From a virus: a stretch of DNA of 64,000 nt. The translations under genes and the position numbers were made by a program. Position 1 is the stretch's first letter. Every line of letters begins with the position of its first letter. This document shows positions 1-64,000 of this stretch, piece after piece. The stretch lies in IMG/VR virus record IMGVR_UViG_3300027668_000016, positions 1 to 64,000 of that record; one strand, written 5' to 3'. Below the pieces are notes generated by a model. The model did not search any database, was not told the origin of the DNA, and was given only the letters and a program-made list of their open reading frames with translations.

Positions 1-1313
1 TTAACTGATTCACCTAACGTACTACCATATAATTTATGTAATTGTTTGATAGTACCTATATTTTTAAGTTCCATATGGTCACCTTGGAAATCTACAAAGT
101 AATACTTATTACCATCAACATATACATAATCAACACCTGGCATCCAACCACCAAGACCTTTAACCTTAATCTTTTTCATTCCCTTTAGGAACTTCTTAGA
201 TGTAGAATTAACTTTTTGTGCTTCGTTTACTGATTCATCTAAGTCTTCTTTGTGAAATAGTTTTTCGCTATCATCACTATGAGGATTTTGAGTCATAAGA
301 GTTCCATTGGGCATTTTATGAGTTGGTCCAGTCCATTCTTTTCCATCTTTTGTATAATGCTTTACACCCTCTTTTTCGTTAACTACTGATTCACTCATGC
401 TTATTATTGCTTTTTTCTTTTTAAGCATTAATTTAAGAAATAAGTCTACCAATTTACCATTCTTATCATCAGTCATACGATGTGGTCTACCAACAAAATC
501 CTGTCCGATACCATCCATCTTACCTGAACGTTGAAATTTAATAGTTCCTGATTTTGATTTAATTGCAAAGTCACCCATACCTAAATGTACAAGTTCTGAA
601 TTTGGTAATACACCTTTACTATAGTTTACAAAGTTACTATCTACAATAGTTTGATTTCCAACTCTTTCGTAGTGACCTACATCCCTAGCTTCTTTTAATA
701 TATCAGTAAGTTTCATTGATTCTTTTGTGAATTCTTTTGCGTTTTCTTTATCATCTTTATCAACTGATTTTAGAGGATAAGTTTTTCCATCTACTTTAAA
801 TTCGCTATCACCATTTGCAATTGCTTTTGCTCTTTCTGCACCGAATTCATTTCCTTCTTCAACTTTTTCTTCTGATTCATTGATTTCGTAATACTTTCCT
901 AATGTTTCACCAATTTCATCATAAGATGATTCTAATCGTTGTTGTAGTGTTGCAACTTCTCTTAAAGTTTTCTCAAATACTTTGAATGATTCATTCATTC
1001 TCTTTACGTGTCTACTAACTGTAATACCATCAAATGAACCTTCAGTTTCTTTAACCATATTTTTACCTGCAACGTCTACCAATCCTCTGATTGATTCATA
1101 TACTTCAGATAACCCTTCGTTTCTATATACAGTTTCACCAAATGATTTGTATGCTTTAACTGCTTCTAAGAATGCATGTTTTTGCTCTGTAGTCATCTCT
1201 GAGGATTCTTCATTTTCGTTTTCTTTAACGAATGATTTAGCGTATGGGTCAGAATAAACTTTACCTAATTCTGGGTTGATAGTTTCATTCAGTAAATCTT
1301 TTAGTTTTTTCAT
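1..1313 (-). CDS. Probable prohead scaffold/core protein (gp22 position), 3' end outside window
   Basis: The frame is open from an ATG at 1313 to the left window edge, so at least 437 residues are present and the C-terminus is missing. The protein starts MKKLKDLLNETINPELG and is rich in Glu, Lys and Asn, with a helical, coiled-coil-like stretch around residues 95-150 (VFEKTLREVATLQQRLESS). It lies directly downstream of the gp21-like prohead protease, which is where T4 places scaffold gene 22; the scaffold role is inferred from this position and the composition. Near the visible end it carries ESVNEAQK. This fits the gp21 cleavage consensus (hydrophobic-X-Glu before Ala/Gly), as expected of a processed core protein. 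It could instead be another head-associated protein. Confidence 0.7.
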   Translation of the reverse strand, partial: MKKLKDLLNETINPELGKVYSDPYAKSFVKENENEESSEMTTEQKHAFLEAVKAYKSFGETVYRNEGLSEVYESIRGLVDVAGKNMVKETEGSFDGITVSRHVKRMNESFKVFEKTLREVATLQQRLESSYDEIGETLGKYYEINESEEKVEEGNEFGAERAKAIANGDSEFKVDGKTYPLKSVDKDDKENAKEFTKESMKLTDILKEARDVGHYERVGNQTIVDSNFVNYSKGVLPNSELVHLGMGDFAIKSKSGTIKFQRSGKMDGIGQDFVGRPHRMTDDKNGKLVDLFLKLMLKKKKAIISMSESVVNEKEGVKHYTKDGKEWTGPTHKMPNGTLMTQNPHSDDSEKLFHKEDLDESVNEAQKVNSTSKKFLKGMKKIKVKGLGGWMPGVDYVYVDGNKYYFVDFQGDHMELKNIGTIKQLHKLYGSTLGESV

Positions 1314-1328
1314 TATCTTACCTAATTG

Positions 1329-1943
1329 TTATATAGCACAGATTCCATCTATTTCACAGATGATATCACGTACTAATGTATTAATTTTTTTATATGATTT
1401 TAAAGAACCACAGTTAACAGATTCATTTACAGGTTTCATAAATGCACCATGTGTTGATGGGTTAGAAACAAAATCCCAACATATCAAATCAAAGTCATCT
1501 TCTACTGTTACAGTCGTACCATTGGTAGATTCTTTTACCGAACCCATACCTCTTGAAGATATACCAACTGTACATCCTGCTTCTAATAATTCTTTAAGGA
1601 TGTTACCTGATGGGGTTTTTAATACTTCTACTTTCCCAATCACATCGTTACCTTCCCACCATATATCACGAATGATATGAGATGTGTTTTTCAATTCAAC
1701 AACAGATGCATCTGGATGGTCTAACTCACCATATGCCCTATTTTCTTTAATCTCTCTACCTTTGTATTTATCAACTTCTCGTTTGAGAACTTCTGATGGG
1801 TAGATTCTACCGTTTTGGTTTTCCGATTCAGCTCTTTGTAATACACCCTCAACAATCAATCGACCATTGTGTTTAGTCATGGATTCATTAAGTTGCTTTG
1901 GTGTTATACTGAATGGTGTTATGTCTACTAATAGTTTATTCAT
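1329..1943 (-). CDS. 21: Prohead core protease, T4 gp21 family
   Basis: This is a 204-residue serine protease of the T4 gp21 (peptidase U9) family. It cleaves scaffold and head proteins during prohead maturation. The family blocks are visible: an N-terminal LIVEGVLQRAESENQNGRIY segment, the GELDHP block around residues 75-80 with the candidate catalytic His, and GISSRGMGS around residues 130-138 with the candidate nucleophilic Ser. The length matches the family (about 210). The start overlaps the stop of the preceding 44-residue gene by one base, so translation is probably coupled. Order portal - small core genes - protease - scaffold matches T4. Confidence 0.93.
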   Translation of the reverse strand: MNKLLVDITPFSITPKQLNESMTKHNGRLIVEGVLQRAESENQNGRIYPSEVLKREVDKYKGREIKENRAYGELDHPDASVVELKNTSHIIRDIWWEGNDVIGKVEVLKTPSGNILKELLEAGCTVGISSRGMGSVKESTNGTTVTVEDDFDLICWDFVSNPSTHGAFMKPVNESVNCGSLKSYKKINTLVRDIICEIDGICAI

Positions 1944-2077
1944 TACTTATCCCACACTTTTCGTTTCCTATACAAATCAAACATAATTTGTGCTACCTCA
2001 TATCGTATAAGTAGCCTGATATCTTCCAAATCCTTATTTGAAAGTTCTTCTTTTAATATTTTCTTTTTACGAATCAT
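1943..2077 (-). CDS. Small basic prohead-region protein (44 aa)
   Basis: A 44-residue ORF begins MIRKKKILKEELSNKD and ends RKRKVWDK. It overlaps the upstream gene by four bases (ATGA) and the protease start by one base, tight packing that argues it is translated. It is highly charged and predicted helical. T4 has small core genes 67 and 68 between portal and protease, and this gene sits in the equivalent place, but I see no sequence signature that identifies it as either. Confidence 0.65.
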   Translation of the reverse strand: MIRKKKILKEELSNKDLEDIRLLIRYEVAQIMFDLYRKRKVWDK

Positions 2078-2556
2078 GAACTCAGCTCTTTTAGTTTATG
2101 TGCTACTTTTAACAATCTTTCAGAGATTTTTCCAAAACGTTGTTGAGTTGATTTCCAATACTGACCAGTATGTACACCAGCTTCAGTTTTTAACTTTGTG
2201 TTCTGATTAACGATACGTTCCATTTCGAACATCATACGATTTATTTTTTTAATAGAATCGTTTACCTTTTGATAATCTTTTCGAGTATCATCTTTTTTAT
2301 ATTCTTTATAAGATATTTCATTTATCTTAGATTCTAACTTTCTTTCCAACGATTCCATTGTTTTAATGTTCTTTTTGGATTTTTTAGATTTTTTATAACC
2401 TAAAACTTCAATATGGTCATTATCTAATTCATCCTCATCATCAACAAAAGCGTATGGGGTTTTGGGAGGACCTTCTCCACCATCCATATTACCGGTAACA
2501 TTAATTTCTTCTATCTCTTCAAACTTATCTGATATTTCTTTTAGTAAACTTTTCAT
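2074..2556 (-). CDS. Uncharacterised head-region protein (160 aa)
   Basis: Function not recognised. The N-terminal half is acidic (DGGEGPPKTPYAFVDDEDELDND, residues about 25-48), followed by a Lys/Ser patch (YKKSKKSKKN) and a helical C-terminal half with regular hydrophobic spacing (IKKINRMMFEMERIV). The stop overlaps the 44-residue gene and the start overlaps the stop of the 281-residue gene by one base, so it belongs to the portal-protease operon. Position suggests a head assembly or core protein; this is inference only. Confidence 0.75.
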   Translation of the reverse strand: MKSLLKEISDKFEEIEEINVTGNMDGGEGPPKTPYAFVDDEDELDNDHIEVLGYKKSKKSKKNIKTMESLERKLESKINEISYKEYKKDDTRKDYQKVNDSIKKINRMMFEMERIVNQNTKLKTEAGVHTGQYWKSTQQRFGKISERLLKVAHKLKELSS

Positions 2557-3401
2557 TAAAATGCCTTTTTTAATTCAGAGTATAACTCATTATATCGTAA
2601 TAATGATAAAATTTGAGATTCTGTGATAGTTTTTGAAGATTTTACTTTTGAAATTAATCTTACAACTTCAGTTACCTTAATTTTAGTAACTTGGTCAGTT
2701 ATTTTTATTAATTTTATATTTTTTGTAAGTAAGTTACATTCTCTTATAACAAAACTCTTTAATTTTTTAGAATTATCAACTGAGTTTATATATTCTTTTA
2801 AAATACCACGCTGCTTATCAGATAAATGTGTATATTTGTTATTAAAATTCTCTATTAACATTTTCCAAGCAAGTAATCGAACCTCTTTAGGTTGCTTTGA
2901 GTACTCTTCGTTGATAGTTGTGATAACTGTATCTGCATTTTGAGCTTTACCTGTTAGGTGTTCCATCAATGTAGATTTACAATCAACATATTCTTTTGGG
3001 TTTTCTGAATTTAAGTATTCAAAGAGTTTGTAGATAGATGCATTCTCTTTATAGTTACTAACTCTATAGTTAAAAAAGTCTTCCAATACAAAATTAGATT
3101 TAATATCTTTAATTAAGTTGTATTTTTGCTTACTTAATGTAGTTACGGTTAACTTATTTCGTTCTTTAAGAATAATATTCAAAAACTCACTAGCCTTATA
3201 CTCAGAATCGAACGATTCCTTTATAGCAGATTGATATAATCTTAATTCTTTTGCTAATTCCGAATTGTTACCGAAGTGTTCTCTGATAATATCAGTTGCT
3301 TTTGAATCTTTGTTGTTCAAAGTATCGGTCGCAATTTGTCTAACAAGTAATTCAAATAGAATCCCTGTATTTTTAAACTTACTATGCTTTAATTTCTTCA
3401 T
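2556..3401 (-). CDS. Uncharacterised head-region protein (281 aa)
   Basis: Begins MKKLKHSKFKNTGILFELLVRQIATDTLN and is almost entirely helical and Lys-rich, with no transmembrane segment or enzyme motif that I recognise. It is the first gene after the portal, from which it is separated by about 50 bases containing a late-promoter-like element. This suggests that it and the genes to its left can be transcribed separately from the portal. A conserved partner of the prohead core is the most natural guess. Confidence 0.78.
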   Translation of the reverse strand: MKKLKHSKFKNTGILFELLVRQIATDTLNNKDSKATDIIREHFGNNSELAKELRLYQSAIKESFDSEYKASEFLNIILKERNKLTVTTLSKQKYNLIKDIKSNFVLEDFFNYRVSNYKENASIYKLFEYLNSENPKEYVDCKSTLMEHLTGKAQNADTVITTINEEYSKQPKEVRLLAWKMLIENFNNKYTHLSDKQRGILKEYINSVDNSKKLKSFVIRECNLLTKNIKLIKITDQVTKIKVTEVVRLISKVKSSKTITESQILSLLRYNELYSELKKAF

Positions 3402-3441
3402 CCGTTCCTTATAGTTTGGTAGAATAACCCATACAGTTGGT

Positions 3442-3450
3442 TATAAATAT
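3442..3450 (-). promoter_or_regulatory. Late-promoter-like element L1
   Basis: Reads ATATTTATAACC on the minus strand, about 40 bases upstream of the 281-residue gene's ATG and just past the portal stop codon. It is one of ten near-identical elements placed before start codons, nine of them in the virion block. Confidence 0.55.
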
Positions 3451-3451
3451 A

Positions 3452-5353
3452 TTAATTATTAGAATCCAATATATTATTTTCATCTAATAGTGATATATTA
3501 TCAGTTTCTTCTTCAATTTTAAGAGATTCTGCTATAATACCTCTAGTCTTAATCTTAATTTTCATTTTAGATAACATTGAGTTCGTAGATTCTTTGTTAA
3601 CTACTTCGTTTGCGTTATATCCTCTTGATGGAGCTTCTGGTTTAATAGAAATACTTTTATTTCCTATTGGGTCTCTACCAAATGGGGATTTATCTTTCCC
3701 ATATGTATTACCTTCCTTAGGTCTACCAGCCCCCTCATATCCACCTTCAGGTGTTTCAGATTCAACGGTTGGGAATCCGGCATTTGCTCCGTTATCATCA
3801 CCAACTTGATTACCACTTTGTTGTAGTGTTGCCATATCATGTGGAGTTCCGAATGATTCACCAGTCTTAATCGGGTCATTACCTTCACTTTCAATCTGCT
3901 CTTGTCTGAATCCTAATTTAAGGTCATTAATAACCCCCATTTGTTCTTTCTTCCACTCATCATCACTCATATTGAAAATGTTTTTATACATCCATTCTTG
4001 TGATACCATTTTAAGGTCTTTCATATCCCTTACTAATGATACTTTTTCAGACCAAAGGTTTGCCTTCTCTTGCTCATATATAATAGATGGTGTTGTTAAC
4101 TCTAATTCAAAGTTTACCAACTCAGCATCCTCATATCCTTGTGAGTATAAGTGAACTATTGCTATTTTAGTTAATTCTGAAAGTACAATCTTTTGGATTC
4201 TCTCTACTGAACGAGCAAATCTAATATCTTGCTGTGCTAATGTAGATTTACCTTCAACACCTTCTTCATATCCAATAAATGCTTTTGGAACTTTAAGAGC
4301 TGCCATCATTCTGTTCTTTAGGTATTCGATATCATCTATACCACCGAACTCCATACCACTAAGAGAATCAATTTCAGTACCACTTTGCCCACCTCTTACA
4401 GGTAAGTAATAATCTTCTAGCATATTCTGCATATTGAATTTTAAGTTGTACTCACCAGTCGCTTCATCCACATAAGGAACTTTCTTCATTTGGTCAATGA
4501 TGTTTGCCATATACGAATCAACTTCTGCTGGTGGAATATTTCCAATATCAATTTTAAAGATTCTCTTTTCAGGTGCTCTCATAATTCTATGAATCATCAT
4601 TGCATCTTCCATAAGAATTAATTGCTTCCAAGTCTTTCTTGCACCTTCTAATAAAGAACGACCATAAGGAAGGAAGTTTGTATCTGTAAGTAATCTAAAA
4701 TGTGCTACTTGAAATGATTCTAAGTATTTAGTTGAGTTTCTTTGAGATGCGGCTGATGTGTTATGTTCATCTACTTCAAATCGTACTGAGTATGGGTTAT
4801 CTAAATCATAACCTTCTTCTCTACGAGTCTCATAAACTGATAATGGTTGTGCATTTACTACACCCAACTCATCATCTAAATCTAAATGTAAATAGTAATC
4901 ACCATATTTGTTCATACCTCTAACCCATCCCCAAAGATTGAATTCAATATTCAATACATCGTAAAATAGGTTGTGAAGTGTTTTCTTTAATTTTTCATCA
5001 GATGATTTAATTCTAATAACATCACCCATATCATTTTTAAGGGTAGCCTCATCGGAGTATATATCTAATATAGATGAAATGATAGAATCTTTATCCATCG
5101 ATTCATAATCAGTATATAATTCTAATTTGTTTGAATGGTAATTAAATCGTTCATTGGAACTTTGCCAATTCTTTCTTGAGTTTGCCCCATGCAATCTACC
5201 ATATCTATCGTAATGAGCAGAACCTTGCTTATTACCATCGCTCTGTAATCTTGATGAATCGACTACTTTTATCTTATCCTTTCCAACACGCCGTACAACG
5301 ACTTGTGTTGAGAATAATTTCTTTAATTTACCGAATAATGAATTGTCTGCCAT
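3452..5353 (-). CDS. 20: Portal vertex protein, T4 gp20 family
   Basis: At 633 residues this is the head portal that seeds prohead assembly and forms the DNA entry channel. Family blocks can be read in order: the N-terminal tether region, YTDYESMDKDSIISSILDIYSDEAT around residues 80-105, WGWVRGMNKYGDYYLHLDL, VAHFRLLTDTNFLPYGRSLLEGARKTWKQL around residues 215-245, and MIHRIMRAPEKRIFKIDIGNI just after it. The disordered C-terminal 130 residues are Gly/Asn/Pro-rich (GGYEGAGRPKEGNTYGKDKS). The gene follows the terminase after a roughly 100-base gap carrying a palindrome and promoter-like elements. Confidence 0.94.
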   Translation of the reverse strand: MADNSLFGKLKKLFSTQVVVRRVGKDKIKVVDSSRLQSDGNKQGSAHYDRYGRLHGANSRKNWQSSNERFNYHSNKLELYTDYESMDKDSIISSILDIYSDEATLKNDMGDVIRIKSSDEKLKKTLHNLFYDVLNIEFNLWGWVRGMNKYGDYYLHLDLDDELGVVNAQPLSVYETRREEGYDLDNPYSVRFEVDEHNTSAASQRNSTKYLESFQVAHFRLLTDTNFLPYGRSLLEGARKTWKQLILMEDAMMIHRIMRAPEKRIFKIDIGNIPPAEVDSYMANIIDQMKKVPYVDEATGEYNLKFNMQNMLEDYYLPVRGGQSGTEIDSLSGMEFGGIDDIEYLKNRMMAALKVPKAFIGYEEGVEGKSTLAQQDIRFARSVERIQKIVLSELTKIAIVHLYSQGYEDAELVNFELELTTPSIIYEQEKANLWSEKVSLVRDMKDLKMVSQEWMYKNIFNMSDDEWKKEQMGVINDLKLGFRQEQIESEGNDPIKTGESFGTPHDMATLQQSGNQVGDDNGANAGFPTVESETPEGGYEGAGRPKEGNTYGKDKSPFGRDPIGNKSISIKPEAPSRGYNANEVVNKESTNSMLSKMKIKIKTRGIIAESLKIEEETDNISLLDENNILDSNN

Positions 5354-5382
5354 AATTATATGTTTATATAGTACTTACAATT

Positions 5383-5391
5383 TATAAATAT
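5383..5391 (-). promoter_or_regulatory. Late-promoter-like element L2 before portal
   Basis: Minus strand reads GTATATTTATAAATTG about 30 bases before the portal ATG. A host-like pair (TTAGGATATATT then TTGTATATTT) overlaps it, so the portal may be driven by two kinds of RNA polymerase holoenzyme. Confidence 0.55.
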
Positions 5392-5430
5392 ACAAAAAAT
5401 ATTTAATATATCCTAATTTATCTTTACAAA

Positions 5431-5448
5431 TTTTGACAATTGTCAAAA
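5431..5448. repeat. Perfect 18-bp palindrome between terminase and portal
   Basis: TTTTGACAATTGTCAAAA is a perfect dyad with no spacer, nine bases downstream of the terminase stop codon and immediately upstream of the promoter-like sequences of the portal. No loop and no long T-run make it more like a protein-binding operator than an intrinsic terminator. Confidence 0.6.
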
Positions 5449-5456
5449 AACAACCA

Positions 5457-7028
5457 TCACAATAACCAGCTTATATCCTCATCACCTTTTCCAGTGTTAA
5501 CTTTCCAAGCATTCTTAGCTTGGGTTGATGAGGTTTTAAATACTCCTGAGTTTTTAGATGTTAATGATAATGCTTTTCTATTTAATTCAATTCCTTGTTG
5601 TCTCAATTTTAATGCGGTATCTCTAACCCATAATGCAGTTGAAAATGATATAGTTAAATCATCGTTATAACCTTGCTGAGCCTCTGCTCTACTACCATTC
5701 CAAATAAATACAAACAACTCATCTATCAATCTCTTAGAACGTATGATAGGTGTCCTGTCTCTCATATAAGTATCTAACTTAGATATAACTAATGGTCGTG
5801 TTCTACTTGTCATTGAGAATCCTGGTACCATCTGAGATTTATCTTTTAAATCAAATCCCTTATTCAAATGAATATCGTTATCTACATATCCATAATCTTT
5901 TGCTGAATAATATAAGTTTGTATAGTTTCTATCAATTGCTTCTTGAATTACAGCCCAACCAATGTTTGCGTTTTCAATTACTAATAATGCATCATTCCAT
6001 TCGGTTGCAACGTTAACTAACATTCTACCGTAATCTTTAGTATCTATCTTACCTTTGTATTCTGCTACTTGCTCTACCGATTCTATATCAATAACGTGGA
6101 ATGCTGAATAATCTTTTCCATCACCCCTAGCGACATCTGCTACTACTACATAATTCCTACTATAATTTGGTTGTTGCCATAACCAATAGTTCCCATCAAA
6201 CCCACGTTTTTCAATGGGGTCTTGTACATGAGTTTCTTCGTACCATTGTAGTAGCTCACCATCAACAACCGTATAACCAGATGAAATGAAATCACAATCA
6301 CATTCTTGTGCTGCCATTTTCTCACCTAATAGTTGTGTTTGTTTTTCTCTCCACTTTTCATCACGCTCAGGGTGTACAGTCCAATGTAATTTAATTGGAT
6401 TCCAGCTATCACCAATTTCACCCTTTTGCCAAGTTTTATGAAAGAAGTTACCAACACCATTTGGAGTTGATAAAACAATTGCCTTTCCACCAGTCGATAG
6501 AGTTGATTGGGCGGATGCCCATATTTCATCTACACTTTTAATAAATGCAGCTTCATCTATAATTAACATTGATAACGCTTCAGAACGACCTGCATCACCA
6601 CTAGCAGATGTTGCTTTAATCTGAGAACCATTCCCTAATCTTAATGACAGTTTGTTATCTTCAATAGTTTCACCCTTCAACCAAGATGGAAGGCTTTCGT
6701 GCATGTATCGAACTTTAGTTACTAAGTTTTTAGCTACCTCTTGTTTAGTTGCGATTACTAATACATTCTTATCATCTTGAAATAACATCATCCAAAGTGA
6801 ATACCCTGCTGATAATGTTGAGATACCTAATTGACGTGATTTAAGAATTACGTTGAATTGATGTTCATCGAGTTCACCCATAACATCTTCTTGAAATGGG
6901 AATAAATCAAATAGAATTTTCCCACGCTTTGGGTGTTGGATATAGCAGTACTTTTTAAAAAAGTATATTGGGTTTTTAGCACATTTTACATATTCTTCTC
7001 GAATAAGTTCTTTTATAGATTTACTCAT
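5457..7028 (-). CDS. 17: Terminase large subunit, T4 gp17 family
   Basis: This 523-residue DNA-packaging motor has an N-terminal ATPase and a C-terminal RNase H-fold nuclease. Walker A is the non-standard SRQLGIST (about residues 64-71), as in gp17-type terminases, and Walker B is MLIIDEAAF (about 154-162). The nuclease part starts near YVVVADVARGDGKDYSA with the first metal-binding Asp, followed by the second acidic segment LLVIENANIGWAV. No separate small subunit is recognisable nearby. It is slightly shorter than T4 gp17 (610 residues). It is separated by three bases from the membrane-anchored gene upstream. Confidence 0.95.
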   Translation of the reverse strand: MSKSIKELIREEYVKCAKNPIYFFKKYCYIQHPKRGKILFDLFPFQEDVMGELDEHQFNVILKSRQLGISTLSAGYSLWMMLFQDDKNVLVIATKQEVAKNLVTKVRYMHESLPSWLKGETIEDNKLSLRLGNGSQIKATSASGDAGRSEALSMLIIDEAAFIKSVDEIWASAQSTLSTGGKAIVLSTPNGVGNFFHKTWQKGEIGDSWNPIKLHWTVHPERDEKWREKQTQLLGEKMAAQECDCDFISSGYTVVDGELLQWYEETHVQDPIEKRGFDGNYWLWQQPNYSRNYVVVADVARGDGKDYSAFHVIDIESVEQVAEYKGKIDTKDYGRMLVNVATEWNDALLVIENANIGWAVIQEAIDRNYTNLYYSAKDYGYVDNDIHLNKGFDLKDKSQMVPGFSMTSRTRPLVISKLDTYMRDRTPIIRSKRLIDELFVFIWNGSRAEAQQGYNDDLTISFSTALWVRDTALKLRQQGIELNRKALSLTSKNSGVFKTSSTQAKNAWKVNTGKGDEDISWLL

Positions 7029-7031
7029 AAC

Positions 7032-7658
7032 TTACTTTTTACCAAGTTTCCACATCATTCTTGCAGAAATCACCGGCTCTAAGGTTTGATTAAACCCTAA
7101 ACCGATTCCAAATACTTTCTTACGTTTACTTCTAAATAAAAGTTCACCACCAATATAATTGAATTGAGTTCTGTTACCAGCTAACCCAATACCTACATAA
7201 AACTCATGTTTACTAATTAATGAATCTCTTGTAATGGTGGTGGTTGGTAATAATAAATTTGGGGTGATTTGTCGAAACACAATTGAGTTTTTACTAATTG
7301 TATCGTTTATTATGATGTTACCTAATGAATCTAAATTTAATGTATCCGTATAGAAATACTTTGTATAGTAATCTTTTAAAATATCTAATGTATCAATGTT
7401 CGCTGGGATGGTATCATGTATAGTTTCAATTTTGGTTTTCCATTTTGGTATATAAACTAAACTATCAATCTTTACAGTATCCCACTTTGTTTCAATTTTA
7501 GTAATAACCGTACCTTCAACAGGCTGTTCGATTCTTTTATTGAATGGGTTTAAGTTAAATGGTTGAAACGGACTTGAACATTGTTGTTGCAGTATAATTA
7601 TAATAATTAAAACTGCTATTATTATACTTTTTAGACTATTGAAAATCTCTTTAATCAT
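7032..7658 (-). CDS. Membrane-anchored protein with possible beta-rich C-terminus (208 aa)
   Basis: An N-terminal hydrophobic segment (IIIAVLIIIIILQQQ) is followed by CSS, so it could be a transmembrane anchor or a lipoprotein signal. The middle is Thr/Asp-rich (TKIETKWDTVKIDSLVYIPKW). The last 70 residues have alternating hydrophobic strands and Gly/aromatic residues (YVGIGLAGNRTQFNYIGGE), as in small outer-membrane beta-barrels. It overlaps the 108-residue membrane gene by one base. A lysis or envelope role (spanin-like) is possible but unproven. Confidence 0.72.
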   Translation of the reverse strand: MIKEIFNSLKSIIIAVLIIIIILQQQCSSPFQPFNLNPFNKRIEQPVEGTVITKIETKWDTVKIDSLVYIPKWKTKIETIHDTIPANIDTLDILKDYYTKYFYTDTLNLDSLGNIIINDTISKNSIVFRQITPNLLLPTTTITRDSLISKHEFYVGIGLAGNRTQFNYIGGELLFRSKRKKVFGIGLGFNQTLEPVISARMMWKLGKK

Positions 7659-7984
7659 TACTTTTTAGTTGTAGTTTTTTTAGATGGTTTTCTACCTCTA
7701 CGTGGTTTACCTTTAACGGCACCAACTACATCTTTAGTTTGTTTTCTTACTTGCTTTACAGCATCAGTTACATCTTTAACTTCTTCTTTAACTCGCTTAA
7801 CTCTGCGCTTAACTTCAGTTCTAACTTTAGTTACTTCTTCTTTAACATCATCAATAGCATCTTCTACTATATCTGGAATACCATCACCATCTGAATCTTT
7901 TATTTTTTCTGACTTTGTAACGTATAATATTGATATCACACTTAGTATGACTAATACTATAATAAAAATTGGGAATGTACTCAT
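7658..7984 (-). CDS. Small membrane protein with DxDxDG calcium-type loop and basic tail
   Basis: Residues 4-22 form one transmembrane helix (FPIFIIVLVILSVISILYV). It is followed by DSDGDGIPD, the calcium-binding loop of thrombospondin type 3 repeats, then a long charged helix (VKEEVTKVRTEVKRRVKRVKEEV) and a very basic tail (KGKPRRGRKPSKKTTTKK). The tail could bind DNA or phospholipid. The gene is coupled to the next membrane-anchored gene by a one-base overlap. Family not recognised. Confidence 0.72.
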   Translation of the reverse strand: MSTFPIFIIVLVILSVISILYVTKSEKIKDSDGDGIPDIVEDAIDDVKEEVTKVRTEVKRRVKRVKEEVKDVTDAVKQVRKQTKDVVGAVKGKPRRGRKPSKKTTTKK

Positions 7985-8017
7985 AATTCAATGTTTTTTT
8001 TAAAATTTGTTTATAGT

Positions 8018-8026
8018 AATAAATAT
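8018..8026 (-). promoter_or_regulatory. Late-promoter-like element L3
   Basis: Minus strand ACATATTTATTACTA, about 35 bases before the 108-residue membrane protein's ATG; same motif family as the other late elements. Confidence 0.5.
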
Positions 8027-8049
8027 GTAAAAGTTTTTTATTAATTCAA

Positions 8050-9336
8050 CTACCACTTTCTACAAGACCAATAGTTTGCTTTCCATTTTGGGCCGGGTGA
8101 ATCACAATTCATTCTAGCTCTAAATGATTTACGAGCTGCTGGATTATCTTTTTTGATTACCATTCCCTTTTGTCCAAAGTTTACTTTTACTACGTTACCT
8201 TTTTCATTATTAACATAAACTTTAAACTTCTTAACATCACCTTGCATTGGTTTGTTAAGTTTAACTGTTCTACCTTGATATTCACCTTCTTCTATTACTT
8301 CAGAAGTATTTTCTTTCTTCATAAGTTTATATGCCGTATGACTCATCATTACGATACCACTCTTAACAAACTTATCTTTATTAGATTGTTTTTTAAGTGC
8401 ATCATATACTTGAACGATTAAGTTTGCTGAACCCATATCAACTCTTACATTCTTACCACTCTTAGTATCTTTAATCAAATCGTTTTGTGAATCTTTTACG
8501 ATTTTTCTTAATTGAGTAATTACTTTAGGCTCTTTAGCTTCGTTAACTACTGATTCATTCATATCTTCGATTGTAGCTGCCATATCACCAATTGCCATAG
8601 TTACGTTTCCGTTTCTCTGATATAGATAATACTTAACACCTTTTGGGTTTGCTACACTTTGTAGAATGATTCTTTCTACTTTTTGTTTACCAACTAAAGT
8701 TTTACCCTTAGTTACTTTGAATTTGGCTTCTCTACCACTACTGATTGATGAACCATACTTAATTGTAATCTCATCACCTTTTTTGAGTTTATCGTAAACC
8801 TTTAATCGTTTGTTCATATCCATTGATTTGGCTTCATCTACTGATTCTTTATTTTCAGTTTTCCAACCACCACCTGCTGCTTTGTATTTTTTAGCAGCCC
8901 ATCCGTTAGCGTATGCCGATGGGTATACATCGAACTTTTTCTTTGCTTGTGATTTGTAGTAAGACCATTTAGATGAATCAGTTGGAACATTCTTTTCTGT
9001 AAGTTCCATTACTCGCTCTTCTAACTTCTTTTTATAATCTTCACTTGTGATTGTATTAGACTGGTTTTTTTCTAATTCAGCTCTAAGATAATGTTTTGCT
9101 CCGATTAGATAATCTTTTGCTTTGATTACTTTTGCTTGCCACCAATGTGGTAAATCAATTTCATCATTTGTATTTGATAATGTATCCATCACATCTTTTA
9201 ACTCAGATGCATATCTAGCGATTACACTTAAATCAGAGGATAACATATCTGGCTCATTATCAGTATGACCTAAATCCGTATCTTCGTTAGTGTCTGATAT
9301 TTCGTTGATATATTTTGATATCCATTTATTATTCAT
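8050..9336 (-). CDS. Virion-associated protein with Cys/Trp C-terminal module (428 aa)
   Basis: A multi-module protein. Residues about 115-160 contain WSYYKSQAKKKFDVYPSAYA followed by NGWAAKKYKAAGGGW, a segment I recall from marine T4-like phage structural proteins. The extreme C-terminus, FRARMNCDSPGPKWKANYW then SCRKW, is another short conserved module with two Cys. ESVDEAKS (about residue 167) and ESVVNEAKE (about residue 260) match the gp21 cleavage consensus, so the protein may be processed by the prohead protease and packaged. Enzymatic function not recognised. Confidence 0.78.
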   Translation of the reverse strand: MNNKWISKYINEISDTNEDTDLGHTDNEPDMLSSDLSVIARYASELKDVMDTLSNTNDEIDLPHWWQAKVIKAKDYLIGAKHYLRAELEKNQSNTITSEDYKKKLEERVMELTEKNVPTDSSKWSYYKSQAKKKFDVYPSAYANGWAAKKYKAAGGGWKTENKESVDEAKSMDMNKRLKVYDKLKKGDEITIKYGSSISSGREAKFKVTKGKTLVGKQKVERIILQSVANPKGVKYYLYQRNGNVTMAIGDMAATIEDMNESVVNEAKEPKVITQLRKIVKDSQNDLIKDTKSGKNVRVDMGSANLIVQVYDALKKQSNKDKFVKSGIVMMSHTAYKLMKKENTSEVIEEGEYQGRTVKLNKPMQGDVKKFKVYVNNEKGNVVKVNFGQKGMVIKKDNPAARKSFRARMNCDSPGPKWKANYWSCRKW

Positions 9337-9344
9337 AGTATTCC

Positions 9345-9641
9345 TTAGTTTATGTAATAAGTTAATTCAAATTTACCACTATCCATACCATATAATGATA
9401 TTGATAACCCCTTTCGTTGAGGTTTATCATTTTTTAGTAATCCAATTTGGAATGAATGTGTTTTACCAACACCTGGTCTTAATCTACTATATTTACCACC
9501 ATGTGTGATTTGATTATGCCAATCATCTTCATCAATAGTAAATCCTTTTTTCTCAACTGCTGTTTTAGCAAAATCAACGGCTTCACTTGCGGTTTTAAAG
9601 TAATCATTATTACCTTCTAGTAATTCTTTTAACTTAATCAT
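9345..9641 (-). CDS. Conserved small phage protein (98 aa)
   Basis: I start it at MIKLKELLEGNN, one base after the preceding stop; the longer open frame would run back through the upstream gene in a different frame. It contains DDWHNQITHGGKYSRLRPG then VGKTHSFQIGLLKNDKPQRK. It ends in alternating strands (LSISLYGMDSGKFELTYYIN), so it is probably a small beta-rich domain. I recall similar sequences near head genes of marine myoviruses, but no function is known to me. Confidence 0.75.
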   Translation of the reverse strand: MIKLKELLEGNNDYFKTASEAVDFAKTAVEKKGFTIDEDDWHNQITHGGKYSRLRPGVGKTHSFQIGLLKNDKPQRKGLSISLYGMDSGKFELTYYIN

Positions 9642-9642
9642 A

Positions 9643-10059
9643 TTATGCTCCTGTTTTGCTATTTGTAGGGGCTTTACCCTTAGTACGGTTACCACCTTTT
9701 TTGGAATCACCAGCTTTCTTTTGTGCTCTTCGTTTTCGACCTACAAAAGTTTTACGTCCATCTGGCCCAAGTTTAGCAGCTTTCTCTTTTGATAAACAAG
9801 CAGCGTATGCACCACCCTTCTTACCATCACCACACTTACCTAACTTCTGACCATCAGAACCGTATCTATCCCATCCACCACCTGATGTAGTACCAGTCTT
9901 TCCTTTTCCAAACCATTTACGGAGGTCTTCGGTCATTAGGTTTTCTGTAGTAAGATATTCATACATATCAGATTTTACATACTCTATAGCTAGTGAATTT
10001 TTTACACCATCATTGATGTAAGTTTCGTAAGTGTTTTGTATGTATTCTCTGATACCCAT
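9643..10059 (-). CDS. Basic Gly/Lys-rich protein, possible DUF5872-like (138 aa)
   Basis: The first 45 residues are helical (GIREYIQNTYETYINDGVK); then comes DLRKWFGKGKTGTTSGGGW, a compact segment with two Cys (KLGKCGDGKKGGAYAACLSK) and a basic tail (RKRRAQKKAGDSKKGGNRTK). The Trp-Phe/Cys/Cys/basic arrangement resembles a family of short phage and virus domains I associate with DUF5872, but the assignment is from memory. A DNA-associated or head-packaged role is plausible from the charge. Confidence 0.75.
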   Translation of the reverse strand: MGIREYIQNTYETYINDGVKNSLAIEYVKSDMYEYLTTENLMTEDLRKWFGKGKTGTTSGGGWDRYGSDGQKLGKCGDGKKGGAYAACLSKEKAAKLGPDGRKTFVGRKRRAQKKAGDSKKGGNRTKGKAPTNSKTGA

Positions 10060-10649
10060 TAATCTTCCTTAGTCTCTTTATTTTTTAATTTATCAATGAA
10101 ATCTGTTTTAAAAGTTTCAAATCCTTCATCAATCTTAGCAATCATTTCATCTTCCGATAAACCATCCCACTCTTCAATAGAACCATCCTCATTTATGAAT
10201 GATGCTTTAATTGTTGATTTTAAAACTTCTTTTTCTATTTCTGCTTCTTTCAACCACGCCTCTGCATTATTTAAAAGTTTTGTACGTTCATATTCATCGT
10301 ACTCTCCCTTTAACTTTAAATCATGTTCCATTTCTACAACACAATCTAAACACATACCATGTATAGCTTTCATTTTTAAATCAGCTTGACTTGGTTCTAT
10401 ACAAGCACACGTTTTTTTACAATTTGGAAATTCTTTTAGGTCTTCTCTTAATTTTGCGAACTTACCAACTTTTACTTTGTATCCGTTTTTTTGTTCCCAA
10501 GATTGACCATCATCATCTATCCAATTTTCTCCAACTTCTTTTTTTACAAACTTTTTACCTTCAAACGATATACTTTTCTTTGTTTGGGTTTTATGTTCAC
10601 CCAACAGCATCTCGTTTACTGCTTTAATATTCTTTAATTTCTTACTCAT
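10059..10649 (-). CDS. Cysteine-containing hypothetical protein (196 aa)
   Basis: Function not recognised. Residues about 77-105 contain CKKTCACIE, then GMCLDCVVEMEH. The clustered CxxxCxC and CxxC pairs could hold one zinc ion. The rest is charged and helical with an acidic C-terminal third (EDGSIEEWDGLSEDEM). It begins an operon-like run of tightly spaced genes reaching down to the 428-residue protein and is preceded by a late-promoter-like element. Confidence 0.75.
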   Translation of the reverse strand: MSKKLKNIKAVNEMLLGEHKTQTKKSISFEGKKFVKKEVGENWIDDDGQSWEQKNGYKVKVGKFAKLREDLKEFPNCKKTCACIEPSQADLKMKAIHGMCLDCVVEMEHDLKLKGEYDEYERTKLLNNAEAWLKEAEIEKEVLKSTIKASFINEDGSIEEWDGLSEDEMIAKIDEGFETFKTDFIDKLKNKETKED

Positions 10650-10665
10650 AACTATGTTTGTTTTA

Positions 10666-10674
10666 TATAAATAT
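10666..10674 (-). promoter_or_regulatory. Late-promoter-like element L4
   Basis: Minus strand ATAATATTTATATAAA, 17 bases before the ATG of the Cys-containing 196-residue gene. Confidence 0.5.
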
Positions 10675-10686
10675 TATATTATTTAA

Positions 10687-13011
10687 TTAAAAGTACATTA
10701 ACCCTAAAATCTGGTTAAGCGAAGCAAAAGCGCCTGTAAGTTTGTAAGTGTCTCCTTTGAAAACAAATACTAAACCTTCATTTGGTACAATCTTTTCTTT
10801 ACCACCTATTGCTGCTAATCGTTCTAATTCCATTTTAAGTTTTTCAATTTTAGCAGGGTTTCCTGATTTCTTAACATCTTTAATCGTAACATCTAATCTC
10901 TTCTTCATATCCCTAACTGCCTTATCAGGGTTAACTGTAAGTACTGAACTCATAAATGATAGAACTTCTGCACCAACACCTAAAAAGATATCTTCGAATT
11001 TTCTAGTGTTTTCTTTTGCTAACTTAGTATGGTCTTTTTTATCGATTTTCTTAGACCACTCTAATGTTTTAGAATCGGTAATGTTTTTCTTATCCAGTCT
11101 AAATGATTTATCGAAAAATGCCCATCTCTTAACTAATCCCATTTTGGTTTTGTTATCTAATGTAGATGGTGAGTTTTTATCAACCCATTGTTCCCACCAT
11201 GCTTGATGATAATCAGCTACACCATCAGAATCTTTTAGTTTAAATTCAGATTGAACTTTTTTAAGTTGAGAATCAAACTTAGATTGCATTTTGGATAGTT
11301 CTTGATTTTTAGGTAGTTGTGTTACTGGTGGTCCTTGTATTGTGTACTTATCAGTAACGTTTTTATTTATTTGTTTAATCATCCCAGCTAATATCTTAGC
11401 TGCATCTGTGTTTGCTCCAATTTGAATACCATCATCATTAAACTCACCTGTGTTGTGGAATACTAATAATGCTTGTCCGTAAGGAACTACATTTACTGAT
11501 GTAGGCCATATAACTTCTAAGTTCATAAATGATGAACCTTGTTTAAATATCTTATCTCGTTGAGCTGATGATAGTGATTTTATTGCATCATTCAAATCTC
11601 TCATTGCGAAGTTGTATGCATCGGTTAATCCACCACGTCCACCAAATTTAGATGCCATTGCACTTATATCTAATGCGTTTTCACCTTTGTTCTTTAAGTG
11701 TCCTTTGTTTCGTGCTGCGATTAAACCTTTATCATCTCTCCAACTAACTGCTAATGCTTGTCCATCTGTTTTTTCTCTAGCTAATTCTAACTTACCATTT
11801 AATGCACCTTTGATAATTTGCTTTAAATCACCAAATGTTAAATTCATTTCAATATCAAATGGGTGATTCATATGTCCGTATGCCCCACCTTCGGTTATTA
11901 AAGATTCTTTTAATTCTTTAAACTTTTCGGATTCTACATCTGTTGTATTATTAGGTTCTGATACTTTATTTGGTTCGTTTTTAGAACTATCAACAGCTTT
12001 TTTAGCATCTAAGAAATCTACTAAAGTATATCCAACCATTGTCGCTACTTTTGTAATATGGTTTACCCACATTTTGTATGCAGGATTACCTTTAAAATCA
12101 TTATATCTGATTTGCCCATTCAATCCTGCTTTACCTGATGGGAAGAATGATACTGGGAATTTATCTTCAATACCCCTAGCATCATCAGCATATATAGAAT
12201 CTTCATCGGTATCTAATATATAATCAACTACTTGCCATCCTAATCTTCGTGCGGTTTCATCACCAATTGCTTTATATGATTTTGAGTTACCATAATATGC
12301 ACCTGGCCCATCATCAACACCTTGTGAGTTACCACCTATTGCAGTTGCAGTTGAATTTGATGCTTCAGATAATAGTTTATTAAAATCAAAAGTAGATAAG
12401 AAAGATTCCATTGTAGATTCCACCTTAACCAATTTATCACTTACTAATTTAAATATTTTTGGGTCGAATTTACCATATGCTTTTTTGAAACCAGATTTTC
12501 GTTGGGTTTCTGAACCTTTTGCTAACCAATCACGAACATCAGTACCACTAATTGCATTAGATTGTGCTGGTGCTACATAAACATATCCCTTTTCTTTATA
12601 CCCTTGTTGAACTTTATCAGGATGGTATGGTTCGAAGTATTTACCTTTTAATCTGTATCTATCCTTTTCACCCACAACACTTATAAGTGCGGTTGTATCT
12701 TCTGGAAACTTACCAATGATTTCAGATGGGGCGTATGGGTTTTTAATTTGAATGATTTTATTCGATGAGATTCCAAACATCTTCATCATTATAGTTTTCT
12801 TTTCATTAAACTTAAATGGTGATTTAATATTATCAGTTTTATTAGATGTACCAATATAAACATTATCTTTACCAAAATGCTTTACCAAATTCATATAAGT
12901 AGCATAATGCCCTTTATGGAATGGTTGGAATCTTCCAGAGTAAACTACAACTTTCTTATCTATATTTTCTGTTAAGACTTCCTTAACCCAATTTTTCATT
13001 AAATTTCCCAT
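10687..13011 (-). CDS. Nucleotidyltransferase fused to ligase-like KxDG domain (774 aa)
   Basis: Residues about 20-165 are a cytidylyltransferase/NMN-adenylyltransferase-like HIGH-family domain: VVYSGRFQPFHKGH (23-35) with the nucleotide-binding loop, and ISGTDVRDWL (154-163) corresponding to the family's ISSTxxR motif. Near residue 413, EKTDGQALAVSW resembles motif I (KxDG) of covalent nucleotidyltransferases (DNA/RNA ligases). FMNLEVIWPTSVNVVPYG, about 75 residues later, would fit a motif III. This suggests a two-activity protein for nucleotide or nucleic-acid end processing. The ATG at 13011 lies only four bases from a promoter-like box, so the second Met (MKNWVKEVL, 12999) may be the real start. 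Confidence 0.82.
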   Translation of the reverse strand: MGNLMKNWVKEVLTENIDKKVVVYSGRFQPFHKGHYATYMNLVKHFGKDNVYIGTSNKTDNIKSPFKFNEKKTIMMKMFGISSNKIIQIKNPYAPSEIIGKFPEDTTALISVVGEKDRYRLKGKYFEPYHPDKVQQGYKEKGYVYVAPAQSNAISGTDVRDWLAKGSETQRKSGFKKAYGKFDPKIFKLVSDKLVKVESTMESFLSTFDFNKLLSEASNSTATAIGGNSQGVDDGPGAYYGNSKSYKAIGDETARRLGWQVVDYILDTDEDSIYADDARGIEDKFPVSFFPSGKAGLNGQIRYNDFKGNPAYKMWVNHITKVATMVGYTLVDFLDAKKAVDSSKNEPNKVSEPNNTTDVESEKFKELKESLITEGGAYGHMNHPFDIEMNLTFGDLKQIIKGALNGKLELAREKTDGQALAVSWRDDKGLIAARNKGHLKNKGENALDISAMASKFGGRGGLTDAYNFAMRDLNDAIKSLSSAQRDKIFKQGSSFMNLEVIWPTSVNVVPYGQALLVFHNTGEFNDDGIQIGANTDAAKILAGMIKQINKNVTDKYTIQGPPVTQLPKNQELSKMQSKFDSQLKKVQSEFKLKDSDGVADYHQAWWEQWVDKNSPSTLDNKTKMGLVKRWAFFDKSFRLDKKNITDSKTLEWSKKIDKKDHTKLAKENTRKFEDIFLGVGAEVLSFMSSVLTVNPDKAVRDMKKRLDVTIKDVKKSGNPAKIEKLKMELERLAAIGGKEKIVPNEGLVFVFKGDTYKLTGAFASLNQILGLMYF

Positions 13012-13014
13012 ATC

Positions 13015-13023
13015 AATAAATAT
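13015..13023 (-). promoter_or_regulatory. Late-promoter-like element L5 (doubtful)
   Basis: Minus strand GGATATTTATTGATATG matches the late box, but it sits only four bases before the first possible ATG of the next gene. It would be usable only if translation starts at the second Met. Confidence 0.3.
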
Positions 13024-13026
13024 CCT

Positions 13027-16000
13027 TTAATTAACTGAACCACTTTCTAAAGTTTCAATTCTGGTTTGTAGTTTGTTTATTATGTTACTTTGTTCTTGCA
13101 CTGCCTTTATTAGAGGTGATATAAATTCACTATATCTCAGCGATAAATAGTTACCATCAGTATCATATCCACCAAAGTTATGAACATCAAATTCAGCGAG
13201 TGATTGTGATACTTCCTGTGCAATTAACCCATAATGTGTTTTATCATCACTCATATTGTATTTTACAGGTTTAAGTGAATCTATAAAACTCAATCCTAAA
13301 TCTGATATTTCAATATTTGATTTTAATCTTCTATCAGAAAGTGTTGATACTGCATCTTTTAAATATGCAGTCTTCCATCTCTGTGTAGGTGTACCTAATG
13401 TATAACTAGCAGTAGGGGCGCCGGATGGGTCTGTTGCTGAATTAAAAATTGATGATGTTACTATTGGTGCAAAGTTACCTTTATGTGCAGTAGTTTCTTT
13501 ACCATCCCATGTAAGGTATGTATCTTTAAAGTGAATTGTTTGTGTATCGATTGATGCAATTCTAACAGGCTCTACCAATCTCATTTCGGTAAGTGCGAAT
13601 CCCAATGGTTTATATTGGAGTGGGTGAAGTGTGGTGTCTGGCACATTACCCAACGAACCACTATATCTCATACTTAATTTTACTTTGAAAACTTCTTCTA
13701 TAGATGATGATACGGTAGGTGTTGCATTTATTGATAATATATCCGTAAGTGGAATATCAAATACTACCCAATTTTTATGAGTTGCGTTTTCATCTTGATA
13801 TGTTTTTGTAAAGAATGTTTTTGAACCCGATATTATATCTACTTGATATGTTGGATTAAATCCGGTGAATCCCATTGGGTATGGGTGTGTTGTTCCCCTA
13901 ACACCAAATTGTAAATGTGAGTTTTTAACTCCACCATCTAAATTCAATGATTGTGAAATATTAATAAGTTCGGATGTGATAGTACTGTTTATAGATTGGG
14001 ATATATCACTTCCTGTAATATCATTAAATATTAACTGCGTTCCTATTGAACCAATTGATAGAGATGCTGATGCAGCTGCTACATCTAATACGTTTTCAGA
14101 ATTTACATATTTGTAATCATTACCAACACCACTTATATTATACCAACTTTTAAATTCAGCTGGATAACCTACTCCATCATGTGATGAGCCTGTTACTAAA
14201 AATTGTTTTTGTAATGCAATTGGGCCTCCTACAATCCAACTACCATGCGAACCAATTAGTGTATTTGATGCGTTTCCACCACTTTCACTAAACTTAGTAT
14301 CGGATGGTGATTTTGACCATGCTTCTAGAAACGGTAATTGATATCTAACACCAACTGCGTTATTGTTAATTACGCCGGTTTCTACAATTTTACCACCTAA
14401 GTAAGTATCTTGCATAAACCCACTACTAGCTCTTATATCACCTTTTACTGTTAAATTCTTATTACTTAGGTCAAATAATGATGATGATATACTAAATTCA
14501 GTTTCGTTACCAATTATCTTACCATTCGGATTTGAAAATTCAAATTTGTTTGCGTTTATATTTAATGCAGAGCCTGATATAACACCTCCTGAAAAGTTTA
14601 CGTTAGAACCCGTTATATCTCCATTATCATCTAAGATGAAATTTGATGATGATATAATACCACTACCACTAATACTAAATGTTACTTTTTCAACAAATGA
14701 ACCTGATAGCGAACCAACTGATACTATTGAACTGGGTCCGGCATTAAATGTTAATAATTGTTCGTATTCAGCAGCATGAGGTATAGCTTTGAATTCAGCA
14801 TCGTAAAATACATCGGATACAATGCTTTCATAAATATCACCTGAGCCTGTTAAATCTGCATATTCAGCTGCGGTTAAATCGGTTAGAACTCTAGTCGCAT
14901 CTATTCTAGATGTTATATTTACAGCTCGGCCTAATGCATCTATAACTTGATTATTAAACGAACCATTGATTGAATTTGGTTGGAACGAACCACTTTCAGC
15001 AATCTCCAATGGCCAGAGTGAATCGTATAATTTTACTTCTGATGATACTGTGTTTTTCTTTAATGTCGCATTATGATAAAATTTTAGTGGAAGTCCTGCA
15101 ATTGATTCTCCTTCTGGGTCTGCAGTTATTGGTCCAGCTCCAGCTTCAATAGCGTTATTACCGTAGCTATATTGGTTTGGTTCATCGTTATTATTAATTA
15201 ACATTTCAGCCCAGCTAATTCCGTTAAACACAGAGTTTCCCAGTTTTGAATTCCCAGTATTATTACTAAACGTATCAATTATAGCTGCGGCTGCAGGATT
15301 AATAAAGAATCCTGGAAATAAAGATGCCATATAATGTTCACCTCTATTGTAGTTTATATTTTTAGATGCATTTGTTGAACCACCACCATCTTGAATAATA
15401 CTTCTAAATTCTATCGGATTCGGATTGATAGTTAACACTTCTGCACGTGATGCTGTAATGACTTGGCTATCTTCTAGTAATGCATCAAAAAAGCTCCCCC
15501 TGGTCATATTGTTGTATAATTCTTCGGATGAAAACCCACTCGAATCTTTGATTACTGGAGCAAAACAAAACATAGAGCCTGATAAAATATCATATTCAGC
15601 TGGAGTAAGTATTTGGGCTGTACCTGATGTTTTAGGGGCAAAGAATCCACTTTGATAATCAACCCCATTATCTGCCATTGAGGATGATAAGAAGAATGTG
15701 TGAGTGACATTACCTTCTTCAATCGCTTGAGTTGCACTAGCTACCCATATAAATCTATTTCCTGCAGCTACTCCACTAGAGCCAGTCCAAAATTGATTTA
15801 TAAAATCTATATGAGGTTGGTCGGTATTTATTTTTGAGGCGAATCCGTTGGCGTATCCACCAGCAATTCCAGCTCCTTGGTTGTTTAATTCAGAAATGAA
15901 AGTGAATCGGCCTGGGTTAGTACCATTGTTAATATTTTCCTGAGAACCTTGAATTGAACCACCATTTGCACTCACATCGGCCGAACCCGATTTTCTCGTT

Positions 16001-19000
16001 GTAAAAAATGAGCCGGTTTTTAATTTAGCTAATAATTCTAAATCAGGTTCAACATGTAATTCTAAATTTTCCTGTATGGCAGAATTAAAGTTAATTCTAT
16101 CATCAATAGGAATAGAAAAGAGCTCAGGGGAAAATGGGTTATTTGAGGAAGTATCGAGATTAAATTTCGGGTATTCATCACCTGAACTCACTGCAGCTGC
16201 GTTGAATGCAAATGCGTATAACCCTCTAAAATTTTGTAGAATGTTATCAGTTCCTGCTTCAGCCATATATTTCTGTTCGTCTATATACCGCTGGTCCTGA
16301 CTGTAGAATCCACCTGTTATTGCACCATATGATGCGGATGGAAATAATCTAGTAAATGATTCACTTACAAAAGTTGCCTTACCACTATTGAATGTATCCG
16401 AACCACTATAGTTTATTTGATATGTTCCGTTTACAGCATGTGAGCCTGTGCGTAAATGAAGTATACTGTTACTTTCTCTACTTAAAATTCCAACAACACT
16501 TGCAGTTGGAAGGCTGTTTATACTTATAGTTGCTCTACTATCAACTTCCAATGGGATTGCGGTGATTGCTTCTCCACTAATAGAATTTAAACTAGCAGTT
16601 ACTCCGTTAATAGGTTCAAATTCTTCTGCCAATCTAAGTGCATCAAATCTAGATGATGTAATTAAGAATGATGCGATTTTACCCGATTCGGCTGTTATGT
16701 GTCCTGATGAACTTAGGATTAATAATCCATTAGATGAACTAACGGTTGTTGCGTTTATACCAAAACCACCGATTGTACCAAATGTTGCTTTAATACCACC
16801 TTGTAGGTATACGTTGTTTGTTGCTAATCCATAGCCTGGTGCTGAACTACCAAATACAAAATCAGTATTTGCTAATCCACTCAAATCACCTAATCTAGCA
16901 GCGAGTGCTACATCATATAAACCAGAACCCGTTCGTTCAACGATATCCATAAATGGAGTAGCAGTATCAGATGGATTTGCGTTTAATTTAATATAACCAG
17001 TTCCGATTTTACCTGTTGATACTACAACCTGTCCATCTTCATATGATTGTGATATACTTCCGATATCACCTACATAATCACCAGATGAACCACTACCATA
17101 CCCTCTAGTTACATATAACCTACCATAATTTTCATCTTCATTACTTTGGTTACCCTCAAGAGATGATGAGTTAACTAATATATATTCTGTCTGAAATCCA
17201 GTATTATCAACTTTCTTAGCTAATAGTATTTCACCACTTACAAATCCTTTTATGTTCTTAACAGACATCGTTGCATCAGTTGCTAAGATTGAGCCTGTAA
17301 GTGTTGATGAGTTAGCAATCCATAATTGACCACCAACTGCATTAACTGATTCTTTTTCGAATGTAGTGGTTCTCATCGTACCTCTAATACGAACATTTTC
17401 AAATTCTGCAGTTCCGTTTCCTTCAGATGAAATCTTCCACCCCTTTAATCCACTTGCAAAATCTTTTGTTTGTAAGATACCTTCTGGTTTCATTAAAAGG
17501 TTTCCACCTTCAATAGATGCAGTAGTTATATCCCAACCACCAATACTAGCCGATGTGAATTTAGCGAACCCAGTTGAAGTGATTGATGAACTTGCGTTTA
17601 GTATAGTTGATTGTACACCACCAATTGTTGCTGGTGTAAATATTTCATTTGCAGAGAGTGCTGCGTTTATTACTGTACCTGCTCCAATTATTAATGAATT
17701 GTTTTTTGGGTCTAAGTGAAATAAAGATGAGCTGATTTCAATGTTTGAATCAGAACCACTAATGAATTGAGTATTATTTGTACCAATAAAGAATTTATCA
17801 GTTTTAACATCTAATAACCCACCATCATGTGTTGTGAATATAAAGTGTCTATCATCATTATCACCAATCATCTGCATACCAACACCATGTAAGGTATCTG
17901 CTCCGATTTCCATATTACCAGAACCACTATAGATTATAAATCCACCAGGACCTTTTCCTAATGATGCAGATGTTTGTCCATCAAATCCTACAGAACGTAT
18001 AAATCCAGATGATACCCCACCCATTTCAATTCCAGTACCAAGTGCATTGGAAATAAACATTGAACCACTTATAAGGTTTTTGCTCCCACCAATATATGAG
18101 TTACCACCTGCGAATGAGAATGGTGATAGAGTAGTTTCAGTTCTTGATATTTCACCTAATGCGTTTAAATATTGAAATTTTAATAGTTTAGGGTCGTTTA
18201 AGTGTTCAGATGGGATTGGTACTTTAATTGCTACCGATGCACTAAATGGTACTGTTACTTCGTTTAGTAATTCGAACTCACCTGGTAACCCATCTGATTT
18301 AATTAATACTTTTATTTTATCAACTACACCCACAATTGGGTCTAATCCACTAAATGTAACATTTGCAAATGAACGTTGATTTTCAGTATTAGTTCTTAAT
18401 GCGTTTTGGAAATATGATACAGAGTAATTAGCTGAATCGATTAAGTTAAATGTATGTATTAATTCATCTCTATCTGTAAACGTAGTTGTGAACGGTGTAT
18501 CTAAGATAACCGTATTTGTATCTATTATAGATTTAATTGATGAAGTATATGATGTTATATTTAATGGGCTATCATATTTAGATATCGGATGTGCTGGCGT
18601 TACAAATGTATCTAAGAATATATTACTACCAACCATTTCTGCAACGAACTCACCATCGGTAGTTTTAATTATTGGAGTTTTACCTCTAAATAAATAATTT
18701 GCACCATTTCCAGTTATGGTTGTTAATTCTAACTCAGTACCAGATGTTGGTGAATTTTTGTAAACTTCAATACTTTCTGATAATGATGTAGTTGGTAGTA
18801 CTGTTGAGTTAAATATTACGGATGATATGTTATTTCGATTTCTATCAACATTTACAGTTGTAGACCATTTAACATTATACTTACCTTCATACTTAGCAGG
18901 TACTGGTTCATTACGACCAGGTCTTACATCCCGCTTTGCAATTCCATATATTGATATTTCAGCATCACCATTGGATGTGTTAAAATCATCTTTATCGTGA

Positions 19001-19284
19001 TAAATCCAAATAGATATTACCCTACTCTTATCTGCTTCTAAGTACTCAGGAATTTCAAAATATATCGGGTCCCCATTTGAATCTTTTATATCTACTATTA
19101 TTTGAGATTCTTCTAGTAAATTAGATGGGTGGGCTGATATTCTTAATAGGTTCTTTCCCTTACATAATATCGATGGTACATCGGATACCCTAAAGTAGTT
19201 AATTGACAATGGGGTAGTATCCTCAATTAGTATATCTAAGTTATTATAATTTTTAGGTGTAAACTTTTTAAATGGTAATGACAT
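13027..19284 (-). CDS. Giant tail fibre with C-terminal S74 chaperone (2085 aa)
   Basis: This is a host-recognition fibre. Most of the protein is beta-rich, Ser/Gly/Thr/Asn-heavy sequence with many SGS, TGS and SSG turns and repeats of the type SxFxLDxxNNSLIIG, typical of trimeric fibres. The last 104 residues are an intramolecular chaperone of the peptidase S74 family. They include LSDRRLKSNIE (Ser1983 and Lys1988, the expected five-residue spacing of the self-cleavage dyad), HYGLIAQEV, and a closing coiled coil (EQSNIINKLQTRIETLES). After trimerisation the chaperone would cleave itself off. The gene is followed by the nucleotidyltransferase fusion and preceded by a late-promoter-like element. 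Confidence 0.93.
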   Translation of the reverse strand: MSLPFKKFTPKNYNNLDILIEDTTPLSINYFRVSDVPSILCKGKNLLRISAHPSNLLEESQIIVDIKDSNGDPIYFEIPEYLEADKSRVISIWIYHDKDDFNTSNGDAEISIYGIAKRDVRPGRNEPVPAKYEGKYNVKWSTTVNVDRNRNNISSVIFNSTVLPTTSLSESIEVYKNSPTSGTELELTTITGNGANYLFRGKTPIIKTTDGEFVAEMVGSNIFLDTFVTPAHPISKYDSPLNITSYTSSIKSIIDTNTVILDTPFTTTFTDRDELIHTFNLIDSANYSVSYFQNALRTNTENQRSFANVTFSGLDPIVGVVDKIKVLIKSDGLPGEFELLNEVTVPFSASVAIKVPIPSEHLNDPKLLKFQYLNALGEISRTETTLSPFSFAGGNSYIGGSKNLISGSMFISNALGTGIEMGGVSSGFIRSVGFDGQTSASLGKGPGGFIIYSGSGNMEIGADTLHGVGMQMIGDNDDRHFIFTTHDGGLLDVKTDKFFIGTNNTQFISGSDSNIEISSSLFHLDPKNNSLIIGAGTVINAALSANEIFTPATIGGVQSTILNASSSITSTGFAKFTSASIGGWDITTASIEGGNLLMKPEGILQTKDFASGLKGWKISSEGNGTAEFENVRIRGTMRTTTFEKESVNAVGGQLWIANSSTLTGSILATDATMSVKNIKGFVSGEILLAKKVDNTGFQTEYILVNSSSLEGNQSNEDENYGRLYVTRGYGSGSSGDYVGDIGSISQSYEDGQVVVSTGKIGTGYIKLNANPSDTATPFMDIVERTGSGLYDVALAARLGDLSGLANTDFVFGSSAPGYGLATNNVYLQGGIKATFGTIGGFGINATTVSSSNGLLILSSSGHITAESGKIASFLITSSRFDALRLAEEFEPINGVTASLNSISGEAITAIPLEVDSRATISINSLPTASVVGILSRESNSILHLRTGSHAVNGTYQINYSGSDTFNSGKATFVSESFTRLFPSASYGAITGGFYSQDQRYIDEQKYMAEAGTDNILQNFRGLYAFAFNAAAVSSGDEYPKFNLDTSSNNPFSPELFSIPIDDRINFNSAIQENLELHVEPDLELLAKLKTGSFFTTRKSGSADVSANGGSIQGSQENINNGTNPGRFTFISELNNQGAGIAGGYANGFASKINTDQPHIDFINQFWTGSSGVAAGNRFIWVASATQAIEEGNVTHTFFLSSSMADNGVDYQSGFFAPKTSGTAQILTPAEYDILSGSMFCFAPVIKDSSGFSSEELYNNMTRGSFFDALLEDSQVITASRAEVLTINPNPIEFRSIIQDGGGSTNASKNINYNRGEHYMASLFPGFFINPAAAAIIDTFSNNTGNSKLGNSVFNGISWAEMLINNNDEPNQYSYGNNAIEAGAGPITADPEGESIAGLPLKFYHNATLKKNTVSSEVKLYDSLWPLEIAESGSFQPNSINGSFNNQVIDALGRAVNITSRIDATRVLTDLTAAEYADLTGSGDIYESIVSDVFYDAEFKAIPHAAEYEQLLTFNAGPSSIVSVGSLSGSFVEKVTFSISGSGIISSSNFILDDNGDITGSNVNFSGGVISGSALNINANKFEFSNPNGKIIGNETEFSISSSLFDLSNKNLTVKGDIRASSGFMQDTYLGGKIVETGVINNNAVGVRYQLPFLEAWSKSPSDTKFSESGGNASNTLIGSHGSWIVGGPIALQKQFLVTGSSHDGVGYPAEFKSWYNISGVGNDYKYVNSENVLDVAAASASLSIGSIGTQLIFNDITGSDISQSINSTITSELINISQSLNLDGGVKNSHLQFGVRGTTHPYPMGFTGFNPTYQVDIISGSKTFFTKTYQDENATHKNWVVFDIPLTDILSINATPTVSSSIEEVFKVKLSMRYSGSLGNVPDTTLHPLQYKPLGFALTEMRLVEPVRIASIDTQTIHFKDTYLTWDGKETTAHKGNFAPIVTSSIFNSATDPSGAPTASYTLGTPTQRWKTAYLKDAVSTLSDRRLKSNIEISDLGLSFIDSLKPVKYNMSDDKTHYGLIAQEVSQSLAEFDVHNFGGYDTDGNYLSLRYSEFISPLIKAVQEQSNIINKLQTRIETLESGSVN

Positions 19285-19306
19285 TCACGCTCCGTTGTTT
19301 TCTTTG

Positions 19307-22300
19307 TTATAAATATCTAATAGATGAAAATCCATCAACTTTGGATATATCTATAATTTGGTCTACCATATCTCGCGTTTTATCAATGTGAGATATTGTT
19401 ACTAAAAAATCAAATTGACTCTTTAGGTAATCAAATAATAAATATAGAGAGTTGAAGTTATCACTATCTAATGAACCGAACCCCTCATCAATTGCAATGA
19501 AGTTTGGTCGTGGTAAGTTTGAAACATTGATAAGGGCTGTTCGGATTGCTACCGATGATATAAACTTCTCCATACCACTTGTCAGTTCTAATGGCCAGAA
19601 TTCTTCAGAAGCATATGCAATGTATGAATTAATGTTTTTACCATCAGTATTAAGTAGTATCTGAAAATCTACAATAGGTTGTAATATATTATTAATTTCA
19701 ACTTCTAACTTAGGTAATACATCTGATATTAACTCATACGGTATCCCATCTCTCTTAACGCATTTAAGGTAATACTCATACCCCTCATACTTACGTTCCA
19801 TATAATCTAATTTATTAATAGAATCATTAACAGTTTCAATTGTGTTCTTTGCAATACGAATATTACCACTAATATCAATTAACTCATCATTTGTTTCATC
19901 AATAAGATTATCGATTTGCTTTAGATGTCGTTTCATACTATCGATTTCTAATTGTATTTTAGAGTTGTACTCCACCGATTCTTTTTGTTCAGTTGATTTT
20001 TGAATATCAGCATTAACTGTACCAATTCTAGTCTGAAGTTCGGTTAGTTCTAAGTTACATGATTTTGATTCTAACTCTAACTTATCAATTTTATTTTCAT
20101 AATCATCAATTGATATCTGTAAGTTATTAACTTTAGATAATATATCAGAAACATCAAACTTTGCTTTATTTATACAAGCTTCATCAAATTCAAGCTGTTT
20201 TGTTTTTTTGTGTTTTAATAAATCTTTTATTTCAATTTCTAAAGATTGTGCTTGTTTTGCAAATGGTGTGTTTTTGTTTGCAATACAATGTTCACAATTA
20301 TCATCAAATGAAAGTGAACCAATACCATCTAAATGCTTTTGTTTATGTAGTATCTCAGTATTTGTTGTATCCAAATCTTCTTGAAGATAATCTTTTATTT
20401 TAGTAAATTTTTCAAAATTAACATACTTTAATTTTAAATCAATTAAATCGTATGATTCAAATTCAGATTCAATTTTTGATAATTTATCTAACATTAATAC
20501 TAATGAATCGGTGTAACCTGTACACTCATTTGATTTTGATTTAAGATTACTACCAAGTGATTTGTTAAGAGTATGTAGTTTATCAATATTAATTATTGTA
20601 GAATCTACTGAGATTAACTTTAGAATTAATAGTTCGATTTGTGATGTTACCTTTACTTTTGATTCACGATGCGTATCTAATGTGGATTGAACCTCCGATA
20701 GTACAGATTCATTTTCTACTAAACTATCTTTAGCTTCTGATAATTTCTCTGTAAAGTTTTGGTTTTTATAATCTTTAAGTAAAGCACTTAATTCTTTGAT
20801 TTCTTCGTTTGCAACAAAGTATAGTTCCTCAAATACATCCATATCTAAGAATTGAGCAAGAAGTTCTTTTCTCTCTTTTTGCGTTTTCTCAATGAACCCA
20901 CTATTATTAGATTGGTTTGACATTGCAGTTAATGTAAAATCCTCATACGAACCCACATACTGCCTAATCATTGAATTTGTATCTCTACGTTCTTCACCAT
21001 TTAATGATTCATTAGAACCATCCTCATTGATTCTGAAAAAGTTAACATCAACCTTCACAGTACCACGCTTTGGTGATTTCGTAGCAATACGTTCAATAAA
21101 ATAATCTACTCCGTTAATTTCGAAGTTAAACTTACATTCAAATGAATTCTTTGAATAATTTAAAACATCAAGTGCTTTAGTAGTTCTAGAGCATTTATCA
21201 AATATACAAAATGAAAGTGCATCCCATAGAGATGATTTACCACTAGCGTTTGGTGCAAAGATACCATATGTACCTTTCATCTGACTGAAATCAATTGTGT
21301 TATTACTAGCATATGAAAACATATTAGAAAACTCAAATGTTTTTGGCTTCCATATAATATTCTTCATTCCTACTGCTGGACTTAACTTGGAGTTTATATC
21401 GTTGTTTATATTTCGGATAACCTCTAAGTGTTCATCACTAACAACAAATCTATCTGATAGGAAATCTTCAATAAGTTTATTTTGAAATCCAACATCTCTT
21501 ACATTTTGTAAGATTACAGATGTACTTCCAGTAGAATCTTTTGTATCAGTTATTACCTTTTGGATTGCAACTTCTTGCACTTTTCGACCTACTCTAATAT
21601 CAGCTAATATAGTCTTTAAATCAGATTGGGTTGTATCCTTCACTCTAACCCTCATTCTAGGCTTATTTGGTATGATTGGGTTACCAACTATTTTACCACC
21701 ATCTACATCCACCGTAACGTACCCATAATCGTTATGGATTGGAACGAATTCAGATTCTTTAGTAGAAACATCCCAAACTAATATACCATGCTCTGGATAT
21801 TTAGCTTCCCCATGATTCTGCATAATAGTTGAACCACAATACTTAATAGTACCTTCTGAATTTAATGATTGGTTTGGAACGTGAATATCTCCTAATAGAA
21901 CCAAATCGTAACCATCAAATGATTCAACGTTTACGTTTTTATTCTCAATTTGGAATCCATGCTCAGTTTCAACCCTATCAACAGGCCCATGATATAATGC
22001 GATTTTGTAATCACCATTAACTTCATCCGATGGAATTATTTCTTTTGATTCACCAAAGACTGATGAATGTGAGAATGTTAACCCACCCATGCTCCAAACA
22101 CCGTCATCCTTTAGATAATGTAAATTGGAATGATTTAGTGCATTAACAATTGGAGATAGTGCATCTAACCTCGATGGGTTATTTAAGTTTGCATCGTGAT
22201 TTCCTGGTATTAATACCGTTGGTAGTAAATTTGATAATTCTTTTAGGAACGTTTGAGTCATCTCTATAACTTCAGGAGTCATATCCGTTTTAGCGTGAAC

Positions 22301-22480
22301 TATATCACCTGCTAATACTATAATTGAATCTTCCGTTTTTGTTTCTAAAATGTATTTATATAGATTCTTAAATACATCTCTATATTCCGAGTGTCTTTTT
22401 AAATTTCTAATATGTACATCTGCTATATGGTAAATCTTATTTACCTTCCCATTATACTTAATCTTAGTTATATTTCTCAT
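19307..22480 (-). CDS. Single-chain Mre11-Rad50 (gp47-gp46 / SbcD-SbcC) fusion
   Basis: A 1057-residue DNA-end-processing nuclease/ATPase. The N-terminal third is an Mre11/SbcD phosphoesterase: HIADVH (18-23), GDIVHAK (58-64), GNHD (93-96), YHGPVD (163-168) and GDIHVPNQ (197-204). From about residue 377 it is a Rad50/SbcC ATPase: Walker A IFAPNASGKSS (407-417), a long coiled coil, a zinc hook CEHC (729-732), signature LTSGME (966-971), Walker B FIAIDEGFGS (994-1003) and switch His (TISHID, about 1031). T4 encodes these as separate genes 47 and 46. There is no internal stop or frameshift, so this is a true fusion. It overlaps the primase stop by four bases. Confidence 0.95.
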   Translation of the reverse strand: MRNITKIKYNGKVNKIYHIADVHIRNLKRHSEYRDVFKNLYKYILETKTEDSIIVLAGDIVHAKTDMTPEVIEMTQTFLKELSNLLPTVLIPGNHDANLNNPSRLDALSPIVNALNHSNLHYLKDDGVWSMGGLTFSHSSVFGESKEIIPSDEVNGDYKIALYHGPVDRVETEHGFQIENKNVNVESFDGYDLVLLGDIHVPNQSLNSEGTIKYCGSTIMQNHGEAKYPEHGILVWDVSTKESEFVPIHNDYGYVTVDVDGGKIVGNPIIPNKPRMRVRVKDTTQSDLKTILADIRVGRKVQEVAIQKVITDTKDSTGSTSVILQNVRDVGFQNKLIEDFLSDRFVVSDEHLEVIRNINNDINSKLSPAVGMKNIIWKPKTFEFSNMFSYASNNTIDFSQMKGTYGIFAPNASGKSSLWDALSFCIFDKCSRTTKALDVLNYSKNSFECKFNFEINGVDYFIERIATKSPKRGTVKVDVNFFRINEDGSNESLNGEERRDTNSMIRQYVGSYEDFTLTAMSNQSNNSGFIEKTQKERKELLAQFLDMDVFEELYFVANEEIKELSALLKDYKNQNFTEKLSEAKDSLVENESVLSEVQSTLDTHRESKVKVTSQIELLILKLISVDSTIINIDKLHTLNKSLGSNLKSKSNECTGYTDSLVLMLDKLSKIESEFESYDLIDLKLKYVNFEKFTKIKDYLQEDLDTTNTEILHKQKHLDGIGSLSFDDNCEHCIANKNTPFAKQAQSLEIEIKDLLKHKKTKQLEFDEACINKAKFDVSDILSKVNNLQISIDDYENKIDKLELESKSCNLELTELQTRIGTVNADIQKSTEQKESVEYNSKIQLEIDSMKRHLKQIDNLIDETNDELIDISGNIRIAKNTIETVNDSINKLDYMERKYEGYEYYLKCVKRDGIPYELISDVLPKLEVEINNILQPIVDFQILLNTDGKNINSYIAYASEEFWPLELTSGMEKFISSVAIRTALINVSNLPRPNFIAIDEGFGSLDSDNFNSLYLLFDYLKSQFDFLVTISHIDKTRDMVDQIIDISKVDGFSSIRYL
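19308..19316 (-). promoter_or_regulatory. Late-promoter-like element L6 before tail fibre
   Basis: Minus strand GATATTTATAACAAAG, 24 bases before the fibre ATG. It overlaps the last codons of the Mre11-Rad50 gene, so the fibre can be expressed late and separately from the recombination genes. Confidence 0.5.
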
Positions 22481-23409
22481 ACACCCATTAGCTTATACTC
22501 CATCAATTTAGTTAGAGTAAGTTCTTTTGTATTTTTCATTAATTTGTAAAAATCATCAAATCCCATTTCAGATGGGTCTGAATCTTTAAGTTCTATTATG
22601 TGCACATTAACACCTTCATTCATTAGGTTTTGTGCAAATCTTAATGCGTTAGTGAACGCATCCGAATCTAATGCGATGTAAATCTTTTTTACACCTTTAC
22701 CGATTATCTTCTTTTGTAGTTCTGATTGTGGTGATTTACCGAATAGTGGTATTGCGTTCATTCGTATTGCAATTGCATCATAAACACCCTCACATATAAC
22801 AATTGGTAAATCCCAATTAACAAGCATATCAAATCCTACTACATCTTTAGATACAGTTGGGTTCTTATGTTTGTATGCGGTATCATAAAAACTTCTACCT
22901 ACGAAATAATTCAATCTACCATTAAAATCATATGATGGTACAATTATTTTATGTTTATAATCACCATCCTCACAATACCCAATACTATACTTTATAATAT
23001 CAGCTGCTGAAACTCCACGCTGTTCTAAATAACGAAGTGCATGTTTTCTAATAACTGAGGTAGATGGTTTCCATAATGGTTGGTATTCGGATGGTAACTG
23101 AACTACCTTAGATTGCTCGGTAGTTGAATCAGTTTTGTATTTATATTTCTTACTGAATATGGAATTGTGCTCATCCCAAACATCTTTAGATACCTTTAAC
23201 TTTCTGAATAATGAGTTTATCGTTTTACCCTTTTCATCGGATATCCAACAATGCCAAGGATTATTACCTTCAGCGTTTAACTCAATGTTTATCTCTAACT
23301 TTGGTTTGTAGTGTTCTACAAATGGAGAATAAAAGGCATAGTTATTTCCTGATGTTTTCTTTGAAACACCTATCACCGATTCCAACAATGTTAATAATCT
23401 ATCTTCCAT
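22477..23409 (-). CDS. DNA primase, Toprim type (T4 gp61-like)
   Basis: It makes RNA primers for lagging-strand synthesis. The N-terminal 100 residues contain a Trp/Cys segment (NNPWHCWISDEKG) in place of a clear zinc finger. Toprim motifs follow: LPIVICEGVYDAIAI with the catalytic Glu, then KKIYIALDSDAFTNA with the DxD pair. I start at MEDRLLTLL because the upstream extension would need a TTG codon and runs through a promoter-like sequence. The stop overlaps the Mre11-Rad50 start by four bases. No helicase partner gene lies in this window. Confidence 0.88.
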   Translation of the reverse strand: MEDRLLTLLESVIGVSKKTSGNNYAFYSPFVEHYKPKLEINIELNAEGNNPWHCWISDEKGKTINSLFRKLKVSKDVWDEHNSIFSKKYKYKTDSTTEQSKVVQLPSEYQPLWKPSTSVIRKHALRYLEQRGVSAADIIKYSIGYCEDGDYKHKIIVPSYDFNGRLNYFVGRSFYDTAYKHKNPTVSKDVVGFDMLVNWDLPIVICEGVYDAIAIRMNAIPLFGKSPQSELQKKIIGKGVKKIYIALDSDAFTNALRFAQNLMNEGVNVHIIELKDSDPSEMGFDDFYKLMKNTKELTLTKLMEYKLMGV

Positions 23410-23445
23410 ATAGGAACAAATATACAAATAATAATTGGATTAACC
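23410..23445 (-). promoter_or_regulatory. Host-like promoter before primase
   Basis: Minus strand contains TTTGGTTAATCC, then 14 bases, then TATATTTGTTCC. TATATTTG matches the Bacteroidota -7 consensus TAnnTTTG. It overlaps the end of the endonuclease gene and reaches the primase ATG. Confidence 0.5.
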
Positions 23446-23862
23446 AAAGAAATTCACACTTTCTTTTTCATCTATCCATTCTTGAGGTATTTCCTTACCA
23501 GCCCATTTGAAACCGTGCTTATCACACCATTGGGAATATGTGGTTTTAGAACCCTTATATATTTTACCATTTGGGGATTGTAAAACAAATCTTAAATCTA
23601 TATCAGGATTCTGCTCTTTAATAAGTAAATGCTTCTTTCTATCTTCTGGAAGAAACCAACCTTTCGACTCGATGAAGATACCATTAGGTAATCTAAAGTC
23701 AGGTTTGTAAGTATGATTTGTTTGTGGTATGATGTACTTTACTTCGTGTTGTTCGTATTCACCATCAATACCTTTAGATGATAGTTGTTCATCAATTCGT
23801 GTCTCAAGCCCACTTTTGTGGCCTTTTGACTTTTGGATGTGACTCCAATTACCTTTTGCCAT
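23440..23862 (-). CDS. Holliday-junction resolvase, T7 endonuclease I family
   Basis: A 140-residue nuclease that resolves branched DNA before packaging. The family core is clear: SGLETRIDEQL (residues 17-27, with the metal-binding Glu), TYKPDFRLPNGIFIESKGWF (about 51-70, with PDF...ESK catalytic residues) and DRKKHLLI. Length is close to T7 endonuclease I (149). A T4-like phage would normally use gp49 (endonuclease VII) here, so this is a replacement by a podovirus-type enzyme. The gene is four bases from the upstream tail gene. Confidence 0.93.
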   Translation of the reverse strand: MAKGNWSHIQKSKGHKSGLETRIDEQLSSKGIDGEYEQHEVKYIIPQTNHTYKPDFRLPNGIFIESKGWFLPEDRKKHLLIKEQNPDIDLRFVLQSPNGKIYKGSKTTYSQWCDKHGFKWAGKEIPQEWIDEKESVNFFG

Positions 23863-23865
23863 AAC

Positions 23866-25722
23866 TTAATTTTTATTTATTTGTCTATTCCAAACGAATT
23901 TTCCACTATTGGTACTATCTTCACTTATCGTATAATTAATTGATTCACTTAAAAACTTATCAATTACAACAGGCTTTCCAAATGCACCATCTAAGTCAAA
24001 TCTAACCTTTACTGTGATATCAGCATCATCTCTATTTTTGATAGTGGTTGCAAGTTTACCTACTGCTATTAATTCAAATTCTTTATTGTACAATCCTATT
24101 GTTGTAAAATAATTATTAAAATCTGAACCTGTAACGAATGGTTTTAGTAATTCGGAGTTAACATCGTTATTTTTTCTTAATGTAGGATTCTGTGATATAA
24201 TAAATTCATTTCGATTAACTTCACATAAAACTGATGTTTCAAATAGTTTTTTTGTTGATTTGTATTTTGTTGTGAATCCGAAGTTTTGTCCATAATCCCA
24301 ATTACCAGTCGCACCAACCATAACATTTTTATATTTAGGTCGGGGGTCTGATACTACTGCTATACCATGATTGTAAAAAACTTCCCCAACTATATCACTT
24401 TGATATGCCGAACCAGTTCTCCAATCGTTATCTGATAATCCTATGATTTCGGTTTCGGTTAATGAACGTCTATACATTCTAACCTCATCTAATGAGCCTG
24501 TTAATGTGTTGAATTCCTCACCGACATCAAATACACCCTCAGATGTAAATTTAGAACCTAATAATATATCATAATCATTCCATACATCACCTCTAAGATT
24601 TATTGAAGATGATGATTCTTTAGTACCATCAACCCATAATTCTAAAAGAGAGCCATTTTTATTAAGTACAACGTGATGTTGTCCATCATTTACAAGTGTA
24701 GTTGATGTAGCTAATGGAGTTCTAATTCCATCTGACATTGATATTACAACCTTACCATTATTAGATGTGTTTTGATTGTAAACCTTTACATCATATGGGA
24801 ATATTGGACTTTCTATATTTCTACGTCTTGTAACATCATTTAATTTCTTATCTTTTCCATAATCTAAAAAAGTACCACGTTTATTTAAAATCCAATTGTA
24901 ATCTTCGGATGCATCAGATTGTGATGCTGGTAAATCAGTCCATAATGAAATTGCGTAATCATTACCTTTTACAAAATTATATATAGGTTTCTGTTTGATT
25001 AGGATATACGAATCAGTACCATTGAATTTTACTGATGTGCCTGATGCTATGGATGCAGTACCTGATGTAAGAATACCTGGCTCATATACTAAGTTTTTAC
25101 CTGTTGCGTGATTTGTATAACCACTTCTATCAAATATAACTTTATCTAAGCTAGTACTACGAGGTACTACCTCATCGTTAAATCCCCAATAACCAACTAA
25201 TGATGCGAATGGAACATATGAACTTGTATTTAATACAGTATCGGTAAGATACCCATGATACTCATCAATCTTTCTATCAATAATAGTGAATCCAGAACCA
25301 AGTAGGTTATAAGTTGATATATCACTTATGTTTACACTTAAAGGTTTTATACCATCACCCAATCTGTTATGTGGGATTGAAAATATAGAAGCTGATGTGT
25401 AGAGGTCTCTCTCATTATTAGTTCTGTGTTTAAAAAACATTTGATTTAAACCAGACCAAATAACCTTCTGTTCCTTAGATGCTAGAAATGTAGTACTATT
25501 AGAATTAGAATTATCTAACTGTGTTGAATCAGCAACAGCCTCATTATCAACAGATGATGATAGAGGTACTTTTTCATTGTATAGTGGTGATATGCCTTTT
25601 AATATAGACATATCATATTCAGCCTGACGGTAATTACTATCAGTCACCACCCATCTTTTATGAGCGTTGTATGGGTATTGTTGTAACCCACCCCCGTTTA
25701 TGGGTTTGTAAGCATCTGCCAT
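23866..25722 (-). CDS. Tail/baseplate protein with LamG-like domain (618 aa)
   Basis: A virion protein with a central concanavalin-like jelly roll. Around residues 170-430 there are GYWGFNDEVVPRSTSLDKVI, VKFNGTDSYILIKQK, HHVVLNKNGSLLELWVDGT and LTGSLDEVRMYRRSLTETEI, the usual order for LamG folds that often bind glycans. The N-terminus (INGGGLQQYPYNAHKRW) and C-terminus (KLATTIKNRDDADITVKVRF) share style with the next two upstream tail genes; the ending resembles the ending of the 360-residue protein. It is likely a baseplate-proximal or fibre-attachment component. Confidence 0.85.
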   Translation of the reverse strand: MADAYKPINGGGLQQYPYNAHKRWVVTDSNYRQAEYDMSILKGISPLYNEKVPLSSSVDNEAVADSTQLDNSNSNSTTFLASKEQKVIWSGLNQMFFKHRTNNERDLYTSASIFSIPHNRLGDGIKPLSVNISDISTYNLLGSGFTIIDRKIDEYHGYLTDTVLNTSSYVPFASLVGYWGFNDEVVPRSTSLDKVIFDRSGYTNHATGKNLVYEPGILTSGTASIASGTSVKFNGTDSYILIKQKPIYNFVKGNDYAISLWTDLPASQSDASEDYNWILNKRGTFLDYGKDKKLNDVTRRRNIESPIFPYDVKVYNQNTSNNGKVVISMSDGIRTPLATSTTLVNDGQHHVVLNKNGSLLELWVDGTKESSSSINLRGDVWNDYDILLGSKFTSEGVFDVGEEFNTLTGSLDEVRMYRRSLTETEIIGLSDNDWRTGSAYQSDIVGEVFYNHGIAVVSDPRPKYKNVMVGATGNWDYGQNFGFTTKYKSTKKLFETSVLCEVNRNEFIISQNPTLRKNNDVNSELLKPFVTGSDFNNYFTTIGLYNKEFELIAVGKLATTIKNRDDADITVKVRFDLDGAFGKPVVIDKFLSESINYTISEDSTNSGKFVWNRQINKN

Positions 25723-25743
25723 ATATTAATCCTTAGATTCTAT

Positions 25744-25752
25744 TATAAATAT
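25744..25752 (-). promoter_or_regulatory. Late-promoter-like element L7
   Basis: Minus strand CATATTTATAATAG, 22 bases before the LamG-type tail gene and just downstream of a strong terminator, an arrangement expected of a transcription-unit boundary. Confidence 0.6.
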
Positions 25753-25792
25753 GAATTTATAATTTATTAATACTGATATATGATTATAAACA

Positions 25793-25832
25793 AAAAATGC
25801 CGTAAACATAATTAAACACTTACGGCATTTTT
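25793..25832 (-). terminator. Intrinsic terminator, 13-bp perfect stem
   Basis: AAAAATGCCGTAA and TTACGGCATTTTT form a perfect 13-bp inverted repeat around a 14-base AT-rich loop. The stem runs directly into T-runs on both strands, so it could act bidirectionally. It ends the transcript carrying the 360-residue tail gene (stop codon about 20 bases away) before the next late element. Confidence 0.88.
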
Positions 25833-25852
25833 GAATTATATGTTCTTAGTAA

Positions 25853-26935
25853 TTAGAAGTCTAACTTTACCTTCACAAGAACTTCTGATGAAAATGATTT
25901 CAAAATTGGTTGTGATAATTTAGCAACTGCTAATAATTCTTGCATACTACTATATAAACCAACAGTAGTTATGTATGCTTTAGGATTGTTTACAAATGTT
26001 GGTTGGTTGAATGCTCCATTTGAACCTGTCACAAATGATGGGTTGTTTGAGAAGTTGTACTCAGCGTTTTTAGCTCTTACAAAATAAAACGTTGATTGTA
26101 CTTTTTCTTCGTTTCTTGCTGCAAACCCATATGTAGAATTTATGGCGGCTGCCCCACTAATAGATGTATGTAACTTAAATGCATTATCACCATTAATGTT
26201 TGAACCACTAACAGTTCCGAAATCTAACTCTGTATTTAAAGTATCTGCGTTTAAAATAACAACACCTTGTTCTGGGAATACTGAACCAAAATATGTTTTT
26301 GGTGAGTAAACTCCATTTGCAATAGAACCTGATACTAAGTTGTATGTTCTACCTATTTGAGTTGCCGATTGTAGTGAATCAGCTGAATCATCAATTAACG
26401 TTACTACTTTAAGTCCAACTGAAACTTCAACGTTAGAACCTGTATGATAAATGTTAGGAGTTAAACTACCACTTAATGTTGCTAATCCTATTTGGAAATT
26501 ACCTGGGTCTAATCTATCTTTTAATCTGGCACGATTCATATTGATAGCGTATATATGCTCCGATGCAATATTATTAAATTTAAATGTTCTAACATTATCA
26601 TCAAGTAGAATTTGTGCATATTGTGAGTAAATAGCATTTGAAGGAGAATCTTCATTAGTTCCTAAAGAACCACTACCAGCGTTATGCCCGTATGTTACTG
26701 AAAACTGTGCTTCAGATGTTGCTAATGATGAAACCCCATTAAAAACTTCATAGTAATATGATTTCTGAATTGCTGATTGAGCTGATGATGTATGAAATGA
26801 TGTTAATGTACCTACATTACCACTCCATAACCCTCTAGTGACTCTTTCAACTCCACCTTCAACTACATCACCTACTTTAAATGCCGTATATACTCTTCTT
26901 TGTGTATTAAACGAACCTGCTGGTAAAATTGCCAT
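25853..26935 (-). CDS. Structural tail protein (360 aa)
   Basis: Begins MAILPAGSFNTQRRVYTAF. The middle contains QILLDDNVRTFKFNNIASEH then IYAINMNRARLKDRLDPGN, a segment I recall from tail proteins of marine T4-like phages. The rest is Ser/Gly/Asn-rich beta structure, and the C-terminus (ELLAVAKLSQPILKSFSSEV) is close in style to that of the LamG-type neighbour. No enzymatic motif. Likely baseplate or tail-tip component; the exact role is not clear. Confidence 0.83.
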   Translation of the reverse strand: MAILPAGSFNTQRRVYTAFKVGDVVEGGVERVTRGLWSGNVGTLTSFHTSSAQSAIQKSYYYEVFNGVSSLATSEAQFSVTYGHNAGSGSLGTNEDSPSNAIYSQYAQILLDDNVRTFKFNNIASEHIYAINMNRARLKDRLDPGNFQIGLATLSGSLTPNIYHTGSNVEVSVGLKVVTLIDDSADSLQSATQIGRTYNLVSGSIANGVYSPKTYFGSVFPEQGVVILNADTLNTELDFGTVSGSNINGDNAFKLHTSISGAAAINSTYGFAARNEEKVQSTFYFVRAKNAEYNFSNNPSFVTGSNGAFNQPTFVNNPKAYITTVGLYSSMQELLAVAKLSQPILKSFSSEVLVKVKLDF

Positions 26936-26958
26936 ATTTATTTCCTTTTAGTATTTTT

Positions 26959-27618
26959 TTATAGTCCTAATGTGTTATTAGCAAACCCATTAATTTCTGT
27001 GTTATCTGTAATGGTTAAATCAATTTCAGTACTTCCACCTGTTTCATTTCCAACTACAATAAGTTTAGTTGAAATATTTATATTATCAGCTAATATTTTA
27101 GATGTAATTGTAAATGTTGTGCCTGTACTTATTGAAACACTACGTCTATCTTCGTTTGCACCAACTACATCTGTGTTGTTTGCAACACCTTTACCATCAC
27201 CAACTATGTTAGCTGCATCTGAGTTAAGTAGTGTAACTGTATACCCAAGTGTATTTGCACCGTTTATAGTATTACAAGTTACGACTTGTGTTTTACTACC
27301 CTCTTCTATAGTAATAGAGGCTGGATTAGTTGATACAATTGGAATTCTGATTGTATTTTTTGGTAACGTTAAGAGTTTGTATCTTAATGAATAGTTCTCA
27401 TCGGTTACTGCTTCTACGATTGGCATATTCTCTATGATTACACCATAGTAATCTGACCCGAGTGGGTGTGCTGGATTCCATAATTCGTAATCTACTTCAT
27501 CATCTGCTAATGCAAATTGACTAATTACAAAGAAGTCTCGCCCTTTTGATAACAACTCTCTACCCTTTTTAGTAAGAATTGCATCTACTGTTATCGATGA
27601 ATTATCTAAATATCCCAT
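26959..27618 (-). CDS. Structural tail protein (219 aa)
   Basis: N-terminal 60 residues contain ITVDAILTKKGRELLSKG, FVISQFALADDEVDYELWNP and GVIIENMPIVEAV, a block I recognise from tail genes of T4-like cyanophages and other marine myoviruses. The remaining 130 residues are a Thr/Ile/Asn-rich beta domain resembling an Ig-like fold (PASITIEEGSKTQVVTCN). It lies in a row of tail genes with a late-promoter-like box 32 bases upstream of its start. Confidence 0.82.
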   Translation of the reverse strand: MGYLDNSSITVDAILTKKGRELLSKGRDFFVISQFALADDEVDYELWNPAHPLGSDYYGVIIENMPIVEAVTDENYSLRYKLLTLPKNTIRIPIVSTNPASITIEEGSKTQVVTCNTINGANTLGYTVTLLNSDAANIVGDGKGVANNTDVVGANEDRRSVSISTGTTFTITSKILADNINISTKLIVVGNETGGSTEIDLTITDNTEINGFANNTLGL

Positions 27619-27649
27619 ATTGTTTGCCTTTTACGTTTTCTGTATTTGT

Positions 27650-27658
27650 AATAAATAT
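27650..27658 (-). promoter_or_regulatory. Late-promoter-like element L8
   Basis: Minus strand ACATATTTATTACAAA, 32 bases before the 219-residue tail gene. A weak AT-only inverted repeat (CTTTTAAA...TTTAAAAAG) lies just upstream and may separate it from the coiled-coil gene. Confidence 0.5.
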
Positions 27659-27716
27659 GTAAATAAATCTTTTTAAACTAATTTTAAAAGAATATCCATT
27701 TTTATCTACTGTTATT

Positions 27717-29309
27717 TTAAATATTGTTATTATTTAAGTTTATTAATTGAGTTTCTACCGCATCGATTGCAGTTCGAAGTTTTGACTCTGCTATTTTTTC
27801 AGTTATATAAAATCCTTCAACTTCATCAGATTCCATTGATTCTTTAAGTTTTAATAATTCAAGCTGTCGTTCTTCCGTCAAACCCATGTCAGTTTCAACA
27901 GTATCTCGTATCAATATATCATTTGGATTTAATTGTGAATCAATATCAAAATCGGAATCAGTACTTTCGATAATATCTCTATGAGGTACTACCTTCCTAC
28001 CTAACTTACGTTCTAAATCATTTATTTCTTTTCTGCTACGTTCTACATCTGTCATATTATTTAAATCTAAATTTTCTTCGGATTCTTCTATCATATCATC
28101 ACTTACAGTATCTTCAAAAATATCCTGTTGCTCTTCATCTCTGAGTTCATTATATTTTAATGCACGTTCTTCGGCCTTTCTTGCAAGTTCATCCTGACGT
28201 CTTTTTCTATTTTTAGCTCTTCGTCTGAGCTGAAGTGTTTTAAATCGTTTCTTTTCTACCTCAATACTGATTTTTAAATCTTCTTTTTCTTTTGGGGTAG
28301 TGATATCGTTACGGATAAACATCGGGTACTCTGATTGCATTAGCAAATCAAATTCCGATTGTAAGTTCTTTATATATTCATCAAACTCAAGTTTAGTTTG
28401 TGGTTCATCTCCAATTAATATATCAATTGCAATCCTACGTTCATCTTCTGTATTTCTACGGATGAGGTCATTATCTAAGAATTCCATTCGTTCTGTAAAC
28501 GATTTCAATTCGTATCCGTTACGAACTACTATACCTTGACTTAATAACAATTTAATACGCCGATTTCGGATACGTTGAGCTTCAGTTAATCCTTCTAACT
28601 CTGTGGCTTTGAGTTTTGCTTCTTTATCAGATGCGGCCTGTTTTGCTTTTTCTTCAGATGCTTTAATAAGTTCTAATGCAGCTTTATCTTCTTCTGCCTT
28701 TTTTATGAGTAACTCAGCTGCTATAATTTTTGCGTTTTCTTCGGCGGCCTTTCTTTCATCAGCTAAACGATTTCGTCTAAGGGCATCTTCTCCCATCTGT
28801 GTTTTTAATAAGGATTGTGCTGCTGCAGCCTTTCGCTTTGCATCCAATGCCTTAAAGCGCTCCGCTTGTGCTTCTTGCTGTTCGGTTTGTATTTTATTAA
28901 GGAATCCATTAACAAACTTGATAAGTGTATCATCAGTATCTCCTAATTGAATTAACCTATGTTGTTCTTTCTGCAAATCAGCTGATGAAAACTTTTCATA
29001 TTTAGCATTCCATTGTGCGAGTTGAGCCGATTTACTTAGGGGTTCAATATTTTTTTTACCAATATTTAATAAACCACCTTTCTTATCATCACCACGACTC
29101 TCAGTAGATTTTGCTGCGTTTTTAGCTTTTGCATCATTTTCCATTTCTAATCTAGCTCTGGCAGCTGCGGTGGTATCGTTTGATATTTGGGTAGAATTAC
29201 CACCACCATCATTTCCATCACCATTAATGTTAGCGGCTATAAATTCATCAAGCGAACCATTGAATCTTCCTTCTGCTATTGCCAATGTATATTGTTCTTG
29301 TTCATTCAT
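27717..29309 (-). CDS. Coiled-coil tail-region protein (530 aa)
   Basis: Almost wholly charged helix. Residues about 130-250 are Ala/Lys/Glu heptad sequence (KAAEENAKIIAAELLIKKAE), followed by acidic and basic helices with repeated DIFEDTVSDDMIEESEE-type segments. It begins MNEQEQYTLAIAEGRFNGSL. No enzyme motif. Its place between two structural genes suggests a virion or assembly protein, perhaps a rod-like fibre support, but this is inference. The high Ala/Lys content leaves a long open frame on the opposite strand that is not a gene. Confidence 0.8.
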   Translation of the reverse strand: MNEQEQYTLAIAEGRFNGSLDEFIAANINGDGNDGGGNSTQISNDTTAAARARLEMENDAKAKNAAKSTESRGDDKKGGLLNIGKKNIEPLSKSAQLAQWNAKYEKFSSADLQKEQHRLIQLGDTDDTLIKFVNGFLNKIQTEQQEAQAERFKALDAKRKAAAAQSLLKTQMGEDALRRNRLADERKAAEENAKIIAAELLIKKAEEDKAALELIKASEEKAKQAASDKEAKLKATELEGLTEAQRIRNRRIKLLLSQGIVVRNGYELKSFTERMEFLDNDLIRRNTEDERRIAIDILIGDEPQTKLEFDEYIKNLQSEFDLLMQSEYPMFIRNDITTPKEKEDLKISIEVEKKRFKTLQLRRRAKNRKRRQDELARKAEERALKYNELRDEEQQDIFEDTVSDDMIEESEENLDLNNMTDVERSRKEINDLERKLGRKVVPHRDIIESTDSDFDIDSQLNPNDILIRDTVETDMGLTEERQLELLKLKESMESDEVEGFYITEKIAESKLRTAIDAVETQLINLNNNNI

Positions 29310-29340
29310 AATGCTATCTTATTATTTGATGTTATCATAA

Positions 29341-32300
29341 TTACTTTGCCATTTCGTATACCAATGCAATTGAATTAGCTTCTGATATTAATAACGGGTC
29401 GGTAGTGGAGTTACTAATGAATTTTATAGGACCTTCTGGTGCTGTGTTAAATGCATATTCTAATAATAGTAATTCAGTTTGCCTATCATCGGTAATAGCC
29501 ATTGATTTAAAATATTTATTCTTTTCATCTTCATCAAACTTCATATTTATAAATTCTATGGATTCTTTGAATCGATTGGTTTGCTGATTACCCATAAATT
29601 TTGGTAATGGTTTATCATTGGTAACAACCGATTGGTCTGTGTTACCTAAATTACCGATTTCAGTTTGTTCAATTCTATCTCTTTCTTCTTGCTCAATTCT
29701 ATCTCTTTCTTCATCATTCTCATCGAATGTATCAAGACCTTTATTAACAGTATCAAACTCAACCCTTCTAAGGTCTTCATATTCACGCCGTATCTCATCA
29801 GTTTTGATTCTAGAAGTAAACTCAGCTCTACGAGTGTTTTCAATACTAACCAACTTACCAATCCTTTGTCTGAATGCTGCTTTCTCATCGTTGTATTCTT
29901 TTAAAAGTTGATGCTTCACAAACTCCCATACATACAATTCTTGCAAATCTATAAATGTAGCTGGTTGATTCGTTAAACTACCTACTGATAAGTTTCCACC
30001 AGCGGCGGTTGTTGATGTATAGATTAGTACATTAGCATCTGCTGCAAATATTTCTATTACAGGCTTTCCATCAGGTGTATCCGGCGAATTCGTTGTTAAT
30101 GAATCTGATGTCATCTTACACCCGAAGAATGTTAGATTCTCCATTGCGAAGGATTTCTCATCTGATGATACTGATGATGGTACTAATGATGATGAAGATG
30201 GTAACCCTAATGATGCAGATAATCGTGTACTATAAAAAAGAACCTTAGTTTTTGCGTATTTAGATGGTTTAGCGTTTATTGCTGTAGATGATGTTACATT
30301 ATAATTCCAATATCCATTTGTTTCTGCTTTCCACCCAGCCCCATAACCAATATTAGTAGCTGATGATGTTGCGACCAATATAGTGTATTTATATATTGAT
30401 GGTGCATACATATCTTTAATTTGAGGATTTCCAATTGATTCTAGATTATCTTTTGTAGATACAACTGTATCAGTATCAATTGGAGTTAACGTAAAATTGT
30501 AATCATTGTATGTTACAGTAGGTAGTTTTAATGGTTCTAATACCAAAGCCTCATGCTGTTGTAAATGTTTGGTGATTGGAACTTTTACTACTTCATCTAT
30601 TACGACCGAATATTCATTGTAATCGCTAGTAAGTGTTTTCTCATATTGTTTTAATGTTACATCATAATGCGGTTGTGTATATGTTACATTTGTTTTAGAT
30701 TTAAATTTAGGTCGTTCTAAAATATGTGGTTCAATTAAGATACCCGAATTGTAATCAACTCTAGCCGGCATAGTCTGTCTAATCTGTTCAAATACAGATT
30801 GGTCATATCTTGCTAATATATTAATTACAGTATTTATTAAATTTTTAGAAGTATATTTTTTAAATACATTTCTTCTTAAATAATCTAATTCTTCATTCTG
30901 CTCATTAAGTCCTTCTCTTCTATCAGGATTACCAATATAATCATCTATCTCAAAATAACCGGTATGATTGTAGATATCTTCGTTGTACATTTTTGTAGCA
31001 GAAAGATATACACCAACTTGATTTGAATCAACAGGTGAAGTATCATATTGTGATTTTTCCTTTTTCTTATCAGAATCTAATACCCCATTCAATGAACTTT
31101 GTTCAATTCTAACTTTATTGTTCATTATATTGTTAGCTCCAGCAGAAGGAACTTTTGTATAATATTCTTCAGTAACACCTCTCAAATCATCAGCTTCAAA
31201 ATTGAAAAGTGATGCCGTTAATGGGCTACCGTTCTCAGATGTAAGTATATTTCTATTTGGATGTGATGATACTATACTATAAGCGCTAGTTACACTTTTC
31301 AATTGAGAATCAGGAATAAACCTAAATTTCAAATCAAAGTAAGATGATGTTGCTGAATTACCATGATACGTTTCTCTCGATAGTGTATGTTCATCTACAA
31401 CTATATCTTTTAATGGATTTGCCCAATATCTAATCTCTTGTATAGAACCACTTAAATATTCAGCTGCGTTCCAAAGAGTTAATCCAGTAGCGGTTGGTAA
31501 ATCTTTACCAATAGTTAAATTATCACTACCAGTCCAAGCTGCATTGTATGATGATTCAGTAGAACCATCAACTGAAATACTAGCTGATTTATTTGTAATG
31601 ATATCATCTTTTCTACTTCTACGATATTGTATTTTGTAAGTGTTATCTGCGGTTATATCATCAACTGAAGATTCTCTTTGTACTAATAACGTACTCATAG
31701 TTGAATCAAATACCATAACATCATTGATAGATGCTGATTTATATCCAGCACTACCACTTAGAAAAAAGTGAATATTACCTCTACCAGCTCTAGATGAGTT
31801 TGGCTCTAATACAACTCCGAAATCCAATCCCTTATTTAATACTGCAGTTGTTCTACTTAAATTTTGTTGAATTTGGATTTCTATTGTATCAACTGGGTTT
31901 GGGTCGTTTACTGAATATGTAGTAGAATCTACATCAGTTATTTTATCCCAAGGAAGTGTAATATAATTATCAGTGTCAAATCTTAAATGATATACAAACT
32001 TATCGTGTTCCCATATTGGTCTAACATCTTCAACCATTGGACCACCATACTCTTTAATAGATAGAAATGTTTGTGGGATACCATATGTTGCAATTAATGC
32101 TTTTACTGCTCTAGCAGAACCTTTTGATTTTAATAAGTAAGGTATGTTGTTTACAACTCTACGCCAAACTTCATAATTAATTTGTTCATGTGATTTTGAT
32201 TTCAATGAACCACTTTGTGCAGGTACACCTTCCTGGTTTGTTCCTAATGCGTAATCCCAAAGGTTAGATGTATCCTTACCATGAGTTAGTTTCCAACCCA

Positions 32301-34149
32301 TTGATTTTGCTACATCATAAAGAAGTTCGTTTGGCATACCATCATATGGATGCTCTTCCCTCGTATTTATTGAAGTTAGTGTTTTTACATAACTCCATGT
32401 AATATCGAAGTGATGTCCAATCATATCAATAAATAAAATATAATCTTTATTCAAAGGGTCTTCTACAATTGATGCTGGTATTGAATGTGTTAATCGTGCT
32501 TCATTCTCAGAATCAAATAAACTAGCAGATGAAATTAACCCATTAAAGTAATTTTCACCGGTAGTAGAGGTGGTTGAATATGTTACGGTTGGGTAGGATG
32601 ATACTTTAGGCCAAGCATTAAATGTAAATGCGGATGAACTGTAATGTGTATATGTACTACCTGTTTCATAATACATCCACTTTTCCCAACCATCAAATCC
32701 ACTGGATACATTATCTCTCCGTTGAATTGATTGGGATATGTTTGTTATTGCTTCTGAACCACTAACCGAACCTAAAGTTGTTATTCTAGCATTGTATGAT
32801 TCTATTAACCCTAATTTATATTTAAAATTATGAACACGCTCTTCTGCTGATGAATAGTTTACAAAGTTTTTAAAATCAGAATAATCTATATTAAGTGTAG
32901 TGTTACCGAATGATGAACTAAGATACTTATCAACAATTTGTTGAGATGTTGATAGATTGGCATCTAATAACTCATTCCAATTTTTTAAATCTGTTCCTTG
33001 AGATTTACCGTAGTTACCCATGTCTATCTTAAAGTTGGGTGGTGAGAAATCTAATGTTTCAACAGATTTGGTAAATGGGAAAACTGATACTCTATCAATA
33101 TACGAATCGTGAACCAATCGTGCTATTGTTGGGTTTAGTAACTGTTGAGTATCTTTTAAAGGTTTATATAATTTAACTACAACAGTTTTTAAATTATTAG
33201 TATTAGCTAATGATGCGTTATAATATCTTACCTTAGAAAAGTTTTTGATGGTCTGGTTAATAAAAGTACCATTCTCTGGTCCATTAAATTTCCTATCATT
33301 ATCAGTTGCATCGTTAGTATAATAAATAATATCACCATTTGCATCTAATTCGGGCTCATATGAAAGTGTACCATTATCATTAACAATGTTGAATTTTGCA
33401 GCTCTACCAGTAGCTTCAGGTGGGTAGGATACATAAAGAATTTCTTTAGATGATTCCGCCGTTTCCGAAAATTCACCACCTGTGATAGAAGATTCACCTA
33501 CAGAGTATTCATCCGATATCTCTACCCAAAATTTATCATCACCAAATAAAGGATAAAATGTTGTTTTCTTACCATCGAATCTTCCAATCGGATAATCTAC
33601 ATTCTTTACAATTTCACCTACCTTTGGGTTGTTATTAAAATCAAACCCTACAATTGGTATTAGTTCGTTATTACCTAAGTTTAATACTAAATCATCGTTA
33701 TAGTTTGATGATAAATTTGATTGTATATATTGATATAAATCACTAAAAGTTTCACTATTAGAGATTGTTAATTCCAACTCAGTTGAATCGGATGATATCC
33801 TATTTATATTTAATTTATCAGTTAAAGTGTTAATAAAATTATATAGAATACTATAATAACCACTTTTTGCTCCTGCTAATCTTACATCTAATTCAGGCTT
33901 TACTAATATATTATATGGTATTTTTTCTCCAGATAGTTCGTATTCAATATCAGTTTGTTGAGATTGTACTAACGAATCAGCTGAATATAAATGTGATTCA
34001 ATCTTTGAATTCTTTAGTAAATCTTCTGAGATATCTAATATATCAGTAGGTATCTTAGTAATATCAGCTGCAGAATATATTGCAGTATTTTCTACTGGCC
34101 CCTTTGAGGTTTTTAATATATTTTTATTTTCAAATCTATCTATTGCCAT
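29341..34149 (-). CDS. Very large baseplate protein, gp7 position (1602 aa)
   Basis: The largest baseplate-region gene after the fibre. A central block contains NEVWRRVVNNIPYLLKSKGS-type sequence followed by ARAVKALIATYGIPQTFLSI, which I recall from baseplate proteins of marine myoviruses. It is followed by a LamG-like segment (IEIQIQQNLSRTTAVLNKG ... GSIQEIRYWANPL). The C-terminal 250 residues are a charged coiled coil (RRAEFTSRIKTDEIRREYED, ERDRIEQEERDRIEQ). Order after gp25, gp6 and two small proteins places it where T4 has gp7, a large wedge protein. The match to gp7 is by position and size, not by motif. Confidence 0.85.
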   Translation of the reverse strand: MAIDRFENKNILKTSKGPVENTAIYSAADITKIPTDILDISEDLLKNSKIESHLYSADSLVQSQQTDIEYELSGEKIPYNILVKPELDVRLAGAKSGYYSILYNFINTLTDKLNINRISSDSTELELTISNSETFSDLYQYIQSNLSSNYNDDLVLNLGNNELIPIVGFDFNNNPKVGEIVKNVDYPIGRFDGKKTTFYPLFGDDKFWVEISDEYSVGESSITGGEFSETAESSKEILYVSYPPEATGRAAKFNIVNDNGTLSYEPELDANGDIIYYTNDATDNDRKFNGPENGTFINQTIKNFSKVRYYNASLANTNNLKTVVVKLYKPLKDTQQLLNPTIARLVHDSYIDRVSVFPFTKSVETLDFSPPNFKIDMGNYGKSQGTDLKNWNELLDANLSTSQQIVDKYLSSSFGNTTLNIDYSDFKNFVNYSSAEERVHNFKYKLGLIESYNARITTLGSVSGSEAITNISQSIQRRDNVSSGFDGWEKWMYYETGSTYTHYSSSAFTFNAWPKVSSYPTVTYSTTSTTGENYFNGLISSASLFDSENEARLTHSIPASIVEDPLNKDYILFIDMIGHHFDITWSYVKTLTSINTREEHPYDGMPNELLYDVAKSMGWKLTHGKDTSNLWDYALGTNQEGVPAQSGSLKSKSHEQINYEVWRRVVNNIPYLLKSKGSARAVKALIATYGIPQTFLSIKEYGGPMVEDVRPIWEHDKFVYHLRFDTDNYITLPWDKITDVDSTTYSVNDPNPVDTIEIQIQQNLSRTTAVLNKGLDFGVVLEPNSSRAGRGNIHFFLSGSAGYKSASINDVMVFDSTMSTLLVQRESSVDDITADNTYKIQYRRSRKDDIITNKSASISVDGSTESSYNAAWTGSDNLTIGKDLPTATGLTLWNAAEYLSGSIQEIRYWANPLKDIVVDEHTLSRETYHGNSATSSYFDLKFRFIPDSQLKSVTSAYSIVSSHPNRNILTSENGSPLTASLFNFEADDLRGVTEEYYTKVPSAGANNIMNNKVRIEQSSLNGVLDSDKKKEKSQYDTSPVDSNQVGVYLSATKMYNEDIYNHTGYFEIDDYIGNPDRREGLNEQNEELDYLRRNVFKKYTSKNLINTVINILARYDQSVFEQIRQTMPARVDYNSGILIEPHILERPKFKSKTNVTYTQPHYDVTLKQYEKTLTSDYNEYSVVIDEVVKVPITKHLQQHEALVLEPLKLPTVTYNDYNFTLTPIDTDTVVSTKDNLESIGNPQIKDMYAPSIYKYTILVATSSATNIGYGAGWKAETNGYWNYNVTSSTAINAKPSKYAKTKVLFYSTRLSASLGLPSSSSLVPSSVSSDEKSFAMENLTFFGCKMTSDSLTTNSPDTPDGKPVIEIFAADANVLIYTSTTAAGGNLSVGSLTNQPATFIDLQELYVWEFVKHQLLKEYNDEKAAFRQRIGKLVSIENTRRAEFTSRIKTDEIRREYEDLRRVEFDTVNKGLDTFDENDEERDRIEQEERDRIEQTEIGNLGNTDQSVVTNDKPLPKFMGNQQTNRFKESIEFINMKFDEDEKNKYFKSMAITDDRQTELLLLEYAFNTAPEGPIKFISNSTTDPLLISEANSIALVYEMAK

Positions 34150-34165
34150 ATTATCTTTTATTATA

Positions 34166-35146
34166 TCAATTAGATATTAATTCAATATCCCAAAAACTAC
34201 TATCTACCAAATACCCAACCTCAACGTTATCAGAAGTCCCACATGAACCAGCTACCTGCCACTCATCAAACTCTTTCATATCTTTGTTTAGGATTGTGAT
34301 TGTCTGACTGTGATTGAACCCATTATTTTTAGGTGGTCGAAGGGTAACAGCTCTACCAGATGTGGAAGTTTGGATAGAAGGACCAACATTATCTGAAACG
34401 GTTTGTTGACTACCAAATGTAACAGTCGAAGTATCTGTTGATGATTTTCTGATTCGTTGGAATCGAGTATCTATACCAACAGGAAAAAATATAACACGCC
34501 GCTCACGAGGTGTTTTGCCAAAGTTAGCCCAATGGACTTTTGCAGCTCCCAGGGTTTGGTTAGTATATTTACCGTTAGTGTTACGATTCCCAAAAGCTGC
34601 TCGCAAATCAGAATATCGGTCTAGGTAATTTGCTGCGGAGCTATTGGCCAATGCGGAGGGTCGAGATACTTCTCTTTTATCGAATGAGCGAATTTGGTAC
34701 GTTAGTTTTAAATCGTTACCACTATCTATCAACTCTTTTGTAATAGTATATCTACCTGCTGATGTTTGTGGTGGTCCGTATACAACTTTACTGAACCCTA
34801 AGTTTGTACTACCATATGGTCTTGTGGTAGATTCATAGCTTTGGTTATATGAATAAAACTTTTTATCATTTGGAGGTAACTCATATCTAGCGCTGAATTC
34901 ATCTTTGAATCCTGTAAAGTTTCTTAAATCCAATTTCTCTTCATTAATAATTGTAAGTTCAAGTGATGGTCCTACGTTTACTAACTCAGTTGGAGGTATA
35001 TATAAAACTTTGTTAAACGCATCTTTACCATAAACAGTTTTAGATGCTGCAAGTTTAACCGTACCATACGAATCAGTTCCATTTGGGTCTAACGTATATG
35101 ATACTATTTGTTTAGATGTATTTCTTTTTACTTTTCTATCCACCAT
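34166..35146 (-). CDS. Baseplate/tail protein with YxxxYxDLxxAFG adhesin-type module (326 aa)
   Basis: Residues about 185-235 read AANYLDRYSDLRAAFGN then GAAKVHWANFGKTPRERR. This resembles the YLxxYPDLxxAFG...HWxxxGxxEGR module I know from bacterial surface and secreted proteins. The flanking regions are beta-rich (YGSTNLGFSKVVYGPPQTS). The stop and start overlap the neighbouring genes by a base, so it is translated as part of the gp6-gp7 run. A role in host-surface binding at the baseplate is plausible, not shown. Confidence 0.82.
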   Translation of the reverse strand: MVDRKVKRNTSKQIVSYTLDPNGTDSYGTVKLAASKTVYGKDAFNKVLYIPPTELVNVGPSLELTIINEEKLDLRNFTGFKDEFSARYELPPNDKKFYSYNQSYESTTRPYGSTNLGFSKVVYGPPQTSAGRYTITKELIDSGNDLKLTYQIRSFDKREVSRPSALANSSAANYLDRYSDLRAAFGNRNTNGKYTNQTLGAAKVHWANFGKTPRERRVIFFPVGIDTRFQRIRKSSTDTSTVTFGSQQTVSDNVGPSIQTSTSGRAVTLRPPKNNGFNHSQTITILNKDMKEFDEWQVAGSCGTSDNVEVGYLVDSSFWDIELISN

Positions 35147-36240
35147 TACCTAACCACTTTAAATACATAACCATCAAAATACTCTTGTCTACTATCTCTA
35201 TCAACTCTAAATTCAAACTGATAGAATCGTTCAGGTTGAAGTGTATTAAACCAAAAATCAAAATAGTTACCATTCGAATCACAACTAATTTTAGTATAAG
35301 TTGTATCGAATGGTGCTAACACTAAATTGGTCTCAACATCTCTAACCTGATAATAAGTATTTTGAGGAAGAGATTTAACATCATTATATAGAGAAGAAGT
35401 TGAAAAAGTTCTTTGTGGAAATCTTTGCCTACCCACTACTCTTATTCTTGATTTTGAATTTTCCTTATATTCTGCCATTAAATTCTTTGGGTATATTAAA
35501 ATATCATCACCTGTTAATGATGATAACGACCCAGTAACATATGCTGAATCATCCCATCTGACTTCTAATGTTGGAACATATATTGTATGTGTTTCGTTTG
35601 AGAAGAATTTAGATGAGCCATATCTGGTAGAACCACTCTCTTCTAATAATGGTCGTTTTACAATAAACCCATTGTTGTATCTTGAACCACTCATCCAATC
35701 TTTAACATACTCAGTAACTTCTACTTTTAAGTCATTTGTGTATTTGTTAAAGGTTTGTGAGTATGCTGTGTTATTTGCCGATGCAGTATACCAAGTACCA
35801 CCACCATCATTATGTATGTATGAACCAGTCGTTCCACTTGCAAATGAACCTGTTGTCCATAATGAACTATTTCTATATTGCCAGCTTACACCATCCGTTT
35901 GAATTGGTGAATCATAAAATTGACCTTTACCTTCTGTCCAACTTTGTGAAACGGGATATATATCTAACTGATATTCAGATTGTACTCCAACTTGTTCAGT
36001 AGATGTGAGGTTTAAATAAAATTTACAATTAGATGAAATCTCACCTGCTGATATTGATGCTGATAATGATGTGATATTAAATTGTGTTAACACCCTACTG
36101 TTACCTATTAGAATACTATCAGTATCAGTATCGTAAAATTTAGTTACTTCTAATATTTCATCACCACCAGCATTCTGTGCTCTTAATGCGTCTTGTTCGT
36201 ATATTGTAGAATCCTTTTGTCCGTATATTCTATATATCAT
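35146..36240 (-). CDS. DNRLRE-like structural protein (364 aa)
   Basis: Begins MIYRIYGQKDSTIYEQDALR and contains the features of DNRLRE-type beta domains: KDSTIYE at the N-terminus, SRVLTQFNI, QLDIYPVSQSWTEGKGQFYD and LKVEVTEYVKDWMSGSRYN ahead of GFIVKRP. Such domains are found in cell-surface and phage tail proteins. It sits between the gp6-like J protein and the 326-residue gene, so it is probably part of the baseplate wedge. Function within the wedge unknown. Confidence 0.85.
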   Translation of the reverse strand: MIYRIYGQKDSTIYEQDALRAQNAGGDEILEVTKFYDTDTDSILIGNSRVLTQFNITSLSASISAGEISSNCKFYLNLTSTEQVGVQSEYQLDIYPVSQSWTEGKGQFYDSPIQTDGVSWQYRNSSLWTTGSFASGTTGSYIHNDGGGTWYTASANNTAYSQTFNKYTNDLKVEVTEYVKDWMSGSRYNNGFIVKRPLLEESGSTRYGSSKFFSNETHTIYVPTLEVRWDDSAYVTGSLSSLTGDDILIYPKNLMAEYKENSKSRIRVVGRQRFPQRTFSTSSLYNDVKSLPQNTYYQVRDVETNLVLAPFDTTYTKISCDSNGNYFDFWFNTLQPERFYQFEFRVDRDSRQEYFDGYVFKVVR

Positions 36241-36251
36241 TGTTTATCTCC

Positions 36252-38192
36252 TTAGAATGATTGAGTTATCACTTTACCTTTTATATCCAAATTAGGAAAT
36301 TTAACTTCAAATATTGATGAATCTTTAGGTGGAAAAATTACACCCATTTTGGTAGCATTGTTAATGCTATATTTGTTAGGTGAATAATTACCATTATATT
36401 TATTAGTTATCTGTAATCCACCTACTCCCTGTGCATCTGGTCGAGGTACTGTTTGAACTCCTTGAATACCATCTAATAATACATATATTTGAGATAATGT
36501 TATAGGTTGGTTTATACTCCAATTATCAATATTAAAATAATCTTTTAATGCTGCTATACATCTTAATAACGTTTCGTTTGAATTAGCATCTGGTAAAACT
36601 ATGATATCAAATTGAATTGCTATGTTAACAATAAATGCATCTTTGATGTTAACTGCATCAGTTAACATTCTATAATATGAAATATATGTTTTAAGATTAG
36701 TTTTAGTTGCGTTGTTTAACTGAGTTAACTTTTTGTTATTATCATAACCCAATGTATATAAATTTAATGCTAGTGGATTTGGAATCTCAGTTGATACTAC
36801 ATTCCCATCTACCTTTTTGTTTTCTATTTGATAATCTTGTAGTATGTATGCTTTTGCTACCGAACCGAATTGTGGTGGTAATGCGTAACATCTCATAATG
36901 TAATCTTCTCTACTTACAGTTCTATTTTGAGCTGCAAAGTATGCCATTGCATTGTTACGAATCTCATCATCCGTTTCTTTACTCCTACCACCAACTGCAG
37001 GAGTTGGATTTGTAACTGCTAATGAATTTTGTGAGAATCGTAAAGTATCTTGATTTAAATTTAATGTGTTATCATTCTCAAATATTCTACCAGTTATGTT
37101 AATTAAATCTTTAGCAGGTACATTATCTTTAATTCCATTACCAACGAAATATTCAACTGTTAAAGTTGTATTGGATGGTGCTACTCCGTATGTTTTTGTA
37201 TATAGAAAGTTTGATGGGTCGATACCCTGGTCTAAAGATGCGTTAGCGGTGTATAGTGCTGAACCAACATTATCGGGATTAGGGATTATTTCTTCATCAG
37301 CGTTTGATGATATACCAGCTCCAAACTGAATTGATAAATTACTTTCATCTTCAAATTTAGTAATGAATCTTTTAGGAACTCTATTTAGTTGTAACAAATA
37401 TGGAGTTTCGCCTGCATGTTGTGAAAAATCTAATGTATTGTCTTGATTATTTTCAATTTGTTCAAATACAGTATCTTGTGCTAAGAATGGAACTTCAGTC
37501 CATATATCACCATCTTCATCTTTTATAGATTTTATTTTTATTATGCTTGAATCGGTTATCCGTATCTTATCATAAATTTTGGCCGTTCCGAATGTAAATG
37601 TTTGTGTCTTTACAGTACCACTTGTAGCCTTTACTTGTTTTTTAAGTAAATAGTATATTGGTTCATTTGTAGTCTCATTAATACTGTATACCGAAACTTC
37701 GGTTGTATTAAAAGATGATGAAAATTGAAAGTCAATATCAGTTGTTGTTCTAAATTCAACATCTTGAAATTCATCAGAACCAACACTCATATTTCTTGCA
37801 ACCTTTAACCCATAATCGTAATCGGGTCTTACATTATCAGCTGTACCTTTAGATGGTACTAATTGAAACACATCTAATGTTACCGTTGATGGTACTATAT
37901 TTTTAGGTTTATATCCATAAGTTGCAGCGAGATTAAATAGGTTTGCTTTCTCTTCTGCATTTATAAGTAAGGATTCTCTTAGTTGAGTATCTGTATAAAA
38001 TGATAGAACATCACCAACATACGATGCCATCTCAATGAACATCATACCAGGAGATGATTCGTTAAAATCATTAAATGTATTTGGGAAATAGTTTTTAGAA
38101 AACTCAATTAAGTTTTTTCGTAATTGACCAAAATCCTTTCCAACTAAGGAAACATCTTTTCTTACTAAATCTGTTTTATTTGTCTTTGCCAT
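36252..38192 (-). CDS. 6: Baseplate wedge protein, gp6/J family
   Basis: At 646 residues this matches T4 gp6, the ring-forming wedge subunit. Visible blocks include FSKNYFPNTFNDFNESSPG, MMFIEMASYVGDVLSFYTDT near residue 55, and a typical baseplate-J core around residues 395-440 (GGRSKETDDEIRNNAMAYFA, RTVSREDYIMRCYALPPQFG). A C-terminal domain ends the chain (IDNWSINQPITLSQIYVLLD). It is directly downstream of gp25, as in many contractile-tail systems. Confidence 0.92.
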   Translation of the reverse strand: MAKTNKTDLVRKDVSLVGKDFGQLRKNLIEFSKNYFPNTFNDFNESSPGMMFIEMASYVGDVLSFYTDTQLRESLLINAEEKANLFNLAATYGYKPKNIVPSTVTLDVFQLVPSKGTADNVRPDYDYGLKVARNMSVGSDEFQDVEFRTTTDIDFQFSSSFNTTEVSVYSINETTNEPIYYLLKKQVKATSGTVKTQTFTFGTAKIYDKIRITDSSIIKIKSIKDEDGDIWTEVPFLAQDTVFEQIENNQDNTLDFSQHAGETPYLLQLNRVPKRFITKFEDESNLSIQFGAGISSNADEEIIPNPDNVGSALYTANASLDQGIDPSNFLYTKTYGVAPSNTTLTVEYFVGNGIKDNVPAKDLINITGRIFENDNTLNLNQDTLRFSQNSLAVTNPTPAVGGRSKETDDEIRNNAMAYFAAQNRTVSREDYIMRCYALPPQFGSVAKAYILQDYQIENKKVDGNVVSTEIPNPLALNLYTLGYDNNKKLTQLNNATKTNLKTYISYYRMLTDAVNIKDAFIVNIAIQFDIIVLPDANSNETLLRCIAALKDYFNIDNWSINQPITLSQIYVLLDGIQGVQTVPRPDAQGVGGLQITNKYNGNYSPNKYSINNATKMGVIFPPKDSSIFEVKFPNLDIKGKVITQSF

Positions 38193-38201
38193 TTATAACC
38201 C

Positions 38202-38639
38202 TTATTCTATTGTAGTTGTTCCAGCCGAATCTACAAATATTGTTATTTGTTGATTAGCCCCTTGCTCTGTAACTTTGAAATCTAATGATATGTTTACATG
38301 ATTTCTATCAAAATCAGGGGTTACCGTAAGTTTATCAATTACTATGTATGGTAACCAATACCCAATATCTTCACGTAGTTGTTCATCTAAGGCGGTGCTT
38401 AAATCACCATCCATCTGTTCAAACATAAGAGAATAAACTGATGAACCAAATTCAGGTTGAAATAACCGTTCACCCTTTCTGGTTAATAATAAATTCTTTA
38501 AATTAGATATTGATTGTTCCTCAGTTGTATAACTTAAAGAAAATAATCCTTTGTTCTTACCAAATGGTAATGTTATACCAACTGCTACATCTTTTTCAAA
38601 ATCTAGTGGGTTGTAAAAGTTTTCTTTTCTTTGAGCCAT
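38202..38639 (-). CDS. 25: Baseplate wedge protein gp25
   Basis: A 145-residue gp25-like protein, related to T4 lysozyme-independent wedge subunits and to type VI TssE. Family sequence includes LLLTRKGERLFQPEFGSSVY (about residues 50-70) and LREDIGYWLPYIVIDKLTV, which carries the conserved EDI-x-x-W/Y part of the family. It initiates sheath polymerisation at the baseplate. Nine bases separate it from gp6. Confidence 0.95.
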   Translation of the reverse strand: MAQRKENFYNPLDFEKDVAVGITLPFGKNKGLFSLSYTTEEQSISNLKNLLLTRKGERLFQPEFGSSVYSLMFEQMDGDLSTALDEQLREDIGYWLPYIVIDKLTVTPDFDRNHVNISLDFKVTEQGANQQITIFVDSAGTTTIE

Positions 38640-38642
38640 TTG

Positions 38643-39140
38643 TTACTTTCCTTTTTTAGCGTTAATGGTTTTCATTAATTCTGAATAATCTTTAGTTAAT
38701 GCTGCTCCTACTGCTGCAACTTGCTCATTGTTAGTATCAACCGGTCTTCCATCTATATCAGTAGTTGGCATCATATTCGATTGACCATCTCCATACCCAA
38801 TTGCATCTGCCATACCGGCTCTATTAAATCCTTGTGCTTGGTTTGCTCCGAATTGACCATCCATATTTCTCCACTCACCATCATTGGCGGTTTCATTTAA
38901 TATAGAATTTAAAGTTGGATTTTTTGTAAACTCTTGAGTTGGGTTAACCTTTGAGGTATTCGCTCTAGATTCTTCCAATACATCAGAAATATCTAATGGG
39001 TCTTTTTGTTTAGGTTTGCGTACTTCTTTGATAATTGGTTTAGAACTTTTTCTAACCTCTTTTAAAATCGGTTTAAGTTCTTCTTTAACTACCTTTCGTA
39101 CAATCAATTCTAATAGTGTTGCTAAGTCTTTTGCTTTCAT
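38643..39140 (-). CDS. Hypothetical tail-region protein (165 aa)
   Basis: The N-terminal 45 residues are a basic helix (VKEELKPILKEVRKSSKPII). The remainder is polar and probably disordered (NDGEWRNMDGQFGANQAQGF) apart from a short closing helix (LTKDYSELMKTINAKKGK). It is three bases upstream of gp25 in the same operon. No family recognised; a short assembly or tape-related factor is possible. Confidence 0.75.
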   Translation of the reverse strand: MKAKDLATLLELIVRKVVKEELKPILKEVRKSSKPIIKEVRKPKQKDPLDISDVLEESRANTSKVNPTQEFTKNPTLNSILNETANDGEWRNMDGQFGANQAQGFNRAGMADAIGYGDGQSNMMPTTDIDGRPVDTNNEQVAAVGAALTKDYSELMKTINAKKGK

Positions 39141-39156
39141 TGTGTTTCTATTTGTA

Positions 39157-39165
39157 TATAAATAT
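39157..39165 (-). promoter_or_regulatory. Late-promoter-like element L9
   Basis: Minus strand TAATATTTATATAC, 17 bases before the 165-residue gene. It would start the gp25-gp6-gp7 transcript. Confidence 0.55.
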
Positions 39166-39179
39166 TAAAGTCTTTTGTT

Positions 39180-39749
39180 TTATGATACCCCAACCCAAGG
39201 AAAAGGTGGGCCTGGTATTGGTGATGGTACTGATGGGATTAATCCATTATATAATCCGTTTACAGTTAGTAGATGTGTTGTGAATGCTGATATCAATTTA
39301 CCACATATAATATTACCCATCGGTGTTGGTGCTGGTGGATTGTTAAATGCGTTCCATAATCCTACATCTAATGGGGATGGAGTTCCACCTGTTAGAACTG
39401 TAACACCTGATGTTGGTGATATATATCCTGGTGGTGGTGGCATTGGTGTCCATGTAACACTTGCCCAATATTTTACAATCTCAGTTGCCCATTTTAAAAA
39501 CATAGGTGGAGTTGGTGGTCCTTCGGAATCTTTTATCTGATTGAAGGTATCCAATATAGCATCTTCAATTGGTTTAGTTGGTGGTGCTGATATGATTGCT
39601 GAGCCTGGAATCAATGTAATCATTCCACTAGCAACCGATATCCCATATGAATCTGCTATAATCTTAGCAGTATCTGCTTCTGTCTTTTCTATTGGTGCAT
39701 CTAAGTAAGGTGCAACCGTTGATTGGAATGATGGGAATAATACAGGCAT
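39180..39749 (-). CDS. Proline-rich tail protein (189 aa)
   Basis: Residues 1-60 are mixed helix and strand (FPSFQSTVAPYLDAPIEKTE); the second half is very rich in Pro and Gly (TWTPMPPPPGYISPTSGV, VPSPIPGPPFPW). No enzyme motif. It abuts the gp5-like hub gene without a gap (stop and start adjacent), so it may be a hub-associated cap or spike accessory. Not recognised beyond this. Confidence 0.75.
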   Translation of the reverse strand: MPVLFPSFQSTVAPYLDAPIEKTEADTAKIIADSYGISVASGMITLIPGSAIISAPPTKPIEDAILDTFNQIKDSEGPPTPPMFLKWATEIVKYWASVTWTPMPPPPGYISPTSGVTVLTGGTPSPLDVGLWNAFNNPPAPTPMGNIICGKLISAFTTHLLTVNGLYNGLIPSVPSPIPGPPFPWVGVS

Positions 39750-40733
39750 TTATTGAGCCATTAATTTTAAATCGGTTAATAATTTCTGAACATCTGCTAC
39801 GTTTGTAGCAGGGCCTGTTGGACCTACACCTGTTGCAAATGTTGCAGTCCCAGCGGTTAAATCCGCTAGCTGTTGAATTAATGATTCTAATAGTGTAAAC
39901 ATCTTGTCCATATCCATTGCCCATGCGGGTGTTGCTATATTTACGGATTTAGCCCCACTAAGTATAATGTAATCAGATTTTGAATTAAGAATAATTCTAT
40001 CTGAATTAACTATTGTAGATGGTTTATCAAAATTAGATTGTGGTGTTAACCCAGTTCCTATATTTTTTTGAGATGTTGTTAGTTTAACTTTTTGAGATGA
40101 GGTTAACCATATAGATGATAAATCTTCATCCACATTTTCTATAATAAATTTATTATAAGAACCAGCTGATTTTCTTCCATTTGATAATATCGTTATTGGG
40201 TCTTCGGGTGTTGATGAATTCCAAGATGGGTCTTCTGTTGTATCAGCTCCCTCAGGAGAGTACCCAAATCTAAGAGAGTGTCCAAACCTACCTTCTATAA
40301 GTAAATCACCTAAGAATGGTTGTAATGAACCTACATCATCTCGTTCAACAAACCCATCACCTAAATCTACTGAAGAATCACCACCCTCTGTATTTGGATT
40401 ACCTGCAGATGTTGAACTGTAATCACCACCCTGTGTAGTTATTGGAACTCCGGCAACCGATGGTAATGCGTTATGATGAATATTTTGTTGAATTGATATT
40501 ACATCAATATAATATAATCTAGATACCGTTTTTGTACTAGAACCTTCTGCTAATGTTGCTGGTACAATGATAACGGATTCACCAATTATAGGAACTCTTT
40601 TAATATTAGTATTAAGTGCGTAAGCTATAGCTACTTGATTGTTAGGTGTTAATCTTACCTTTACAGCATAAGTTGTTTCAAAATTATCATCAGTTAAATT
40701 AATAGCAATTACTTCTCCAGATTGTATAACCAT
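39750..40733 (-). CDS. Baseplate hub/spike protein with gp5-type OB-fold (327 aa)
   Basis: The N-terminal 70 residues are a beta-barrel (EVIAINLTDDNFETTYAVKV) of OB type. The phrase LLIEGRFGHSLRFGYSPEGA near residue 150 is characteristic of gp5-like hub/spike proteins. Unlike T4 gp5 there is no lysozyme domain, and the beta-helical needle is short. A C-terminal helix (MFTLLESLIQQLADLTAG) follows. It sits at the head of the baseplate run after the late sigma factor. Confidence 0.82.
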   Translation of the reverse strand: MVIQSGEVIAINLTDDNFETTYAVKVRLTPNNQVAIAYALNTNIKRVPIIGESVIIVPATLAEGSSTKTVSRLYYIDVISIQQNIHHNALPSVAGVPITTQGGDYSSTSAGNPNTEGGDSSVDLGDGFVERDDVGSLQPFLGDLLIEGRFGHSLRFGYSPEGADTTEDPSWNSSTPEDPITILSNGRKSAGSYNKFIIENVDEDLSSIWLTSSQKVKLTTSQKNIGTGLTPQSNFDKPSTIVNSDRIILNSKSDYIILSGAKSVNIATPAWAMDMDKMFTLLESLIQQLADLTAGTATFATGVGPTGPATNVADVQKLLTDLKLMAQ

Positions 40734-41098
40734 TATAAATCTCCCTCTTCTACCATCGTATCAATTTTAGCATCGATTGCTTCAGCGTTTGCCATTAATT
40801 GTTTTTTCTCATCTTCAGTCAAACCTAAACCACCACCATCTTCTGAGTTTGCATCTTTCATCATACGTTGAACGATAGCTGCAAGTTTTACTATTTGGTC
40901 ATCATTTTTAACTGATACATCCATATATTCCTTAATTAAAGGAACTACAACAGTAGCATCATTTATATTAGTAACCAATGGTTCTAATTGAGCGATAAGA
41001 AGTTTAATCTGCTTATCCTTCTTTTTTGAATTATGATAAACATCCGACATTATATCTGCAAATGTTTTACCTTTAAATAATTCACTATCTTTATCCAT
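40733..41098 (-). CDS. Small helical protein next to late sigma factor (121 aa)
   Basis: I start it at MDKDSELFKGKTFADIM, because the longer frame extends back through the sigma gene. It overlaps that gene's end by eight bases and the hub gene by one base. It is nearly all helix with an acidic C-terminus (LTEDEKKQLMANAEAIDAKI). Its coupling to the sigma gene makes a transcription co-factor conceivable, but no gp33 signature is visible. Confidence 0.75.
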   Translation of the reverse strand: MDKDSELFKGKTFADIMSDVYHNSKKKDKQIKLLIAQLEPLVTNINDATVVVPLIKEYMDVSVKNDDQIVKLAAIVQRMMKDANSEDGGGLGLTEDEKKQLMANAEAIDAKIDTMVEEGDL

Positions 41099-41813
41099 AG
41101 TTCTCCTGTAATTGGTAATGTATCGATAAGAATCCCGTCGTATTATATTCACTATACAATTCAATATATAAACGTTTCATCTTATTTATTACTTTTGTAA
41201 TATATTGTGTATCCACTCCAGTTCTTTCTCTAATAAGTATGTAAAGTGCTTTCTTATTGTAAGAATATAAATCAGTACGAGTTCTAAATAATTCATTTAC
41301 GCTATCGGCTATTGACCTATCTCTATCTTTTAAAAATAAATCGTATAGATGTAAATCAATATACCTAACATATTGGTCCATAAAATCTGATTTGGATTCC
41401 CTAACATTATCTAAAGCTAACTCATTTGAAATATCTCTATTTAAATCTATTGCTGATACTTCTGCTTTAGATTTCAATCTAGCATAGTTAGCATTATTCT
41501 CATTGAATAAATAATTACGAGCTACAACTGTAAAGTATGAAAATGCTCTACCATTATCACCATTGAACCTATCAATCTTTTCATTTAAGAATGCTACTAC
41601 GTTTGCTTTAATATCCTCATATGGTTCTTGAAAATAGTAAGTCTTATAAGTATGGATTACGTTCTCTGATAATTTATCAAATGGGTAATGTATGAACCTA
41701 TTGTATATTTTATTTTTAAGTCTATCATCATCACAGTTATTATATGCATTGATAGCCATCTCAGTTATTTGCGTAAAATATCGTTTACTTCTCTTCTTTC
41801 TCGGTTTCGCCAT
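41091..41813 (-). CDS. 55: Late-transcription sigma factor, gp55-like
   Basis: A 240-residue minimal sigma-70-type factor. The region-2-like core reads NEKIDRFNGDNGRAFSYFTV then VARNYLFNENNANYARLKSK. This resembles the aromatic, promoter-melting region of gp55-type sigma factors. A helix-turn-helix-like C-terminal part (ALYILIRERTGVDTQYITKV) follows. The N-terminus is strongly basic (MAKPRKKRSKRYF). It is likely to direct host RNA polymerase to the ATATTTAT(A/T)A elements upstream of the virion genes. It overlaps the membrane-protein gene upstream by 29 bases. Confidence 0.88.
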   Translation of the reverse strand: MAKPRKKRSKRYFTQITEMAINAYNNCDDDRLKNKIYNRFIHYPFDKLSENVIHTYKTYYFQEPYEDIKANVVAFLNEKIDRFNGDNGRAFSYFTVVARNYLFNENNANYARLKSKAEVSAIDLNRDISNELALDNVRESKSDFMDQYVRYIDLHLYDLFLKDRDRSIADSVNELFRTRTDLYSYNKKALYILIRERTGVDTQYITKVINKMKRLYIELYSEYNTTGFLSIHYQLQENYG

Positions 41814-42081
41814 CTAAATTATATTCGTTATTTAATTGTTCTATTGCTTCCTTTATCTGTTCAAAGATATACCCACTTTCATCATCGGATTGAAATGAAC
41901 CCAATCTATCGATAGATTTCATTCTTAATAAAGCCTTCTGCATTGATGTGTATACCTTCTCAATTATGTTATCAGTATATTCAAATTCCCTCTCTAATAT
42001 TTCATACTTCCGTAATGAGTTCCATAGAGCGTAACCTAATACTGTAACTAAAATGAGTAATGTAATTATTATATATTCCAT
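41785..42081 (-). CDS. Single-pass membrane protein (98 aa)
   Basis: I start at MEYIIITLLILVTVLGYALW, one base after the stop of the HD gene. Residues 2-20 are a transmembrane helix, followed by a charged cytoplasmic helix (LRKYEILEREFEYTDNIIEK) and an acidic tail (GETEKEEK). The 3' end runs 29 bases into the sigma-factor gene. Function unknown. Confidence 0.75.
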   Translation of the reverse strand: MEYIIITLLILVTVLGYALWNSLRKYEILEREFEYTDNIIEKVYTSMQKALLRMKSIDRLGSFQSDDESGYIFEQIKEAIEQLNNEYNLDGETEKEEK

Positions 42082-42082
42082 A

Positions 42083-42856
42083 TTAAGCTTCTTCCACTTC
42101 CCCAAATATAGATTTAAAATCTACTTTAGCGGGCATTTGTATATTTTGTAACTTTGTTTTTTTAGCGGGTCTACCACCAACGTTCTTAGGTGCTACACTA
42201 CCTTGTTTTAATTTCGACCATCTCTCATTTTCAAATCGAGCTGCCATAATATCAGCTTGGTGCATTACAAATGGTAATGAAGATTTCAATGTGTTATCAG
42301 CACTATATGTTATAAAGTAAGGTTTGTTACCATCATCGTATAACCCATCAGTAAGTTTGATGCCTAAGTATTCTACTTCTGAAATTTCGATTCCGAAATG
42401 ATTCAACATCCAAAACGTTCTATCATTAAGATTCATCCAATGCATTGTTGGATTTGTTTTATATACTTTACCTTGGTTTTCAATATGCCATTGTGAATCA
42501 TTTGGAATATACCAACTCTCATCAGCGTTTCCAACTTTACCTAAGTCGTGGTGAAGTGCTGTAAAGATTACAGTTTCTCTATCATAATCACCAATACCAA
42601 TTCCAACTTCTTCGTACATCTCAAAAACCTTAACTGCGTTTTGAGTAACTCTTAATACATGCTCTATATAACCACCAGCAAATGCGTTGTGGAAATGAGC
42701 GGTTGATGATGCTGGTGTTAGTACTATCCTATCCTCAAGATGGTCGTACATTTTGTTAAGGGATTGTAATCTTTCACCTGTGAATGTTTGGTTGATTAAC
42801 TTTCTGAACTTTGTGTAGTTCTCAGTAATTTTTGCTTCGTCTAAAATGTGTATCAT
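42083..42856 (-). CDS. HD-domain phosphohydrolase (257 aa)
   Basis: A metal-dependent HD phosphohydrolase. The motif set is AGGYIEHVLRV (first His), TALHHDLGKVGNAD (the HHD doublet) and FVMHQADIMAARFENERW (later His/Asp). Members cut nucleotide phosphates or cyclic nucleotides; similar genes are common in T4-like marine phages. The Lys-rich tail (GGRPAKKTKLQNIQM) may contact nucleic acid. Substrate not predictable here. Confidence 0.87.
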   Translation of the reverse strand: MIHILDEAKITENYTKFRKLINQTFTGERLQSLNKMYDHLEDRIVLTPASSTAHFHNAFAGGYIEHVLRVTQNAVKVFEMYEEVGIGIGDYDRETVIFTALHHDLGKVGNADESWYIPNDSQWHIENQGKVYKTNPTMHWMNLNDRTFWMLNHFGIEISEVEYLGIKLTDGLYDDGNKPYFITYSADNTLKSSLPFVMHQADIMAARFENERWSKLKQGSVAPKNVGGRPAKKTKLQNIQMPAKVDFKSIFGEVEEA

Positions 42857-42909
42857 AATTTTTAATTTTTATTGTAACTAACTGATTATCGATGAGTTGA
42901 TGATAGTGA

Positions 42910-43218
42910 TTATGAATTAACCACAATTTCATCTAATATCGATAGTAACTCACTCTCTCTGTATATATTGTATGTGTTCTTACCATTCTTATGTTTGAAT
43001 CCAGTACCATCTAATAATACGGTATCACCCACTTTTACACTCATTGGAATCATCTTACCTGTATGTGTATATAATCCCTTTCCTACTGCTATAACAGTAC
43101 CTGTCATAGTTGTATCGTTTCCTTGTGGTTTGTATAATCCACCTGATGTTTTATCATCGTTTCTTTTAATAATCTCAATGACTACTCTATCCCCTAAAGG
43201 TCTGTATTTTGTTTCCAT
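42910..43218 (-). CDS. GroES-type co-chaperonin (gp31-like)
   Basis: A 102-residue Cpn10 barrel: YRPLGDRVVIEIIKRNDDKT, the mobile-loop region KTSGGLYKPQGNDTTMTGTV, and VKVGDTVLLDGTG. T4 gp31 replaces host GroES for folding of the capsid protein, and this gene may do the same. It is closer to bacterial GroES than T4 gp31 is, with recognisable KTSGGLY and GTVIAVGKG blocks. It is the neighbour of a ClpP-like protease, forming a small proteostasis group. Confidence 0.93.
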   Translation of the reverse strand: METKYRPLGDRVVIEIIKRNDDKTSGGLYKPQGNDTTMTGTVIAVGKGLYTHTGKMIPMSVKVGDTVLLDGTGFKHKNGKNTYNIYRESELLSILDEIVVNS

Positions 43219-43221
43219 AAC

Positions 43222-43866
43222 TTATATTATTTTATCTATTATTCCTAATTGTAATGCTTCCTCTGAGTTTAGGAAGTAATCTGTTTGTTGGTTATCTGAC
43301 CACCATTGTTTATCTTTATTTGTACATTCAGCCATAATGTTATTACAATCATCTTCTAATGATTCAGCGAATTTAGCATTTGATTTTAAATCAGATAACT
43401 TTCCTACTGCATAAGATGATAATTGATGTACCATTATTTTAGAATGTTTGGATGCTGCTCTAAGACCTGTTCCTGCTGCTAATAGTAGTGCTGCTGCACT
43501 CATTGCCATACCTCTACAAACTATGTTAGTTTTAATTCCATCACTTTGGTTTAGGCTTCGGATATAATCTATTAATCCTAATGTTTCAACAACATCCCCA
43601 CCACCTGAATTTAAAAGTATAGTTATTGATTTTAGTTCTGAATTAATCTTTTTTAGTAATCTAACCTTTGAAATAATATCAAATGTTAATCCAGCTGATA
43701 TATCATCTTGAATTAATATAATATTATCTTTAATATCAATACCGTAATCAAACTCTCTAAACTCCTGAAACCACTTTTCCTTTTCTGTTTTTTCTCTTAT
43801 GATTTCGTAGTTTGTATCTATATTACCATTAGTTGTACTTCTACTATCGTTGTATAAATCACTCAT
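43222..43866 (-). CDS. ClpP-like serine protease
   Basis: A 214-residue Clp protease fold: ITILLNSGGGDVVETLGLID (about 81-100), the nucleophile Ser123 in CRGMAMSAAALLLAAGTG, and His147 in SKIMVHQLSS. The catalytic Asp should lie near ECTNKDKQWW. No N-terminal propeptide is obvious. Phage ClpP-like proteins act either in prohead maturation or on host proteins; as this phage already has a gp21 protease, a host-directed role is more likely. It lies three bases from the GroES-like gene. Confidence 0.9.
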   Translation of the reverse strand: MSDLYNDSRSTTNGNIDTNYEIIREKTEKEKWFQEFREFDYGIDIKDNIILIQDDISAGLTFDIISKVRLLKKINSELKSITILLNSGGGDVVETLGLIDYIRSLNQSDGIKTNIVCRGMAMSAAALLLAAGTGLRAASKHSKIMVHQLSSYAVGKLSDLKSNAKFAESLEDDCNNIMAECTNKDKQWWSDNQQTDYFLNSEEALQLGIIDKII

Positions 43867-43897
43867 AATACTATAATGTTTTTAATTTGTTAATACA

Positions 43898-43934
43898 AAT
43901 ATACAAAATTTATTTCACATTACCTAATTTATTT
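43898..43934 (-). promoter_or_regulatory. Host-like promoter before ClpP gene
   Basis: Minus strand: AAATTAGGTAATGTG, 12 bases, then TTGTATATTTGTATTAAC. TATATTTG is the Bacteroidota -7 element. The box ends about 30 bases before the ClpP ATG and overlaps the end of the 339-residue membrane gene. Confidence 0.55.
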
Positions 43935-44954
43935 CTATAAACCTTCGTTCTTTTTTGTTGAGTCACCATAGTTTTTACCATTTGGTTTTTGTTTAGCTTC
44001 TCCATATAGTGTTTTTTTATCAACTTCATGTAATTTTTCTATCTTAACTTTCTTTGGTTCTTTAACTACAATTGGCGTTGTATCATCAACTACCACCACC
44101 AACTTTTCTTCTTTTCGTTTTGGTTCAACTACATTAACATCACCACCTATATATTTGTTTATTGCAATTACCATTGCTACTGCTAATGGGTCAAACACAA
44201 ATACGATTAGTAACGTAAACCAATTCACAATTATATCCATCGACTTCCCAGTAATCTTTGATAGATATCTTAATGGTCCTACTTCAGCGGCAACTTCGTT
44301 ATTAGATTCCATATCTAATACTTTTAAATCTAAAGAAGTAATTGAATCTATAAGAGCTTCCATTTTAGTGGATACTATTGACCTCTGTTCCTTAGTCTCT
44401 TTCAATTGGGCTTGTAGAACTCTTCTTGTCGATGATGAGGTAGTTGTAATGATTTCACCTGTCTCTTTATCTTTATACTGAATAGTGTTGTTAGATAACC
44501 CCTTAGAGAGTTGTGATATTGATTCATTCAACTGAATCTTTTCTAACTTATAATCAGCTAAAGATTCCGTAAACCTATCTTTCTTTAATTCAACAACTGC
44601 CGTTTGTTTATCGATAATAGTTAATTGGTCTGATGTGATTTGATAAGATGATGTTAAGAATCCATATATACCTGCTGATGTGATTATCATTAGAACAACG
44701 ACACCAATAGTTAAGTAACTTTTAAATAACCAACCTAACTTAGACCAATTATTATGTAGGTATGATGCTACTACTAATTTAGCGAACTCAAGTGATGTTG
44801 CCATAATCATAACTTCGGTCCTTGCTCCAGCAAATAAGGAACTTAATCCAAACACAGAATAGTAAGCTGCAGATAATGATAACGAAATGGTTGAAATTAC
44901 CATTAAAACACCAAATCCAGTTCTCTTAGTAAAAAAGTTATTAACAATTTCCAT
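43935..44954 (-). CDS. Multi-pass membrane protein with periplasmic/cytoplasmic coiled coil (339 aa)
   Basis: Three N-terminal transmembrane segments (GFGVLMVISTISLSLSAAYY; VMIMATSLEFAKLVVASYL; YLTIGVVVLMIITSAGIYGF) are followed by a roughly 110-residue coiled-coil segment. A fourth transmembrane helix (FTLLIVFVFDPLAVAMVIAI) then leads to a polar tail. I recall similar proteins from other marine phages but know no function; envelope remodelling or superinfection exclusion would fit. It follows a 48-residue membrane ORF by five bases. Confidence 0.83.
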   Translation of the reverse strand: MEIVNNFFTKRTGFGVLMVISTISLSLSAAYYSVFGLSSLFAGARTEVMIMATSLEFAKLVVASYLHNNWSKLGWLFKSYLTIGVVVLMIITSAGIYGFLTSSYQITSDQLTIIDKQTAVVELKKDRFTESLADYKLEKIQLNESISQLSKGLSNNTIQYKDKETGEIITTTSSSTRRVLQAQLKETKEQRSIVSTKMEALIDSITSLDLKVLDMESNNEVAAEVGPLRYLSKITGKSMDIIVNWFTLLIVFVFDPLAVAMVIAINKYIGGDVNVVEPKRKEEKLVVVVDDTTPIVVKEPKKVKIEKLHEVDKKTLYGEAKQKPNGKNYGDSTKKNEGL

Positions 44955-44959
44955 ATTTT

Positions 44960-45106
44960 TTATATATTATTGGTTTTATTAAATTCCTGAATTGTACTTA
45001 TATATAACTCTATTATCTTAACATAAGACAATGTTGTTAAAACAACAAACATAACAATAAATATTAAAATAAAAAGAATTAAATAATCAAACAAGCTAAA
45101 CCCCAT
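44960..45106 (-). CDS. Tiny membrane protein (48 aa)
   Basis: MGFSLFDYLILFILIFIVMF opens a 48-residue ORF with one strong transmembrane helix and a short polar tail ending FNKTNNI. The ATG is one base past the stop of the UV-endonuclease gene, and its own stop is five bases before the 339-residue membrane gene. This tight spacing supports expression and a shared membrane function. Confidence 0.7.
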   Translation of the reverse strand: MGFSLFDYLILFILIFIVMFVVLTTLSYVKIIELYISTIQEFNKTNNI

Positions 45107-45107
45107 A

Positions 45108-46016
45108 TCATGCGTGCACGTTTTTGTACTGAGATAGGGTTAATTCTTTCTTTTTAGCTTCTATCATAATATCTACATCTAATCCATAAGTATTTATATA
45201 TTCTGAAATGTAATCTGAATGTGCTTGTGGTTTAATCTTATCATTCTCTTCGTGTAATGATTTAGATTCTGAATAATGAACTACAGGCTTAATATCACCC
45301 CAAGTACTAGCTGCAAGTTTAAGAGCTTCTTCTTCTGTTAATCCGCCTGTACAAAACTTATGATGATGATAATCAAATACAATTGGAATACCGATGCGTT
45401 CGTGAATGTACATTAAATCTGTTACAGAATACATACTAGCCTTATCATCGTTCTCTACTGTCAATCTGTTTTGTGCAGATAGAGGGAGTCTATTAAAGTT
45501 CTTACAGAATCTATCCATAGCAGTAATCTTATTACCATAGACACCATTACAATGGATATTAATCTTATTGTACGGAGTTTGTGATAATCCCATAAGGTCG
45601 AACATTTCAGCATGGTCTGTTAGCTCATTGATAGTATTTTGTACTACACTATCAGTTGGTGATGGTAATACGTTGAATGGGCCAGGATGAGTTGTAATAC
45701 GTTGACCGTACTTAGTAGCAAGAGCACCAGCACCTTCTAATAGGATTTTGATACGATTGGCATGTGGCATATCTGATAACTTATATTCAGAATACCACGG
45801 AAATAAACCTGAAGTCATTCTAAAGAAGTTAATACCATTTTGATGATTCCATTTGATAATCTCAATCAAATCTCTACAATTCTGAATGGCCAGCTCTGAT
45901 GCGTATTCTACACCACGCTCTTTGAACGTTCTCTTAATCATACTACGATTGGTAGTAATTTTGGGTTTCTGTGAACCCAATGTTTCGTTGATACATGCGT
46001 ATCCTAAATTCTGCAT
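45108..46016 (-). CDS. uvsE: UV-damage endonuclease (UvdE/UvsE family)
   Basis: A 302-residue TIM-barrel endonuclease that nicks 5' to pyrimidine dimers. Family blocks: NLGYACINETLGSQ (start), NRSMIKRTFKERG, FFRMTSGLFPWYSEYKL, ITTHPGPFNVLPSP, NKINIHCNGVYGNK, RLTVENDDKASMY and IPIVFDYHHHKFCTG, which includes metal-binding His/Glu residues. T4 uses the unrelated glycosylase DenV, so repair here has a different source. A class-A promoter-like element and a terminator lie immediately upstream. Confidence 0.94.
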   Translation of the reverse strand: MQNLGYACINETLGSQKPKITTNRSMIKRTFKERGVEYASELAIQNCRDLIEIIKWNHQNGINFFRMTSGLFPWYSEYKLSDMPHANRIKILLEGAGALATKYGQRITTHPGPFNVLPSPTDSVVQNTINELTDHAEMFDLMGLSQTPYNKINIHCNGVYGNKITAMDRFCKNFNRLPLSAQNRLTVENDDKASMYSVTDLMYIHERIGIPIVFDYHHHKFCTGGLTEEEALKLAASTWGDIKPVVHYSESKSLHEENDKIKPQAHSDYISEYINTYGLDVDIMIEAKKKELTLSQYKNVHA

Positions 46017-46052
46017 ATTGTTTATTTTTAATGTTTAACTATTAATTTTTAT

Positions 46053-46115
46053 TACTATGTAAATGTAAGATTAAAATGTGGTATTACCAAACTTCCAATG
46101 TTAACAAATTGTTAA
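46053..46115 (-). promoter_or_regulatory. Class-A promoter-like element P1 (uvsE)
   Basis: Minus strand: TTAACAATTTGTTAACATT, GGAAG, TTTGGTA, then TACATTTACATAGT. The last box is about 35 bases before the uvsE ATG. Eight copies of this composite occur in the accessory region. Confidence 0.65.
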
Positions 46116-46126
46116 GTTTTGGGCAT

Positions 46127-46155
46127 AAAAAAAGGGAACTTAATTAAAAGCCCCC
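46127..46155 (-). terminator. Intrinsic terminator after the 67-aa gene
   Basis: Minus strand GGGGGCTT, loop TTAATT, AAGTTCCC, followed by seven T. The 8-bp stem includes two G-U pairs and only forms in the minus-strand RNA, giving the direction. It is placed eight bases after the stop of the 67-residue gene and just upstream of the uvsE promoter. Confidence 0.82.
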
Positions 46156-46163
46156 TCATTTAG

Positions 46164-46367
46164 TTAATCAGTTACTATGTTATCTTCTTCAATCGGTTCA
46201 ACATCTACAATTTCTTCACAGAAATAGAAATAAGGTTCTTTTTTAAAAACCCTATCGGCTCTAAGATGTTCTCGCCACGTATCTACAATAGGACTATCTG
46301 AAATTCTGATTTTCCTTAGAACAATGTACAAAGTATCCGAAATATTTATAACTTCTTTACATAACAT
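46164..46367 (-). CDS. Hypothetical protein (67 aa)
   Basis: MLCKEVINISDTLYIVLRKI at the start, acidic tail EEIVDVEPIEEDNIVTD. It overlaps the Hsp20 stop by one base and is closed by a clear terminator, so it is the last gene of the Hsp20 operon. No motif recognised. Confidence 0.68.
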   Translation of the reverse strand: MLCKEVINISDTLYIVLRKIRISDSPIVDTWREHLRADRVFKKEPYFYFCEEIVDVEPIEEDNIVTD

Positions 46368-46714
46368 TATTTAACTGATATTGTTTTTACCTTATCCTCA
46401 TTTCTAATAGATGGTGGTATTGATATAGTAAGTACACCATTAAGAACTTCAGCGGTTGCATTAAGTACATCCCATCTTTCTTGAATGTTGTATTCTTTAT
46501 TAAGTGTTCTACCATTAGCTTCACCATTAATAAATAATCTATTCCCAGCCGATTTTATTGTGACTGTATTTTTGGAAAAGCCTGGAACATCAAATTCCAT
46601 ATTTAGCATCCCATCTTTATCTATATTCATATTATCCGAAATCGATTTGGGAATATGATTGTTTTTACTTTGATAGTTTAGCCTATCAATCAATGTATCT
46701 ATGTTGTAATTCAT
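46367..46714 (-). CDS. Small heat-shock protein, Hsp20/alpha-crystallin type
   Basis: A 115-residue ATP-independent holdase. The alpha-crystallin domain is visible from GMLNMEFDVPGFSKNTVTIK through LFINGEANG and ERWDVLNATAEVLNGVLTI, ending in SIPPSIRNEDK. The C-terminal I-x-I/V anchor is present as KTISVK. Hsp20 genes are common in T4-like cyanophages. Two perfect inverted repeats lie just upstream. Confidence 0.9.
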   Translation of the reverse strand: MNYNIDTLIDRLNYQSKNNHIPKSISDNMNIDKDGMLNMEFDVPGFSKNTVTIKSAGNRLFINGEANGRTLNKEYNIQERWDVLNATAEVLNGVLTISIPPSIRNEDKVKTISVK

Positions 46715-46761
46715 AATAACTTTGTTTTAGTTTAATAATTTATAGTATGTAATGTTCAAAT

Positions 46762-46782
46762 GATGTACCATAATTGTACATC
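46762..46782. repeat. Inverted repeat IR-a upstream of Hsp20
   Basis: GATGTAC and GTACATC form a perfect 7-bp dyad with a 7-base spacer, about 50 bases before the Hsp20 ATG. It may be an operator or a 5'-leader hairpin. Confidence 0.6.
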
Positions 46783-46789
46783 GGAAATA

Positions 46790-46810
46790 TTGTCATATGG
46801 TTTATGACAA
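46790..46810. repeat. Inverted repeat IR-b upstream of Hsp20
   Basis: TTGTCATA and TATGACAA form a perfect 8-bp dyad with a 5-base spacer, beginning five bases after the preceding gene's stop. There is no T-run, so it is not a classic terminator. It is eight bases from IR-a. Confidence 0.6.
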
Positions 46811-46814
46811 ATGG

Positions 46815-47195
46815 TCAGTTAACTGATATTGGAATACCAGAACCTATTATTTTATAATTTAGAGAAACCTCACCATTATCTGACATGGATACTTTTTTAT
46901 CTGAAAGAATCATACCATCCATTACCATAGTAGTTACAACCTTATTCAAAAGTTCAACTGAAGCACCCGTTATTGAAAGGTAACCTGATTTATCAATTAG
47001 TGCTGTTACTTCTTGTCTAATTGGAATATCATCATCAAACTCATCAAATTCAAAATCGCTATCATCATCTAGTCCATCATATTCGTATTGAAAATCACCC
47101 AACATTAAATCATACAGATACATTAACTTATCAGTATCATCTAATGTATTAAAGAAATTGTATTCTACGTTATCCCAATAATTGTCATCATCCAT
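46815..47195 (-). CDS. Acidic hypothetical protein (126 aa)
   Basis: I start at MDDDNYWDNVEYNFFNTLDD, eight bases after the upstream stop. The middle is extremely acidic (YEYDGLDDDSDFEFDEFDDD); the C-terminal half is a compact alternating-strand segment (LSITGASVELLNKVVTTMVM). No family recognised. An acidic DNA-mimic role can be imagined but nothing supports it directly. Confidence 0.72.
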   Translation of the reverse strand: MDDDNYWDNVEYNFFNTLDDTDKLMYLYDLMLGDFQYEYDGLDDDSDFEFDEFDDDIPIRQEVTALIDKSGYLSITGASVELLNKVVTTMVMDGMILSDKKVSMSDNGEVSLNYKIIGSGIPISVN

Positions 47196-47203
47196 AATAG
47201 TCC

Positions 47204-47392
47204 TTATTTTAAAGATTCTAAATATATTTGATACGCCAACCATGCGGGCTCAGGTCCGAATTGTAAAAAGTAATCGTTTCTCAACATATACAGTTTTAAT
47301 TTAGAAAGGAGGGTATCTTCTTCGTACTTACTTATGATTTCATATAAACCATTCCTGTGTTCATCATCTGTTATTAGTTCTATTACTTTCAT
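47204..47392 (-). CDS. Hypothetical protein (62 aa)
   Basis: A short mainly helical protein: MKVIELITDDEHRNGLYEII to YFLQFGPEPAWLAYQIYLES. It is eight bases upstream of the acidic 126-residue gene. Not recognised. Confidence 0.65.
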   Translation of the reverse strand: MKVIELITDDEHRNGLYEIISKYEEDTLLSKLKLYMLRNDYFLQFGPEPAWLAYQIYLESLK

Positions 47393-47405
47393 GTATATAA
47401 GTATC

Positions 47406-47831
47406 TTAGATTATTCCTTTTGTTTTATATAATTTGTTTAAATATTTTAAAACCTCTTTTGGAACAACGGTTCGCTTGGTAGAAATGTGCTCAACCAATA
47501 CGTTTAAAAATTGATGTATGTGTTCAAACTCAACTGAACTCTGTATACTTTTATGCAACATATTAATTCTATCAAGCATCTTATCCACATATTCATCACT
47601 TACATTATCAGATGATTCTAAATAATTAGACACCATATATCTCATAGAAAACCATAACTGTGGTTTAGCATCTGTTGTAATACAGTTCTTTAAAACAGTA
47701 TTTACAAACTCTTCTAAAGATAATATGGATGGGACTGATTGTTCAAACTTTTTATAGGAGACCCAATCACGAGCGTTCTTCATTTCTGGGTCTCCATTTC
47801 CAAGTTGATTAAACAATTCATTAGAGTTCAT
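47406..47831 (-). CDS. Helical hypothetical protein (141 aa)
   Basis: All-helical with amphipathic repeats (LSLEEFVNTVLKNCITTDAK; MLDRINMLHKSIQSSVEFEH). It overlaps the 93-residue gene by one base. No motif recognised. Confidence 0.72.
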   Translation of the reverse strand: MNSNELFNQLGNGDPEMKNARDWVSYKKFEQSVPSILSLEEFVNTVLKNCITTDAKPQLWFSMRYMVSNYLESSDNVSDEYVDKMLDRINMLHKSIQSSVEFEHIHQFLNVLVEHISTKRTVVPKEVLKYLNKLYKTKGII

Positions 47832-48112
47832 TAGAACATACCTAATTTCTGCTTTTGCCTAATAATATGTTGTGCATCTAATAACATTTCCATTACTTTA
47901 TTACACTCTGAGTAGGTTAGTTCTATATAACGGTTACCTACCATTAAGCTACCTATTGATTTTGACCTATCTTTAATATTCATTGCTGTTAATGAATTTG
48001 ACATTTCAAAATTAATTGAACTGTAATTCTTACCTAATTTATCAAACCGTTCTTGCGTTTTATTATCAAGTGGTGTTATTTGGTTAACATAGGATTTTCT
48101 TTCGTGATTCAT
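47831..48112 (-). CDS. Hypothetical protein (93 aa)
   Basis: Begins MNHERKSYVNQITPLDNKTQ and has a C-terminal helical pair (LTYSECNKVMEMLLDAQHII). It is the first gene after a late-promoter-like element. Function unknown. Confidence 0.7.
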   Translation of the reverse strand: MNHERKSYVNQITPLDNKTQERFDKLGKNYSSINFEMSNSLTAMNIKDRSKSIGSLMVGNRYIELTYSECNKVMEMLLDAQHIIRQKQKLGMF

Positions 48113-48139
48113 AACTACTAATTTAAATTATACATTTAT

Positions 48140-48148
48140 TATAAATAT
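48140..48148 (-). promoter_or_regulatory. Late-promoter-like element L10 outside the virion block
   Basis: Minus strand TCATATTTATAATAAA, 28 bases before the 93-residue gene. It suggests that this small-gene run, or some of it, is expressed late. Confidence 0.5.
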
Positions 48149-48168
48149 GAAATCAGTATTAATAAAAC

Positions 48169-48468
48169 CTATTTAACCTTTTTATTTCTTTTAGAAATCC
48201 TATTAAATTTCTTTTCGAAATCAATTGTACTAAGTCTTTTCGGATTTGTTCGTTGAATATTTTTATCAATACGAATTATTTCACCTAACCAATGCCAGGC
48301 TAATACCACAGTCGATTGTGCCGGTATCATATATTCAGAGGTAAGGGAATTACCCTCACCATCTGATACATAATATAAACCACCACTAGTCATCTTTGTT
48401 AAAGCATTAGGAAATTCCTTTAGTATTTTCTTTTTTAATCGCTTAAACTTTGCTATATCAATTTTCAT
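48169..48468 (-). CDS. Basic hypothetical protein (99 aa)
   Basis: Starts MKIDIAKFKRLKKKILKEFP, has a compact central part (GGLYYVSDGEGNSLTSEYMI, TVVLAWHWLGEIIRI) and a basic tail (FNRISKRNKKVK). It could bind nucleic acid. Three bases from the next gene upstream. Confidence 0.7.
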   Translation of the reverse strand: MKIDIAKFKRLKKKILKEFPNALTKMTSGGLYYVSDGEGNSLTSEYMIPAQSTVVLAWHWLGEIIRIDKNIQRTNPKRLSTIDFEKKFNRISKRNKKVK

Positions 48469-48471
48469 CTT

Positions 48472-48684
48472 CTATTTGTTATTAAATACTTTAGTCATAA
48501 CTGAATTTATATAGACGTCAGAATCACCCATTACAGAAACACCAACTAAAACTTTACCATCTTCCATCTCTACATTGTGTACGATATTATTTAAGGAAAC
48601 TGCTCGTTCTACAATCTTACCCACCTTATGTTTTTTAAAGATGGTAACTACTACGGTAGTCCCTAATTCGTAATTTAAATCCAT
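48472..48684 (-). CDS. Small beta-rich hypothetical protein (70 aa)
   Basis: MDLNYELGTTVVVTIFKKHK, then VEMEDGKVLVGVSVMG; alternating hydrophobic strands suggest an SH3- or KOW-like barrel. Overlaps the 66-residue gene by one base. Confidence 0.65.
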   Translation of the reverse strand: MDLNYELGTTVVVTIFKKHKVGKIVERAVSLNNIVHNVEMEDGKVLVGVSVMGDSDVYINSVMTKVFNNK

Positions 48685-48884
48685 TACGATATAACTTTAA
48701 TAATTTTGGTTTCATTAACGTGAGTTACTTCAAACTCCAATCCATCGTTCTTAAACTCTTCATGTACTTTTGCTTCTGCATCTGTTACGGATACGGCATG
48801 AACACAATACTGTTCTACTATTTTCTTTTGTCTACCCTTATCATCGGTAGTTACTACTTTTACTTTTGCGATATAATACTTCAT
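48684..48884 (-). CDS. Small hypothetical protein (66 aa)
   Basis: MKYYIAKVKVVTTDDKGRQK then VHAVSVTDAEAKVHEEFKND: a strand-helix-strand pattern of the kind seen in short phage proteins named DUF4494-like in Bacteroidota. That comparison is from memory and uncertain. Confidence 0.68.
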   Translation of the reverse strand: MKYYIAKVKVVTTDDKGRQKKIVEQYCVHAVSVTDAEAKVHEEFKNDGLEFEVTHVNETKIIKVIS

Positions 48885-48897
48885 AATTGTTTTGATT

Positions 48898-49296
48898 TTA
48901 ATTGTTATACTTAATGTTAAATTTAGATTCTAATTCTTCTTCTGTAACCATTTCATACGAACCATTACAGTTAGTATCTTCCATGTCTTCACATATGGTA
49001 TGGAAATATTGAATATAGGTATCACCATCCTTCTGTCTTCCAGATGGAATAACCAACATCCACAATGGTAAATTAACCGATTTAAACGATTTAAATTCAC
49101 GTGGACCAATTTCATCAGGCCCTTTATTAAATCTCACTCGCAACTGTGTATAGTAGTCCTCATCTAACTCTGTCCACTCCTGCTCATTCATAAGGAACAA
49201 TTCTGATTCATCCATTGCTTTAGCCATACCTTCTTTTTCAGCTTCTGTTAGCGTACTCCAGTATTCATCTGGAATTATGTTTTCTTCTTTCTTCAT
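48898..49296 (-). CDS. Acidic hypothetical protein (132 aa)
   Basis: Contains YWSTLTEAEKEGMAKAMDES, a proline-flanked segment (FNKGPDEIGPREFKSFKSV) and Cys residues near the end (YFHTICEDMEDTNCNGSYEM). It opens with acidic helices and is Glu/Asp-rich. No family recognised. Confidence 0.72.
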   Translation of the reverse strand: MKKEENIIPDEYWSTLTEAEKEGMAKAMDESELFLMNEQEWTELDEDYYTQLRVRFNKGPDEIGPREFKSFKSVNLPLWMLVIPSGRQKDGDTYIQYFHTICEDMEDTNCNGSYEMVTEEELESKFNIKYNN

Positions 49297-49301
49297 ATCA
49301 T

Positions 49302-49622
49302 TTATTTATTTTGGTTCATTGTATATCCAACTTCACCACTTTTTGTTAATACTTCTTTTACAATACCCTTATCTTTTAAGCTGTCAATAGTATTATCAAC
49401 ATTCTCTTTAATTATATTTCGGGTAAGATTAATTACTGCATCCATTACAAGATTAAATAACTCATCTTCTGTGTTTGCTTTCGATATAAAATCAGAAGTT
49501 TCTAATATCTTATAGAACCTTACTTTAAATTTATGTTTATCGATAAACTCATTCTCAAAATAATTATCATCATTCAAATCATTAAAGATAGTATCTGCTA
49601 AGTGTTTATTATTAAATTCCAT
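49302..49622 (-). CDS. Helical hypothetical protein (106 aa)
   Basis: MEFNNKHLADTIFNDLNDDN; acidic at the start, helical throughout (LFNLVMDAVINLTRNIIKEN), with a small C-terminal hairpin (IVKEVLTKSGEVGYTM). It overlaps the next gene upstream by 11 bases. Confidence 0.7.
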   Translation of the reverse strand: MEFNNKHLADTIFNDLNDDNYFENEFIDKHKFKVRFYKILETSDFISKANTEDELFNLVMDAVINLTRNIIKENVDNTIDSLKDKGIVKEVLTKSGEVGYTMNQNK

Positions 49623-49788
49623 AATCTCCCTTTATACCGTATTTATTTAATGTTTTAATATTATCTTTAGTGATAAACATTCGGTTTTTCCATATGGATT
49701 CCAAACAATTTAACAATTCTTTTTCAGTATATGTTTCCGCTGCAGCGTTTTGTAACGTATCATTCGGATTTAAGTTTAATTTACTCAT
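49612..49788 (-). CDS. Small hypothetical protein (58 aa)
   Basis: I start at MSKLNLNPNDTLQNAAAETY because AAAATT stands just before this ATG, as at other genes here. A start ten codons upstream is possible. Ends NKYGIKGDYGI. Not recognised. Confidence 0.62.
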   Translation of the reverse strand: MSKLNLNPNDTLQNAAAETYTEKELLNCLESIWKNRMFITKDNIKTLNKYGIKGDYGI

Positions 49789-49859
49789 AATTTTATTATA
49801 ATAGAAAGTGAACTCCATCCCATTTAGCTGAAGGTCACTCTCAGTAGTTAAATATTAAA

Positions 49860-51125
49860 TTAAAATGGGTTATCTAATGTATCATCATTTACATTGAAGA
49901 GGTCTTCTTTTTCGGTAGTACCAACAAACTTTTGAACAAACTGACGAATGTAAGTTCGTTCTGATTGTGCTCCACCAGCATCATCAAATAATGGGTAGAT
50001 AGTAATCTCAGCTGCATCTTCCAAAGTAAACCCATCGTAAAGTAGTGACCCAATCTCAACTGCTGTACGAGTCGAAAGTGAATTAGTAAGTTGTGGTGTT
50101 TCCTTCTTAACTTCTGAACGAGTCATAGAAGTGATTTCAGCAACATTGGTAATTTGAGTTAAATCAACAGATGGGTACATCATACTAAGTAGACTTGTTT
50201 CCTCATCTTTAGTTAAAGTGTCCATTTCGATAATTTGAAATCTATCAACAATTGCTCTATCCAATTGTCGAGTGGCGGTGTATTCATTACCAATGTTAGC
50301 AGAAGCGATAAAGGAAACACCTTCAGCAACTTTCACAACAGGTGAATCAGCTGCCTCATCTAAACGTAAATAACGTTGCCCAACATCCAAAACACTCATC
50401 AGAATGTTGTGAGCCTCAGGATGTGCTCTCGTAATCTCATCCAATACAATAACTGTATTTGGAGTTTGAATTGCCTGAACAAATGGTGATGGTGAAAACA
50501 CAGTTCCTTTTTTAGTATCGAATTGTGTATTACCGATTAACGTAGCCCGTGGGTCTTGCGTTGAACCTAAGTTGAAGATTTCCATTTGGTAACCCTCAAT
50601 TGAATTAGCAGCTGCCTTAGCGGCCATTGTTTTACCACAACCAGCTGGTCCGGTCATCATAATGTTCTTACCTCTAATGATATTACGGATAAGATATTTC
50701 CACTTCAATTCGTTCATAAACAACATTTGTGGTTTTAAATCCTTAGCTTCATTATGAATAAAGTTAAAGAACTCATCTTCTAATGGAGCGGTAACAACCT
50801 CTGCAGCTGTTGGTGTTGATTTCATTTGGTATTGTTCCAACCCACCATTTGGTTTGTTGAAATTCCCAACAGGCTTAGAACCGTTAAACTTCTCACCTGG
50901 CACTCTTCCAAACTCAATTGAACCTTCGGTAAGGTTACCACTCACACGTACCTTAAAACAATACTTAGTGGGGTTGTTGGAGGCTGCAACTGCTCTCTTA
51001 TATAGAGAACTACCAACCTCATTTAGTTGAGGGACTAAAAATTCAACACCATTGGAATCTACCAATATTAACTCTTTGTTCTCATTTCGAACAACTTTAC
51101 AAAATACGCTTCTTTGTGCTTTCAT
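49860..51125 (-). CDS. MoxR/CobS-like AAA+ ATPase (421 aa)
   Basis: An AAA+ chaperone-type ATPase. The N-terminal 110 residues are a separate domain (RSVFCKVVRNENKELILVDS). The ATPase follows: Walker A GPAGCGKT (159-166), GSTQDPRATLIGNTQF, Walker B VIVLDE (225-230), sensor 1 FIASANIG and the arginine region TRQLDRAIVDRFQ. Proteins of this class work with VWA-domain partners (MoxR/VWA, RavA/ViaA, CobS/CobT of cobalt chelatase). The VWA gene is 400 bases upstream, supporting such a pair. CobS-like genes are known in T4-like cyanophages. Confidence 0.92.
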   Translation of the reverse strand: MKAQRSVFCKVVRNENKELILVDSNGVEFLVPQLNEVGSSLYKRAVAASNNPTKYCFKVRVSGNLTEGSIEFGRVPGEKFNGSKPVGNFNKPNGGLEQYQMKSTPTAAEVVTAPLEDEFFNFIHNEAKDLKPQMLFMNELKWKYLIRNIIRGKNIMMTGPAGCGKTMAAKAAANSIEGYQMEIFNLGSTQDPRATLIGNTQFDTKKGTVFSPSPFVQAIQTPNTVIVLDEITRAHPEAHNILMSVLDVGQRYLRLDEAADSPVVKVAEGVSFIASANIGNEYTATRQLDRAIVDRFQIIEMDTLTKDEETSLLSMMYPSVDLTQITNVAEITSMTRSEVKKETPQLTNSLSTRTAVEIGSLLYDGFTLEDAAEITIYPLFDDAGGAQSERTYIRQFVQKFVGTTEKEDLFNVNDDTLDNPF

Positions 51126-51173
51126 ATATAATTATTTTTTAATTTTTAATTGGGTTAAACCTTAACCCCTTAT

Positions 51174-51236
51174 TACCTTACTAAGATACGACAATTATTT
51201 TGATTTACCAAACTTTCAATGTTAAGAAATTGTTAA
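51174..51236 (-). promoter_or_regulatory. Class-A promoter-like element P2 with leader hairpin (AAA+ gene)
   Basis: Minus strand TTAACAATTTCTTAACATT, GAAAG, TTTGGTA, then GTATCTTAGTAAGG. Just downstream, GGGTTAA/TTAACCC (51152-51168) forms a perfect 7-bp hairpin with a 3-base loop near the likely 5' end of the mRNA. Confidence 0.62.
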
Positions 51237-51243
51237 TTCTTAT

Positions 51244-51393
51244 TTACTTTTTTACTTTTTTAAATCCTTTACCACATCCACAAGTCCAAGTGTTTATTCC
51301 TAAAGTTGGTTTTTCACAATCGCAATACTCCGATTCTATTTGCTTCTTTGTCAAATAAGTTCCTGTCATTTTATTAAATTTTAGTTCTTTCAT
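51244..51393 (-). CDS. Tiny zinc-knuckle-like protein (49 aa)
   Basis: MKELKFNKMTGTYLTKKQIE opens the ORF. It then has a CDC pair and a CGC pair (SEYCDCEKPT, TWTCGCGKGF), spaced like a single zinc ribbon, and a Lys-rich tail. It lies between the VWA and AAA+ genes with its own class-A promoter-like element, so it may be a third partner of that system. Confidence 0.7.
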   Translation of the reverse strand: MKELKFNKMTGTYLTKKQIESEYCDCEKPTLGINTWTCGCGKGFKKVKK

Positions 51394-51442
51394 AACTCTT
51401 AATTTTTAACTTTTAATAGGGATAACTAACCCCCCTTTCTTA

Positions 51443-51516
51443 TTACATAATAAAGATACTATTAATAATTGGATTTACCAAGCGTTTTTGTACTTATTTT
51501 AAAAAGTTATTAACAA
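51443..51516 (-). promoter_or_regulatory. Class-A promoter-like element P3 (zinc-knuckle gene)
   Basis: Minus strand has TTGTTAATAACTTTTT upstream, CTTGGTA in the middle, and GTATCTTTATTATGTAA as the proximal box. Its upstream half reaches the VWA stop codon. Confidence 0.5.
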
Positions 51517-51517
51517 T

Positions 51518-53680
51518 TTACTGAAATAATTTGTTTAACGTTTTAGTTAATGGTATTAAGTTGGTTACGTTGATGGATTGAGATGATTTACCATACATCT
51601 TCTTAAAGCTTTCCATTCCATAAGATGCATCATAACTACCACCTGATATAAAGTAAGATAGAATCTTAACTCCAGCCATCTCCATTTTTTTAACCTGCTT
51701 TGATGTATGTGCTATTGCACCTTCACCACCATATTCCATATCACCATTACTAAACCCTGGGTAACCATCGGAGAAGTTAATGAAGTAAGAATCAACACCT
51801 TTAGAAGTTTTGATGATATCATCTAAGATAGCCTCAAAACACAAACCTTCCGGAGTAGTCCCAGAAGGATTAAGATATTTAAAAGTTTGTTGAATCTTAT
51901 TAATTTTATCTTTTCGTGAATCGTAAGCGATTAACATTAATGGTTGAACTGATTGAGTAGAATTACCTTGAATACTTCTGTATGAAATAACTACATCTAA
52001 ATTAGAAGTCATCGAAGCAGCCTTAGCGATTGCAACAGCAGCTGTTTGTGAATTAGTCCATTTGCTCCCACCCATTGATGAACTAGCATCAATTGATATA
52101 TGAACAAGCGCTGGATTATGTTTATCAATTATCATCTGGTCAAATATGTTTGTGTTACCCATACCTAACTCATGTAGTAACCGACCTGATATCTTACCGT
52201 TCTTCATACGAGGTGTAGTTAGTGAACGTTCTTCAGAACGAAGTTTCAACTTACGACCCAACATAGTACCAATCTGAATTCCTTTAGTTATTGATGGTTG
52301 GTTACGTTCACATGCCCAAGGGTAAGTACTTAACATACCAATTGTATCTGATTCAGCTAATGCTTTTGAAAAGTTTCTAACTACAACTACTGCAGTTTTT
52401 CTTGATTGTCTCCAATAATGGTCTGAATTATAATCATTACCAACTATCTTTTCTTCAATACCCGCTTTAGATAATGTTTCTAATTTTTGTTGTTCTGTTT
52501 TTGAAACTTTCTTTTTAGTAATCTCACCATTTTGAAATTGTTTTTGTTTCTTAATAGCGTTTTCTAACATTCGTTTCTGGCGGTCTGTAAATTTACCATC
52601 ACCACTAACTGCTTCTTCAGTAGCGATATCCACATTCCCACCATCACCACCAGCTCCATTGGGATTGTAAGCGGTTGAACTACTTTTAACTGCATCACCA
52701 TCAGCATCACCTTTCGTTTCATCCTTTCCATCGGAATCTTGCTTTGATTCAGTATCACCATTTGATTCTGAATTATCAGTACCATCAGTTTCAGTAGAGT
52801 CACCTCCACCCCCACTACCGCTACCTTCATCAGTTTCTCCATCCTTACTCTTTTCACCTTCATCATTTTCATCACCCTCTTCAGTTTGGGTTTGGTTAGG
52901 TAATGAATCTTCAACCATTGTGAAAATCTCACAAGCTAATTCCATTACCTGTGTAGTGTTTTCTAATCTTTTGATATTTTTAAGGTCAATCATATCCCAT
53001 ACTTTCTGTAACATTGGTAGAGCCTCTAAATCACGATTCTCATTAATGAAATTACAGATACGGAACATATAAGATTCCCAATCATCAGTTCGGAATTCCG
53101 AAGATGTTAAACCTTTATCAATAATCCGAGCGTTGAAGTACTTATCGTACATTGCGTGGTAGTAACCTTTATAACCAGGAGAAGTAGAATAGATATAGTA
53201 ATCAATTCGTCTATCTTCAATAATATTGATTAAATCTTTAACAATACCTTGAACATACTGGCGAACCCGATTGTAACCCATCCCATGCTTTTCTCCTAAA
53301 GATTCCAAATAATCATAAGTGATATGTTTAGGATAATCGTTAGCTCTTAGGTTATCTAACGTAGTGAAATCAGTTAGTTTGATATGAGAACCCTCATGCA
53401 ATGCCAACCCAACGGTTGAATCAAAATCTTTACCATCCATCTTAGCTGATATAGTAACAGTTTTACCATCTGTATAAGAATCACCACGCTCATCAAATTT
53501 AACCTTAATGTTATCATTAGTTACAATGTTAACGAAGTTACCGATAGCTCTCTTATAAGAGGCAAGAGCCATTAGGTTTGAGGATTTTTTATCTTCTTTA
53601 TCTATTAAATTAGAATCATCATCTCCGAACAAATCATTTCCAATCCAATAATCAGAATGTTGGTGTGTGTCTTTTTTCAT
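51518..53680 (-). CDS. VWA-domain protein, CobT/ViaA-like partner of AAA+ ATPase
   Basis: A 720-residue protein. I start at MKKDTHQHSDYWIGNDLFGD, because it follows the AT-rich leader typical here; a start 12 codons upstream is possible. It has an N-terminal helical domain containing ALHEGSHIKLTDF, a zincin-like HExxH-style motif. A long Asp/Ser/Gly/Glu linker follows (about residues 265-345). The C-terminal von Willebrand A domain has a complete MIDAS: DASSSMGG (about 529), SGTTPEG (about 603) and FSDGYPG (about 636). CobT of cobalt chelatase has this same build, an acidic linker before a VWA domain. It pairs with the AAA+ gene downstream. Confidence 0.9.
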   Translation of the reverse strand: MKKDTHQHSDYWIGNDLFGDDDSNLIDKEDKKSSNLMALASYKRAIGNFVNIVTNDNIKVKFDERGDSYTDGKTVTISAKMDGKDFDSTVGLALHEGSHIKLTDFTTLDNLRANDYPKHITYDYLESLGEKHGMGYNRVRQYVQGIVKDLINIIEDRRIDYYIYSTSPGYKGYYHAMYDKYFNARIIDKGLTSSEFRTDDWESYMFRICNFINENRDLEALPMLQKVWDMIDLKNIKRLENTTQVMELACEIFTMVEDSLPNQTQTEEGDENDEGEKSKDGETDEGSGSGGGGDSTETDGTDNSESNGDTESKQDSDGKDETKGDADGDAVKSSSTAYNPNGAGGDGGNVDIATEEAVSGDGKFTDRQKRMLENAIKKQKQFQNGEITKKKVSKTEQQKLETLSKAGIEEKIVGNDYNSDHYWRQSRKTAVVVVRNFSKALAESDTIGMLSTYPWACERNQPSITKGIQIGTMLGRKLKLRSEERSLTTPRMKNGKISGRLLHELGMGNTNIFDQMIIDKHNPALVHISIDASSSMGGSKWTNSQTAAVAIAKAASMTSNLDVVISYRSIQGNSTQSVQPLMLIAYDSRKDKINKIQQTFKYLNPSGTTPEGLCFEAILDDIIKTSKGVDSYFINFSDGYPGFSNGDMEYGGEGAIAHTSKQVKKMEMAGVKILSYFISGGSYDASYGMESFKKMYGKSSQSINVTNLIPLTKTLNKLFQ

Positions 53681-53726
53681 ATTTTTTAATTTTAAATTTC
53701 TATTAGATTCAATCATCTCCCTTTCT

Positions 53727-53803
53727 TATTACATAATAAAGATAGGTATTTTATATTTAATAACCTAACATTTTATGTTAATTTTTGTTAAAGTTATTAA
53801 CAA
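53727..53803 (-). promoter_or_regulatory. Class-A promoter-like element P4 (VWA gene)
   Basis: Minus strand TTGTTAATAACTTTAACA then AAAATTAACATAAAATGTTAGG, with proximal box CTATCTTTATTATGTAA. Its distal half (28 bases) is nearly identical to that of P8. Confidence 0.5.
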
Positions 53804-54001
53804 TCAAAATAGGGATTTGATTAGTTTCTTATAATCTATGGATAGTAACCCTATCATAGATAACATAATTGAGGTCAATGTAAAGGCCATCTCATTCAAC
53901 ACCCCCGAAAAGGTGATGTAATTAGAGAGCGTCCCACTCATTGTGTTTGTAGCGATTACGAATCCAGCTACTGATAATAAAATTGCTTGATAATTTTTCA
54001 T
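53804..54001 (-). CDS. Two-helix membrane protein (65 aa)
   Basis: Two transmembrane segments (AILLSVAGFVIATNTMSG; MAFTLTSIMLSMIGLLSI) and a basic end (DYKKLIKSLF). This size and topology fit holins and other small phage membrane proteins, but it is not next to a lysin. Class-A element P5 lies directly upstream. Confidence 0.7.
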   Translation of the reverse strand: MKNYQAILLSVAGFVIATNTMSGTLSNYITFSGVLNEMAFTLTSIMLSMIGLLSIDYKKLIKSLF

Positions 54002-54023
54002 ATTGTATATCTCTTAATGATTA

Positions 54024-54084
54024 CAATACTAAAGTACGAAAAAAGATTGGGATTACCAAACTTCCAATGTTAACAAATTGTTAA
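54024..54084 (-). promoter_or_regulatory. Class-A promoter-like element P5 (65-aa membrane gene)
   Basis: Minus strand TTAACAATTTGTTAACATT, GGAAG, TTTGGTA; proximal box CGTACTTTAGTATTG. The distal 30 bases are identical to P1. Confidence 0.62.
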
Positions 54085-54087
54085 GTT

Positions 54088-55056
54088 TTAATTTGATAAA
54101 GGGGCTTTAATTGATGGATGGGATTTATATCCTAGTAGCTCAATATCAAATTTACCATTTAAAATATCTACATTAGATAATTTAATAGTAGGTAAATCAA
54201 AATTATTTCTTTTTATTTGCTCTTCTGCTTGTTCAATGTGATTAAGATATAGATGGGTATCACCTAAGTTACCAATCAACCTACCTGCGACCATATTAAC
54301 TTCTTTTGCTAATAACTCCAATAACAAACCATAGGATGCTATGTTGAAAGGTAATCCTAAGAATGTATCTACTGAACGTTGATTCCACATTAGGGATAGT
54401 GTTCGTGTTGGTACATTGTACTCATTCATCTCTTGTTCAATAAAGTCGTGATGCATATATGAACCTCCATTATTACCAAACCAAGTAAATCTCTCACTCA
54501 GACTTAACTCTCTTGTATAAACTTGAAATCCATAATGGCAGGGTGGTAAAGTCATATTATTTAACTTTCCAACGTTCCAAGCGTTGACCATTAATCGTCT
54601 TGAATCCGGATTTGTTTTAAGGTCGTTGATTAGGTTAGCGATTTGGTCGAACCCATTCCAATCTCTCCATTGCTTTCCATATATAGGGCCTAATTCACCC
54701 CAACTTTTTGCTCTTAACGAATCGGTTTTGATAGTATCAATGAATTTCATCATTGATTCGGGATTTTGATTGTTTTTACAATATGCCTTATAAGCATCAC
54801 CATTCCAAATGTTGCAACCATTATCAACTAAGTACTTGATGTTTGTATCTCCTTTCAGAAACCAAATCAATTCAGTCATCATTGTTTTAAATGCAACCTT
54901 TTTAGTTGTTAACAAAGGAAACCCATCTGACATATTATGTGTTATCTGTCTTCCGAAAACGGATAGTGTGCCTGTTCCGGTTCTATCCATCTTATCTACT
55001 CCAATTTCTAAAATGTCTTCGAGTAATGTGTTATATTGATAATCTAAGTTATTCAT
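54088..55056 (-). CDS. thyA: Thymidylate synthase, ThyA type
   Basis: Converts dUMP to dTMP with methylene-tetrahydrofolate, feeding phage DNA synthesis. Family blocks in order: DRTGTGTLSVFGRQITHNMS, FPLLTTKKVAFKTMMTEL, LIWFLKGDTNI, catalytic Cys173 in LPPCHYGFQVY, WNQRSVDTFLGLPFNIASYG and GDTHLYLNHIEQ. At 322 residues it is longer than T4 Td (286) because of an insert after the active site. There is no intron. No dihydrofolate reductase is nearby. Confidence 0.95.
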   Translation of the reverse strand: MNNLDYQYNTLLEDILEIGVDKMDRTGTGTLSVFGRQITHNMSDGFPLLTTKKVAFKTMMTELIWFLKGDTNIKYLVDNGCNIWNGDAYKAYCKNNQNPESMMKFIDTIKTDSLRAKSWGELGPIYGKQWRDWNGFDQIANLINDLKTNPDSRRLMVNAWNVGKLNNMTLPPCHYGFQVYTRELSLSERFTWFGNNGGSYMHHDFIEQEMNEYNVPTRTLSLMWNQRSVDTFLGLPFNIASYGLLLELLAKEVNMVAGRLIGNLGDTHLYLNHIEQAEEQIKRNNFDLPTIKLSNVDILNGKFDIELLGYKSHPSIKAPLSN

Positions 55057-55076
55057 CTTTGTTTTGGTTTAGTATA

Positions 55077-55226
55077 TCAGCATTCAACCACCAATGCGTT
55101 ATTACTGCTATCTTCATAAAATTCTTTTAGTCTATTTACTAACCATTGGTGGTTAGGGTGTTTCTTTGTAGCTAGTAATCTAAATGATATTTCATCAACT
55201 AACTTTTTAACATCCTCATCTTTCAT
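55077..55226 (-). CDS. Tiny hypothetical protein (49 aa)
   Basis: MKDEDVKKLVDEISFRLLAT, then HPNHQWLVNRLKEFYEDSS; helical. It lies 12 bases after the SET-domain gene and 20 before thyA. No motif recognised. Confidence 0.6.
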   Translation of the reverse strand: MKDEDVKKLVDEISFRLLATKKHPNHQWLVNRLKEFYEDSSNNALVVEC

Positions 55227-55238
55227 AGTACTCTTTAA

Positions 55239-55568
55239 TTATTTGGGGTTATTCTGTGGGTCATAAAATATATATTTGCACGTAATCTCATCACCTGCAA
55301 TAATATCTTCTATTGTATTTAATTCTAAATAGGGTTGTACATACTCATCTGATATAATCACATTTTCACAATTAGGAGTATCGCTGTGATTATAAAAACC
55401 ACCTAATGGTAATCGTAACCAATCATCCGTTGTAACGTTATACTTTACTCTAATGTGTGATACACCTATATGTGTACCTTTTGGGATATCTACTTTAGTG
55501 AATAACCCCACACCTTCAATCTTACTTTCTTTTATTGTTAAGTAATCTGGTAGTGGTTTGTAACTCAC
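55239..55568 (-). CDS. Small SET-domain protein (109 aa), GTG start
   Basis: A compact SET-domain lysine-methyltransferase fold. IEGVGLFTKVDIPKGTHIG matches the SET N-terminal strands. GGFYNHSDTPNCENV contains the NHSxxPN catalytic motif, and LNTIEDIIAGDEITCKYIFY contains GDEIT with the following Tyr. It starts with GTG overlapping the preceding stop (GTGA). At 109 residues it lacks pre- and post-SET domains. The NHSxxPN motif is intact, so it may be active; its target is unknown. Confidence 0.85.
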   Translation of the reverse strand: MSYKPLPDYLTIKESKIEGVGLFTKVDIPKGTHIGVSHIRVKYNVTTDDWLRLPLGGFYNHSDTPNCENVIISDEYVQPYLELNTIEDIIAGDEITCKYIFYDPQNNPK

Positions 55569-55732
55569 TTAGTTTTATTTAGTAGTTGTTTAAAAGCACT
55601 TTCAATTGATTCTAATTGGGTTAACTTAGGGTTATCCTGTCTTAGTACTTTACTTGCGTTAATTATTACTTCTCTGATACCATATGAATGAGCTTCCATA
55701 AGCACCTCTTCTATTTGTTCTTCTACTGTCAT
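55565..55732 (-). CDS. Tiny hypothetical protein (55 aa)
   Basis: MTVEEQIEEVLMEAHSYGIR then LTQLESIESAFKQLLNKTK; fully helical and coupled to the SET gene by a 4-base overlap. It follows the tRNA-like cluster, with which it is probably co-transcribed. Not recognised. Confidence 0.65.
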   Translation of the reverse strand: MTVEEQIEEVLMEAHSYGIREVIINASKVLRQDNPKLTQLESIESAFKQLLNKTK

Positions 55733-55753
55733 AATCATTTACTAATTAAAATT

Positions 55754-55821
55754 GGTGGGGGTGAGAAGGCTAGCTGTGTCTGGCAATGCCAATTTCTGCT
55801 TCAATCTCATCCGTACCCACC
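55754..55821 (-). ncRNA. 68-nt folded element at the end of the tRNA-like cluster
   Basis: In the minus-strand RNA four stems are nested: GGTGGG/CCCACC, TGAGA/TCTCA, AGC/GCT and TGGC/GCCA with a 3-base loop. It is four bases from the neighbouring tRNA-Gly-like gene, the same spacing as within the cluster. It does not fold as a tRNA. It could be a processing hairpin, a decayed tRNA or a separate small RNA. Confidence 0.5.
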
Positions 55822-55825
55822 TTTG

Positions 55826-55897
55826 AGCGGGAGGTTGGAACTGCCCCAACTTCTTTGTACTGGAAGTACAACGAGTTTCTCTTAACTCTTCTCTCGC
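55826..55897 (-). tRNA. tRNA-Gly(UCC)-like gene 1 with non-canonical elbow
   Basis: 72 nt. The arms sit with the exact tRNA spacing 7-2-(4/8/4)-1-(5/7/5)-4-(5/7/5)-7-1. The acceptor GCGAGAG/CTCCCGC has one A-C mismatch. The anticodon arm TTGTA-CTTCCAG-TACAA gives UCC (reads GGA) with U33. Glycyl identity is kept: GCG/CGC at the acceptor top, C35-C36, discriminator U73. The D-loop TAAGAGAA lacks the GG pair, the T-loop is GGCAGTT instead of TTCRANN, and position 8 is A. Confidence 0.72.
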
Positions 55898-55902
55898 ATT
55901 TG

Positions 55903-55974
55903 AGCGGAGGGTTGGAATCGCACCAACACCTTCTATCTGGATGATAAATGTCTTACTACTAAGACTTCCCCCGC
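55903..55974 (-). tRNA. tRNA-Gly(UCC)-like gene 2, A33 variant
   Basis: 72 nt with the same arm geometry. Acceptor GCGGGGG/CCTCCGC, D-arm GTCT-TAGTAGTA-AGAC, anticodon arm TTTAT-CATCCAG-ATAGA, T-arm GTTGG-TGCGATT-CCAAC, U73. The anticodon is UCC but position 33 is A rather than the universal U. The T-loop begins TGC rather than TTC and the D-loop lacks GG. It may be charged with glycine yet decode poorly. Confidence 0.68.
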
Positions 55975-55980
55975 AATATA

Positions 55981-56038
55981 GAGAATGATAACCGGTAGCT
56001 TAAACTGAGCGGCCTTATCTCAATCTTTAATCATTCTC
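55981..56038 (-). ncRNA. 58-nt folded element inside the tRNA-like cluster
   Basis: Perfect 9-bp terminal stem GAGAATGAT/ATCATTCTC closes the element. Inside, TTGAG and CTCAG can pair around a 9-base loop. It is spaced five and six bases from the tRNA-Gly-like genes on each side. It may be a truncated (arm-lacking) tRNA or an RNA-processing signal. Confidence 0.5.
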
Positions 56039-56043
56039 CTTTG

Positions 56044-56115
56044 AGCGAAAGGTTGGAACTGCCCCAACTTCTCTATACTGGAAGTATAGCGGGTTTCTCT
56101 TAACCCCTCTCTCGC
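56044..56115 (-). tRNA. tRNA-Gly(UCC)-like gene 3 with non-canonical elbow
   Basis: 72 nt, fully paired acceptor GCGAGAG/CTTTCGC (one G-U), D-arm GGGT-TAAGAGAA-ACCC, anticodon arm CTATA-CTTCCAG-TATAG (UCC, U33), T-arm GTTGG-GGCAGTT-CCAAC, discriminator U. Its T-arm and D-loop are identical to gene 1, while the anticodon and D stems differ by compensating changes, so selection has kept the fold. A promoter-like element lies immediately upstream. Confidence 0.75.
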
Positions 56116-56121
56116 ATTTAT

Positions 56122-56157
56122 TATGTAAATATACAAATAAAAATTGATATAACCTAA
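56122..56157 (-). promoter_or_regulatory. Promoter-like element for the tRNA-like cluster
   Basis: Minus strand TTAGGTTATATCAATTT, then TTTGTATATTTACATAAT ending a few bases before the first tRNA-Gly-like gene, so transcription would start at or near its 5' end. Confidence 0.55.
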
Positions 56158-56436
56158 TTATATACCATAATATTTTATTGTACGTTTTTTAATAGCCGAT
56201 ATTATCGAATCATCTTTTTGTGCATTAATTGAGGTATCCCATAACTTCTTCATAAACATCATATGGTGTGGTTGGATATCAAATCCCATCTCACCATCAA
56301 ATGTATTTAATGAGCCTGTAATAAGTGCGTTTACAATCTGAATATCTCCCGTATCTACTGTAGATTCTTTCGAATTTTCCATCAATTTCTTTAGATATAC
56401 TATTTTATCGGTTATTTCTATACTTTCCCACATCAT
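56158..56436 (-). CDS. Hypothetical protein (92 aa)
   Basis: MMWESIEITDKIVYLKKLME; residues 30-70 read IQIVNALITGSLNTFDGEMG and QPHHMMFMKKLWDTSINAQK. Helical. No motif recognised. It has its own host-like promoter element upstream and lies between tRNA-Glu and the tRNA-Gly-like cluster. Confidence 0.68.
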   Translation of the reverse strand: MMWESIEITDKIVYLKKLMENSKESTVDTGDIQIVNALITGSLNTFDGEMGFDIQPHHMMFMKKLWDTSINAQKDDSIISAIKKRTIKYYGI

Positions 56437-56437
56437 T

Positions 56438-56478
56438 TGAATACAAATATACGAAATTTAATTCATATATCCTAATTT
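56438..56478 (-). promoter_or_regulatory. Host-like promoter before the 92-aa gene
   Basis: Minus strand AAATTAGGATATATGAATT, then TTCGTATATTTGTATTC. TATATTTG fits the Bacteroidota -7 element; the distal part TTAGG is shared with the other copies. Confidence 0.55.
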
Positions 56479-56501
56479 ATTTACTATTATTTTTACTATT
56501 G

Positions 56502-56573
56502 TAGCCCGTAAGAGAATCGAACTCTTATTTTACGGATGAAAACCGTATATCCTAACCGTTAGATGAACGGGCC
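56502..56573 (-). tRNA. tRNA-Glu(UUC)
   Basis: 72 nt. Acceptor GGCCCGT/ACGGGCT, anticodon stem TACGG/CCGTA with loop TTTTCAT (anticodon UUC), and canonical T-arm AGAG-TTCGATT-CTCT. The D-loop contains GG. CCA is not encoded. It supports translation of GAA codons. Its canonical form shows that the odd tRNA-Gly-like genes nearby are not a general feature of this phage's tRNAs. Confidence 0.93.
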
Positions 56574-56578
56574 ATTGA

Positions 56579-56737
56579 TTATTTTTTATTAAATCTATCT
56601 AAACATAGATGAATGTACGTTATACTATCAGAAGAACCTATTAATACATCAGCTTTCCAATATTTTTTACAAATTTCATCTACATTGAGCTTTTTTAATG
56701 ATACTAACTTAGGTACATACACTTTATTCAATCCCAT
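56579..56737 (-). CDS. Tiny hypothetical protein (52 aa)
   Basis: MGLNKVYVPKLVSLKKLNVD then WKADVLIGSSDSITYIHLCL. Ends five bases before tRNA-Glu, so both are probably on one transcript from the promoter-like element upstream. Not recognised. Confidence 0.6.
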   Translation of the reverse strand: MGLNKVYVPKLVSLKKLNVDEICKKYWKADVLIGSSDSITYIHLCLDRFNKK

Positions 56738-56741
56738 AACT

Positions 56742-56775
56742 ACAAATATACACAATTAATTTGGGAATTACAAGC
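56742..56775 (-). promoter_or_regulatory. Host-like promoter before the 52-aa gene and tRNA-Glu
   Basis: Minus strand TTGTAATTCCCAAATTAA then GTGTATATTTGTAG; TATATTTG fits the -7 element and TTG lies at about the right distance for -33. It ends a few bases before the ATG. Confidence 0.5.
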
Positions 56776-56778
56776 ATT

Positions 56779-57096
56779 TTACTTCTTTTTTCTACCTATA
56801 ATGATTGGAATTGTTATTGATACTGAACCTAACGCTGTTGCGAGTATATCTTTTCCATCAAATTTACCACCACGACCCTTATCGTAGGCCTCCTTAGCGA
56901 TTCCAGCTACAATACCTGTGCCGATTGAGATTAATACTCTATTTGATTCTTTAAGTTCGAACCGATTCAACCCTATATAGGTAGTTGATGTTATAAAACC
57001 ACCTGCCACAAAGTGAGTTACCTTGTCTGATGGGATTGTTTGTGTCATACCCACCATTCCGATGAGTAATGCTACTGTTGTTAATACTTCTTTCAT
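56779..57096 (-). CDS. Exported protein, YfiM/DUF2279-like (105 aa)
   Basis: N-terminal signal-peptide-like segment (KEVLTTVALLIGMVGMTQT). Then SDKVTHFVAGGFITSTTYIG and GIAKEAYDKGRGGKFDGKDI with ATALGSV, the pattern DKxxHFxaG ... AKExyD ... D..AT.LG of YfiM-type periplasmic/lipoprotein families. There is no lipobox Cys. The second half may be membrane-associated (ITIPIIIG). A role in the host envelope is likely; function unknown. Confidence 0.78.
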   Translation of the reverse strand: MKEVLTTVALLIGMVGMTQTIPSDKVTHFVAGGFITSTTYIGLNRFELKESNRVLISIGTGIVAGIAKEAYDKGRGGKFDGKDILATALGSVSITIPIIIGRKKK

Positions 57097-57102
57097 ATAA
57101 CT

Positions 57103-57174
57103 TTATTTTTTATTTATAAACCATCTCCAATGTTCCGCTTTCCATAGGTTAGGGTTTTTAATGTCTTCGTTCAT
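57103..57174 (-). CDS. Possible micro-ORF (23 aa)
   Basis: MNEDIKNPNLWKAEHWRWF followed by INKK. It starts one base after the stop of the T9SS-domain gene and ends seven bases before the next ATG. The tight fit and three Trp make it worth listing, but at this length chance cannot be excluded. Confidence 0.35.
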   Translation of the reverse strand: MNEDIKNPNLWKAEHWRWFINKK

Positions 57175-57175
57175 C

Positions 57176-57499
57176 TTAATGTATTGATGTTATAGTTCCA
57201 CTCTTACTAATACCATTTAGATGGCCTTCACATTTCATAGTTAGTTTATACACATAGGTAGTATCAAATGGTAATCCATCCCAACCTTCGACAGGGTCGT
57301 TTGTCCAAAACACCAACACACCATCCCTATCAAATATTTGTAAGTCGTATTGATTTACACTAAGTGTATCATCAAACACAGGTTTCCAAATATCATTATG
57401 CCCATCCCCATTTGGTGTGAATGCATTTGGGATGTAAACATCTTGTGCGAATGATGTTGTTCCAACAAACATCGCTACTACTATTAATAACTTCTTCAT
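57176..57499 (-). CDS. Stand-alone T9SS type B sorting domain (gliding-motility C-terminal domain) with signal peptide
   Basis: 107 residues: a signal peptide (MKKLLIVVAMFVGTTSFAQ) followed directly by one CHU_C/gliding-motility C-terminal domain. Its signature is IPNAFTPNGDGHNDIW (residues 23-38), then YDLQIFDRDGVLVFWTND, GWDG and YVYKLTMKC ... GTITSIH. In Bacteroidota this domain is the C-terminal address label of large secreted proteins, read by the type IX secretion system; here there is no cargo. The protein should enter the periplasm by Sec and could engage or block the T9SS, or be displayed on the surface. It overlaps the 37-residue gene upstream by four bases. Confidence 0.9.
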   Translation of the reverse strand: MKKLLIVVAMFVGTTSFAQDVYIPNAFTPNGDGHNDIWKPVFDDTLSVNQYDLQIFDRDGVLVFWTNDPVEGWDGLPFDTTYVYKLTMKCEGHLNGISKSGTITSIH

Positions 57500-57609
57500 A
57501 ACTTATAACTTTCTTTTTCGTTTCTATTGTATAACGCATCTAATAATTTATGTGCTACCTCTTCGGATATCTCATTCGAATTATACAAATTAAATATTAA
57601 CTTTCTCAT
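57496..57609 (-). CDS. Tiny hypothetical protein (37 aa)
   Basis: MRKLIFNLYNSNEISEEVAH, KLLDALYNRNEKESYKL. Four-base overlaps with both neighbours (ATGA) show translational coupling between the 83-residue gene and the T9SS-domain gene. Helical, no motif. Confidence 0.65.
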   Translation of the reverse strand: MRKLIFNLYNSNEISEEVAHKLLDALYNRNEKESYKL

Positions 57610-57857
57610 ACGTTCCATTTAAAATCCTCAACCCATATAGGATTATTCTCCATATAAGCACCAAATGTATTAAACTCTAAATACTCAGCGGCTTCATCCA
57701 TATCCATACCATCTTTAATCAGCAATTCGATACATTTGGTTCTTGAATACACCACCTTCCACATATTTGGTTCGAATCCAATGATACAATCATTAAACCC
57801 ATCGGCGAACAGAATATCATCTGAACTTCCGTAGTGTTCTATTATCTTCTCTCTCAT
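57606..57857 (-). CDS. Conserved small phage protein (83 aa)
   Basis: Contains FADGFNDCIIGFEPNMWKVV, then YSRTKCIELLIKDGMDMDEA and NPIWVEDF. I recall this DGFDxAIIG...P.W pattern as a frequent short protein in marine phages, with no assigned function. Confidence 0.75.
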   Translation of the reverse strand: MREKIIEHYGSSDDILFADGFNDCIIGFEPNMWKVVYSRTKCIELLIKDGMDMDEAAEYLEFNTFGAYMENNPIWVEDFKWNV

Positions 57858-58042
57858 ATCAGTTCGGTTGTTGGTGGTTTAATAGAAAATCCTATTACAG
57901 GCCTATGACCACTCACATCATTACATCTTTTTTGAATCAACTCCTTAGAGAATTGTAGTGTTTCGATATCCTCACTTTCGGATACCCATTCAACAAATAA
58001 TTTTGTCAGTAACTTACTCTTAATCGTTTTTAACATATTCAT
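57854..58042 (-). CDS. Hypothetical protein (62 aa)
   Basis: MNMLKTIKSKLLTKLFVEWV then HRPVIGFSIKPPTTELI. Overlaps the 83-residue gene by four bases. Not recognised. Confidence 0.62.
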   Translation of the reverse strand: MNMLKTIKSKLLTKLFVEWVSESEDIETLQFSKELIQKRCNDVSGHRPVIGFSIKPPTTELI

Positions 58043-58052
58043 ATTTTAATTT

Positions 58053-58484
58053 TTAAGCTATTAATCTAAATGGTTCATTATTTTTTAGTTTGCTAACCAC
58101 ATTAGGCAACATACTCATTCCCGTAGCAACACCACTAAGACGATTCATTGCAGAAATCTTATTTAAGACCGTCAGGTATATCTCTTTACTACCGTTGGGA
58201 TAATCTGAAACTTCTCTTGTAAACAAATAAGTTATAGAAGGGTTTTCATACTGTTTTCTATACTTACTAATTAGTTGTTTAGTAGCTTTAACAATCATTA
58301 GATTGGATGGTGCCGATGTAACAATAACTATTTGGTTAGTTTCGGGGTTAATCATATTATTACCATTTCTTGCCATTGATACAAACCCTGCATTTTTGAG
58401 TACGGGTTGAAATATTGTTTTGAATCGGAACTGTGCCTCTTCTCTATCTTTCGGTGGGTTACCACAATAGTTTAATGTTGCCAT
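58053..58484 (-). CDS. Hypothetical protein (143 aa)
   Basis: MATLNYCGNPPKDREEAQFR; alternating helix and strand with a basic centre (IVKATKQLISKYRKQYENPS). First gene after the class-A element P6 and head of the operon leading to the T9SS-domain gene. No family recognised. Confidence 0.72.
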   Translation of the reverse strand: MATLNYCGNPPKDREEAQFRFKTIFQPVLKNAGFVSMARNGNNMINPETNQIVIVTSAPSNLMIVKATKQLISKYRKQYENPSITYLFTREVSDYPNGSKEIYLTVLNKISAMNRLSGVATGMSMLPNVVSKLKNNEPFRLIA

Positions 58485-58520
58485 AATGTTTAATTTTTAA
58501 TGTTTAATTCTTAACTCTTT

Positions 58521-58589
58521 TACTATGTAAATATAATACTAATAATCTAGTCTACCAAATTTTAAATGTTAAAAAATGTTAAATTGTTA
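58521..58589 (-). promoter_or_regulatory. Class-A promoter-like element P6
   Basis: Minus strand TAACAATTTAACATTTTTT, then TTTGGTAGACTAG and TATATTTACATAGT, about 35 bases before the 143-residue gene. It is the probable promoter of the T9SS-domain operon. Confidence 0.62.
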
Positions 58590-58617
58590 TAGTGAGTTAT
58601 TACCCCCACCCACCCGA

Positions 58618-58806
58618 TTACGAATTCGTTAATTTGTGTGAAAAGGAAACTTGCGTTTCCTCTTTTGGATTAACTCTTAACGGAGTTACCGTATCCTTAA
58701 AATGCTTCTCTAATATTTCAACCGCTTCCTCAATGGCATCGTAATCTGTCATTGTAGTGTTAAACGCACTTACTAATTCTTCTGCTATATCTAATATTTG
58801 TTTCAT
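58618..58806 (-). CDS. Hypothetical protein (62 aa)
   Basis: MKQILDIAEELVSAFNTTMT, helical, with a short polar end (KEETQVSFSHKLTNS). Twelve bases after the 60-residue gene. Not recognised. Confidence 0.62.
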   Translation of the reverse strand: MKQILDIAEELVSAFNTTMTDYDAIEEAVEILEKHFKDTVTPLRVNPKEETQVSFSHKLTNS

Positions 58807-58818
58807 ATCTCTGTCAAT

Positions 58819-59001
58819 TTATATTTCTTCTATTAACTCTAATATACTACTCACTGCTAACTGAACCTCATTCCGTTCGGATTCACCTGCATCTACCTCA
58901 TCTACCGCTAACTGTAAATAATCTAAACTTGCTTCTTTAAGGGATGGGTGGGCTAGTGACATATCAATAACGTATTGTTTTAAATCGTATAAGTTTTCCA
59001 T
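58819..59001 (-). CDS. Hypothetical protein (60 aa)
   Basis: MENLYDLKQYVIDMSLAHPS then YLQLAVDEVDAGESERNEVQ; all helix and acidic. Not recognised. Confidence 0.62.
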   Translation of the reverse strand: MENLYDLKQYVIDMSLAHPSLKEASLDYLQLAVDEVDAGESERNEVQLAVSSILELIEEI

Positions 59002-59061
59002 ATTGTTCGTATAATTTAATTATTAAAATTTTTTAATACATTTCGTCTTTCATATTGATAC

Positions 59062-59175
59062 TTATAAACCACCATCTTTGTGGTTATCTTTAATTGCGTT
59101 TGCGAGGTAAAGAACACCCCATACAAATAGAATAGCATTTGTGCATATTCCTAATAAAACCCATAGTTCACTCAT
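59062..59175 (-). CDS. Tiny membrane protein (37 aa)
   Basis: MSELWVLLGICTNAILFVWG, then VLYLANAIKDNHKDGGL: one transmembrane helix and a short polar tail. It starts one base after the glycosyltransferase stop, so it is probably co-translated with it. Confidence 0.65.
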   Translation of the reverse strand: MSELWVLLGICTNAILFVWGVLYLANAIKDNHKDGGL

Positions 59176-59176
59176 C

Positions 59177-59965
59177 TTATTTAATTTTTATGTTTAATTT
59201 AATCCACCCACGATTGGGAATATAATCTTTATGGTCACTATAGTTAGATACTTCAATTGATTCTACAATTTCATCAACACTCATCCCTGTTAGGTGTTTA
59301 ATATTTAAACAAGTATCCGAATCTTCTTTAGGGTTAACCAACCCATTAACTCTATTATCTTTTATATTATAACCAGCTTGTCTGAATTGTGATTGATTAA
59401 CTGTGAATATATTCCATTCATCGGTCATATGGTCTATGAATACATCTACTGCTAATTTGATTGGTTGGTATTTAGCTATTAACTTATCTACGCTGGATTG
59501 GTTGATGAGGTATGCATGTGCTCCCCAACCACCATGTCCATACAATACTCTGGAAATCAGTTTGGTTTCAGCCATACCGGTTATATATTTTTCATGCTTA
59601 CCTAAGTATATAACATCCCAATCTAATTTATCTATATCTAATTGTAACTTTTCTAATTCGTAGGATGGTGTATAAACTGCATCATCTTCCAATATTAATC
59701 CAATACTCTCTCCACTTTCTTTAAATTCGGTCCATGCCTTAATGTGTGATAACGAACATCCAATGATATTTTTATTTAGAATACCAGATGGGTCGTAGAA
59801 TGATTCGTTAAGAACACCAGCCTTTATAAGTTTGGATACATTTATATCGGAGCCAGGTACGGCATCAATAAATGTGTAATCTAACCAATCCATAGTAGAT
59901 ACTATATTATTACGTCTATCAGTTCTATTTAAGAGTGATATAATATAAGTTTTCCAATTTTTCAT
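59177..59965 (-). CDS. Glycosyltransferase family 25 (LPS-type) enzyme
   Basis: A 262-residue sugar transferase. Family blocks: YIISLLNRTDRRNN at the start, GCSLSHIKAWTEFKESG (69-85), IGLILEDDAVYTP with the DxD-like acidic motif (88-100), WDVIYLGKHEKYI, and HGGWGAHAYLINQSSVDKLI. Such enzymes act on lipopolysaccharide or glycoproteins. In a phage it may modify the host surface to block superinfection or glycosylate virion proteins. It overlaps the 154-residue gene by four bases. Confidence 0.88.
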   Translation of the reverse strand: MKNWKTYIISLLNRTDRRNNIVSTMDWLDYTFIDAVPGSDINVSKLIKAGVLNESFYDPSGILNKNIIGCSLSHIKAWTEFKESGESIGLILEDDAVYTPSYELEKLQLDIDKLDWDVIYLGKHEKYITGMAETKLISRVLYGHGGWGAHAYLINQSSVDKLIAKYQPIKLAVDVFIDHMTDEWNIFTVNQSQFRQAGYNIKDNRVNGLVNPKEDSDTCLNIKHLTGMSVDEIVESIEVSNYSDHKDYIPNRGWIKLNIKIK

Positions 59966-60426
59966 TTTTTAGTTTTAAACATTTGGTACTCCGATTTTGT
60001 CATACCGAGTTTACATTGCTTCTTATACCAAAAATATAAATCTTCAGTAGTACCTTTACCTCTTTGTCTTTCTAAGGATTTATCCCAAAGGTCTTTATCG
60101 AATTCTTTTTCTAACTCTAATCTGAGTTCGAATAAACGTTTTTGTTCTTCCTCATTACCAACTTCCATCAACTTCAAACGTTTTACCCTTTTCATTTTAG
60201 TACGTTCCATCGCTTCATGTCTACGTTCTCCCTCATTGGCTATTAAAATAGTTTTCATTAATTCTTCCACCATTTTATCACCCTCTTTTTCTACTTCTTT
60301 GGCCTCTGAGAAGTATGGGGAATGTTCATAATCACCATTCTGAATTCTCAGTAATAAAGGTTCTGATTTCTTTAATGGTTTCTTACGTTTACCATTTGTG
60401 TACCATCTAAATTTGTTATATCCCAT
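59962..60426 (-). CDS. Charged helical hypothetical protein (154 aa)
   Basis: Begins MGYNKFRWYTNGKRKKPLKK and continues as charged helices (LRLELEKEFDKDLWDKSLER). The C-terminal segment YFWYKKQCKLGMTKSEYQMF ends the chain. It overlaps the glycosyltransferase start. Function not recognised. Confidence 0.72.
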   Translation of the reverse strand: MGYNKFRWYTNGKRKKPLKKSEPLLLRIQNGDYEHSPYFSEAKEVEKEGDKMVEELMKTILIANEGERRHEAMERTKMKRVKRLKLMEVGNEEEQKRLFELRLELEKEFDKDLWDKSLERQRGKGTTEDLYFWYKKQCKLGMTKSEYQMFKTKK

Positions 60427-60427
60427 A

Positions 60428-60613
60428 TTATATACAACTAGTTACAGTATCATAATCCTCAACTGATAGGGTATCAAACCAATCAGATGATAGGTTGATT
60501 TCTTCCATTGAGAAATTACAATCTTTATTATAACCACCATCCTCATTCTGAGGATGAACACACATATTGGAAGTATCAAATACACTTCTTACTGATTCTA
60601 AAATTATTAACAT
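60428..60613 (-). CDS. Hypothetical protein (61 aa)
   Basis: MLIILESVRSVFDTSNMCVH then NKDCNFSMEEINLSSDWFDT; acidic, with three Cys. One base separates it from the 154-residue gene. Not recognised. Confidence 0.6.
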   Translation of the reverse strand: MLIILESVRSVFDTSNMCVHPQNEDGGYNKDCNFSMEEINLSSDWFDTLSVEDYDTVTSCI

Positions 60614-60616
60614 AAC

Positions 60617-60763
60617 TTATTTATTTTTAATTTGACTTAAGGCCAACCGATACTCCATCGCTAGGTCATATTTAGCGGCAGTTAAAGCCACACCCAATTC
60701 TAAATGTTCTGAATAGTTGTGAGCATTTAATTCAATTAATTTATATAGTCTATCGATTAACAT
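60617..60763 (-). CDS. Tiny hypothetical protein (48 aa)
   Basis: MLIDRLYKLIELNAHNYSEH then LTAAKYDLAMEYRLALSQIK; helical. First gene of the operon that leads to the glycosyltransferase, behind a long structured leader. Confidence 0.6.
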   Translation of the reverse strand: MLIDRLYKLIELNAHNYSEHLELGVALTAAKYDLAMEYRLALSQIKNK

Positions 60764-60957
60764 AACTTTTTAATTTTTACAATATTATTTTAAAATAACA
60801 AAACAGATTGGTGAGGACTTTCTTTATTCCAAATAATGGGTGGGTCTCCTCAAGAAGTTGCAACCTCTCTTTACCTATCGTACCAACAAGTTTTTAATCT
60901 GTCTGTTACTATTAACATAACTTTTCTTCATTTTTCATATCGTACCTTTAAATCTCA
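60764..60957 (-). promoter_or_regulatory. Long structured 5' leader
   Basis: About 190 bases with no convincing ORF lie between class-A element P7 and the 48-residue gene. In the minus-strand RNA, ACAGATT (60896-60902) pairs with AATCTGT (60803-60809) and encloses a hairpin GAGGA/TCCTC (60813-60851) and the palindrome GTTGCAAC (60857-60864). Other leaders of this promoter class are 20-60 bases, so this one probably holds a regulatory RNA. Confidence 0.5.
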
Positions 60958-61022
60958 TTACTATGTAAATATACAACAATAGTGTGAAGAATCCAAATTT
61001 CCAATGTTAAGAAATTGTTAAT
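60958..61022 (-). promoter_or_regulatory. Class-A promoter-like element P7
   Basis: Minus strand TTAACAATTTCTTAACATT, GGAAATTTGGATTC, then TATATTTACATAGTAA. It drives the glycosyltransferase operon through the long leader. Confidence 0.62.
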
Positions 61023-61066
61023 TCTTTGTCTTTATTCATAATTTTTTAATTATATAGGCTTTAATG

Positions 61067-61486
61067 CTACCTTTCTACATATAAGTTAGTATGTGCTTCT
61101 GTATCCTCACCTCTATAATATCCTACATATTGCTTTTTCTTTCTTCCTACAATAAACGGTTTTACCCAATCAAAAAAGTTGTCTATCTCACTATCGTAGT
61201 TTTTAAACTCGGTGTGTAGGTTAATAATCCACCTACCGTTTTCTTCGTAAAATCTACCGCCTTGCATTTCATCATCAAAGTTTGTAGAAAGAAAAAGCAT
61301 ATACCACCGTTCACATTTAAAAAACGGATGATTAAGTTCAGGCTTAAACACATCTTCTGTGCTAAACAATGCTTTATCGTGTCCTAAGTCACGTTCATTT
61401 ATTACCCTTTTTAAAATGTTCACTACATTTTTAGGTGTATCTTGCTTTAGTTTTACATCAAACTTTAATTCGGTATAGTGTCCCAT
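61067..61486 (-). CDS. Hypothetical protein (139 aa)
   Basis: MGHYTELKFDVKLKQDTPKN, then FFKCERWYMLFLSTNFDDEM, GGRFYEENGRWIINLHTEFK and FFDWVKPFIVG. It is a compact alpha/beta protein with many aromatic residues. I recall similar sequences from both phages and Bacteroidota genomes, without a function. Confidence 0.75.
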   Translation of the reverse strand: MGHYTELKFDVKLKQDTPKNVVNILKRVINERDLGHDKALFSTEDVFKPELNHPFFKCERWYMLFLSTNFDDEMQGGRFYEENGRWIINLHTEFKNYDSEIDNFFDWVKPFIVGRKKKQYVGYYRGEDTEAHTNLYVER

Positions 61487-61507
61487 AATTATATTTTTAG
61501 TTGTTCA

Positions 61508-61609
61508 TTAAAAGCGCATAACAATGTATAAAAACCATAAATTTATTGCTCCTAATACGTAACCTGTAAATACTGCTGTAATCAAATCAAATCCATTATA
61601 TTTTTTCAT
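61508..61609 (-). CDS. Tiny membrane protein (33 aa)
   Basis: MKKYNGFDLITAVFTGYVLG then AINLWFLYIVMRF: a single transmembrane helix. Spaced 21 bases before the 139-residue gene. Listed because of its clear topology and position in the operon. Confidence 0.55.
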   Translation of the reverse strand: MKKYNGFDLITAVFTGYVLGAINLWFLYIVMRF

Positions 61610-61650
61610 ATCTATTTTTTACTGTTCTTATTCTTAACGTTGTAGCACAT

Positions 61651-61836
61651 TTAGGATATAACCCAAATGCCTATTAAGTCAAGTTCTTGTAATGTCTTTA
61701 TAGTTATACAAGTTAATGCAATTATACCCATCCAAAACCATTGTGCATTTGATGGTGTTGGTAGCATTTGTCTTTCGTCAGTTTTATACCACTTAAAAAA
61801 ACGTGCTACAACACTGGCTATATTTTCATTGCTCAT
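61651..61836 (-). CDS. Small membrane protein (61 aa)
   Basis: A polar N-terminus (MSNENIASVVARFFKWYKTD) and one C-terminal transmembrane helix (AQWFWMGIIALTCITIKTLQ). Not recognised. Confidence 0.65.
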   Translation of the reverse strand: MSNENIASVVARFFKWYKTDERQMLPTPSNAQWFWMGIIALTCITIKTLQELDLIGIWVIS

Positions 61837-61907
61837 AATATTTGTAGTTTAATAATTAGATTCGTTTTAAGGCAACGAAACATAGCCTAGTCATTAGGTA
61901 CAATAAA

Positions 61908-62084
61908 TTATTCTACCCAAACTATTTCTTTTGTTCCTACACCACAATTTAAAGATTGTGTCAATTCTTCAATAAATTCTTTTTCAGTTACTTTTCTATA
62001 TTCTTCATTCTGATTATCAAAATCCATAACCATTTTAAAATAGTTAAGAATTGACTTGTCCATTTTTACAATCTGTTTTACCAT
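61908..62084 (-). CDS. Hypothetical protein (58 aa)
   Basis: MVKQIVKMDKSILNYFKMVM then KVTEKEFIEELTQSLNCGVG; helical, acidic centre. Not recognised. Confidence 0.62.
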   Translation of the reverse strand: MVKQIVKMDKSILNYFKMVMDFDNQNEEYRKVTEKEFIEELTQSLNCGVGTKEIVWVE

Positions 62085-62135
62085 AATTAAAAGTGCCTAA
62101 CATTGGCTATAAATAAAAAACATATTGCGTAAGTT

Positions 62136-62444
62136 TTATTTGTGTTCATACTCTATAATCAAATTTTTAAAGATACCACATAGTTCATATTCCTCTACCT
62201 CTTCGTTGTGGGTGATGAGAGCTTCCATCCAATCTAATCCATACCCATCTACTAAATGCATACTATCTACACCAATTGTGTGATACGATTTTATAAACTC
62301 CTGTGTCATTCCTTTAAGGACTGTGTGGGGAGGTAATTCCCCATATATCCTAACGTAATCATCCATTGAAAGATTACCCATTGCATCCATATAATTAATT
62401 TTGGGGAATGTATCCATTTTACCATCCCAATTCTCTATATCCAT
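62136..62444 (-). CDS. Hypothetical protein (102 aa)
   Basis: MDIENWDGKMDTFPKINYMD, then YGELPPHTVLKGMTQEFIKS and GLDWMEALITHNEEVEEYEL; acidic alpha/beta protein. One-base overlap with the 112-residue gene. Not recognised. Confidence 0.7.
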   Translation of the reverse strand: MDIENWDGKMDTFPKINYMDAMGNLSMDDYVRIYGELPPHTVLKGMTQEFIKSYHTIGVDSMHLVDGYGLDWMEALITHNEEVEEYELCGIFKNLIIEYEHK

Positions 62445-62782
62445 TATACTTCTTTTAATGTTACAATTGAAAAATTATTAATATCAGTTACCATTTCTAT
62501 AACGTTGTTGATATCTGTTCGTTGGAACCAACCTACAGTATCCGCATCGACTTGAAGAATATCTTTAGTTACCCACCTATCGGATTTGGTGTGTAGGATT
62601 CCTATCTCAAACGATTGGAAATCTTCTACTGTTGAAGAGTTCAATCCTTTAGGGGATGACATTGCAAGGTTACCACCTGCTATAATTGAGAGGGTATGTT
62701 CCCCAATCTTTTGTAGTGAAGCTACTCCACCCATATGTGGGAAGAATGTTAAATCTGTGAATGTTTTTATTTCTTGATGCAT
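62444..62782 (-). CDS. Hypothetical protein (112 aa)
   Basis: MHQEIKTFTDLTFFPHMGGV, then HTLSIIAGGNLAMSSPKGLN and FEIGILHTKSDRWVTKDILQ; beta-rich. Not recognised. A weak promoter-like box (TATATTTACAGAG) lies about 30 bases upstream. Confidence 0.7.
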   Translation of the reverse strand: MHQEIKTFTDLTFFPHMGGVASLQKIGEHTLSIIAGGNLAMSSPKGLNSSTVEDFQSFEIGILHTKSDRWVTKDILQVDADTVGWFQRTDINNVIEMVTDINNFSIVTLKEV

Positions 62783-62827
62783 AATTTTTAATTTATTTTT
62801 TAATATTACTCTGTAAATATACGAACA

Positions 62828-63067
62828 CTATTTGGCTAAACGAAATCTATTTGCGGGAGTTGTAAAGTCATCTATTATTTGTTGATGCGTTCTATTACCC
62901 ACAAGTTCATCCTCGTCAGATAGATATTGTAAAAACTTGTGCAACTTCTGCTTATAGTAGTACTCAGCGTACCACTCCATCATTTCCCCTATTTCATTCT
63001 CATAATGCTCTTCTGGAATGTTTGTATTTTCCATATTTTCTTTTAAATACTCTGAACCTGTTATCAT
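62828..63067 (-). CDS. Hypothetical protein (79 aa)
   Basis: MITGSEYLKENMENTNIPEE, then GEMMEWYAEYYYKQKLHKFL; acidic helix. First gene behind class-A element P8. Not recognised. Confidence 0.67.
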   Translation of the reverse strand: MITGSEYLKENMENTNIPEEHYENEIGEMMEWYAEYYYKQKLHKFLQYLSDEDELVGNRTHQQIIDDFTTPANRFRLAK

Positions 63068-63108
63068 AACTTTTATTTTTTAATGATGAGGTTAACTCTA
63101 ACCCCTTT

Positions 63109-63183
63109 TACTATGTAAAGATAAGTATAATATTCCATTCTACCAAATCTTATATGTTAATTTTTGTTAAAGTTATTAACAAC
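63109..63183 (-). promoter_or_regulatory. Class-A promoter-like element P8
   Basis: Minus strand TTGTTAATAACTTTAACA, AAAATTAACATATAAGATTTGGTAG as two parts, then TATCTTTACATAGT. A small hairpin (GGTTA/TAACC, 63090-63103) follows in the leader. Directly upstream is a GTTTAC dyad cluster. Confidence 0.58.
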
Positions 63184-63186
63184 AGT

Positions 63187-63217
63187 TTGTTTACAGTAAA
63201 CACCATAGTGTAAACAA
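63187..63217. repeat. GTTTAC dyad cluster upstream of P8
   Basis: TTGTTTACA and TGTAAACAA form a perfect 9-bp inverted repeat. Within it GTTTACAGTAAAC is another dyad, so GTTTAC occurs three times in about 30 bases. This looks like a protein-binding site (operator, activator or origin-type iterons) just upstream of the promoter. Confidence 0.55.
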
Positions 63218-63705
63218 CCTAATATTATATTACCTCTGTGTACCACACAAGCCATCAGACGGGTTTCTACCAGGTAAAAAAACCAGCCCCGGTATGAAAA
63301 CCACTAAAGCGCGGTTATAATTCATTGATACTCATACGGTTACAAGTAATTGCCCCGCCCCCCCTCTTGTTGGTGACGTATTCACGAATATCATCGGTAA
63401 CAGAAAGGGTTAGGGGATTACAAATTATGAGTAATAAGAAGACTCTACTCGCCGAGCCTCAAAGCGTATATGTGGATGATGAGGGAGTCGAACCCTCTAA
63501 TGTTATCTAATGTGGCCTTATCGCCTGATACATCCCAATTCCATTGGTACACCCAGCACTACTGTTTGTTATCACTATACTACAGTACCTCATACATCTG
63601 TGGGTATCATTCAGTTTGAATGATTATTAGTATAACTATCTTCTATTTACTTCTCACGAAGCCACAACGTAGGAGTTCCGATTTTCCTAACTTCTTAATC
63701 CCCTT
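63218..63705 (-). other. 488-base non-coding stretch with several RNA-like hairpins
   Basis: No plausible coding frame on either strand; base composition is more G+C-rich than its surroundings. In minus-strand RNA there are: a tRNA-type T-arm GAGGGTTCGACTCCCTC near 63481; TACTGT/ACAGTA and GGTAC/GTACC stems near 63540-63590; TATTC/GAATA near 63380; and AACCGC/GTGGTT followed by a T-run near 63300, possibly a terminator. No complete tRNA can be folded around the T-arm. It could be one structured RNA or a decayed tRNA cluster. Confidence 0.45.
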
Positions 63706-64000
63706 CTATCTCACTCCGGAGTTATCCGTTCCGTAACTTCCTGTGGGAGCGGTGGTTGGTTCTACCTCTTGGGGTAATTCAATACCTTTGATTCTGTTTG
63801 TTGCTAATGCCCAAACGAACATATTTGAGAATAAATCATCATTTGAGAAAGCTTTAATCTCATCATCTGTGATTCCATTCTCTAATTTAAATAACCCTAC
63901 TAAGATTGGTAGTTGGGTAATTACTATTTCTTCTTTTATCTTCTTTCTCTTCATAGCTCCTAACTTTACTGATTTTCCTATAAGTTTCTTTTTAACGTTC
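63706..64000 (-). CDS. Hypothetical protein, start possibly outside window
   Basis: From an ATG at 63954 it encodes 82 residues: MKRKKIKEEIVITQLPILVG, then LENGITDDEIKAFSNDDLFS and a Pro/Thr-rich tail. The same frame stays open upstream to the right window edge, so this Met may be internal and the gene may begin beyond 64000. The N-terminal part is basic, the middle a compact helical unit. Not recognised. Confidence 0.6.
   Translation of the reverse strand, partial: NVKKKLIGKSVKLGAMKRKKIKEEIVITQLPILVGLFKLENGITDDEIKAFSNDDLFSNMFVWALATNRIKGIELPQEVEPTTAPTGSYGTDNSGVR

What the first reader, a model, noticed from the sequence alone, without database searches (positions are those of the whole stretch)
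55754..56115. Three tandem tRNA-Gly(UCC)-like genes lacking the canonical tRNA elbow
All three have exact tRNA geometry (72 nt) and glycyl identity bases (GCG/CGC, C35-C36, U73). They lack the D-loop GG, and their T-loops read GGCAGTT or TGCGATT instead of TTCRANN; one also has A33. A normal tRNA-Glu lies 400 bases away. Staphylococcal tRNA-Gly species used for peptidoglycan cross-bridges, not translation, show this combination (GG lost, T-loop altered, weak EF-Tu binding). These phage RNAs may likewise be charged but kept from the ribosome, serve in peptidyl or lipid aminoacylation, or act as decoys for host tRNA nucleases or GlyRS.
Basis: partly seen in the sequence, partly recalled or inferred. 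Interest (0 to 1): 0.85.

Follow-up and report, generated by a model that had tools for sequence, protein, structure and literature searches.

The report
Phage glycine tRNAs that don't decode
A group of viruses that probably infect Bacteroidota-type bacteria carries a conserved kind of glycine transfer RNA that keeps the marks for being loaded with glycine but has lost the parts needed to read codons, which suggests that the viruses use it for something other than making protein.

Summary
Window copies lie at 56115-56044, 55974-55903 and 55897-55826 (minus strand). They belong to a conserved phage RNA family: 48 distinct sequences, 46 IMG/VR contigs, usually two per phage; no true match in 84,980 prokaryote genomes with the same consensus pattern. 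Stems pair in 99.9% of cells with many compensatory changes, so they are not decaying copies. Every copy keeps the glycyl-tRNA-synthetase set (G1-C72, C2-G71, C35, C36, U73), also when anticodon and acceptor were left free in the search. Decoding features are gone: U33 in 20/48, C32-G38 in 47/48, A34 in 10/48. 118 ordinary tRNAs of the same phages have U33 in all and C32-G38 in none. Some phages also carry ordinary tRNA-Gly(UCC); two carry no ordinary tRNA. One correction: the elbow is rewired, not missing (A18 with G55, G19-C56 kept), and other phages use the same elbow in apparently decoding tRNAs. Best reading: a glycine-accepting, non-decoding tRNA. End use (bait for a host factor, or glycine donor) is open; no Fem/MprF-type enzyme was found. 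A second new structured RNA lies between copies.

The parts
56044..56115 (-). Gly1: non-decoding tRNA-Gly-like gene, loop CUUCCAG, T-loop GGCAGTT
   Evidence: 93.1 bits, model R1
55903..55974 (-). Gly2: tRNA-Gly-like gene, loop CAUCCAG (A33), D-loop UAGUAGUA, T-loop UGCGAUU
   Evidence: Rfam tRNA 39 bits; 78.8 bits
55826..55897 (-). Gly3: tRNA-Gly-like gene, loop CUUCCAG, T-loop GGCAGTT, one acceptor mismatch A4-C69
   Evidence: 92.7 bits
55980..56039 (-). conserved structured RNA between Gly1 and Gly2 (outer stem, URAAG, hairpin loop AUAARRCCG, CCGG tail; possible pseudoknot)
   Evidence: no Rfam match for a relative in L003
56126..56133 (-). TATATTTA, candidate -7 promoter element 10 nt upstream of Gly1 (Bacteroidota-type TAnnTTTG-like; clearer in relatives)
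   Evidence: and sequence
55754..55825 (-). GC-rich stem GGTGGG..CCCACC after Gly3, terminator-like or another RNA; not resolved
   Evidence: sequence
56501..56573 (-). ordinary tRNA-Glu(UUC), for contrast

Best explanation
The three genes are members of a virus-specific tRNA-Gly family that is accepted by host glycyl-tRNA synthetase but is not used to read codons. Shown: cloverleaf under strong compensatory selection; invariant glycine identity set; a rewired elbow (A18 with G55, G19-C56 kept, 54/58 as G/G or U/A); an anticodon loop that drops U33, pairs C32 with G38 and tolerates A34; usually two copies per phage, kept even in phages with no other tRNA or with an ordinary tRNA-Gly(UCC). Inferred: transcription from a nearby host-type promoter, CCA addition, charging with glycine, poor use by the ribosome. 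End use, least certain: the free Gly-tRNA acts as bait or competitor for a host factor that recognises tRNA-Gly or Gly-tRNA (about 0.3), or as a dedicated glycine donor (about 0.25). The stated confidence is for 'glycine-accepting and non-decoding'.
For: 99.9% of 1056 stem cells pair, 12 pairs with changes on both sides, covariation 0.531 versus 0.196 shuffled and at most 0.14 slid. A scan that left anticodon and acceptor free still gave 48/48 with C35-C36 and GCG/CGCU among structure-passing hits. 33 = A26 U20 G1 C1; 34 = U38 A10; 32-38 = C-G 47, U-A 1; A8 and U14 in 48/48. Control: 118 unique ordinary tRNAs of the same phages have U33 118, U8 117, C32-G38 0. Ten loci with two complete copies have U33 in neither. 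Ordinary tRNA-Gly(UCC) coexists in G036, G037, G046; G028 and G043 have no tRNA by Rfam but keep the family. C35, C36, G1-C72, C2-G71, U73 are the bacterial glycine identity elements (PMC9976931); U73 protects free Gly-tRNA from DTD (PMC6097841); tRNA-Gly(ACC) is reported as universally missing (PMC8007984).
Against: No expression, charging or EF-Tu data. 20 of 48 sequences keep U33 and 38 keep UCC, so some copies might decode. The elbow change by itself is compatible with decoding: other phages carry it in apparently decoding tRNAs, and a tRNA-Pyl with an unusual elbow is described as behaving as a normal elongator toward EF-Tu (title cited in PMC7609411). No phage-encoded partner enzyme found and no shared neighbour gene with a telling function. 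Conserved acceptor and CC could serve a partner other than GlyRS.
Confidence: 0.62

Rival explanations
1. Dedicated glycine donor, as in staphylococci: charged, kept off EF-Tu, used by a host or unrecognised phage glycyl-transferase (cell wall, lipid, protein or DNA tag). This is one possible end use within the best explanation.
For: Glycine identity and the anti-DTD base U73 invariant with G3-C70 (PMC6097841); decoding features relaxed. FemAB and LPG_synthase_C families do occur in the Bacteroidota control genome, so a host enzyme could exist.
Against: No FemAB, Acetyltransf_6 or LPG_synthase_C in the phages searched. EF-Tu-weakening pairs differ from S. aureus: here 49-65 is G-C, 51-63 is U-A.
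Confidence: 0.25
2. Bait or competitor: the free Gly-tRNA ties up a host factor that acts on tRNA-Gly (GlyRS itself, a TacT-like Gly-tRNA acetyltransferase, or a tRNA-cleaving defence). This is the other possible end use within the best explanation.
For: TacT specificity rests on U73 and G71 (PMC9976931), both invariant here. Phage tRNAs are known to counter tRNA-targeting defences (PMC11555353, PMC10264068). Several divergent copies per phage.
Against: No such host system identified here. The anticodon loop differs from ordinary tRNA, which speaks against bait for an anticodon nuclease. Strict loop conservation is more than a simple decoy needs.
Confidence: 0.3
3. Decoding tRNA-Gly altered to resist host tRNases: it replaces cleaved tRNA-Gly in translation, with mutations in anticodon loop and elbow.
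For: Phage tRNAs often carry anticodon-loop mutations (PMC10264068). The A18/G55 elbow occurs in apparently decoding phage tRNAs. UCC anticodon in 38/48.
Against: U33 lost in 28/48, C32-G38 in 47/48, A34 in 10/48, none like the 118 ordinary tRNAs of the same phages. Coexists with ordinary Gly(UCC).
Confidence: 0.13
4. Structural or regulatory RNA that only looks like tRNA-Gly and is never charged.
For: Invariant loops without known role; associated second structured RNA.
Against: Exact retention of the whole glycine identity set including U73 and C35-C36 when not required by the search.
Confidence: 0.15
5. Decaying tRNA genes.
For: ARAGORN misses them; Gly3 has one acceptor mismatch.
Against: 99.9% paired cells with compensatory changes, invariant loops, spread over 46 contigs.
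Confidence: 0.02

Closest known systems
Staphylococcus aureus non-proteinogenic tRNA-Gly(UCC) for pentaglycine bridges (Giannouli 2009, described in PMC4052509 and PMC8007984)
   Same: Glycine identity kept, D- and T-loops altered, U73, UCC common, several copies, proposed to be kept from EF-Tu.
   Different: Phage not host; G19 and C56 kept with A18/G55, whereas 18-19 become UU or CU in S. aureus; U33 dropped, C32-G38, A34; A8/U14; no Fem-type enzyme found in the phages.
Phage tRNAs with rewired elbow (A18 G19 with G55 C56), e.g. tRNA-Gly(CCC) in L154
   Same: Same D/T-loop solution; L154 scores 59 bits with the family model.
   Different: L154 keeps U33 and U8, and has CC after the discriminator base; tRNAs of this elbow type read many codons and look like decoding tRNAs.
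Anti-defence phage tRNAs (PMC10264068, PMC11555353)
   Same: Phage-encoded, anticodon loop mutations.
   Different: Those are proposed to work in translation; here decoding features are relaxed while charging features are not.

Membership tests
canonical elongator tRNA-Gly | four-arm cloverleaf with paired stems | tested here: met
canonical elongator tRNA-Gly | GlyRS identity set G1-C72, C2-G71, C35, C36, U73 | tested here: met
canonical elongator tRNA-Gly | U33 and non-G38 anticodon loop | tested here: not met
   U33 20/48, C32-G38 47/48 versus 118/118 and 0/118 in ordinary tRNAs of the same phages
canonical elongator tRNA-Gly | U8-A14, G18-G19, T54 T55 C56 A58 | tested here: not met
   A8, U14, A18 G19 in 48/48; GGC(A/G)G at 54-58 in 47/48
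staphylococcal-type non-proteinogenic tRNA-Gly | glycine identity with altered D- and T-loops | tested here: met
staphylococcal-type non-proteinogenic tRNA-Gly | 18-19 as UU/CU, A49-U65, A51-U63 | tested here: not met
   AG, G-C, U-A (PMC4052509)
staphylococcal-type non-proteinogenic tRNA-Gly | charged by GlyRS, weak EF-Tu binding, used by Fem enzyme | not testable with these tools
   needs biochemistry; no Fem-type gene in the phages
phage tRNase-evading decoding tRNA | takes part in translation | tested here: inconclusive
   sequence evidence against; no assay

The most novel reading that the evidence does not exclude
A large clade of probable Bacteroidota phages depends on a dedicated pool of virus-made glycyl-tRNA that never enters translation, used as bait for or as donor to a process not yet described in phages, together with a second unknown structured RNA.
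Probability: 0.4. Interest if true: 0.88.

Novelty: new variant of a known kind. Interest (0 to 1): 0.77.

Why it matters
Non-translational tRNAs are known in a few bacteria; a conserved phage family would open a new use of charged tRNA in phage-host conflict or phage chemistry. It makes the old question of why phages carry tRNAs testable with a clean case in which charging and decoding signals are separated. The standard finder ARAGORN misses these genes.

Tried and rejected
blastn of the region and of a 72-mer against named phages: no match. Three more distant named or deposited relatives (Mel-JY01, immuto, LR756508) have no true family member; LR756508 gave only ordinary-tRNA-level scores of 34-40 bits. 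Pattern hit in Methylosinus (L055) rejected as chance, stems do not pair. Normal tRNA-Met in L012/L014/L028/L030 hit by the first pattern and set aside. FemAB, Acetyltransf_6, LPG_synthase_C in the phages: none. Neighbour genes: small unknown proteins, and by eye a P-loop kinase-like, a thioesterase-like and a methyltransferase-like protein, no partner. Idea that the genes fill a missing Gly(UCC) slot: weakened by G036, G037, G046. The first finder script for the second RNA had a wrong motif and was redone.

Full report
Check. The minus strand holds three 72-nt cloverleaves, 56115-56044, 55974-55903 and 55897-55826. ARAGORN sees none; Rfam's tRNA model sees only the middle one, 39 bits.

Relatives. 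A T-arm pattern and a broader pattern gave, besides four contigs with an ordinary tRNA-Met, 46 IMG/VR contigs with the gene; the broader pattern gave one chance hit in 84,980 prokaryote genomes. With the window these give 48 distinct gap-free 72-mers. Complete family copies score 78.8-98.5 bits; ordinary tRNAs score about 43 or less in the same search, and an intermediate third copy in L018 scores 59.8. Most records have two copies, range one to three. The full records examined share baseplate and other core genes, so the family marks one phage clade; its nearest named relatives lie at 43-51% identity in one baseplate protein. Host: probably Bacteroidota, from a type IX secretion domain, a Flavobacterium phage among the nearest and TAnnTTTG-type promoter motifs; not proven.

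Selection. 99.9% of 1056 stem cells pair; 12 pairs changed on both sides; covariation 0.531 against 0.196 for shuffles and at most 0.14 for slid structures. The only broken cell is Gly3's. These are not drifting copies.

Charging kept, decoding dropped. A scan that left anticodon and acceptor free still returned only C35-C36 and GCG/CGCU among the 48 structure-passing sequences. Position 33 is A26, U20, G1, C1; 34 is U38, A10; 32-38 is C-G in 47, U-A in 1. U-A at 32-38 is common in ordinary tRNAs, so only C-G is odd. In 118 unique ordinary tRNAs of the same phages U33 is 118/118, U8 117/118 and C32-G38 0/118. tRNA-Gly(ACC) is said to be universally missing (PMC8007984). Glycine identity is G1-C72, C2-G71, C35, C36, U73 (PMC9976931). 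U73 guards free Gly-tRNA against DTD (PMC6097841).

Elbow. G19 and C56 are invariant; 18 is A and 55 is G in all. In loci caught by the pattern (a biased sample) ordinary tRNAs for many amino acids show G55 together with AG instead of GG in the D-loop and nearly all keep U33. L018's third copy, apparently the counterpart of window Gly2, has GG with TTCAAAT, whereas Gly2 has AG with TGCGATT: the two loops change together. So the elbow is rewired, and alone does not speak against decoding.

Not a substitute. G036 and G037 hold an ordinary tRNA-Gly(UCC), G046 both UCC and GCC. In G036 the pair sits about 27 kb from the tRNA array. G028 and G043 show no tRNA by Rfam yet keep the family.

Expression. 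Many leading copies have TTTG, about 19 nt, then TATATTTG or TATATTG about 10-15 nt upstream; Gly1 has TATATTTA without the -33 part. Sequence evidence only. Almost no ordinary tRNA of these phages encodes CCA (127 to 1), so CCA addition is expected.

Second RNA. Between the copies in about 20 phages lies a 60-116-nt element: outer stem with compensatory changes, URAAG, hairpin loop AUAARRCCG, CCGG tail. Model R2 finds it in 20 of 46 records, next to the tRNA-Gly-like genes. Rfam has no match for a relative of it. RNAalifold pairs the loop CCG with the tail CGG. Its role is unknown.

Reading. Glycine-accepting, non-decoding tRNA: 0.62. Bait or competitor 0.3, donor 0.25 as end use; these two are sub-readings of the best explanation, so the confidences do not add to one. 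Searches for FemAB (24 records), LPG_synthase_C (24) and Acetyltransf_6 (32) in the phages were empty. Literature searches found no description of such a phage family; the library is open-access only.

Noticed in passing
window 56039-55980 (minus); L003 10173-10088; L018 5566-5642 and 5723-5840: Conserved structured RNA with covarying outer stem, URAAG, loop AUAARRCCG and CCGG tail, found in 20 of 46 records beside the tRNA-Gly-like genes; no Rfam match.
   Followed up: partly
L145, L147, L149, L153, L154, L156, L158, L161: Apparently decoding phage tRNAs for many amino acids with rewired elbow (A18 G19 with G55 C56; 54/58 U/A or A/U).
   Followed up: partly
L144 3213-3284, L157 7000-7071: Other tRNA-Gly-like genes missed by ARAGORN; L144 has C33 and ACC, both have a T-stem mismatch.
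   Followed up: no
window 55825-55754 (minus): Strong stem GGTGGG..CCCACC with an inner UUGAAG, possibly a decayed copy of the second RNA or a terminator.
   Followed up: no
L018 5445-5516: Third copy with ordinary GG/TTC elbow, encoded CCA and an 8-nt anticodon loop CAUUCCAG.
   Followed up: partly
window 42105-41788 (minus): Baseplate-region protein with weak Pfam match to TssO of the type VI secretion system (E 0.001, below cut-off).
   Followed up: no
window 55568-55239 (minus): Small SET-domain protein (Pfam E 2e-9).
   Followed up: no
L153 7423-7054: GOLLD RNA just above the Rfam threshold.
   Followed up: no
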